DNA from: a virus
DNA: 22,469 nucleotides
Reading direction: 5' to 3' (one strand)
Virus record (IMG/VR): IMGVR_UViG_3300009068_000221
Coordinates: 1-22,469 of that record
Part shown: one piece after another, positions 1-22,469 of the stretch
How the letters are laid out: every line of letters begins with the position of its first letter
How positions within the stretch are numbered: the first letter of the stretch is position 1
The notes under the pieces: generated by a model
Databases searched by the model: none
Told to the model about the DNA's origin: nothing
The model's input: the letters and a program-made list of their open reading frames with translations, nothing else
Program-made: the position numbers and the translations under genes

Positions 1-498
1 ATAGTGATTACTGATACCACCAAGAATTCCAGTGTAAGAAAACTGGAAATGACCTGGAACATTGTTGTTTGAGTTGATTCCTGGAGATGCGGCAAGTTCA
101 TCTCTCATTTTAAATGGAACTTTCGTGTAGATAACGAAAGACATGAACCCATCATGATTATGTAGTGGGTTAAACTCATTCTTTGCTTGAAAATTCACCC
201 AAAGTGAGTTTAAACTAAAATCTACTTCGTCTTTTGTGAGAAATGAATCTTTAAGAAAGTTAAAAAACTCAACATACTCTTCAACTTGAGGTAAAATCAG
301 TGTTTCTGCATGTTTCAGTGATTTTGGTAGCGCAAATTCTCTTTTTAGGTTGCCACTGAGACGAGTATTCCACTGTTGTGGTTGATGCATGTCAAAATCT
401 GCTTGAATTTCATCAATTTCATCACGAATTGGTTGTAATTCTTTACCAGTAAAGATATGTTCAATAAATCCGTAATTATTAAATGTATTTAAACTCAT
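1..498 (-). CDS. 2OG-Fe(II) oxygenase family protein (3' end outside window)
   Basis: The frame is open for 166 codons from an ATG at 498 to the window edge, so the C-terminus is missing. The segment NPLHNHDGFMSFVIYTKVP near residues 120-138 matches the metal-binding stretch of the small 2OG-Fe(II) oxygenases common in marine T4-like phages, with a His-x-His-Asp iron-ligand pattern and a following beta strand. The distal His/Arg half lies outside the window. Such proteins are thought to hydroxylate proteins or other substrates, but the substrate is unknown. The start overlaps the upstream stop as TAATG, indicating translational coupling. Confidence 0.8.
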   Translation of the reverse strand, partial: MSLNTFNNYGFIEHIFTGKELQPIRDEIDEIQADFDMHQPQQWNTRLSGNLKREFALPKSLKHAETLILPQVEEYVEFFNFLKDSFLTKDEVDFSLNSLWVNFQAKNEFNPLHNHDGFMSFVIYTKVPFKMRDELAASPGINSNNNVPGHFQFSYTGILGGISNHY

Positions 499-1109
499 TA
501 TGCTGGAACCATTCTAAATTTTATTTTATCGTTTTGTTTATGGTACACTGCTTTGTGATTTCTATCTTTCCACTCACAAACATACCACTCTGGAATTGGT
601 CTATTCGTCCAAACAGCAAAGGGTTGTTTGTCATTAATGTAATAATTGTGGTATGCTTGGATAGAATCAGTTGGTACTTTGTAATCTTCTGGCATGCACT
701 GTGGCATTGGAGTAATATCACTAATTTTTATGTTGGTGGGCAACTTATCGAGAAAAGGAATTAATCTTTCAGCGACATGGTGTTTGCCATAACGGAAAGT
801 GTACTCTTTCATCAGATCTCGCCACAATGAATACAACCATTGGTAATTGGCAGATGTCTCACGACACCAAATACCAGATGGATGTTTCATGTGTGATGCC
901 ATGTACAAATTATCTTCACGTTCATCATCTAATTTCCATCGCATTGCTTTGCGACCTGAAATAGACTTACCCTCATACTCATATCCATCTAACAAACGAT
1001 GAGCAGTGGAAAGAAGTTGTGCGTATTCCAGAATCATCTTAACGACATGTTTGTCAAGATGCTGTTTTGCACATTCTTTAGTGTCTTCGTGTAGATAGAA
1101 AATATTCAT
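498..1109 (-). CDS. Conserved phage protein of unknown function, 203 aa
   Basis: The N-terminus reads MNIFYLHEDTKECAKQHLDK and continues with HVVKMILEYAQLLSTAHR. I recall this pattern from conserved proteins of T4-like marine phages that have no assigned function. The charged N-terminal half is rich in His, Asp and Cys (residues 7-40), which could bind metal, but no catalytic motif is recognisable. There is no signal peptide or membrane segment. The ATG overlaps the preceding stop (ATGA) and the stop overlaps the oxygenase start (TAATG), so it is translated within a tight operon. Confidence 0.85.
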   Translation of the reverse strand: MNIFYLHEDTKECAKQHLDKHVVKMILEYAQLLSTAHRLLDGYEYEGKSISGRKAMRWKLDDEREDNLYMASHMKHPSGIWCRETSANYQWLYSLWRDLMKEYTFRYGKHHVAERLIPFLDKLPTNIKISDITPMPQCMPEDYKVPTDSIQAYHNYYINDKQPFAVWTNRPIPEWYVCEWKDRNHKAVYHKQNDKIKFRMVPA

Positions 1110-1396
1110 GTTGTAAGCATTCTAATTAGACCAAATGTGTCAATAGAAGTTAGCAAGATGTAGTTAGTAAGCATCCCAAAAGATTTCCTAGTATAAGCAG
1201 CCCAAGCATAGATAGCGCAGCCAGTAATCCAAACAGGATAAAGAGCCAAGAGGGGAGGTGTTGGTACGGTAAGTGCCATTGTAATGCTACACCCAATACT
1301 AATAGCCCAAGCAACAAGCTCGGCAGCAAAGCGAATACGATTAGAAGAGTAGTCATCTTTTATCCATTGTAAAGTTGGTCCAAAAATATCAAGCAT
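1106..1396 (-). CDS. Small membrane protein, unknown function
   Basis: About 96 aa with three hydrophobic stretches: AAELVAWAISIGCSITMAL, PPLLALYPVWITGCAIYAW and a C-terminal segment around YILLTSIDTFGLI. It is probably an inner-membrane protein with three helices. The chosen ATG at 1396 overlaps the nucleotidase stop by 8 nt and gives a start at MLDIFGPTLQWIKD. An in-frame ATG at 1414 is possible. The end overlaps the next start as ATGA. I do not recognise a function. Confidence 0.75.
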   Translation of the reverse strand: MLDIFGPTLQWIKDDYSSNRIRFAAELVAWAISIGCSITMALTVPTPPLLALYPVWITGCAIYAWAAYTRKSFGMLTNYILLTSIDTFGLIRMLTT

Positions 1397-1913
1397 AAGA
1401 TCCCATTGAATCATATCCAAATTTTAACGCATTCATTCCACGAATTCCACGAATTGTGTCATGAATTTGTTGAATTGTATCAGAAGATTTTGTATGAAGG
1501 ATACCATGACCACTTTTTGCCACAAATGGAGTAATACATCCAATAGAATCATCAACTAAAATAGTGTGATCGTCGGCATAATTTGATTTTTCTTCTTTAG
1601 AACGAACAAAATTGGCTTTGTATGGGATATTCCACTTGTCTAACCATCTTTGTTTTTGCCTACGTGCTTCATTTCCCTGATCAACATCGAAAGTACCCAT
1701 TGAAGTTAGAATTTCAATGTTGATGTTCTCAAGTTTAGTTACATAATTGAGTAACTCTTGCGTGTCAGGCATGAATTCAAGGTCTTCAAAAATTTTATGT
1801 ATGAAAACAGCGTCACGAAATTTCTTTCGATCAGCTTTTTCAGGGTCAATTGCTCGATATGCCTTGTCAAAATTGCAAAGCACGCCATCCATGTCTAAGT
1901 ATAGTGTAATCAT
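1389..1913 (-). CDS. HAD-family 5'(3')-deoxyribonucleotidase-like protein
   Basis: A 174-aa HAD phosphatase of the NT5C type. Motif I is LYLDMDGVLCNFD, with the nucleophile and acid/base Asp at 7 and 9. Motif II is the ILTSM segment near 68-72, and motif III/IV is ILVDDS at 118-123 with the metal-binding Asp pair. Such enzymes dephosphorylate (deoxy)nucleoside monophosphates, so a role in nucleotide turnover is likely. The start is the ATG at 1913. An upstream in-frame TTG lies inside the promoter -10 region. The predicted transcription start coincides with this ATG, implying a leaderless mRNA from an internal promoter at the end of the MazG-like gene. Confidence 0.88.
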   Translation of the reverse strand: MITLYLDMDGVLCNFDKAYRAIDPEKADRKKFRDAVFIHKIFEDLEFMPDTQELLNYVTKLENINIEILTSMGTFDVDQGNEARRQKQRWLDKWNIPYKANFVRSKEEKSNYADDHTILVDDSIGCITPFVAKSGHGILHTKSSDTIQQIHDTIRGIRGMNALKFGYDSMGSYA

Positions 1914-1919
1914 AATGTA

Positions 1920-1948
1920 ATTATACCTCAAAAATCAATTTAAGGCAA
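1920..1948 (-). promoter_or_regulatory. Sigma-70-like promoter, leaderless type
   Basis: On the minus strand the -35 is TTGCCT (1948-1943), the spacer is 17 bp and the -10 is TATAAT (1925-1920). Six bases separate the -10 from the nucleotidase ATG at 1913, so the expected +1 is the A of the ATG. The promoter lies in the 3' end of the upstream gene. Confidence 0.7.
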
Positions 1949-2305
1949 CTTCTTTTGTGTAAATTTTGATAAATCAGGTGGAGTCCAGCCTTCTGGCTTC
2001 AAAATTTTACCATCTTCTCGTCTTTTTACCTTACGAGTGACTGGATCAACTTTTGCCATGTTGCTTCGAAGCACTGCATCCCATGCACCACCAACATCAT
2101 ATCCTTTCATGTGACAAAATCCAAGTGTAACCCAGATTAAATCCATGCAACCATCGAGCATTTCTGTCTCATCACGATTCCAATGAGCATCAATGAACTC
2201 TTTGAACTCTTCTTCCATGAGAGATTTGTATAATGCAGAGTTTTCAGGTGATGCTTTTTGATCACATGCGTTCAAAAACAATAAAACATCAAGTGGCATG
2301 CTCAT
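1940..2305 (-). CDS. MazG-like nucleotide pyrophosphohydrolase
   Basis: A 121-aa all-alpha protein with the MazG/HisE-type metal pattern: EEEFKEF at 31-37 and DGCMDLIWVTLGF from 51, spacing acidic residues as in the EExxE...ExxD family. This superfamily hydrolyses (d)NTPs or related nucleotides to monophosphate and pyrophosphate, and many phages carry it to adjust nucleotide or alarmone levels. The ATG at 2305 has a good GAGG ribosome site 8 nt upstream and overlaps the previous stop as TAATG. The exact substrate cannot be read from sequence. Confidence 0.82.
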   Translation of the reverse strand: MSMPLDVLLFLNACDQKASPENSALYKSLMEEEFKEFIDAHWNRDETEMLDGCMDLIWVTLGFCHMKGYDVGGAWDAVLRSNMAKVDPVTRKVKRREDGKILKPEGWTPPDLSKFTQKKLP

Positions 2306-2592
2306 TATTTGTTCCTCTCAGTGTCAAAATAGTATTGAGACTTTGTTTTTGGTAAATCAATCTCATCATACAATGGAGTATCCCACTCTTCTGTAGTCCA
2401 CTCTGGTTCAGGTTCCCATTCTGGCTCATTTTCCAAATCATTGACAAAGTCAAGATTACCATTAAAGACAAACCCTGCTCCTTTCAGGAACAATTCTACC
2501 TCAGTTAAAACATCTGGTAGATAATCTGCCTCAAATTCACGAGTAGTTTTAGAACCACCATATTCATCTTCTGCTATTAAAGTATATTTCAT
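2305..2592 (-). CDS. Conserved phage protein of unknown function, 95 aa
   Basis: Starts MKYTLIAEDEYGGSKTTREF and carries a very acidic, Trp/Pro-rich tail near residues 62-76 (EPEWEPEPEWTTEEWD). The ATG at 2592 has AGGAG 8 nt upstream and overlaps the stop of the preceding 47-aa gene as TGATG, which favours it over an upstream in-frame ATG at 2616. The N-terminal pattern resembles small proteins seen in T4-like marine phages. I assign no function. Confidence 0.82.
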   Translation of the reverse strand: MKYTLIAEDEYGGSKTTREFEADYLPDVLTEVELFLKGAGFVFNGNLDFVNDLENEPEWEPEPEWTTEEWDTPLYDEIDLPKTKSQYYFDTERNK

Positions 2593-2735
2593 CAGTCGTG
2601 CTCCTGTAGTGACCATTTCAATTGTTTAATTTCATCTTTCAAGTTTGAGTTTTCATACTCAAGTTCGTTGATCCGTTGCATCAACTGAAGAATTGCTTCT
2701 TCTTTATCATTCAGTGGGATTAGATTCGTGTTCAT
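2592..2735 (-). CDS. Small coiled-coil protein, 47 aa
   Basis: A short gene running from the ATG at 2735 to a TGA that overlaps the next start. The protein begins MNTNLIPLNDKEEAILQLMQ and continues as a charged helix with Leu/Ile heptads (LMQRINELEYENSNLKDEIK), a clear coiled coil. It overlaps the end of the upstream gene by 29 nt. The ribosome site is weak (A/G-rich only). It is probably a small oligomerising protein; function unknown. Confidence 0.75.
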   Translation of the reverse strand: MNTNLIPLNDKEEAILQLMQRINELEYENSNLKDEIKQLKWSLQEHD

Positions 2736-2907
2736 TTTCTTTTTTCTTTATTGACCAAGTGCCATTTTTATTATCTATCCACTCGAGTGTATCGCCAATC
2801 TGCCAACCAGCACTATCCATAATCTCATCGGTGAGAGGAAGAACTAAATCTCCACTCCCATCGTCTGCTGCTTCAAGTGTAATCACCCACGATGTAGGTT
2901 TATTCAT
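2707..2907 (-). CDS. AbrB/SpoVT-like small protein, 66 aa
   Basis: The start at 2907 (MNKPTSWVITLEAADDGSGD) has GGAG 7 nt upstream; earlier in-frame Met codons lack a ribosome site. The core reads DLVLPLTDEIMDSAGWQIGD followed by TLEWIDNKNGTWSI, which has the beta-hairpin and 'GWxxGDxLEW' look of swapped-hairpin AbrB/SpoVT proteins found in T4-like phages. These bind DNA or act as antitoxin-like regulators; that role is inferred here. It overlaps the upstream gene by 8 nt. Confidence 0.78.
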   Translation of the reverse strand: MNKPTSWVITLEAADDGSGDLVLPLTDEIMDSAGWQIGDTLEWIDNKNGTWSIKKKENEHESNPTE

Positions 2908-3238
2908 AGTTAATCTCCAACCAATTAGTTTCTTCAGGCAGAATCTCAATAATGATTCCATTCTTTTCTGCATTATCAATCATGTCCAGAAGAACACTAC
3001 GACCATACATGTTCGTACCATAGTGTGCCTTATGACAAGCATATGTGGAGCCACTGCTTCCGTCAAACATGAAGCAATGACCCTCTTCATACGCTCTCGT
3101 AATACCACTGTTTAGTTTCCAAGAATCTGATCCAGCATAACCACCAAACCAACAAGCAAAAACTTTATGGATTGGTGGACTATCTTCATAGCCACTAATC
3201 TTAACAACTACCCATCTATCTGGTGTATATTCACTCAT
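2900..3238 (-). CDS. Conserved hypothetical protein, 112 aa
   Basis: The frame starts at an ATG with AGAGG 6 nt upstream. The protein begins MSEYTPDRWVVVKISGYEDS and has a mixed alpha/beta composition with several Trp, Tyr and His residues and the segment SWKLNSGITRAYEEGHCFMF near the middle. No signal peptide, membrane segment or known catalytic motif is visible. It follows the phosphoesterase gene and precedes the AbrB-like gene in the same operon. Confidence 0.82.
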   Translation of the reverse strand: MSEYTPDRWVVVKISGYEDSPPIHKVFACWFGGYAGSDSWKLNSGITRAYEEGHCFMFDGSSGSTYACHKAHYGTNMYGRSVLLDMIDNAEKNGIIIEILPEETNWLEINYE

Positions 3239-3239
3239 A

Positions 3240-4112
3240 CTAAACCTCTACGAATTTCAATTCAAAACGATCTGCACGATCTTCGTAGTTGATGTAACCA
3301 CGAGGATTACAAACAACACGACAACCTTTAATCATGTAGTCAAAGTCTTCATGGGTATGACCATGAGTCCACAATTTGATTCCTGGACGATCCATAATGA
3401 ATTGATCTAAGTTAGAATTGTAAGCACCATTCATTAAATGATCATGTGCATAGCGAGGATGCTCAGAACTCTTGCTTGGAGCATGATGCCCAACTACAAT
3501 GGTTGTCATCCATGGAGGAGTCATATTGTAATTAGTCTCAATAAACTTTAACATTGCTTTGTGTTCTTCAACAACATGTCGTGGAGTCAAAGTTGCTGGA
3601 CGAGTCTTAAACTTTGTAGTCTTGCTACCATCATCTTTCTCATCCCACACTCTGTAGTTGACCATTTCATTACTGTTCTCGCAGATTTGAAAGTCATTCA
3701 TACGACGCTGAACATGATTCATGGTCATTTCATCTTCATTATTCATATCAGTCCAAAGAGTGCCACCAAGAAATACATAATCTCCAAGAGTGAATACTTC
3801 TTTATCAAGAACATGAATGTTCGGTAGGTGCTTTAGTGCATCTTTTAGAATGCCTGCAGAAGTAGCAAAGTCACCATGATAATGCTCGTGATTCCCCATA
3901 ACATAAACGACATGAGGAAAGTTCCTACTACAAGCAGTGAAAAAATCAAGATACCGATCAGTTTTAGCAGAAGAAAGAATACTATCGGTAACCCTAAGGT
4001 CAACAGCAGTACAAATATCACCAGATAAAATAAGGACTTCAGCATTGTGTGTGTTCTCTAGTTCCAGTTGTCCGAATTCTAGATGGACATCTGAGCATAT
4101 TGCGATTTTCAT
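3240..4112 (-). CDS. Calcineurin-like metallophosphoesterase
   Basis: A 290-aa protein with all the blocks of the binuclear metallophosphoesterase fold: D8-x-H10 in CSDVHLE, GD at 31-32 in LSGDIC, GNHEH at 73-77, GHH at 208-210 and HGHTH at 250-254. These residues bind two metal ions that hydrolyse phosphomono- or diesters. Substrates in phages are mostly undetermined (nucleotides, RNA ends or proteins). The ATG at 4112 has AAGG 7 nt upstream and overlaps the previous stop as TAATG. It is cytoplasmic, with no signal peptide. Confidence 0.92.
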   Translation of the reverse strand: MKIAICSDVHLEFGQLELENTHNAEVLILSGDICTAVDLRVTDSILSSAKTDRYLDFFTACSRNFPHVVYVMGNHEHYHGDFATSAGILKDALKHLPNIHVLDKEVFTLGDYVFLGGTLWTDMNNEDEMTMNHVQRRMNDFQICENSNEMVNYRVWDEKDDGSKTTKFKTRPATLTPRHVVEEHKAMLKFIETNYNMTPPWMTTIVVGHHAPSKSSEHPRYAHDHLMNGAYNSNLDQFIMDRPGIKLWTHGHTHEDFDYMIKGCRVVCNPRGYINYEDRADRFELKFVEV

Positions 4113-4333
4113 TAGTGTACCTTTGTTTCATTTCTTTCCATTGGGGGATCCTGACTAATACTACTGAGTAGTTTTAAAAAGTCTTCAATGGATCCTGCTT
4201 CTTTGTTTAGAAGCATTGCTCGTGCCATCAAAATTGCAGCAAGAGATAATGGGGTTACGGAATACTTTACCAAGAGTGTGGACAAATAACTATCAACACC
4301 ACGAGAGATTTCAATTAGTTGTTCATCATTCAT
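4112..4333 (-). CDS. Small hypothetical protein, 73 aa
   Basis: A mostly helical 73-aa protein beginning MNDEQLIEISRGVDSYLSTL with a moderately hydrophobic middle (LSLAAILMARAMLL) that may be one amphipathic helix rather than a membrane span. The ATG lies 8 nt inside the upstream 47-aa gene and an AAGGA motif sits upstream. The stop overlaps the phosphoesterase start. No family recognised. Confidence 0.78.
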   Translation of the reverse strand: MNDEQLIEISRGVDSYLSTLLVKYSVTPLSLAAILMARAMLLNKEAGSIEDFLKLLSSISQDPPMERNETKVH

Positions 4334-4469
4334 TATTCTTTTCCTTATAATACCTATAACAGTTTACCTGATATTGAAACTGTTTTGGGTGGTGTTCAAA
4401 GTTAGCCAGTTTATCACCATAGTGTTCAACCAACTCTTCATAAAATTTTAATACTTCTTCATCTGTCAT
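4326..4469 (-). CDS. Small acidic/aromatic protein, 47 aa
   Basis: A 47-aa reading frame (MTDEEVLKFYEELVEHYGDK...) between the lipoprotein gene and the 73-aa gene, overlapping both by about 10 nt in the style of this operon. The protein is helical at the N-terminus and rich in Tyr, His and Gln in the second half (FQYQVNCYRYYKEKN). There is no strong ribosome site, so translation is probably coupled to the upstream gene. Function unknown. Confidence 0.75.
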   Translation of the reverse strand: MTDEEVLKFYEELVEHYGDKLANFEHHPKQFQYQVNCYRYYKEKNNE

Positions 4470-4671
4470 TTTTGTATGGGCTATCTGGATTTCTGGCTTG
4501 GATTCTTGGGACTTCTGTTAGACAATACTGCTCACCCATTAGTCCCATATAAAATTTACAAGGGTTTCCAACAAAGTTATTGGATGCGCTATTATCAATG
4601 TAGACATTCTCAACTTTCGTGAAGTGTCCACAACCTGACAGAAGCAAAACTAATAAGACTCTAGCCACCAT
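4459..4671 (-). CDS. Small lipoprotein, 70 aa
   Basis: Starts MVARVLLVLLLSGCGHF: a short hydrophobic signal followed by the lipobox LLSGC, with Cys near residue 14. After lipidation the mature part is only about 57 residues with two further Cys that could form a disulfide. It is likely anchored in the host inner or outer membrane. Spanin-like outer-membrane subunits look similar, but no partner spanin gene is beside it, so that idea is weak. The ATG at 4671 overlaps the preceding gene by 11 nt; the longer TTG start is less likely. Confidence 0.75.
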   Translation of the reverse strand: MVARVLLVLLLSGCGHFTKVENVYIDNSASNNFVGNPCKFYMGLMGEQYCLTEVPRIQARNPDSPYKNDR

Positions 4672-4858
4672 AATATGCAATTATCTTTTCCATTGAAGGG
4701 ATTAAATTTACCATGGAATTATGATAGTCCTCTGGATGGAGATACTGTCCTTCTTCAACATGAAGTCGTACCTCTTCCTTCAGATAACCAATATGATTCT
4801 GTAGCGATGCCAATACAATGCCATCTGCAACTTCAAAGGGAATTTCTAATTTTGTCAT
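4661..4858 (-). CDS. Small hypothetical protein, 65 aa, leaderless
   Basis: A 65-aa protein beginning MTKLEIPFEVADGIVLASLQ, rich in Glu and His in the middle and ending MEKIIAYYGG. A longer version starting at a TTG would lie in the -10 box. The ATG at 4858 stands exactly 6 nt after a consensus -10 (TATAAT), so the transcript is predicted to begin with the start codon. The protein looks cytoplasmic and helical; no family recognised. Confidence 0.78.
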   Translation of the reverse strand: MTKLEIPFEVADGIVLASLQNHIGYLKEEVRLHVEEGQYLHPEDYHNSMVNLIPSMEKIIAYYGG

Positions 4859-4864
4859 AACTCT

Positions 4865-4893
4865 ATTATACTCCAATTAATCTTGCAAGACAA
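4865..4893 (-). promoter_or_regulatory. Sigma-70-like promoter, leaderless type
   Basis: -35 TTGTCT (4893-4888), 17-bp spacer, -10 TATAAT (4870-4865) on the minus strand. The ATG at 4858 is at the expected +1. The -35 lies in the 3' end of the upstream gene. Confidence 0.75.
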
Positions 4894-5107
4894 CCAATTT
4901 CTTTACTGTCTTGGGATTGCAATAAACCACATGTCTTATTCCCTCTTCTAATCCAAGGGGAAGATCTGAATGAATCAACACACCCTGTTCGTTCTGTCTT
5001 ACTACCATTCCTACGAGGGGGAAAGTTTCATATTTTGCGAATACTCTGTCTCCATAGTTATACTTCTGGGGTTTCGCATTTTTAGAGAAATATTCAGCTA
5101 GATTCAT
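4877..5107 (-). CDS. Conserved small phage protein, 76 aa
   Basis: Begins MNLAEYFSKNAKPQKYNYGD and continues RVFAKYETFPLVGMVVRQNE, a pattern of short beta strands suggesting a small SH3-like barrel (GDRVFAKYE...GMVVR...VLIHSDLPL). It overlaps the upstream 43-aa gene by 14 nt and has an AGG motif about 9 nt upstream of the ATG. Function unknown; the barrel is inferred from composition only. Confidence 0.8.
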   Translation of the reverse strand: MNLAEYFSKNAKPQKYNYGDRVFAKYETFPLVGMVVRQNEQGVLIHSDLPLGLEEGIRHVVYCNPKTVKKLVVLQD

Positions 5108-5225
5108 TCTTAATATCCTTCTTCTGTGCCTGTCGTTCAGACTTCCAAAACACTCTTTTCCAGTCTCTTAGGTGTTTCCACCATTGGGGAGCCGATGTTT
5201 TATTTCCTTGCTTTACATTGGCCAT
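5094..5225 (-). CDS. Small Trp-rich basic protein, 43 aa
   Basis: A short gene with a GGAG ribosome site 5 nt before its ATG. The product contains APQWWKHLRDWKRVFWKSE, a strongly basic amphipathic helix with four Trp, followed by a charged tail ending KNESS. Such a helix could bind membranes or nucleic acid, but nothing more can be said. It lies between the 55-aa gene and the 76-aa gene in one operon. Confidence 0.75.
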   Translation of the reverse strand: MANVKQGNKTSAPQWWKHLRDWKRVFWKSERQAQKKDIKNESS

Positions 5226-5243
5226 TTGAACTCCATTACTATA

Positions 5244-5272
5244 ATTATAATCATTGCGATTAGGCTAGTCAT
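5244..5272 (-). promoter_or_regulatory. Possible sigma-70-like promoter
   Basis: -10 TATAAT (5249-5244) with a poor -35 ATGACT (5272-5267) at 17-bp spacing, just upstream of the 43-aa gene. The -35 overlaps the end of the 55-aa gene. Confidence 0.45.
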
Positions 5273-5436
5273 TCTTCTTCCTGTAAGATGAAGTACAACT
5301 CTTCCAATGCAGAGAGAGCATTATGTAGTGCTTCTTTCTGCTCCAACGAACCATCCTTAGTGATAGCCGATGCAATATCATAGAGACAGTTCTCAGCATG
5401 ACCAACAGTACTAGCCATTTCGTTTGATTTAATCAT
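5269..5436 (-). CDS. Small hypothetical protein, 55 aa
   Basis: A 55-aa helical protein: MIKSNEMASTVGHAENCLYD then IASAITKDGSLEQKEALHNA and an acidic C-terminus ending LQEEE. The ATG overlaps the previous stop as ATGA, so it is coupled to the 76-aa gene upstream. Composition suggests two antiparallel helices. Function unknown. Confidence 0.75.
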   Translation of the reverse strand: MIKSNEMASTVGHAENCLYDIASAITKDGSLEQKEALHNALSALEELYFILQEEE

Positions 5437-5663
5437 GGACTCACCCAATATGTTTCAATATTAAACTCTACTCCAACTTCTTTTTCTAAGTCTGCATCGG
5501 GAATGTCATCTTCGATAGAGTAAGACTCACGAATATAATCATTCCTGTATGTTATGGCTGATTCCTTAGTCTTAAAGACCCCAAGAATATTGTTATCACT
5601 ATCGTATTCATTCTCATCATACTTTGTAAGAATGAATACCTTTTCATTAATAATAAACTTCAT
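5433..5663 (-). CDS. Small acidic hypothetical protein, 76 aa
   Basis: Begins MKFIINEKVFILTKYDENEY and is rich in Asp, Glu and Tyr (about a quarter acidic). The pattern FILTKYDENEYDSDNNILGVF and then KTKESAITYRNDYI recalls small phage proteins with a beta-hairpin followed by a helix. The ATG overlaps the previous stop (ATGA) and the stop overlaps the next start. No function can be assigned. Confidence 0.8.
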   Translation of the reverse strand: MKFIINEKVFILTKYDENEYDSDNNILGVFKTKESAITYRNDYIRESYSIEDDIPDADLEKEVGVEFNIETYWVSP

Positions 5664-5893
5664 TCTTCAACTCCGAAATGTTCAACCAACGCATAGGCAA
5701 AATCCTTTGCAGGATTCTCGCTTACGATATTAAGTATGTCATTTTTAGTCTGCTTTTCTATTGCTATCCGAGCACATTCTCGGATAATCAATAGGGCGAA
5801 CTTTTTGCACTCTGGCATGTCCCAGTGCCCAACACCAAACATATCTTTTGTGTATCCAGCCTGTTCAGCAAGTTGTTTAATTCGTTCATTCAT
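5660..5893 (-). CDS. Conserved phage protein of unknown function, 77 aa
   Basis: Starts MNERIKQLAEQAGYTKDMFG, then PECKKFALLIIRECARIAIE. This 'MNxRIKxLAExAG...FAxLIIRECAxIA' pattern is widespread in tailed phages but has no known function. The ATG at 5893 has AAAGG 6 nt upstream. A longer TTG-start frame lacks a ribosome site. It is the first gene after the promoter at 5977-6005, with a leader of about 77 nt. Confidence 0.85.
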   Translation of the reverse strand: MNERIKQLAEQAGYTKDMFGVGHWDMPECKKFALLIIRECARIAIEKQTKNDILNIVSENPAKDFAYALVEHFGVEE

Positions 5894-5976
5894 ATGCAAC
5901 CTTTTACAACAAAATTTTTCTCGGGGAATTTTTTGCAGGAAACTGATTTCCAACAATGCAACCCTCTACAGATATG

Positions 5977-6005
5977 ATTATACCTCAATATGGAATTAAA
6001 GACAA
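5977..6005 (-). promoter_or_regulatory. Sigma-70-like promoter
   Basis: -35 TTGTCT (6005-6000), 17-bp spacer, -10 TATAAT (5982-5977). It drives the operon that starts with the 77-aa gene at 5893. Confidence 0.72.
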
Positions 6006-6096
6006 GGATGTAATTATGATGTGGGCTAAACCCTCCGCATAGCCCATCGGGTAGGAGTCCCTGTGTTATATTTTACGTCCCTAATCCCAATACAGA
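6006..6096 (-). other. Short intergenic stretch with a hairpin
   Basis: This 91-nt gap after the small membrane gene contains an inverted repeat (TGGGCTA / TAGCCCA, 7 bp) with a purine-rich loop, and a second possible pairing of GGGACTCC/GGAGTCCC type. No T-run follows, so it is not a classic terminator. Confidence 0.4.
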
Positions 6097-6249
6097 TTAC
6101 AACTGTCTCATCTTCTCAGATCCCAAATACATCAGCACGAGTCCAGCGATGGTCATACCTACTAATATAAACAGATCTTCATCAGCTGCAGTTTCCATTC
6201 CACCAACGCATCCGAATACAATCAAAAATCCAAAAATAAATCTAATCAT
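6097..6249 (-). CDS. Small membrane protein, 50 aa
   Basis: The ATG at 6249 has AGGAG 6 nt upstream. The product begins MIRFIFGFLIVFGCVGGMET and has a second hydrophobic span (LFILVGMTIAGLVLMYLG), so it is predicted to cross the inner membrane twice with a short acidic loop. Similar two-span proteins with a 'GGM(D/E)' turn occur in T4-like marine phages. Function unknown. Confidence 0.8.
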   Translation of the reverse strand: MIRFIFGFLIVFGCVGGMETAADEDLFILVGMTIAGLVLMYLGSEKMRQL

Positions 6250-6261
6250 TCTATTCTCCTA

Positions 6262-7158
6262 TTAAGCAGTCAACATGTATGTAGCAAGATCTTTCCATTC
6301 TTTATTGCTGGCACGTACCTTAGACACAGCAATAAGAGTGCGAAGGCTAATCTCTTTAGCATCCTTACCGACTTTACGAATAAGAGCCAATGCATCTGCC
6401 TTAATAGTGGCATCGTACTCTGGCAGGAACTCATCACTCTTAGCGATGTATTCCATACGATCGATCTTCTGGTCGAGAGTCATCGACAGGTCGATCATCA
6501 TAGAACGACTACGGATGGCTTGGTCGATACGATCTTGGTCCATGTTAGAGATGAAGATTACTCGACCTTCGAAGTTGAATGAACGTGGCAGGTCATCATC
6601 CTTCATGTCAGCATTCCAGCTAATAATGCGTTTGCCGTAAGAGTCCAATGCTCCCTTAAGCAAGTTTAATGCAACTGGATCTTTCAGAACAGCATCGCAA
6701 TCATCGAACACGATTACAGACTTCTGATTTTCGAACAGAGTGCGGTACAAACCCTTGGCAGTGGAATAACCCTTAATCATCATGAAGCACTTGCTGGTAT
6801 TGATCACCGAACCGACTTGGAATTCAGCCAATTCAGAAATATCTTTGTAGCCATGTGCAGCCAATGTCTTGGTTACAGTGTAAGTCTTACCGAGTCCACC
6901 TTCACCAGTAATAACAGCAGAGGGTTGAACACCAGTAGCAACCATGGTCACCAGCTTCTCAACGAAACCGAAGCGAGTGTTGATGTCATATTTGTTGGAT
7001 TTTTCAACAGCTGCAGCCATTGCAACTTCAACATCACCGACCATGGCTTTCAGTTTGCGTTCAACATATGCCTTAGAGTAAGACTTGATTGTTTTGGAGC
7101 CGACTTTAGCCATGTAGTTGCCAGATTTAGCGTCGAAGGAAACAGCGGATACATTCAT
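6262..7158 (-). CDS. AAA+ family ATPase
   Basis: A 298-aa protein with Walker A GEGGLGKT at 85-92, Walker B VIVFDD at 147-152, a sensor-1 Asn at 204 (FISN) and candidate arginine fingers in AIRSRS near 214-218. The fold is a single AAA+ module with a small N-terminal region. It resembles AAA+ proteins of T4-like marine phages whose role is not settled; loading or remodelling of DNA- or protein-complexes is the usual AAA+ activity. The ATG has AAAGG 6 nt upstream and lies about 27 nt from the predicted transcription start. Confidence 0.93.
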   Translation of the reverse strand: MNVSAVSFDAKSGNYMAKVGSKTIKSYSKAYVERKLKAMVGDVEVAMAAAVEKSNKYDINTRFGFVEKLVTMVATGVQPSAVITGEGGLGKTYTVTKTLAAHGYKDISELAEFQVGSVINTSKCFMMIKGYSTAKGLYRTLFENQKSVIVFDDCDAVLKDPVALNLLKGALDSYGKRIISWNADMKDDDLPRSFNFEGRVIFISNMDQDRIDQAIRSRSMMIDLSMTLDQKIDRMEYIAKSDEFLPEYDATIKADALALIRKVGKDAKEISLRTLIAVSKVRASNKEWKDLATYMLTA

Positions 7159-7191
7159 AAAAAACCTTTCATAATCAATTTCAATACCATA

Positions 7192-7220
7192 ATCTTACAG
7201 TAATTGCGAATTTACGGCAA
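7192..7220 (-). promoter_or_regulatory. Sigma-70-like promoter for the AAA+ gene
   Basis: -35 TTGCCG (7220-7215), 17-bp spacer, -10 TAAGAT (7197-7192). The spacer (TAAATTCGCAATTACTG) closely resembles that of the promoter at 7489-7517. Confidence 0.6.
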
Positions 7221-7234
7221 CAACTTTCTGGATA

Positions 7235-7253
7235 ACCCCACTCTTAGTAGGGT
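7235..7253 (-). terminator. Possible terminator hairpin
   Basis: A 7-bp stem (ACCCTAC/GTGGGGT, one G-U pair in RNA) with a 5-nt loop overlaps the last codons of the 71-aa gene. The T-run after it is poor, so termination may be partial. Confidence 0.4.
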
Positions 7254-7459
7254 AATTCCGAGATGGCTTCACAGATCTCGTCTGGTCCAAAATCAGAATT
7301 CTCACCATAAACTTCACAACGATCACCATCGATAATAACCAATTGATTATCGGTTTCAGCGATTAATGGAACAGGAGATTGAACCCCAGCGAAACCCATT
7401 AATTCATGTTTATTCATAACACGGAATTCTAAAGCAGAGAGAAACTTTCTAGTAATCAT
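7244..7459 (-). CDS. Small conserved hypothetical protein, 71 aa
   Basis: Begins MITRKFLSALEFRVMNKHEL; the ATG has AAGGG 5 nt upstream and lies about 23 nt from the predicted transcription start. The core MGFAGVQSPVPLIAETDNQL then VIIDGDRCEVYG suggests small beta strands. An internal start at MNKHEL is possible but lacks a ribosome site. Cytoplasmic; function unknown. Confidence 0.8.
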   Translation of the reverse strand: MITRKFLSALEFRVMNKHELMGFAGVQSPVPLIAETDNQLVIIDGDRCEVYGENSDFGPDEICEAISELPY

Positions 7460-7488
7460 AATAACCCTTAATCAATTCAATAAAGACT

Positions 7489-7517
7489 ATTATTCCTTAA
7501 TTGCGAATTAACGACAA
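7489..7517 (-). promoter_or_regulatory. Sigma-70-like promoter
   Basis: -35 TTGTCG (7517-7512), 17-bp spacer, -10 AATAAT (7494-7489). It drives the 71-aa gene at 7459. Confidence 0.6.
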
Positions 7518-7603
7518 CCACTAAATGGACAAAACCCCACTGTAAATGGGGTTATTTCTCTCTCGTAGTTAGTGGTTACTTACTTCTCTGTATCAACCCT
7601 AAC
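7516..7603 (-). ncRNA. Candidate short RNA ending in a terminator
   Basis: A transcript from the promoter at 7610-7638 would start near 7603 and meet a strong hairpin after about 50-70 nt. It has no reading frame with a ribosome site. A 9-bp inverted repeat (TTAGTGGTT/AACCACTAA) surrounds the terminator hairpin and would extend the stem. It could be a small RNA or an untranslated decoy leader. Confidence 0.4.
7533..7553 (-). terminator. Rho-independent-type terminator
   Basis: A 7-bp stem (AACCCCA/TGGGGTT) with a 7-nt loop; on the minus strand it is followed by TTGTCC. It separates the upstream zinc-protein operon from the promoter at 7489-7517. Confidence 0.6.
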
Positions 7604-7609
7604 ACAGTG

Positions 7610-7638
7610 ATTATGCCTCAAAGTCAAGTAATAATCAA
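7610..7638 (-). promoter_or_regulatory. Sigma-70-like promoter
   Basis: -35 TTGATT (7638-7633), 17-bp spacer, -10 CATAAT (7615-7610). The only thing between it and the next terminator is a short untranslated stretch. Confidence 0.5.
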
Positions 7639-7659
7639 ATATAAATTGCAAGTTGCAGA

Positions 7660-7950
7660 CTACACTTCTTCCCATAAGTCGCCATCCTGCACGAATCGAC
7701 CACCACCGATATTATCCCTAATAGGTGCCACTGGATCTGGAGTCTGATTATTACCTAGAGAAACAAAGTTATGCACAGCCACTTCTGCTCTGTCATCACC
7801 AGAAGTCAGCCACATAGACTGTTTCTTGGCTAATAGTGCTTTCGTCTCTGGCTTATGCTTCCTAGTATTGCCACACGAGCGACTACAGAATTCACCACGC
7901 TTGTTGTGCACAGCCCCACACTTAGGACATGTTTTTGATTTGTATCCCAT
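7660..7950 (-). CDS. Zinc-finger (treble-clef/NUMOD-like) protein, 96 aa
   Basis: The ATG at 7950 has AAAGG 6 nt upstream. The N-terminus holds a likely zinc site, C8-x2-C11 and C22-x3-C26 (CPKCGAVH...FCSRSCGN), followed by TRKHKPETKALLAKKQS. This resembles the DNA-binding NUMOD3-type repeat that follows zinc ribbons in phage homing endonucleases. No nuclease domain remains: the C-terminal 55 residues are of unknown type. It may be a DNA-binding regulator or a remnant of a mobile endonuclease. Confidence 0.82.
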   Translation of the reverse strand: MGYKSKTCPKCGAVHNKRGEFCSRSCGNTRKHKPETKALLAKKQSMWLTSGDDRAEVAVHNFVSLGNNQTPDPVAPIRDNIGGGRFVQDGDLWEEV

Positions 7951-7965
7951 CACTCGCCTTTGTAT

Positions 7966-8172
7966 TCACTGCAACCCCTGTTTTTCCCCGAGTCCGTCCA
8001 CCACACCATAAATAGAGCCAATTTGTCCTGCATCGTTACTTCCACTGCACTCATTGTTATGGTCTGTTGCTTTGGGACATCGTTTGTTTCCACATAGCGG
8101 ACATAGCCTCATATAAACGGATTCTGGGTCTCTATGGTCTATCGGTCTACACGAATGACAGTGGCACTTCAT
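7966..8172 (-). CDS. Cys/His-rich small protein, 68 aa
   Basis: Begins MKCHCHSCRPIDHRDPESVY and contains MRLCPLCGNKRCPKATDHNN. The Cys-x-Cys-x2-Cys and Cys-x2-Cys-x4-Cys clusters plus several His suggest one or two zinc sites. The 'RLCPxCGNKRCPKAxDH' pattern is widespread in tailed phages but has no assigned role. It has an AAGGA site upstream and overlaps the previous gene by ATGA. Confidence 0.83.
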   Translation of the reverse strand: MKCHCHSCRPIDHRDPESVYMRLCPLCGNKRCPKATDHNNECSGSNDAGQIGSIYGVVDGLGEKQGLQ

Positions 8173-8366
8173 ACGATATCCTTACTGGCTTTCCATTCAT
8201 CCCATGGGCAGTTTCTCTTCTCTGCAAATGCTTCTGCTTCTTCTAATGTAGCGAGTTCATAGTCCTTTTCAGACCACCACTCACACTCACACACATAACG
8301 ACCTGCATCATGACTGGCTTGTCTTAGAAAGCCATGTGGAGCATTAGGATGAGGATTACATTTCAT
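8169..8366 (-). CDS. Small hypothetical protein, 65 aa
   Basis: Begins MKCNPHPNAPHGFLRQASHD, then AGRYVCECEWWSEKDYELAT. The two Cys (VCECEWW) and several His are reminiscent of small metal-binding phage proteins, but no full site is visible. The C-terminal half is acidic and helical (LEEAEAFAEKRNCP). The ATG has AGGG 6 nt upstream and the stop overlaps the next start as ATGA. Confidence 0.78.
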   Translation of the reverse strand: MKCNPHPNAPHGFLRQASHDAGRYVCECEWWSEKDYELATLEEAEAFAEKRNCPWDEWKASKDIV

Positions 8367-8398
8367 TTTTTACCCTGTAGAGATAGTAGTAGACTAGA

Positions 8399-8554
8399 CT
8401 ATTGCAGTTCGTTGATCATTGCTCGTTGATTGGCGATTACTGTCTCCAGCGTTTCGATTCGTTTCTTGGCATCTGCGAGTTGTTGCTCCAGTGCTTTCAT
8501 TGATTCCACCATTGATAAGATTGCCTCAGTTTCCATTTGTGCTACTGTCTTCAT
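8399..8554 (-). CDS. Small coiled-coil protein, 51 aa
   Basis: The product begins MKTVAQMETEAILSMVESMK and continues with heptads of Leu/Ile (ALEQQLADAKKRIETLETVI), a continuous amphipathic coiled coil with no other domain. An AAGGA motif lies upstream of the ATG. It stands between the 69-aa and 65-aa genes. It probably forms a dimer or trimer; function unknown. Confidence 0.75.
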   Translation of the reverse strand: MKTVAQMETEAILSMVESMKALEQQLADAKKRIETLETVIANQRAMINELQ

Positions 8555-8579
8555 ATTTCCATTCCTTTGCTTGAGGTAG

Positions 8580-8789
8580 TCATTTTAGTAACCAGTCTCC
8601 ATTTAGATTTGATAGGTACTCTGCATACTCCGTTTTAAGCATCTCTTCGAATTCTTTCTTGTAGTCTACATTATGTAAACGATCGAATGCCTTTAGTTTT
8701 TCTCCCTGATATTGTGGAGCAATATTACCCTTCCATTCCTCGAATGTCAGTGGCTTCTTTATTTCCATTTGATAGTCTTTTGGATTCAT
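8580..8789 (-). CDS. Small hypothetical protein, 69 aa
   Basis: Begins MNPKDYQMEIKKPLTFEEWK and is largely helical and charged, ending LSNLNGDWLLK. The ATG has GGAG about 8 nt upstream, just after the terminator at 8814-8832, so this gene may be reached only by read-through or an unseen promoter. 'PLTFEEWK' occurs in short phage proteins of unknown function. Confidence 0.78.
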   Translation of the reverse strand: MNPKDYQMEIKKPLTFEEWKGNIAPQYQGEKLKAFDRLHNVDYKKEFEEMLKTEYAEYLSNLNGDWLLK

Positions 8790-8813
8790 CGTGTTTTCTC
8801 CATTAATGTGAAA

Positions 8814-8832
8814 AATCCCACAGAGTGGGATT
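8814..8832 (-). terminator. Rho-independent terminator
   Basis: A perfect 8-bp stem (AATCCCAC/GTGGGATT) with a 3-nt loop, followed on the minus strand by TTTC. It lies just after the stop of the basic 68-aa gene and ends the tRNA-Gly/basic-protein unit. Confidence 0.75.
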
Positions 8833-8837
8833 GATTT

Positions 8838-9044
8838 TTATCCGCCACGACCAGCAGCTTTTTTCATGGGCTTGGATGCCATTCGATTGACTGCTTGGTT
8901 GACTTGCATGCTTGCTTCTCTACGACCAAAACCTTTGCCTTGCAATGTATGCTTTGCTTTCTTTTTGGCTCGCTTCAGTAGTTTCTTCTGTTCCCACTGC
9001 TCTTTAAAGGTTAGTGGTTGCACTGGTGTAGTTTCTTCTGTCAT
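8838..9044 (-). CDS. Small basic protein, 68 aa
   Basis: Starts MTEETTPVQPLTFKEQWEQK with GGAG 5 nt upstream of the ATG at 9044. A longer frame would run through tRNA-Gly and is excluded. The rest is strongly basic (KLLKRAKKKAKHTLQGKGFG, RREASMQVNQAV) and ends in a Lys/Gly-rich tail. Nucleic-acid binding is likely from charge alone. It follows tRNA-Gly(GCC) in the same short transcription unit. Confidence 0.8.
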   Translation of the reverse strand: MTEETTPVQPLTFKEQWEQKKLLKRAKKKAKHTLQGKGFGRREASMQVNQAVNRMASKPMKKAAGRGG

Positions 9045-9060
9045 AATATCTCCATGTTGT

Positions 9061-9135
9061 TGGAGCAGGATATCGGGTTCGAACCGATGACATTTTCGTT
9101 GGCAACGAAACATTCTACCACTGAATTAATCCTGC
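9061..9135 (-). tRNA. tRNA-Gly(GCC)
   Basis: 75 nt with encoded CCA, acceptor GCAGGAT/ATCCTGC, anticodon loop TTGCCAA, T-loop TTCGAAC. It has a consensus promoter 13 nt upstream. Confidence 0.96.
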
Positions 9136-9147
9136 ACACTACTACTT

Positions 9148-9176
9148 ATTATACAATAATATACCCTACATGTCAA
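9148..9176 (-). promoter_or_regulatory. Perfect consensus sigma-70 promoter for tRNA-Gly
   Basis: -35 TTGACA (9176-9171), exactly 17-bp spacer, -10 TATAAT (9153-9148). All 12 bases match consensus. The predicted start is a few bases before the tRNA 5' end at 9135. Confidence 0.85.
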
Positions 9177-9177
9177 A

Positions 9178-9654
9178 TTATGCTGCACGCATGTAAGACT
9201 TATATCTGTCTGCAGCGTATGATGCTGCAAATGCGTTTGGCTTCACAAATGGAACTACATTGCACATACCTTTAATGTAACCAACAGCTTCGTTGATTAC
9301 ACAAGATGAACCATGCATTTCGTTTGGATTAATATCCAGATGCACTTGGACTTCTCTGTCTTCCAAAACATCCTGCATCTTTAGATACAAATCTGCAATC
9401 TTATACACTTCGTTCATCAATCGCATACGTGGTTTGTCTTTCTTCTGGTCGTAGCATCTCTCACGAGACACTTCACCGAAGATTTTACAACCATTATTAC
9501 CATTGATATGAACAACAATCACTAAGATGTAATCAGCGTACCAATCATTCCCGATATTAAATCGTTCAGAGTCACCACCGATATAAATCTTTGATTCAGG
9601 ACTCTGTGCCTCGATGAATGCTTTTACTTCATCAATATCGATCGCTTTACGCAT
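9178..9654 (-). CDS. YkuK/DUF458-type RNase H-like protein
   Basis: A 158-aa protein matching the DUF458 (B. subtilis YkuK) family of the RNase H fold: IYIGGDSERF with Asp at 28, a central strand YILVIVVHING, then HLDINPNEMHGSS (Asp near 107) and a C-terminal FAASYAADRY with a late Asp near 149. These are in place for metal-dependent nuclease chemistry, though the family's biochemical role is unproven. The ATG has GAGG upstream. It lies between tRNA-Gly(TCC) and tRNA-Gly(GCC), so a role in tRNA or RNA handling is conceivable. Confidence 0.85.
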   Translation of the reverse strand: MRKAIDIDEVKAFIEAQSPESKIYIGGDSERFNIGNDWYADYILVIVVHINGNNGCKIFGEVSRERCYDQKKDKPRMRLMNEVYKIADLYLKMQDVLEDREVQVHLDINPNEMHGSSCVINEAVGYIKGMCNVVPFVKPNAFAASYAADRYKSYMRAA

Positions 9655-9674
9655 TATACACCTCTATATTAGAA

Positions 9675-9748
9675 TGGAGCGGAGTGAGAGAATCGAACTC
9701 TCAACAACAGATTGGAAATCTGTAGTTTTACCATTAAACTAACCCCGC
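9675..9748 (-). tRNA. tRNA-Gly(TCC)
   Basis: 74 nt, CCA encoded, acceptor GCGGGGT/ACTCCGC, anticodon stem ACAGA/TCTGT with loop TTTCCAA. Only 2 nt separate it from tRNA-Trp. Confidence 0.95.
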
Positions 9749-9750
9749 AT

Positions 9751-9824
9751 TGGCATCCCGACAGGGATTTGAACCCCGACCAACAGTTTTGGAGACTGGT
9801 ATGCTGCCGTTACACTATCGAGAT
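9751..9824 (-). tRNA. tRNA-Trp(CCA)
   Basis: 74 nt, anticodon loop CTCCAAA as in bacterial tRNA-Trp, discriminator G, CCA encoded. The anticodon stem has one mismatch at its outer pair. Confidence 0.94.
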
Positions 9825-9846
9825 ATTATTACATACTACTTATCTT

Positions 9847-9852
9847 ATTATA
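9847..9852 (-). promoter_or_regulatory. Possible -10 element upstream of tRNA-Trp
   Basis: TATAAT on the minus strand, 23 nt before the tRNA-Trp 5' end. No convincing -35 is found at 16-18 bp, so activity is uncertain. Confidence 0.35.
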
Positions 9853-9875
9853 CGCCATATGTAAGGGCGAGGTAT

Positions 9876-9950
9876 TGGTGGAGGATAGCGGAATCGAACC
9901 GCTGACTCAAGCGTGCAAGGCTAGTGTTTTCCCAATTAGACTAATCCCCC
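9876..9950 (-). tRNA. tRNA-Ala(TGC)
   Basis: 75 nt, acceptor GGGGGAT/ATCCTCC, loop CTTGCAC giving anticodon TGC, CCA encoded. The anticodon stem has a T-T mismatch. Confidence 0.92.
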
Positions 9951-9954
9951 AATT

Positions 9955-10030
9955 TGGCTCCCCAGCGTGGGATCGAACCACGGACACCTTGATTAACAGT
10001 CAAGTGCAACTACCGCTGTGCTACTGGGGA
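9955..10030 (-). tRNA. tRNA-Asn(GTT)
   Basis: 76 nt, acceptor TCCCCAG, anticodon stem CTTGA/TCAAG with loop CTGTTAA, discriminator G, CCA encoded. Confidence 0.96.
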
Positions 10031-10036
10031 ATAAAC

Positions 10037-10174
10037 TTATCGTGTAACTTTTCTGGTAAACTTAAACCAGTAATACTTCAAACCTCTCCATGTTGGGATA
10101 CCCCAATCATGATACATTCCTACTTCTTTGGGAATGCTTCCATACGCTTTTTCTATCGTTTCTTTCGATGACAT
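10037..10174 (-). CDS. Small protein between tRNAs, 45 aa
   Basis: The ATG at 10174 has GGAG 6 nt upstream. The product begins MSSKETIEKAYGSIPKEVGM and contains YHDWGIPTWRGLKYYWFKF, an aromatic and basic C-terminal half. It fills the gap between tRNA-Thr and tRNA-Asn with only 6 nt to the latter, so it is co-transcribed with tRNAs. Function unknown. Confidence 0.8.
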   Translation of the reverse strand: MSSKETIEKAYGSIPKEVGMYHDWGIPTWRGLKYYWFKFTRKVTR

Positions 10175-10191
10175 AGCATTCTCCATTTATT

Positions 10192-10265
10192 TGGTGCTCC
10201 GTGAGAGAATCGAACTCCCAACTGATGCTTACAAGGCAACTGTTATACCACTTAACTAACAGAGC
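10192..10265 (-). tRNA. tRNA-Thr(TGT)
   Basis: 74 nt, acceptor GCTCTGT/ACGGAGC, loop CTTGTAA giving anticodon TGT, CCA encoded. Its 5' 14 nt overlap the end of the upstream protein gene. Confidence 0.94.
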
Positions 10266-10905
10266 ATAATTCGTTTACAAAATCTAATAACAGTGTGTGG
10301 TGTCTTCCACCATTCCAATGTTTGTTTATGTATTGCCATGGTTTCTCATACCAATACAAAGGTGCTTCTAGATGGCAACCTATCAATCCTATTCTTCCCT
10401 GTATGATTGCCATTGGATCACCATTGGCATATCGTGCGACAGTCTTAAATTTACTTTCGTCTCCAATCAATGCACATCCATCATAGAAGTACATTTGTTC
10501 TTTTATTCTATTCCACTCTACATCAGCAACTGTGCCGTAACTTCTACGAACAGTGGCATTTGGTCTCTTTATGTACTGAACTGGACCAACATCAGTAAGT
10601 ATATCGAAATACCTACTTCCAGCCCAATAAGCACCCATGCAAATGCCAAGATAGTGACCACCACCATCCAAGAATCTGGCGATTCGATTCGCTCTTGTTC
10701 TAGTGAAGAAATTAGGATAGCTGTCACTATCCCCAATACCCCCAGGAAAAGCAATAACATCAATATGGTCAAAGAAATTATCATCGTCCAACTCGCTTTC
10801 TTCAAATATCCGTATCTGGTAATCTGAAGAAAGAGCATTAACCATGGCATACGCACAGTCTTTCGAACATTCTGGGTGGTGAAGATATAATGCCATTCGT
10901 TTCAT
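10252..10905 (-). CDS. Class I glutamine-amidotransferase-like (BPL_N-type) protein
   Basis: A 217-aa protein with the fold of BPL_N/GATase-1 proteins: VIAFPGGIGDSDSY at 50-63, the nucleophile elbow GICMGAYWAG with Cys89, and GCHLEAP with His178 and Glu180 completing a Cys-His-Glu triad. BPL_N domains are thought to remodel cofactors or modify peptides, but the substrate is unknown. The start is the ATG at 10905; the longer frame runs into tRNA-Pro. The stop codon lies inside tRNA-Thr, so tRNA 5' processing would cut the mRNA just before its stop codon. Confidence 0.87.
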   Translation of the reverse strand: MKRMALYLHHPECSKDCAYAMVNALSSDYQIRIFEESELDDDNFFDHIDVIAFPGGIGDSDSYPNFFTRTRANRIARFLDGGGHYLGICMGAYWAGSRYFDILTDVGPVQYIKRPNATVRRSYGTVADVEWNRIKEQMYFYDGCALIGDESKFKTVARYANGDPMAIIQGRIGLIGCHLEAPLYWYEKPWQYINKHWNGGRHHTLLLDFVNELCSVS

Positions 10906-10920
10906 AACACTACTTATAAA

Positions 10921-10994
10921 TGGTCTCGGGTGGAAGAATCGAACTTCCGACCCATGGTCCCAAACCACGAGTTTTACCACTAAACTAACCCGAG
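10921..10994 (-). tRNA. tRNA-Pro(TGG)
   Basis: 74 nt, acceptor CTCGGGT/ACCCGAG, loop TTTGGGA giving anticodon TGG, CCA encoded. Confidence 0.95.
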
Positions 10995-11002
10995 AAAACT
11001 TT

Positions 11003-11077
11003 TGGTGGTGATGAGTGGAATCGAGCCACTAACCTCCTGCGTATGAAGCAGATGCACTACCGTTGTGCTACATCACC
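11003..11077 (-). tRNA. tRNA with CAT anticodon, elongator Met or Ile2
   Basis: 75 nt, perfect acceptor GGTGATG/CATCACC, loop TTCATAC. C11-G24 in the D-stem and G1-C72 mark it as an elongator. The T-loop is CTCGATT, with C instead of T at position 54. Met versus lysidine-modified Ile cannot be settled by eye. Confidence 0.9.
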
Positions 11078-11083
11078 GAAATT

Positions 11084-11160
11084 TGGTGCGGATGAGAGGA
11101 CTTGAACCTCCAGAATCTTGCTTCTAAGGCAAGCACGTCTACCAATTGCGTCACATCCGC
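11084..11160 (-). tRNA. tRNA-Leu(TAG) with short variable region
   Basis: 77 nt, acceptor GCGGATG/CATCCGC, anticodon stem CTTGC/GCAAG, loop CTTAGAA, discriminator A. The D-arm is of Leu class II type, but the variable region is only about 5 nt (ATTCT) instead of a long arm. Confidence 0.92.
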
Positions 11161-11185
11161 TAAATGCTTTCTCTCCGTCGTGGTA

Positions 11186-11194
11186 ATTATAGCA
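11186..11194 (-). promoter_or_regulatory. Extended -10 promoter candidate for tRNA-Leu
   Basis: TGCTATAAT on the minus strand is an extended -10 (TGnTATAAT), placed about 25 nt before the tRNA-Leu 5' end. No -35 match is seen, which extended -10 promoters do not need. Confidence 0.5.
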
Positions 11195-11201
11195 CATCAG
11201 T

Positions 11202-11309
11202 TTACTTCTGGTTTGTGTACATCGCACCAGTTTCTCCATCAAGCATGCCCTCCACCCACTCGCCACGGACAGAACTCTCGTGTTGCCAACGCTGGTTAGG
11301 TAGACCCAT
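11202..11309 (-). CDS. Small protein between tRNAs, 35 aa
   Basis: The product reads MGLPNQRWQHESSVRGEWVE then GMLDGETGAMYTNQK. A GAG motif lies about 8 nt before the ATG. The composition is clearly protein-like and the frame is closed before tRNA-Leu. The upstream half of this gap (11310-11407) holds three small hairpins and no gene. Function unknown. Confidence 0.6.
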   Translation of the reverse strand: MGLPNQRWQHESSVRGEWVEGMLDGETGAMYTNQK

Positions 11310-11407
11310 GATTTAACTCATGCCCTATTCAAAGGGAGAACCATCCTACTGATCGTCAATCAGTTTCTCTCGTGCGGATCACACTAGCAGTGATTAGCTG
11401 CAGGGCT
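11310..11407 (-). other. Untranslated stretch with serial hairpins
   Basis: Downstream of tRNA-fMet the minus strand holds ATCAC/GTGAT, CTGAT/ATCAG and CATGA/TCATG stem-loops in series. No T-run follows. It may be a 3' processing region or the leader of the 35-aa gene. Confidence 0.4.
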
Positions 11408-11483
11408 TGGTAGCGGGAGTAGGAATCGAACCTACCTCATTCTGGCTTATGAGACCAGCTAATTCCCAGAATTATATCCCGCA
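11408..11483 (-). tRNA. Initiator-like tRNA-fMet(CAT)
   Basis: 76 nt, loop CTCATAA, CCA encoded. Position 1 (T) and 72 (T) do not pair, and the D-stem has A11-T24. Both are hallmarks of bacterial initiator tRNA (E. coli: C1-A72 mismatch, A11-U24). The anticodon stem has two of the three G-C pairs, the third being T-G. Confidence 0.85.
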
Positions 11484-11489
11484 ATAACT

Positions 11490-11564
11490 TGGCGACTCGT
11501 GGGAGAATCGAACTCCCATAAGCGGATAGACAATCCGCTGTAATGACCATTATACTAACGAGCC
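11490..11564 (-). tRNA. tRNA-Asp(GTC)
   Basis: 75 nt, anticodon stem GCGGA/TCCGC, loop TTGTCTA, discriminator G, CCA encoded. Confidence 0.96.
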
Positions 11565-11569
11565 AAAAC

Positions 11570-11662
11570 TGGTGGAGCAACTTGGAGTCGAACCAAGATT
11601 GTTTACCCAGAGGGACGAGATTTACAGTCTCGGGATGCACACGCCATAGCATCAATTGCTCC
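11570..11662 (-). tRNA. tRNA-Tyr(GTA)
   Basis: 93 nt class II tRNA with a long variable arm, perfect acceptor GGAGCAA/TTGCTCC, anticodon stem CGAGA/TCTCG, loop CTGTAAA, CCA encoded. Confidence 0.96.
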
Positions 11663-11667
11663 AATGA

Positions 11668-11815
11668 TATTAGTTTAGTGTTATCGTGCCTATTTGTCAA
11701 CAATGTAGCTAGCACTGACGAGCGAGTGGCAGTTATATCAGACAGTGTCAGTCGCACCCTAACTGTCGAGTAGTGATTGATCAGATCACGCTACCTTGAT
11801 AACACTAAACTAATA
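11668..11815 (-). ncRNA. Candidate structured RNA (148 nt), no coding
   Basis: The ends form a perfect 18-bp inverted repeat (11668-11685 with 11798-11815). Inside are further complementary pairs: GTAGC/GCTAC, GTGAT/ATCAC around a 7-nt loop, and CAGTTA/TAACTG. It begins 4 nt after the next RNA element and ends 5 nt before tRNA-Tyr, so it sits in the array like a tRNA gene. No reading frame with a ribosome site is present. It resembles in position the stable RNAs C and D of the T4 tRNA region. Confidence 0.6.
11672..11700 (-). promoter_or_regulatory. Possible promoter for tRNA-Tyr
   Basis: -35 TTGACA (11700-11695) with 17 bp to TAAACT (11677-11672), overlapping one arm of the inverted repeat. 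The -10 match is only 4 of 6. Confidence 0.4.
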
Positions 11816-11819
11816 CCAC

Positions 11820-12054
11820 ATTTAATTACACTGGGATGTTTGGAAACAACCACCACTCGGCAGTTAACCACGCTATCGTCTAGCGACTGGTTTCCATCCA
11901 CATTATGTTCCAACATTCTCCAGCGTGACCACCGTATCCGCTTACTGATTTCAGCTTCGTTTCCATCTTTCGTGTAGTTTGGCGAGCGATACTCCGTCGA
12001 GTATCCTAAACTCCCAAACCACCTACTGGTTTTGGTAACCCAATGTAATTAAAT
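11820..12054 (-). ncRNA. Candidate structured RNA (235 nt)
   Basis: The ends (11820-11835 and 12039-12054) pair over 16 bp. The one exception to Watson-Crick pairing is G-U in the minus-strand RNA but A-C on the other strand, which points to the minus strand as the folded transcript. Inside are a GATACTC/GAGTATC hairpin with GACG loop (11988-12005) enclosed by AGTTT/AAACT, a CGCTA/TAGCG hairpin extended by AACCA/TGGTT (11866-11892), and CCAAAACCA/TGGTTTGG with one bulge (12014-12035). It starts 1 nt after the tRNA-Glu 3' end. Confidence 0.65.
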
Positions 12055-12055
12055 C

Positions 12056-12131
12056 TGGTACTCGATGGGGGAATCGAACCCCTCCTTCCTGCCGTGAAAG
12101 GGCAGTGTCCTAACCGATAGACGAATCGAGC
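12056..12131 (-). tRNA. tRNA-Glu(TTC)
   Basis: 76 nt, acceptor GCTCGAT/ATCGAGT (one G-U pair), anticodon stem CTGCC/GGCAG, loop CTTTCAC, CCA encoded. Confidence 0.94.
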
Positions 12132-12326
12132 ATGGTGGTAGTTTTTGGAGAACTACCAAACTCTTGGCTGACCTCTGGTCATTTAATGTTTCCTGCTCAG
12201 CGTTTTGCATTTCTGCGTGCTTTGCGTTTTGAAACAACCTAGTGGGAGAATGTAAGCGAGTTGCAACATTCAAGCCACTTGCCCTATGCTTTGTTTCGCA
12301 ACAAAGACTTAGAAGGGACTTTTGAA
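12132..12326 (-). ncRNA. Structured leader RNA ahead of tRNA-Glu
   Basis: From the promoter at 12333-12361 about 195 nt are transcribed before tRNA-Glu. They form a 7-bp hairpin with a GCGA (GNRA) loop (12289-12306), a two-part stem AGTGG/CCACT with GAATGT/ACATTC (12241-12279), GACC/GGTC, and an 8-bp hairpin 4 nt before tRNA-Glu (12136-12158). Open frames here either lack a ribosome site or run into the tRNA. Confidence 0.5.
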
Positions 12327-12332
12327 TAATCT

Positions 12333-12361
12333 ATTATACATCAAACATCAGTATAAGTCAA
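12333..12361 (-). promoter_or_regulatory. Sigma-70-like promoter inside the tRNA array
   Basis: -35 TTGACT (12361-12356), 17-bp spacer, -10 TATAAT (12338-12333). It drives the structured leader and tRNA-Glu. Confidence 0.78.
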
Positions 12362-12476
12362 CAAGTATTTTGCAATTTGCCAGTAATTTTTCAACTGACG
12401 ACCTCGGGGATCCGATCCCTCTGTCTTACACTCGGAGGACCAGTGTTGGCACTGGTCTTTGTGATCCCACTGTTCC
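12362..12476 (-). other. Untranslated stretch with a strong hairpin
   Basis: After the 26-aa gene the minus strand carries a 7-bp hairpin GACCAGT/ACTGGTC and a local GGGAT/ATCCC stem that looks faintly like a T-arm. It has no functional anticodon and no CCA end. It has no T-run, so it is not a clear terminator. Confidence 0.4.
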
Positions 12477-12557
12477 TCAGCGGTCTCCAAGTGGTGTTTG
12501 TTTTTTCATTTCATAGATGAATTCTACATCAGCTATGAATTTACGACAACAACTCAT
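12477..12557 (-). CDS. Very small protein, 26 aa
   Basis: The ATG at 12557 has GTAAGG 8 nt upstream, a good ribosome site. The product begins MSCCRKFIADVEFIYEMKKQ and ends TPLGDR, with two adjacent Cys and a helix. A 7-bp hairpin (GTAATAC/GTATTAC, 12580-12597) separates it from tRNA-Cys and may guide 3' processing. It is short, so confidence rests on the ribosome site and placement. Confidence 0.55.
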   Translation of the reverse strand: MSCCRKFIADVEFIYEMKKQTPLGDR

Positions 12558-12598
12558 TTTAATAACCTTACAATCTGTATGTAATACTAAAGTATTAC

Positions 12599-12672
12599 TG
12601 GAGTAGGTGACAGGAATCGAACCTGTTTCCATGGGTTTGCAATCCAGTGCCTGTCCAACTGGCTCCACCTAC
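12599..12672 (-). tRNA. tRNA-Cys(GCA)
   Basis: 74 nt, acceptor GTAGGTG/CACCTAC, loop TTGCAAA as in bacterial tRNA-Cys, CCA encoded. The anticodon stem has two non-pairs and is weak. Confidence 0.9.
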
Positions 12673-12680
12673 ATTATCTC

Positions 12681-12755
12681 TGGCACGGCATGCAGGAATC
12701 GAACCCACATTCGTAGGGTAGAAGCCTACTGTATTATCCATTATACTAATGCCGT
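12681..12755 (-). tRNA. tRNA-Arg(TCT)
   Basis: 75 nt, acceptor ACGGCAT/ATGCCGT, anticodon stem GTAGG/CCTAC, loop CTTCTAC, discriminator G, CCA encoded. Confidence 0.95.
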
Positions 12756-12756
12756 A

Positions 12757-12833
12757 TGGTGCGGATGAAGGGACTCGAACCCTCAGATTATGAATTTTAA
12801 GTCCATTGCCTATACCAATTCGGCTACATCCGC
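12757..12833 (-). tRNA. tRNA-Leu(TAA) with short variable region
   Basis: 77 nt, acceptor GCGGATG/CATCCGC, loop CTTAAAA, discriminator A. The 3-bp D-stem GCC/GGC with a large loop is Leu-like, but the variable region is only about 5 nt (AATCT). Confidence 0.92.
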
Positions 12834-12840
12834 AATATCT

Positions 12841-12918
12841 TGGTACCCAGAGTGAGATTCGAACTCACAGAATTTCTCCTTTTGAGAGAGACGACTTTTC
12901 CAATTTGTCCATCTGGGC
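12841..12918 (-). tRNA. tRNA-Leu(CAA) with short variable region
   Basis: 78 nt, acceptor GCCCAGA/TCTGGGT, anticodon stem TCTCT/GGAGA, loop CTCAAAA, discriminator A. D-stem GAC/GTC with a large loop; variable region about 6 nt. Confidence 0.9.
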
Positions 12919-12920
12919 AT

Positions 12921-12995
12921 TGGTGGGCTGACTGTGAATTGAACACAGACTCAATGAATTATGAGTTCACTGCTTTACCATTAAGCTACCAGCCC
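12921..12995 (-). tRNA. tRNA with CAT anticodon, elongator Met or Ile2
   Basis: 75 nt, acceptor GGGCTGG/TCAGCCC, loop CTCATAA, C11-G24, CCA encoded. One of this tRNA and the one at 11003 is probably the AUA-reading Ile tRNA. Confidence 0.92.
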
Positions 12996-13000
12996 AATAC

Positions 13001-13087
13001 TGGCAGAGAGTATGGGAGTCGAACCCACTCGCCCATTTCTGAACGTCGGATTAGCAATCCGATGCCTTACCATCCAGCCCACTCTCT
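13001..13087 (-). tRNA. tRNA-Ser(GCT)
   Basis: 87 nt class II, acceptor AGAGAGT/ACTCTCT, loop TTGCTAA, long variable arm capped by a GAAA loop, discriminator G, CCA encoded. Confidence 0.96.
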
Positions 13088-13093
13088 AAATTC

Positions 13094-13168
13094 TGGTGCG
13101 TCCTGAGAGAATCGAACTCCCACTCGTAGGTTCGTAGCCTACTGTAATATCCATTTTACTAAAGACGC
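13094..13168 (-). tRNA. tRNA-Arg(ACG)
   Basis: 75 nt, anticodon stem GTAGG/CCTAC, loop CTACGAA, CCA encoded. A34 would need conversion to inosine by host TadA. Confidence 0.95.
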
Positions 13169-13174
13169 AAAACT

Positions 13175-13249
13175 TGGTACCTCGTGACAGATTCGAACTG
13201 CCGACCTTCTCCGTGTAAAAGAGACATTCTACCACTGAAATAACGAGGC
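13175..13249 (-). tRNA. tRNA-Val(TAC)
   Basis: 75 nt, acceptor GCCTCGT/ACGAGGT, loop TTTACAC, CCA encoded. Confidence 0.94.
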
Positions 13250-13257
13250 ACATAATA

Positions 13258-13349
13258 TGGCGGAAGACAGAGGAGTCGAACCCCATCCCATTTCTGAGAA
13301 CCCAGTTTTCAAGGCTGGTCGCAGGACCAACCCCGCTGCATTATCTTCC
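13258..13349 (-). tRNA. tRNA-Ser(TGA)
   Basis: 92 nt class II, acceptor GGAAGAT/GTCTTCC, loop CTTGAAA, long variable arm with GAAA loop, discriminator G, CCA encoded. Confidence 0.95.
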
Positions 13350-13356
13350 ATATCTT

Positions 13357-13431
13357 TGGTTCCCAATAGTGAATTCGAATCACTGACCTATCGCTTATCA
13401 AGCGAGTGCTCTACCGCTGAGCTAATCGGGA
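13357..13431 (-). tRNA. tRNA-Ile(GAT)
   Basis: 75 nt, acceptor TCCCGAT/ATTGGGA, loop TTGATAA, CCA encoded. Confidence 0.95.
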
Positions 13432-13436
13432 ATATT

Positions 13437-13512
13437 TGGTACCAAGAGTTGGACTCGAACCAACCACACCTAGTGCTTCAAACTAGTGCTCTACCTGATG
13501 AGCTACCTTGGC
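13437..13512 (-). tRNA. tRNA-Phe(GAA)
   Basis: 76 nt, anticodon stem CTAGT/ACTAG, loop TTGAAGC, T-stem GTTGG/CCAAC, CCA encoded. Confidence 0.95.
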
Positions 13513-13520
13513 ATAATATT

Positions 13521-13595
13521 TGGGGTATCGTATGAGAATTGAACTCATGATGACGGAATCACAACCCGTAGTTTTACCACTAAACTAACGACACC
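13521..13595 (-). tRNA. tRNA-His(GTG)
   Basis: 75 nt including the extra G at position -1 opposite C73, the mark of bacterial tRNA-His. Loop TTGTGAT; CCA encoded. Confidence 0.96.
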
Positions 13596-13601
13596 ATAAA
13601 C

Positions 13602-13675
13602 TGGTAGGAGCACAGAGAATTGAACTCTGATTAATAGGTTAAAAGCCTACTACTTTACCATTAAGTTATACTCCC
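13602..13675 (-). tRNA. tRNA-Lys(TTT)
   Basis: 74 nt, acceptor GGGAGTA/TGCTCCT, anticodon stem GTAGG/CCTAT, loop CTTTTAA, CCA encoded. Confidence 0.95.
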
Positions 13676-13681
13676 ATATAG

Positions 13682-13741
13682 AAACACACTGACCAATCTG
13701 GGTAGTTGTGTCGTGCAATAGTCCTCGCAAACAATGTGTTT
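13682..13741 (-). ncRNA. Candidate small structured RNA between tRNAs
   Basis: The ends pair over 10 bp (13682-13691 with 13732-13741). The one imperfect pair is G-U only in the minus-strand RNA. It sits 6 nt from tRNA-Lys and 5 nt from tRNA-Gln and contains no reading frame. It may be a small stable RNA or a processing spacer. Confidence 0.5.
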
Positions 13742-13746
13742 TTATA

Positions 13747-13820
13747 TGGCAGAGGGTACTGGGATCGAACCAGTGATGACAGAGTCAAAGTCTGTAGTGT
13801 TACCGCTACACCAACCCCCA
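13747..13820 (-). tRNA. tRNA-Gln(TTG)
   Basis: 74 nt, anticodon stem ACAGA/TCTGT, loop CTTTGAC, discriminator G, CCA encoded. Bases 1 and 72 (T-T) do not pair; a weak 1-72 pair is a known tRNA-Gln identity feature. It is the first gene of the array and no clear promoter is visible before it. Confidence 0.93.
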
Positions 13821-13869
13821 ACAGAATCCTGAATTGTAAAAGAACAATGTTACTAGCACGATGGCTATA

Positions 13870-13907
13870 AAACAAAAAACCCTCTGGACTTTCATCTCAG
13901 AGGGTTT
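13870..13907 (-). terminator. Strong rho-independent terminator before the tRNA array
   Basis: A 10-bp stem (AAACCCTCTG/CAGAGGGTTT) with an 11-nt loop, followed on the minus strand by TTTGTTTT. It ends the short unit starting at 14054. Confidence 0.85.
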
Positions 13908-13928
13908 GGGTAAGTAGACTGGTGTCAG

Positions 13929-14054
13929 TTACTTCTTATCCAAACCCTCGTTATCCTCAATCGCATTATATCCAAATGATGTGCGTGAGCATGTCCAGCC
14001 ACTTAATAGCGGGAGATGTTTCTGCATCGATTTGGATATGTTTCTTAAGTTCAT
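13929..14054 (-). CDS. Possible leaderless small protein, 41 aa
   Basis: A closed frame of 41 codons beginning MNLRNISKSMQKHLPLLSGW and ending NEGLDKK. The ATG is exactly 6 nt after the -10 box, with no ribosome site. The same stretch contains a 10-bp inverted repeat (ATATCCAAAT/ATTTGGATAT), so it could instead be an untranslated RNA. It is the only content between its promoter and terminator. Confidence 0.45.
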   Translation of the reverse strand: MNLRNISKSMQKHLPLLSGWTCSRTSFGYNAIEDNEGLDKK

Positions 14055-14060
14055 GATTGA

Positions 14061-14089
14061 ATTCTACTACACCTTTGTTTATTTGTCAA
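14061..14089 (-). promoter_or_regulatory. Sigma-70-like promoter, leaderless type
   Basis: -35 TTGACA (14089-14084), 17-bp spacer, -10 TAGAAT (14066-14061). The expected +1 is the A of the ATG at 14054. Confidence 0.72.
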
Positions 14090-14093
14090 GCAC

Positions 14094-14138
14094 TATCTGA
14101 AATGACCTTACAACTTGCAGGGTTTTCTTTCAGACAGT
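14094..14138 (-). terminator. Possible hairpin after dCMP deaminase
   Basis: A TCTGAAA/TTTCAGA inverted repeat encloses a smaller ACC/GGT pairing. No T-run follows, so it may be an mRNA end-stabilising hairpin rather than a terminator. Confidence 0.35.
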
Positions 14139-14157
14139 AATCTATTTAGTCACTATT

Positions 14158-14610
14158 TTAGTTCACTATTGAATTAAAGTCAACTTTTTCAATATTTATT
14201 TTACATTTTTGCAAAAAAGATAAACCATCCTCGTCTCTGTAAGAGTGACGATAGTAAACTTTATCTATTCCTGCGCCATGAATTAACTTAGCACAATGAA
14301 TACAAGGAGCATGAGTGCAGAATAAACTGGAGCCATTGCCTGATTCACCATCACGAGCCAATTTGATAATTGCATTTGCTTCTGCGTGAATGACTTCTTT
14401 TCTTGTTACTAATTCTGAAAATTTTGTTTGAGGATTAACATATTCAAACTCACATTCATTAGTCCAACCAGATGGCATACCATTGTAGCCAATCGAGATG
14501 ATACGATTGTCTTTTACAACAACCGCACCGACCTGTAATCTAACTGCACTGGACAACTCTGCGAATCTCTCCGCAGTGTCCATGAATGCATCAATCCATT
14601 TTTGTTTCAT
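14158..14610 (-). CDS. cd: dCMP deaminase
   Basis: A 150-aa zinc-dependent deaminase. The catalytic HAEANA motif begins at His75 with Glu77 as proton shuttle, and the zinc Cys pair is in PCIHC at 102-106. The N-terminal VGAVVVKDNRIISIGYNGMP segment is typical of T4-like dCMP deaminases. It converts dCMP to dUMP for dTTP synthesis. The ATG overlaps the lipoprotein stop as ATGA, so it belongs to that operon. Confidence 0.93.
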   Translation of the reverse strand: MKQKWIDAFMDTAERFAELSSAVRLQVGAVVVKDNRIISIGYNGMPSGWTNECEFEYVNPQTKFSELVTRKEVIHAEANAIIKLARDGESGNGSSLFCTHAPCIHCAKLIHGAGIDKVYYRHSYRDEDGLSFLQKCKINIEKVDFNSIVN

Positions 14611-15251
14611 CGTAGTGTATATTGGTTAATAACTGCTCCAGGTTTCTTTAGTGCAGCTTCTCTTCGTTGTTTGTATTCTTCGTTCTCAACATCAAGTGGT
14701 GCTGCTGAGATAGATTTTACAGCTGGCACTTCTTCTTCCAACTCTTTGAATTTTTCGTCACGAGATCTGGCATTCACTGGCTGTGTCATACGACGAGCAT
14801 CTTCTGTTGCAATTTTGAATTGAACATATGCACGATACACATCACCTTCTTTGAACACAGCAATGTTCTCTCGTTTAAAGAATCCCATTGCTTGCTTAAC
14901 ACGAACCTTTGTGACACGATCAATTTCTCGTTCAACTGCAGCACCACCAGTTCCATTCTCAGTGGTTGATTCACGAGTAACAGAATCAATATCTGTTCTT
15001 AGTCGTGCAGCAAGTTGCGTCTTAGCACCAATGGTTGCTTTGTCGATGGCAAACTGCATATCTTTCGATACATCAGTCGCAGTGACTACGATAAACTTCG
15101 TATCCTCTGGATCTTTTGCAAGATACCACTGAGGGATGTTATCGAGTTTGTTGGCTGGAACCTCAACTGTTTTGTTGGGGTCTGGCTTAAGAGTTGAACA
15201 TCCAGATAGCAATACCATAGATGCCACTACACAAGTCATAATATATTTCAT
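14607..15251 (-). CDS. LPP20-family lipoprotein
   Basis: A 214-aa protein starting MKYIMTCVVASMVLLSGC: signal peptide and lipobox LLSGC with Cys18. The mature part contains IPQWYLAKDPEDTKFIVVTA, the start typical of LPP20/FlgP-like lipoproteins, then an Ala/Lys-rich helix and VYRAYVQFKIATEDARRM. In bacteria such proteins sit in the outer membrane. In a phage it may alter the host envelope, perhaps to block superinfection; that is inference. The ATG at 15251 has GGAG 8 nt upstream; the longer frame is not supported. Confidence 0.85.
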   Translation of the reverse strand: MKYIMTCVVASMVLLSGCSTLKPDPNKTVEVPANKLDNIPQWYLAKDPEDTKFIVVTATDVSKDMQFAIDKATIGAKTQLAARLRTDIDSVTRESTTENGTGGAAVEREIDRVTKVRVKQAMGFFKRENIAVFKEGDVYRAYVQFKIATEDARRMTQPVNARSRDEKFKELEEEVPAVKSISAAPLDVENEEYKQRREAALKKPGAVINQYTLR

Positions 15252-15252
15252 T

Positions 15253-15972
15253 TCAAGTTCTCCGTTTAATAACAAAATTGTGGTATACCACTCGCCTAGC
15301 ATTAATAGGCACTGACGAAATCTGTCGATAAATCTCATCTCTCGTCATACTGCTTCTAAAAGTAATCTTAACTTTGGAAAAGACTACCATCAGTGTATCT
15401 TTACTTTCGGGTGCATCATTAATAATGTCTGCATTCCACCAGATACCATTCGGTAATACTAACTTCCCATCGATAAGATTGCTCTTAATTCCATCATAGG
15501 GATACATAATATGCATCTTGTCTCCGTAAACACTGAACAAGTATACATACAATGGCTCTCTAGTAATAACATCAAACTTGTATTGTTGCCCATTGACTGC
15601 AAAGTTACTCGCATTCTCAATGTCACCTGCTAGTGGTCTACTTGGTTCAAGTTCAACCTTAACTTCAACAACACATGTATCTACAAATTTACTTTTCTTC
15701 GGTTTAATCTTTTCTGTTATGACTCTTTTCAGAGTACCAGCAGATTCAACCTCAGTCTTCTTAACATAATCACATTCAATACCTTCTGCATTTCTTTCTC
15801 TGCAAATATGTTGTTTCTTTACTTCAAACTCTTTCTCAGCATAGCGTTCGATAGCATCACTGACTGCATATGCTTTTGCTATATCACAGTCAGGTGCTTC
15901 GCCAGTTCCAAATGAAACATCTGCGTAACAATTGACACAAAAGACCAACCATAATATAGCAAACTTCTTCAC
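15253..15972 (-). CDS. Exported DUF4384-type protein
   Basis: A 239-aa protein with signal peptide MKKFAILWLVFCVNCYA, probably cut after Ala17. The N-terminal half is charged with four Cys. The C-terminal half contains PLYVYLFSVYGDKMHIMYPY followed by LPNGIWWNADIIND, the pattern of DUF4384 domains found in periplasmic and outer-membrane proteins. It starts with GTG at 15972, 2 nt after the upstream stop, and ends 1 nt before the LPP20 lipoprotein ATG. The two are therefore a translationally linked pair and likely act together at the envelope. Confidence 0.82.
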   Translation of the reverse strand: MKKFAILWLVFCVNCYADVSFGTGEAPDCDIAKAYAVSDAIERYAEKEFEVKKQHICRERNAEGIECDYVKKTEVESAGTLKRVITEKIKPKKSKFVDTCVVEVKVELEPSRPLAGDIENASNFAVNGQQYKFDVITREPLYVYLFSVYGDKMHIMYPYDGIKSNLIDGKLVLPNGIWWNADIINDAPESKDTLMVVFSKVKITFRSSMTRDEIYRQISSVPINARRVVYHNFVIKRRT

Positions 15973-15973
15973 T

Positions 15974-16687
15974 TTAGGCTTTCGAATCCTCGATAATCTT
16001 ATCTAATGCTGCAGCTGCATCCCAATACTCTTCAGTAAGCCCTCGCCATTTAGTAACTACCAAATCATCACCTTCCCAGCGACTCCATGTTTTACCATTC
16101 CAATCACAGTACTGAGGAAAATCCCATGCAACAGTAGTTACTTCATAACGACCAACATGAACAGGATTCACTGATGGATCAAACCATTCTGTTCGATCTA
16201 AATCACGCAGTTTATCTTCTAATTCTTCTTCTTCCCAACGATCCAATTCTTCAAGACCATTGGTATAATCTAAAATTTCTTCAGGTAATTCTTCTACTGA
16301 TGCACGATCTGATAAATCATAATCGTAGTATTCATCGAATCCATCTTCGAAACGACCAGCAAAACCCATTCCAGGTTCATGATACATTGCACGAACAGAC
16401 CAACCTTCTGTTTCTAAGTATTCATACAAAGCAATTGGAGGAGACCACGCTGAGTCAAAGTGTAAGACGATTGTATTATCATCTTCTCGTTCCCAATCAT
16501 GAATGTCAACATCCCACTTTGTACCCCAGTTATCAACTGACCAACCATAGTCCCACTCACCAGCAGGATTAGGTCTCAAATGATTTAATGGCTGACTATC
16601 TTCTTTAGATAGTTCTGCTTCGAAAGCATCAATCCTTGCTTTGTCATCGTGGTGCAAGGTTACGGTATTATAACACCAATTAGGCAT
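15974..16687 (-). CDS. YubB/Api92-like protein with ferredoxin-like domain
   Basis: A 237-aa protein beginning MPNWCYNTVTLHHDDKARID, the signature of the DUF1281/YubB 'Api92-like' family of phages and plasmids. Near residues 80-100 comes DSAWSPPIALYEYLETEGWS, also typical. An acidic insert (EELPEEILDYTNGLEELDRW, continuing acidic) lies in the middle. Function in the family is unknown. The ATG has GGAG 6 nt upstream and lies about 29 nt from the predicted transcription start. Confidence 0.9.
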   Translation of the reverse strand: MPNWCYNTVTLHHDDKARIDAFEAELSKEDSQPLNHLRPNPAGEWDYGWSVDNWGTKWDVDIHDWEREDDNTIVLHFDSAWSPPIALYEYLETEGWSVRAMYHEPGMGFAGRFEDGFDEYYDYDLSDRASVEELPEEILDYTNGLEELDRWEEEELEDKLRDLDRTEWFDPSVNPVHVGRYEVTTVAWDFPQYCDWNGKTWSRWEGDDLVVTKWRGLTEEYWDAAAALDKIIEDSKA

Positions 16688-16722
16688 AGTTCACTCCATT
16701 CATAATAAGTTTCGGTTAATCT

Positions 16723-16751
16723 ATTATACTACAAATACTCTTGCAAGTCAA
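16723..16751 (-). promoter_or_regulatory. Sigma-70-like promoter
   Basis: -35 TTGACT (16751-16746), 17-bp spacer, -10 TATAAT (16728-16723). It drives the YubB-like, DUF4384, LPP20 and dCMP deaminase operon. Confidence 0.8.
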
Positions 16752-16754
16752 TGC

Positions 16755-17186
16755 TTATTTCTTTGCAGGTTGTTCTTTCCATTGTGCAGTTGCAGGAATG
16801 ATCCCAGCATCGCTTACAAGTTTCCATGTAATCTTTGGATACATCTTCTGCAACTTCTGGTCTTTAACTGCAATAAGAATTGCAGCTTCAGTAGGATGGA
16901 TACCTTCCAACAAACCAATGAACAGAGATTCTCTCTTGATTGGCTTTAAGTCTTGACGCATGAACACATACATTTTCTTTGCTTCAAGAAATAAGTTTGT
17001 GTCACACATTCCAACTGGTTGGTCAGCAGGTTTGAAAGGTGGTTCTCCCTCTGGAAGAAGCATCTTGTGGGATGGTAAGAAGTTATGTGCAAACAATACC
17101 TTCAATAGAAATTCATCTTTATGCTTCTCAATTGTCTTTGGATCATCGTTGATCTCTTTAAGCATCTCAGTCAAATATTGTTTCAT
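16755..17186 (-). CDS. Conserved T4-like phage protein, 143 aa
   Basis: Starts MKQYLTEMLKEINDDPKTIE; the ATG at 17186 has GAGG 7 nt upstream and overlaps the RNase H stop as TAATG. The segment HNFLPSHKMLLPEGEPPFKP resembles a family next to or near RNase H in marine T4-like phages (the DUF6433-type pattern, from memory). It is helical with no catalytic motif. Function unknown. Confidence 0.85.
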   Translation of the reverse strand: MKQYLTEMLKEINDDPKTIEKHKDEFLLKVLFAHNFLPSHKMLLPEGEPPFKPADQPVGMCDTNLFLEAKKMYVFMRQDLKPIKRESLFIGLLEGIHPTEAAILIAVKDQKLQKMYPKITWKLVSDAGIIPATAQWKEQPAKK

Positions 17187-18079
17187 TAAAAATCCTCTAG
17201 TTCGTCTAATAATAAACGGCAACGATGCTCAATCAAATAGTTCATGATAGTCATCTTATCACCACTCGGATTACTACTTAGGTATGTGCCAATAACATCT
17301 GACTTAACTCCATCTGGAATAAATTGGAAGTCTACCAGAGTTGCATTGCGTTGCCAATTACGACGTTCTTCGTCATTCTTACAAGCAATGAATCCATTCT
17401 CAAAGAATTCTTGAAGTCGTTTGGCACTCATTGGTTTCTGTCTCTCGCCTTTCATGAATACATCGTCTTTGCTTAGGATGTTTGGAACTCCATCACCAGT
17501 ATCACCCTTAACGATATGTTCAATCTTATGCTCAATGATTTCTTTCTGAGTTGCAGTAATATACTTTTTCTGCATCGGAGACCATTGTTTCACATTAGGA
17601 TACAATTGTAGTTGTTTAAAGTCTTTATCAGAAGAAAGAATAAGAATCTTCTGTGGCTCTTCAACTAATCCTTGTTGAACCATTTGATTATCCTGAGCCC
17701 ACTCTGTCAATACAGCAATAATGTCGTCTGCTTCTGCACGATCCACGTGAATAACACGATATGGAAAGTATGTGGCAAGATCAGTGCGCATCTCTGACAA
17801 TGTATCAAAGATCAACTTCCAATCGAGATCTGACTTGTCACGATTAGTCTTACGCATACCTTTGTAGTATTCGAAGAATTCTTTGCGCCAGTACTTACGA
17901 CCATCGCAACAGATGACTAACTCTCCATAGTCTTTACCATATTTTTTCTTGTATGACTTGAGGGTAGACAAAGTCACATGACGAATAAGATTCTTCACTT
18001 CGGACTCTGTCCCCTTCAACTCACGCTGGAAAGTAAGGATAGCTGCAAGTGCCACCTGACTATAATCAACTAATATCAT
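17186..18079 (-). CDS. rnh: T4-type RNase H (5'-3' exonuclease, FEN family)
   Basis: A 297-aa FEN-1 family nuclease. Metal-binding residues occur in LVDYSQ (Asp5), VICCDGRKYWRKEF (Asp59), DRAEADDIIAVL (Glu116, Asp118, Asp119), LSSDKDF (Asp151, Asp153) and GDTGDGVPN at 192-200. VKQWSPMQKK follows as in T4 RNase H. The enzyme removes RNA primers and flaps from lagging-strand fragments. The start at 18079 follows the preceding stop by 1 nt; the longer frame would begin inside the upstream gene. It has a weak GGGAG site 9 nt upstream. Confidence 0.93.
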   Translation of the reverse strand: MILVDYSQVALAAILTFQRELKGTESEVKNLIRHVTLSTLKSYKKKYGKDYGELVICCDGRKYWRKEFFEYYKGMRKTNRDKSDLDWKLIFDTLSEMRTDLATYFPYRVIHVDRAEADDIIAVLTEWAQDNQMVQQGLVEEPQKILILSSDKDFKQLQLYPNVKQWSPMQKKYITATQKEIIEHKIEHIVKGDTGDGVPNILSKDDVFMKGERQKPMSAKRLQEFFENGFIACKNDEERRNWQRNATLVDFQFIPDGVKSDVIGTYLSSNPSGDKMTIMNYLIEHRCRLLLDELEDF

Positions 18080-18080
18080 A

Positions 18081-19196
18081 TTAAAATGCTCCCAGCAAAA
18101 TACATTCTTCATTCACACGACCATTCGGTACAGTTACCGTAGTGGTCAATAGTTTCATTGCGCCATTCAATGCTCGCTTACCTAGTGCCAATCCTTTAAA
18201 GAATACATCTGGTTTACGTAGCATCTGTGTTTTGGATTCTTTGATATCGAATCCGATAATTGTAGTACCCTTAACTGTGAGCACATCATTGATTGCTTTA
18301 TAAACAGTTACCTTACGATACTTCGTGTTGTATACCCATACTTCAGACGATCCAACAATCGTCTCTGGTTTGATTGACTTAAGATTCAAGTCAGCAAATT
18401 CTTTCATATACTTCATCTTGGCAACCACTTTACTTGGTGGTTGTGGCTTACGCTTTCGTGGTGCACGATTCGCTTTAGCAGTCTGCACTTGTTGTTGGCA
18501 GTCAGCAATGATTTCTTCAACAAACTCAGCAAACTTCTTGAGTTCTCGTCGTGTTAGGTATGAATAACCCTCAGTGAGTTGTTCATCATCACCATCCAGT
18601 GCTTCTCGTAATTCCTGTGCTGTTCCAACGAACAATTCACCAATTCGTTTAGCAATGGGTGCACCGACTTCGTGAGTCAGTAGATAATTCTTGGCAGAGA
18701 AGTTACTCTTACCTCTAGTAACAATCCACTCGTCAATTGCACCTTCGAATTCACCAGCATGTTCTCTGGCTTTTTCTTCCATTCGTTCTTGAATGGAGAT
18801 TACATTAGTTGGTGCTTTCACAACTTCCACTTCTTCAATATATTTTGAAGCATCAGCGATCAATTCTTTCAACTTGTTCGTGAAGAATGGACTGTATGAA
18901 GACAATTGTTTTAAGTCTGTCTGCTCATTTGACATGAGACGACACAACGATCCAAATGTCGCAAATTTGTAGTCGGGGAGTTTCTTAAGTTGTTTAGCAA
19001 TCTTGGGCTCTTTCTTTGAAAAGAACTCAATCGTAAACATCTTCTGTTCTTTTGAACTGGTGTTCACTGAGTAGTAACCCAACGCACGACTCAGACTGGT
19101 TGTAAAATCAATCTGGTCAATTGTTGGTTCAAATTTCTTTTGTGACAACAGAATAGCATTATTCTTTGCACGTCGTTTTGCAGTATTCACAGCCAT
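18081..19196 (-). CDS. Conserved phage protein of unknown function, 371 aa
   Basis: A 371-aa basic protein beginning MAVNTAKRRAKNNAILLSQK. The middle is helical and Lys/Glu-rich. A proline/lysine linker APRKRKPQPPSKVV (about residue 245) leads to a C-terminal beta-rich domain with SSEVWVYNTKYRKVTVYKAI then VKGTTIIGFDIKESKTQMLR. This domain order, next to RNase H, is conserved in T4-like marine phages as I recall, and suggests a replication-linked nucleic-acid-binding role. The ATG has GGAGG 10 nt upstream. Confidence 0.85.
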   Translation of the reverse strand: MAVNTAKRRAKNNAILLSQKKFEPTIDQIDFTTSLSRALGYYSVNTSSKEQKMFTIEFFSKKEPKIAKQLKKLPDYKFATFGSLCRLMSNEQTDLKQLSSYSPFFTNKLKELIADASKYIEEVEVVKAPTNVISIQERMEEKAREHAGEFEGAIDEWIVTRGKSNFSAKNYLLTHEVGAPIAKRIGELFVGTAQELREALDGDDEQLTEGYSYLTRRELKKFAEFVEEIIADCQQQVQTAKANRAPRKRKPQPPSKVVAKMKYMKEFADLNLKSIKPETIVGSSEVWVYNTKYRKVTVYKAINDVLTVKGTTIIGFDIKESKTQMLRKPDVFFKGLALGKRALNGAMKLLTTTVTVPNGRVNEECILLGAF

Positions 19197-19225
19197 AGGT
19201 TTGTAACCTCCATAATATAATATCT

Positions 19226-19254
19226 ATTATACCGCAATTCGCAATTAATGTCAA
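19226..19254 (-). promoter_or_regulatory. Perfect consensus sigma-70 promoter
   Basis: -35 TTGACA (19254-19249), 17-bp spacer, -10 TATAAT (19231-19226). The predicted start is about 23 nt before the 371-aa gene, which leads the RNase H operon. Confidence 0.85.
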
Positions 19255-19257
19255 GCA

Positions 19258-19512
19258 CTATTTTGCAGTGATTTTCTCGTATAGTTCCACGAAGTCCTCG
19301 TGGTCTGCAACTTCCTGTGCTAGATTCTGTTTGTGGTAAGTCTTTGCAATCTTGGAAATAACTTTCTTTGGAATTTGCAATGTATCAGATTGTTCTTTAA
19401 CGATCTCACGAATGAGATCTCGTTCTGCTTCAGTACGAAGCATTGAGTTGCTAATTTCTTGAATAGCACCTTGCAAATCTTTCTTCTGTTCAGGTGTTAA
19501 TGCGTAGTTCAT
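19258..19512 (-). CDS. dsbA: DsbA-like double-stranded DNA-binding protein
   Basis: An 84-aa helical protein. The C-terminal half (RDLIREIVKEQSDTLQIPKK, then YHKQNLAQEV...EDFVELYEKITAK) aligns well by eye with T4 DsbA (…ELIKDIRIRAKDELGV…LYHKDN…VVELYDTVF). T4 DsbA binds dsDNA and supports late transcription, and it lies next to rnh in T4; here one gene intervenes. The ATG has AGAGG 6 nt upstream and overlaps the membrane gene stop as ATGA. Confidence 0.82.
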   Translation of the reverse strand: MNYALTPEQKKDLQGAIQEISNSMLRTEAERDLIREIVKEQSDTLQIPKKVISKIAKTYHKQNLAQEVADHEDFVELYEKITAK

Positions 19513-19700
19513 TTGTTACCTCTGTATGTAAAACCAGAACTGCCACTAACGATTCCACTAAGAATCAATGTGGCCATCCATGTATCAATTGTCAATGGGA
19601 TTGCCAATGCAGGGAATAATGCATTTAGTGACCAAATAGTTGCAATCGGCATAATGATTGCCACTGCAATAACGATTGCCAATAAAATTAAAATTTTCAT
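19509..19700 (-). CDS. Small membrane protein, 63 aa
   Basis: Begins MKILILLAIVIAVAIIMPIA with a second span (TWMATLILSGIVSG). Two inner-membrane helices with a short loop containing TIWSLNALFPALAIPLTIDT. This 'TIWxLNxLFP...TxxTWxAxL' pattern is common in phages of aquatic bacteria. Function unknown. The start overlaps the preceding stop as ATGA. Confidence 0.82.
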   Translation of the reverse strand: MKILILLAIVIAVAIIMPIATIWSLNALFPALAIPLTIDTWMATLILSGIVSGSSGFTYRGNK

Positions 19701-19993
19701 AATTCAAAACTCACTTTCGTTACGGAGTCCCAGCGGAAGGATCTCCATTCTTGTTTTTCGATATCGAAGACACGTACTGCGGATCCAGAATCCTTGCTAC
19801 TGGTTCCTTCGGTTTTGGGTTGCTTGTCTGTCGGAATTCGTCCTTCACTGAGAGTGCATCGCATATCTCTAAGTGTACCATCTTTTTTGGTAAAAGTAAC
19901 GCACAAGTCTTTGATGCTTTCATCGTGGAGTACTCCTAGAGTCCATGTTTTAAATTCTTCGAATTCTTTATCCGTTTTGAATACTGTCTGCAT
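19697..19993 (-). CDS. WYL_2 (DUF2693)-like Sm/SH3-barrel protein
   Basis: A 98-aa protein: an N-terminal region MQTVFKTDKEFEEFKTWTLG, then a barrel-like pattern LCVTFTKKDGTLRDMRCTLS and VRVFDIEKQEWRSFRWDSV. The 'MRCTLxxxxIP' and 'VRVFDxxxxxWRSFRxDxV' pair is the mark of the WYL_2 family, an SH3-like fold of uncertain role in phages. It overlaps the upstream gene by 26 nt. Confidence 0.85.
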   Translation of the reverse strand: MQTVFKTDKEFEEFKTWTLGVLHDESIKDLCVTFTKKDGTLRDMRCTLSEGRIPTDKQPKTEGTSSKDSGSAVRVFDIEKQEWRSFRWDSVTKVSFEL

Positions 19994-20222
19994 TATCTAA
20001 TCTCACTTTCAATTCATTAATAATTGGTGTAAAGAACTCTGTGAATTCTTTTGGATCAAAGAAACAAGTATGACCACCATCAATAATAACTTTGCCATTT
20101 TGATCGACAAGTTTATTCTTTAATGTGAATTCTATTGTTGCATAAGATCTATTAATATTATGCTCTTTGATTGTTATTGTCCTCGTTAAACCTTCTCGAT
20201 AAAGTTCATATTCCAAGTCCAT
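19968..20222 (-). CDS. Small hypothetical protein, 84 aa
   Basis: Starts MDLEYELYREGLTRTITIKE; the ATG has AAGG 6 nt upstream and overlaps the basic 42-aa gene. The central part (YATIEFTLKNKLVDQNGKVI) is beta-rich and is followed by a helix (FTPIINELKVRLDN). No family recognised. A longer frame starting at an ATG in the upstream gene lacks support. Confidence 0.78.
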   Translation of the reverse strand: MDLEYELYREGLTRTITIKEHNINRSYATIEFTLKNKLVDQNGKVIIDGGHTCFFDPKEFTEFFTPIINELKVRLDNADSIQNG

Positions 20223-20334
20223 GGTCTGCCTTTCTGTGTTTTGGTTGACGAATGTACTGAACCTTACTCTCAACTACACGCATGCGGTATTTGGGAGTGC
20301 GCAAATCCTTCGCTACTGGATCTCTAGGTTTCAT
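20206..20334 (-). CDS. Small basic conserved protein, 42 aa, leaderless
   Basis: MKPRDPVAKDLRTPKYRMRV followed by VESKVQYIRQPKHRKADH. The 'P(V/F)AKxLxxPxYRxRVV' pattern is found in many T4-like marine phages; the protein is very basic and probably binds nucleic acid or a host protein. The ATG at 20334 is exactly 6 nt after a TATAAT -10 and there is no room for a ribosome site, so translation is predicted to be leaderless. Confidence 0.82.
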   Translation of the reverse strand: MKPRDPVAKDLRTPKYRMRVVESKVQYIRQPKHRKADHGLGI

Positions 20335-20340
20335 TCGTTT

Positions 20341-20369
20341 ATTATACACGATCTTTCCTTACAAGGCAA
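20341..20369 (-). promoter_or_regulatory. Sigma-70-like promoter, leaderless type
   Basis: -35 TTGCCT (20369-20364), 17-bp spacer, -10 TATAAT (20346-20341). The expected +1 is the ATG at 20334. Confidence 0.78.
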
Positions 20370-20580
20370 ATTTCTTTAATAGTTGTTTTGCATCATTACA
20401 GTCACCCATCAGATAATCCATTTCTGCAAGAATAATCATTCGTTGCAGGGTGTCTGCAAGACGCTGGTCTTCGTCATCCAATAGATTATACCATTCCTCA
20501 TATTCTTCCACTGAGTCCAGAGACCACATATGGTCTAGCATCTCCACCTGATACTCGGTTAGGTTTTCTATTTGAATCAT
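20359..20580 (-). CDS. Conserved small acidic protein, 73 aa
   Basis: Begins MIQIENLTEYQVEMLDHMWS, then LDSVEEYEEWYNLLDDEDQR. Acidic and helical; the 'LTEYQVEMLDxMWSxDSxEEYxxW' pattern is conserved among T4-like marine phages by memory. Function unknown. The ATG overlaps the MazG-like stop as ATGA, so it is coupled to that gene. Its 3' end overlaps the promoter at 20341-20369. Confidence 0.83.
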   Translation of the reverse strand: MIQIENLTEYQVEMLDHMWSLDSVEEYEEWYNLLDDEDQRLADTLQRMIILAEMDYLMGDCNDAKQLLKKFAL

Positions 20581-20879
20581 GCTGCTTCCTTAAAAATCCC
20601 AGACCATGTCATAAGTTTATTCAACTTCTCTGCTTTAGCAGTCATCACTGCAGACTCACTAACGATACCATTATCAATCAGCAAGTCAATCATACACATC
20701 AAGTCACCAATTTCTTCTTCCAAGTGCTCTCGATTCGTTTGTCCTTTGTGTTCATCTTCCATACCGAACCTGAACACCTTACTTATCGCTTGCGTAACTT
20801 CAGCACATTCCTCTTGAGTGATCAAGAGAATCTCACTGTCAATCGCATTCTTTTGTTTCATTGCTGCAAATTTATTCAT
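20577..20879 (-). CDS. MazG-like nucleotide pyrophosphohydrolase
   Basis: A 100-aa protein from the ATG at 20879: MNKFAAMKQKNAIDSEILLI, then TQEECAEVTQAISKVFRFGM and REHLEEEIGDLMCMIDLLID. The EECAE at 23-27 and EEEIGDL ending near 60 form the MazG metal-binding pattern. Such enzymes hydrolyse NTPs, dNTPs or (p)ppGpp-like nucleotides. This is the second MazG-type protein in the window. Earlier in-frame starts exist, but this one overlaps the previous gene by 8 nt in the usual operon style. Confidence 0.82.
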   Translation of the reverse strand: MNKFAAMKQKNAIDSEILLITQEECAEVTQAISKVFRFGMEDEHKGQTNREHLEEEIGDLMCMIDLLIDNGIVSESAVMTAKAEKLNKLMTWSGIFKEAA

Positions 20880-21126
20880 AACTCTTTTTATCTCCAAATC
20901 TTTCATTAAATTCATAACCCATAGCGTAAGCACGCAACTGAATCCCATGCATATCTTTTGCTTCTACACGATCACCAGTGTAAGTGCCTTCTGGGTACCA
21001 ATGTGGTTCTAGTGGACGATGGTAGTGACTGTCAGCAGCACCACGATCGAAAGGACTTCCATGAGTACGATCAAACACCTCGCCTTTATATTCAACTGTA
21101 TTATTTTCTTCAATAATCATATTCAT
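20872..21126 (-). CDS. Conserved phage protein, 84 aa
   Basis: Contains HGSPFDRGAADSHYHRPLEP and HWYPEGTYTGDRVEAKDMHG, a His/Tyr/Pro-rich pattern seen in many phages of aquatic bacteria. It ends in a basic helix (YEFNERFGDKKSYE). A GGAG motif precedes the ATG, which overlaps the preceding stop as ATGA. Function unknown. Confidence 0.85.
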   Translation of the reverse strand: MNMIIEENNTVEYKGEVFDRTHGSPFDRGAADSHYHRPLEPHWYPEGTYTGDRVEAKDMHGIQLRAYAMGYEFNERFGDKKSYE

Positions 21127-21341
21127 GACTGTTCTCCATAATATTGAGCATCATTATTTGCGCATTCATCGGCATACGACAAATACTGGTATTGTTTTTC
21201 CAATTCCAAATTTTCACGATTGTCAAACGCATCTTGAACCATCTGGAATGGAATTCCAAGTTTAACTGCAATAAATTTAACAGACATACCTTGTTCAATC
21301 AAGTCATTAATTTCCATCGATAACTGTGCCATTTTACTCAT
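21123..21341 (-). CDS. Small protein with likely helix-turn-helix, 72 aa
   Basis: MSKMAQLSMEINDLIEQGMS is followed by VKFIAVKLGIPFQMVQDAFD, which has the spacing of a helix-turn-helix (x-IAxxLGIPxxxVxxxF). The tail is acidic. It could bind DNA as a small regulator. The ATG has AAAGG about 7 nt upstream. Confidence 0.75.
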   Translation of the reverse strand: MSKMAQLSMEINDLIEQGMSVKFIAVKLGIPFQMVQDAFDNRENLELEKQYQYLSYADECANNDAQYYGEQS

Positions 21342-21343
21342 AA

Positions 21344-21553
21344 TTATACCTTTGAAATTTGAACATTATAAGAAGTACGATTCATCTTGTGGTCATAGAC
21401 TGTCATCGTTGACGAAACACCCACTGCATTAAACATGCATTCAAACAACTGACGAACTGCTGCATTCACCCCAACAGAATCACCAACACCACGCTTGATA
21501 GCTGCACCTGATGTATAAAAAGATACACCATTCACAATAACACGATATTTCAT
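21344..21553 (-). CDS. Conserved small phage protein, 69 aa
   Basis: MKYRVIVNGVSFYTSGAAIK followed by a Gly/Val-rich segment and MTVYDHKMNRTSYNVQI. The 'KYRVxVNGVSFY(T)...AIKxGVGD' pattern is common in T4-like marine phages; function unknown. The ATG has AAGGA about 7 nt upstream, and the start overlaps the stop of an 8-codon frame that begins at the predicted +1. Confidence 0.83.
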   Translation of the reverse strand: MKYRVIVNGVSFYTSGAAIKRGVGDSVGVNAAVRQLFECMFNAVGVSSTMTVYDHKMNRTSYNVQISKV

Positions 21554-21576
21554 TTCACTTCCTTTTCAATTTTCAT
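21550..21576 (-). CDS. Possible leaderless 8-codon minigene
   Basis: A frame MKIEKEVK starts 6 nt after a TATAAT -10 and its TGA overlaps the next gene start as ATGA. It may be a translated leader that carries ribosomes to the 69-aa gene, or coincidence. Confidence 0.35.
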   Translation of the reverse strand: MKIEKEVK

Positions 21577-21582
21577 ACAGTT

Positions 21583-21611
21583 ATTATACCCCAGACTGCA
21601 ATTAAAGACAA
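21583..21611 (-). promoter_or_regulatory. Sigma-70-like promoter
   Basis: -35 TTGTCT (21611-21606), 17-bp spacer, -10 TATAAT (21588-21583). An ATG stands at the expected +1 (21576). Confidence 0.75.
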
Positions 21612-21623
21612 GCACTTTCTGGA

Positions 21624-21650
21624 AATAAAAACCCCTGTATCTACAGGGGT
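21624..21650 (-). terminator. Strong rho-independent terminator
   Basis: A 9-bp inverted repeat (ACCCCTGTA/TACAGGGGT) with a tiny loop, followed on the minus strand by TTTTATTT. It ends the glycosyltransferase operon. Confidence 0.85.
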
Positions 21651-21683
21651 CTCGGGGAGGGAATAACCTTACAAGTCTTGGGG

Positions 21684-22406
21684 TTATCTGTTCCAGTACT
21701 TAGAGTAGTCTACCCTGTTCCAATATGCATCGTTATTTCTGTTCCAAAAGTTCTTTATTAGATACCATGCCATACCGAAGTAACCCATTATCTGGAATCT
21801 TCTACTGTCCTGTCCAAAATAGTGATTCACCAATTTGAATTTCTTAACATCGTATCGTTTAGATAAGAAAAAGTCTTCACTGGTTCCATACTTTGCAGCA
21901 AACCCACCATATTCTTCAAACCTATCTCTTCGAGTTAGCATAAAAGCACCAACAGCGAATGGAACTTTGTATTGCATAATTCTATTGATACCATTAAATA
22001 TCATAAACCCAATTTGTGCACGGAAGTCATCATCATAACACTTCGCATATAATCCAACAAGATCTAGGTTATTAGTTTCTAATTGATCAACTGCATCACG
22101 GATAACTGTGTCACTGAAGAAACGAACATCAGCATCGATGAATAGAATATATGGAGTTGTTACAAGTTTTGCTCCATTGTTCTTGGCGATAGAAACTGGA
22201 CCACCTTCAATAACTTCAACATTCAGTTCGCCTTTCATTATTTGAATGACTTCTCTTGTATTATCAGTAGAGCAGTCAGCGATAATAATTCTGGTGTTAC
22301 CTATCTCTTGCTGGCGCAGATGCATTAACAAATGTGCAATGTATGTTTCCTCATTCTTACAAGGAATTATAATTGTAATTTTGTCGCTTAGGTTTGTTTC
22401 TTGCAT
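21684..22406 (-). CDS. Family 2 glycosyltransferase
   Basis: A 240-aa GT-A enzyme. The nucleotide-sugar site begins IIIPCKNEE at 12-20, the metal-binding DAD lies in LFIDADVRF at 88-96, and a TSEDFF motif with the likely catalytic acidic residues is at 175-180. The C-terminus is aromatic (YLIKNFWNRNNDAYWNR) and may touch the membrane. Such enzymes add sugars to glycans, lipids or modified DNA. Phage examples often alter surface polymers or modified bases, but no choice can be made here. It overlaps the previous gene by 19 nt. Confidence 0.9.
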   Translation of the reverse strand: MQETNLSDKITIIIPCKNEETYIAHLLMHLRQQEIGNTRIIIADCSTDNTREVIQIMKGELNVEVIEGGPVSIAKNNGAKLVTTPYILFIDADVRFFSDTVIRDAVDQLETNNLDLVGLYAKCYDDDFRAQIGFMIFNGINRIMQYKVPFAVGAFMLTRRDRFEEYGGFAAKYGTSEDFFLSKRYDVKKFKLVNHYFGQDSRRFQIMGYFGMAWYLIKNFWNRNNDAYWNRVDYSKYWNR

Positions 22407-22469
22407 TCTGCCACCATCTTAAAACTCTTTGATCTTAAATTATACTTCATTGTTGATTTAGCTTCTTCA
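22388..22469 (-). CDS. 3' end of an unknown upstream gene
   Basis: An open frame enters from the window edge and ends EEAKSTMKYNLRSKSFKMVA then ECKKQT. Only 27 codons are inside the window. The overlap with the glycosyltransferase start is the usual operon style here. Function cannot be told. Confidence 0.55.
   Translation of the reverse strand, partial: EEAKSTMKYNLRSKSFKMVAECKKQT

Follow-up and report, generated by a model that had tools for sequence, protein, structure and literature searches.

Two structured RNAs between tRNA genes of an uncultured T4-like phage and an unrelated RNA that occupies the place of one of them

The tRNA islands of phages harbour RNAs for which no function is known, including RNAs C and D of phage T4, GOLLD and ROOL. 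The T4 RNAs (rnaC and rnaD; 139 and 119 nt) are neighbours in a tRNA cluster, that of a T4-type phage, and are closely packed, being set 1 and 6 nt from the tRNA and from one another; in number, size, setting and packing they resemble the two elements described in this study. GOLLD and ROOL are, like these elements, structured phage RNAs that often lie near tRNA islands, and copies of them assemble via kissing loops and other inter-copy contacts (PMC12286853). In Escherichia coli, the rrnB transcript unites a promoter, a boxA and tRNA-Glu(UUC) with an RNA whose ends are joined in a long helix, a combination also met at loci of the elements. Bacterial Y RNAs share with the elements a long terminal helix and an association with tRNA.

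The stretch of DNA analysed here (the window), IMG/VR record IMGVR_UViG_3300009068_000221, derives from an uncultured phage and measures 22.5 kb (22,469 nt). In it, 26 minus-strand tRNA genes were called between 9061 and 13820; the closest match of its T4-type RNase H-like protein is a Synechococcus T4-like phage protein (43%). Within the array, the minus-strand order is tRNA-Glu, 1 nt, element E1, 4 nt, element E2a, 5 nt, tRNA-Tyr. An earlier note, made from this single sequence, had described two elements of 235 and 148 nt at these very spacings, with terminal helices of 16 and 18 bp, and the tRNA calls and coordinates agree with it exactly. The individual features are as follows:

11820-12054, minus strand: E1 RNA, 235 nt (fold z-score, covariation, homologues)
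12054-12039 paired with 11835-11820, minus strand: E1 closing helix, arms ATTTAATTACATTGGG and CCCAGTGTAATTAAAT, 16 bp including one U-G pair
11998-11995 and 11880-11877, minus strand: GACG loops on two hairpins of E1
11668-11815, minus strand: E2a RNA, 148 nt (fold z-score, covariation, match to its own model at E 2.6e-26)
11815-11798 paired with 11685-11668, minus strand: E2a closing helix, a perfect 18 bp, lengthened to 21 bp in the predicted fold by pairs between flanking bases
11722-11755, minus strand: E2a pseudoknot, GCGA (11755-11752) with UCGC (11725-11722) (unsupervised covariation and direct counting)
11814-11818, minus strand: UGGUA 3' of the right arm of E1, complementary to the UACCA end of tRNA-Glu (12060-12056)
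12056-12131, minus strand: tRNA-Glu(UUC), upstream neighbour of E1 (ARAGORN and Rfam)
11570-11662, minus strand: tRNA-Tyr(GUA), downstream neighbour of E2a (ARAGORN)
12333-12361, minus strand: sigma-70-like promoter, TTGACT-17-TATAAT, 5' of tRNA-Glu-E1-E2a (11 of 12 consensus positions)
13831-13846, minus strand: boxA-like TGTTCTTTTACAATTC preceding the first tRNA of the array (at most three substitutions relative to E. coli rrn boxA)

Further features of the array, all on the minus strand, are recorded here in their own right. Two protein genes lie within it, one encoding a biotin-protein-ligase-N-like protein (10252-10908; PF09825) and one an RNase H-like protein (9178-9654; PF04308). An apparent tRNA-Ser(UGA) at 13250-13356 was left uncalled by ARAGORN, which does call it at the equivalent place in two other loci (L008, L009), and a tRNA-like stretch at 12395-12490, which contains an 8-bp hairpin and ends like a T-arm, received no tRNA call. 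The spacer between tRNA-Leu and tRNA-Met (11161-11407) is 97% identical in some relatives and folds no better than shuffles.

On the minus strand, the predicted folds of E1 (-83.4 kcal/mol, z -4.97) and E2a (-49.8 kcal/mol, z -4.30) were not equalled by any of 200 dinucleotide shuffles in either case. A neighbouring 247-nt spacer, used as a control, gave a z of -0.36; strong folding is therefore not general to the tRNA array. The earlier note had proposed to test its reading of folded minus-strand RNAs by looking in related phages, at the corresponding site of the array, for compensatory changes; these were found. In an alignment of 27 E1 sequences, 24 of the 52 pairs have changed on both sides and 98.6% of cells pair, with a covariation score of 0.365 compared with 0.158 in shuffles and no more than 0.076 with slid partners; for E2a (37 sequences), 31 of 38 pairs are double-changed, the pseudoknot included, 98.1% of cells pair, and the score is 0.673 versus 0.198. 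None of 500 shuffles reached the observed score for either element. Across 62 distinct E1 homologues, the predicted helices again give the strongest mutual-information signals, and strong covariation appears in the closing helix, which hardly varies among the close sequences. In the case of E2a, unsupervised mutual information from 90 sequences places 16 secondary-structure pairs on top, directly followed by two pairs of the pseudoknot. By direct counting, the pseudoknot is complementary in 88 of 88 homologues, a count that is slightly generous, given that the best of several GC sites is picked; seven rows are misaligned at the site, and two of the 90 sequences could not be counted directly.

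Taken over E1, E2a and the E2b family introduced below, G-U pairs outnumber A-C mismatches by 364 to 24 on the tRNA strand, which assigns the RNA to that strand. Owing to the relatedness of the sequences within these families, the shuffle counts cannot be read as probabilities; no such limit applies to the slid controls or to the compensated replacement of whole arms. These elements show compensatory base changes on one strand, a criterion for a structured non-coding RNA. Judged by the covariation of their homologues, E1 and E2a are RNAs, and that they are conserved as such we regard as practically certain.

Relatives were gathered by searches with the RNase H-like protein and with a second array-encoded protein, and then with RNA-specific DNA patterns; two scans of the families returned at least about 120 stretches each. 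The closest relatives retain the order tRNA-Glu-E1-E2-tRNA-Tyr together with its spacings, so that the same place in the array is kept in many of them, while two (L016, L255) carry E1 without E2. More distant copies of E1 are located ahead of tRNA-Glu, between other tRNAs, or behind a promoter without nearby tRNAs, and in two loci (L353, L360) E1 lies outside tRNA arrays altogether. E2a is found after tRNA-Glu or near tRNA-Tyr, tRNA-Cys and tRNA-Asp, and also in contigs of 260-345 kb. Exact matches to its arms in bacterial genomes (L365-L369) are not E2a according to the E2a model and were taken as unrelated inverted repeats.

Among 48 contigs of 20 kb or more that were chosen solely by protein relatedness, E1 is present in 11, E2a in six and E2b in three; seven of the nine E2-bearing contigs also contain E1 (Fisher p 1.3e-4), and E2a and E2b never occur together. 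The same exclusion is seen over about 250 E2-bearing loci, 129 with E2a, 121 with E2b and none with both, although these loci were picked by pattern, some contigs entered repeatedly, and the majority of loci are just a few kb long. From these distributions, it follows that these are accessory elements, that E1 and E2 tend to occur together, and that E2a and E2b look interchangeable. E1 and E2a are widespread families, present in many uncultured phages, with a swapped-in alternative, which is beyond what the reading of a single sequence could have revealed.

This alternative, E2b, is an unrelated RNA of 120-122 nt that occupies the E2 place within similar arms (L049, L252, L257, L263, L275, L288). 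It is absent from the window and was found in 84 distinct places (e.g., L049:18778-18898), and its fold is supported by double changes in 26 of 35 pairs, with no shuffle of 500 reaching the score. One of its hairpin loops is an 8-nt palindrome that takes 11 different sequences in 46 rows and stays palindromic throughout this change; 98.9% of cells self-pair, three of the four positions are double-changed, and the score is 0.842 compared with 0.238, shuffled loops rarely matching the observed self-pairing. The two inner pairs of the palindrome cannot form within one hairpin and hence point to pairing between copies, most naturally read as a kissing-loop homodimer—a prediction for which there is no biochemistry. 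No self-complementary varying loop of this kind was present in the E1 or E2a alignments. Kissing of the GACG loops of E1 and E2a with CGTC loops of E2b was also considered and rejected, the pairing, judged by eye, not being conserved across genomes.

E2b further occurs on its own in small phage contigs (L498, L527, L546, L492, L506, L515, L533, L537, L544), between co-oriented genes and beside those for DNA polymerase, primase, helicase or replication initiation, in one instance 5' of a terminase gene and in another (L533) with a promoter immediately 5'. These standalone copies speak for action in trans rather than for a tRNA spacer; however, their position between co-oriented genes leaves a cis-regulatory role possible there. 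A 524 kb phage contig (the IMG/VR contig behind L135, G017) contains two E2b copies, at 121405-121528 and 422699-422822.

The link of the elements to tRNA ends is close. The tRNA directly upstream is Glu-UUC for 102 of 123 elements. In 112 elements, the closing helix begins no more than 3 nt from a tRNA ending in CCA, and in 105 of these TGG stands just 3' of the right arm, by which the closing helix can extend into the CCA of the tRNA. At the discriminator position, 100 of the 105 pair, mostly as A-U, which is replaced by U-A in four cases and by G-C in two. Evidence for compensation at both of the further bases beyond CCA is weak (p 0.03), and the UGG:CCA pairing itself is unable to covary, the CCA being invariant. 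In the window, UGGUA (11818-11814) lies opposite the UACCA of tRNA-Glu, the two being separated by a small mismatch (one base against two). The flush closing helix offers a concrete and testable idea of how phages process dense tRNA arrays.

Signals of transcription accompany this arrangement. The promoter at 12361-12333 is near-consensus and lies within a segment conserved in relatives; sigma-70-like promoters occur within 330 nt upstream of 70 of 244 elements, compared with 74 of 1009 control stretches drawn from the loci of these elements, and an rrn-type boxA (TGTTCTTTAA) within the same distance of 39 of 244 elements, compared with 15 of 1009 controls. The site at 13831-13846 is the sole boxA match, at up to three substitutions, on the minus strand of the window. 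At about 13870-13905 on this strand, just 5' of the first tRNA and its boxA-like site, lies a hairpin (CCCTCTG..CAGAGGG) that, with the T run after it, resembles a terminator. Elsewhere, too, phage tRNA operons with an rrn-type boxA leader were observed, often arranged as promoter, boxA, tRNA-Glu and element. Such leaders suggest that phages use the host's rRNA antitermination.

We propose that, in this uncultured T4-like phage, a strong host-type promoter would drive transcription through tRNA-Glu, E1, E2a and tRNA-Tyr, and that each element would close on itself by its long helix, of about 16 bp in E1 and at least 18 bp in E2a. By pairing with the CCA of the preceding tRNA, the helix would be extended, leaving the precursor with almost no single-stranded spacer at that point. 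Cutting at the tRNA ends, probably together with RNase III cleavage within the helix, would then free compact, decay-resistant RNAs. Release as a stable RNA is very probable in our view, even though both the stability and the processing enzymes are inferred in the absence of transcript data. For the freed RNAs, action in trans in the infected cell is the likeliest course, an inference that we hold to be reasonably probable; they would bind and sequester, or scaffold, a host factor involved in translation or in the handling of RNA. Sequestration of such a factor is the mode of action that we favour, yet no more than a tentative suggestion, its target being inferred and not demonstrated. For the explanation as a whole—stable, processed, trans-acting phage RNAs that derive from a tRNA transcript and bind a host factor—the chances are a little better than even, considering that no transcript data and no known partner support it. 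The patchy accessory distribution would fit a role in host interaction, and the E1 and E2 RNAs may be tools for the takeover of the host's RNA or protein-making machinery. An unrelated RNA in the place of E2a suggests two folds doing one job. That E1, E2a and E2b are interchangeable trans-acting RNAs, held flush to CCA during synthesis, with at least one acting as a kissing-loop homodimer, and that they jointly seize a host process, remains speculative and could well prove wrong; if true, it would amount to a widespread RNA-based strategy of takeover or counter-defence without a described counterpart.

The main rival to trans action is a purely cis-acting processing device, in which the helix locks the CCA of tRNA-Glu and offers an RNase III site, and the element merely times or protects tRNA maturation, like the stalks around rRNA, with no job after release. 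Helix lengths suitable for RNase III, a flush junction with the CCA in most elements that abut a tRNA, and the rrn-operon-like layout of promoter, boxA, tRNA-Glu and long closing helix all speak for it. A spacer, however, would not need an elaborate conserved interior, a pseudoknot or invariant unpaired stretches, nor does this role explain why the self-complementary loop of E2b covaries or why most neighbouring tRNAs do without such elements; copies of E1 and E2b without an adjoining tRNA, outside tRNA arrays, are likewise hard to account for as tRNA spacers. We thus consider it rather unlikely, though in need of being kept in mind. The trans-acting reading would include, as a special case, decoys for defence nucleases that attack tRNAs, co-expressed with replacement tRNAs. 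Co-transcription with tRNAs and the arms-race-like character of patchy, modular, exchangeable families agree with this, yet no anticodon-like feature has been identified, and the chance of its being correct appears slim.

Readings that dispense with new RNA families fare worse. Long inverted repeats, the different interiors of E2a and E2b within similar arms, and the exchange of modules within E1 would be compatible with mobile inverted-repeat cassettes or recombination hot spots that act at the DNA level and have no RNA function; the asymmetry between G-U and A-C, the covariation of inner stems and pseudoknot, and the constant orientation relative to the tRNAs leave this hardly any credence. 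Very elaborate folds and the patchy coverage of published phage RNAs would also leave room for membership of a known class that escaped the searches through divergence, be it ribozyme, intron, riboswitch, Y RNA, or a fragment of rRNA or tmRNA; we judge this very unlikely. At curated thresholds, Rfam 15 returned tRNA families only for the window, and E1 and E2a remained without a match at E values up to 10, in keeping with the remark in the earlier note that no named family was known with this layout; the relaxed search with other E1, E2a and E2b representatives gave only tRNAs and chance matches. For Y RNAs, a Ro60/TROVE gene was found in none of 12 related contigs, some of them fragments. Mimicry of rRNA was not supported either, local alignments to E. 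coli 16S, 23S and 5S rRNA not being clearly above shuffles, with a borderline case for E2b and 16S rRNA (score 27 versus a maximum of 25 in 60 shuffles). Searching the E1, E2a and E2b representatives with blastn against 50,697 GenBank phage records found none, and the three models had no match in 11 cultured phages, including T4 and KVP40, while positive contigs reach E 1e-56 with the same models. No description of the three families was found in the literature; thousands of published RNA candidates from human microbiomes (PMC8040213) were not compared, and absolute priority can therefore not be claimed.

Compared with the known systems, the likeness to T4 RNAs C and D, which the earlier note had raised, holds for position but not for homology. 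The T4 order is tRNA-Arg-D-C, so that the preceding tRNA is Arg, unlike the Glu before E1; the predicted folds of rnaC and rnaD lack a long helix joining the ends, and rnaD, in contrast to E1 and E2a, folds no better than shuffles. No homology in sequence or fold was seen, the folds being different and the E1, E2a and E2b models finding nothing in T4. The terminal hairpin of rnaC (L303:1409-1547) has a GGTTCGAATCC loop and resembles a tRNA T-arm. The E. coli rrnB spacer differs from the phage loci in the order of boxA and tRNA, and bacterial Y RNAs have different folds and gave no Rfam match. GOLLD, often longer than 800 nt, and ROOL are indeed larger, as the same note had pointed out, and both far exceed the 120-250 nt of the present elements; their Rfam models do not match E1, E2a or E2b representatives, and a dimer interface, as in the assembly of GOLLD and ROOL, is predicted for E2b only and not for E1 or E2a. 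E1, E2a and E2b are thus best read, priority aside, as previously undescribed families of the kind represented by GOLLD, ROOL and T4 RNAs C and D; being small, numerous and strongly covarying, with a pseudoknot in E2a and a predicted dimer interface in E2b, they should lend themselves much more readily to structure determination and experiment than the giant RNAs.
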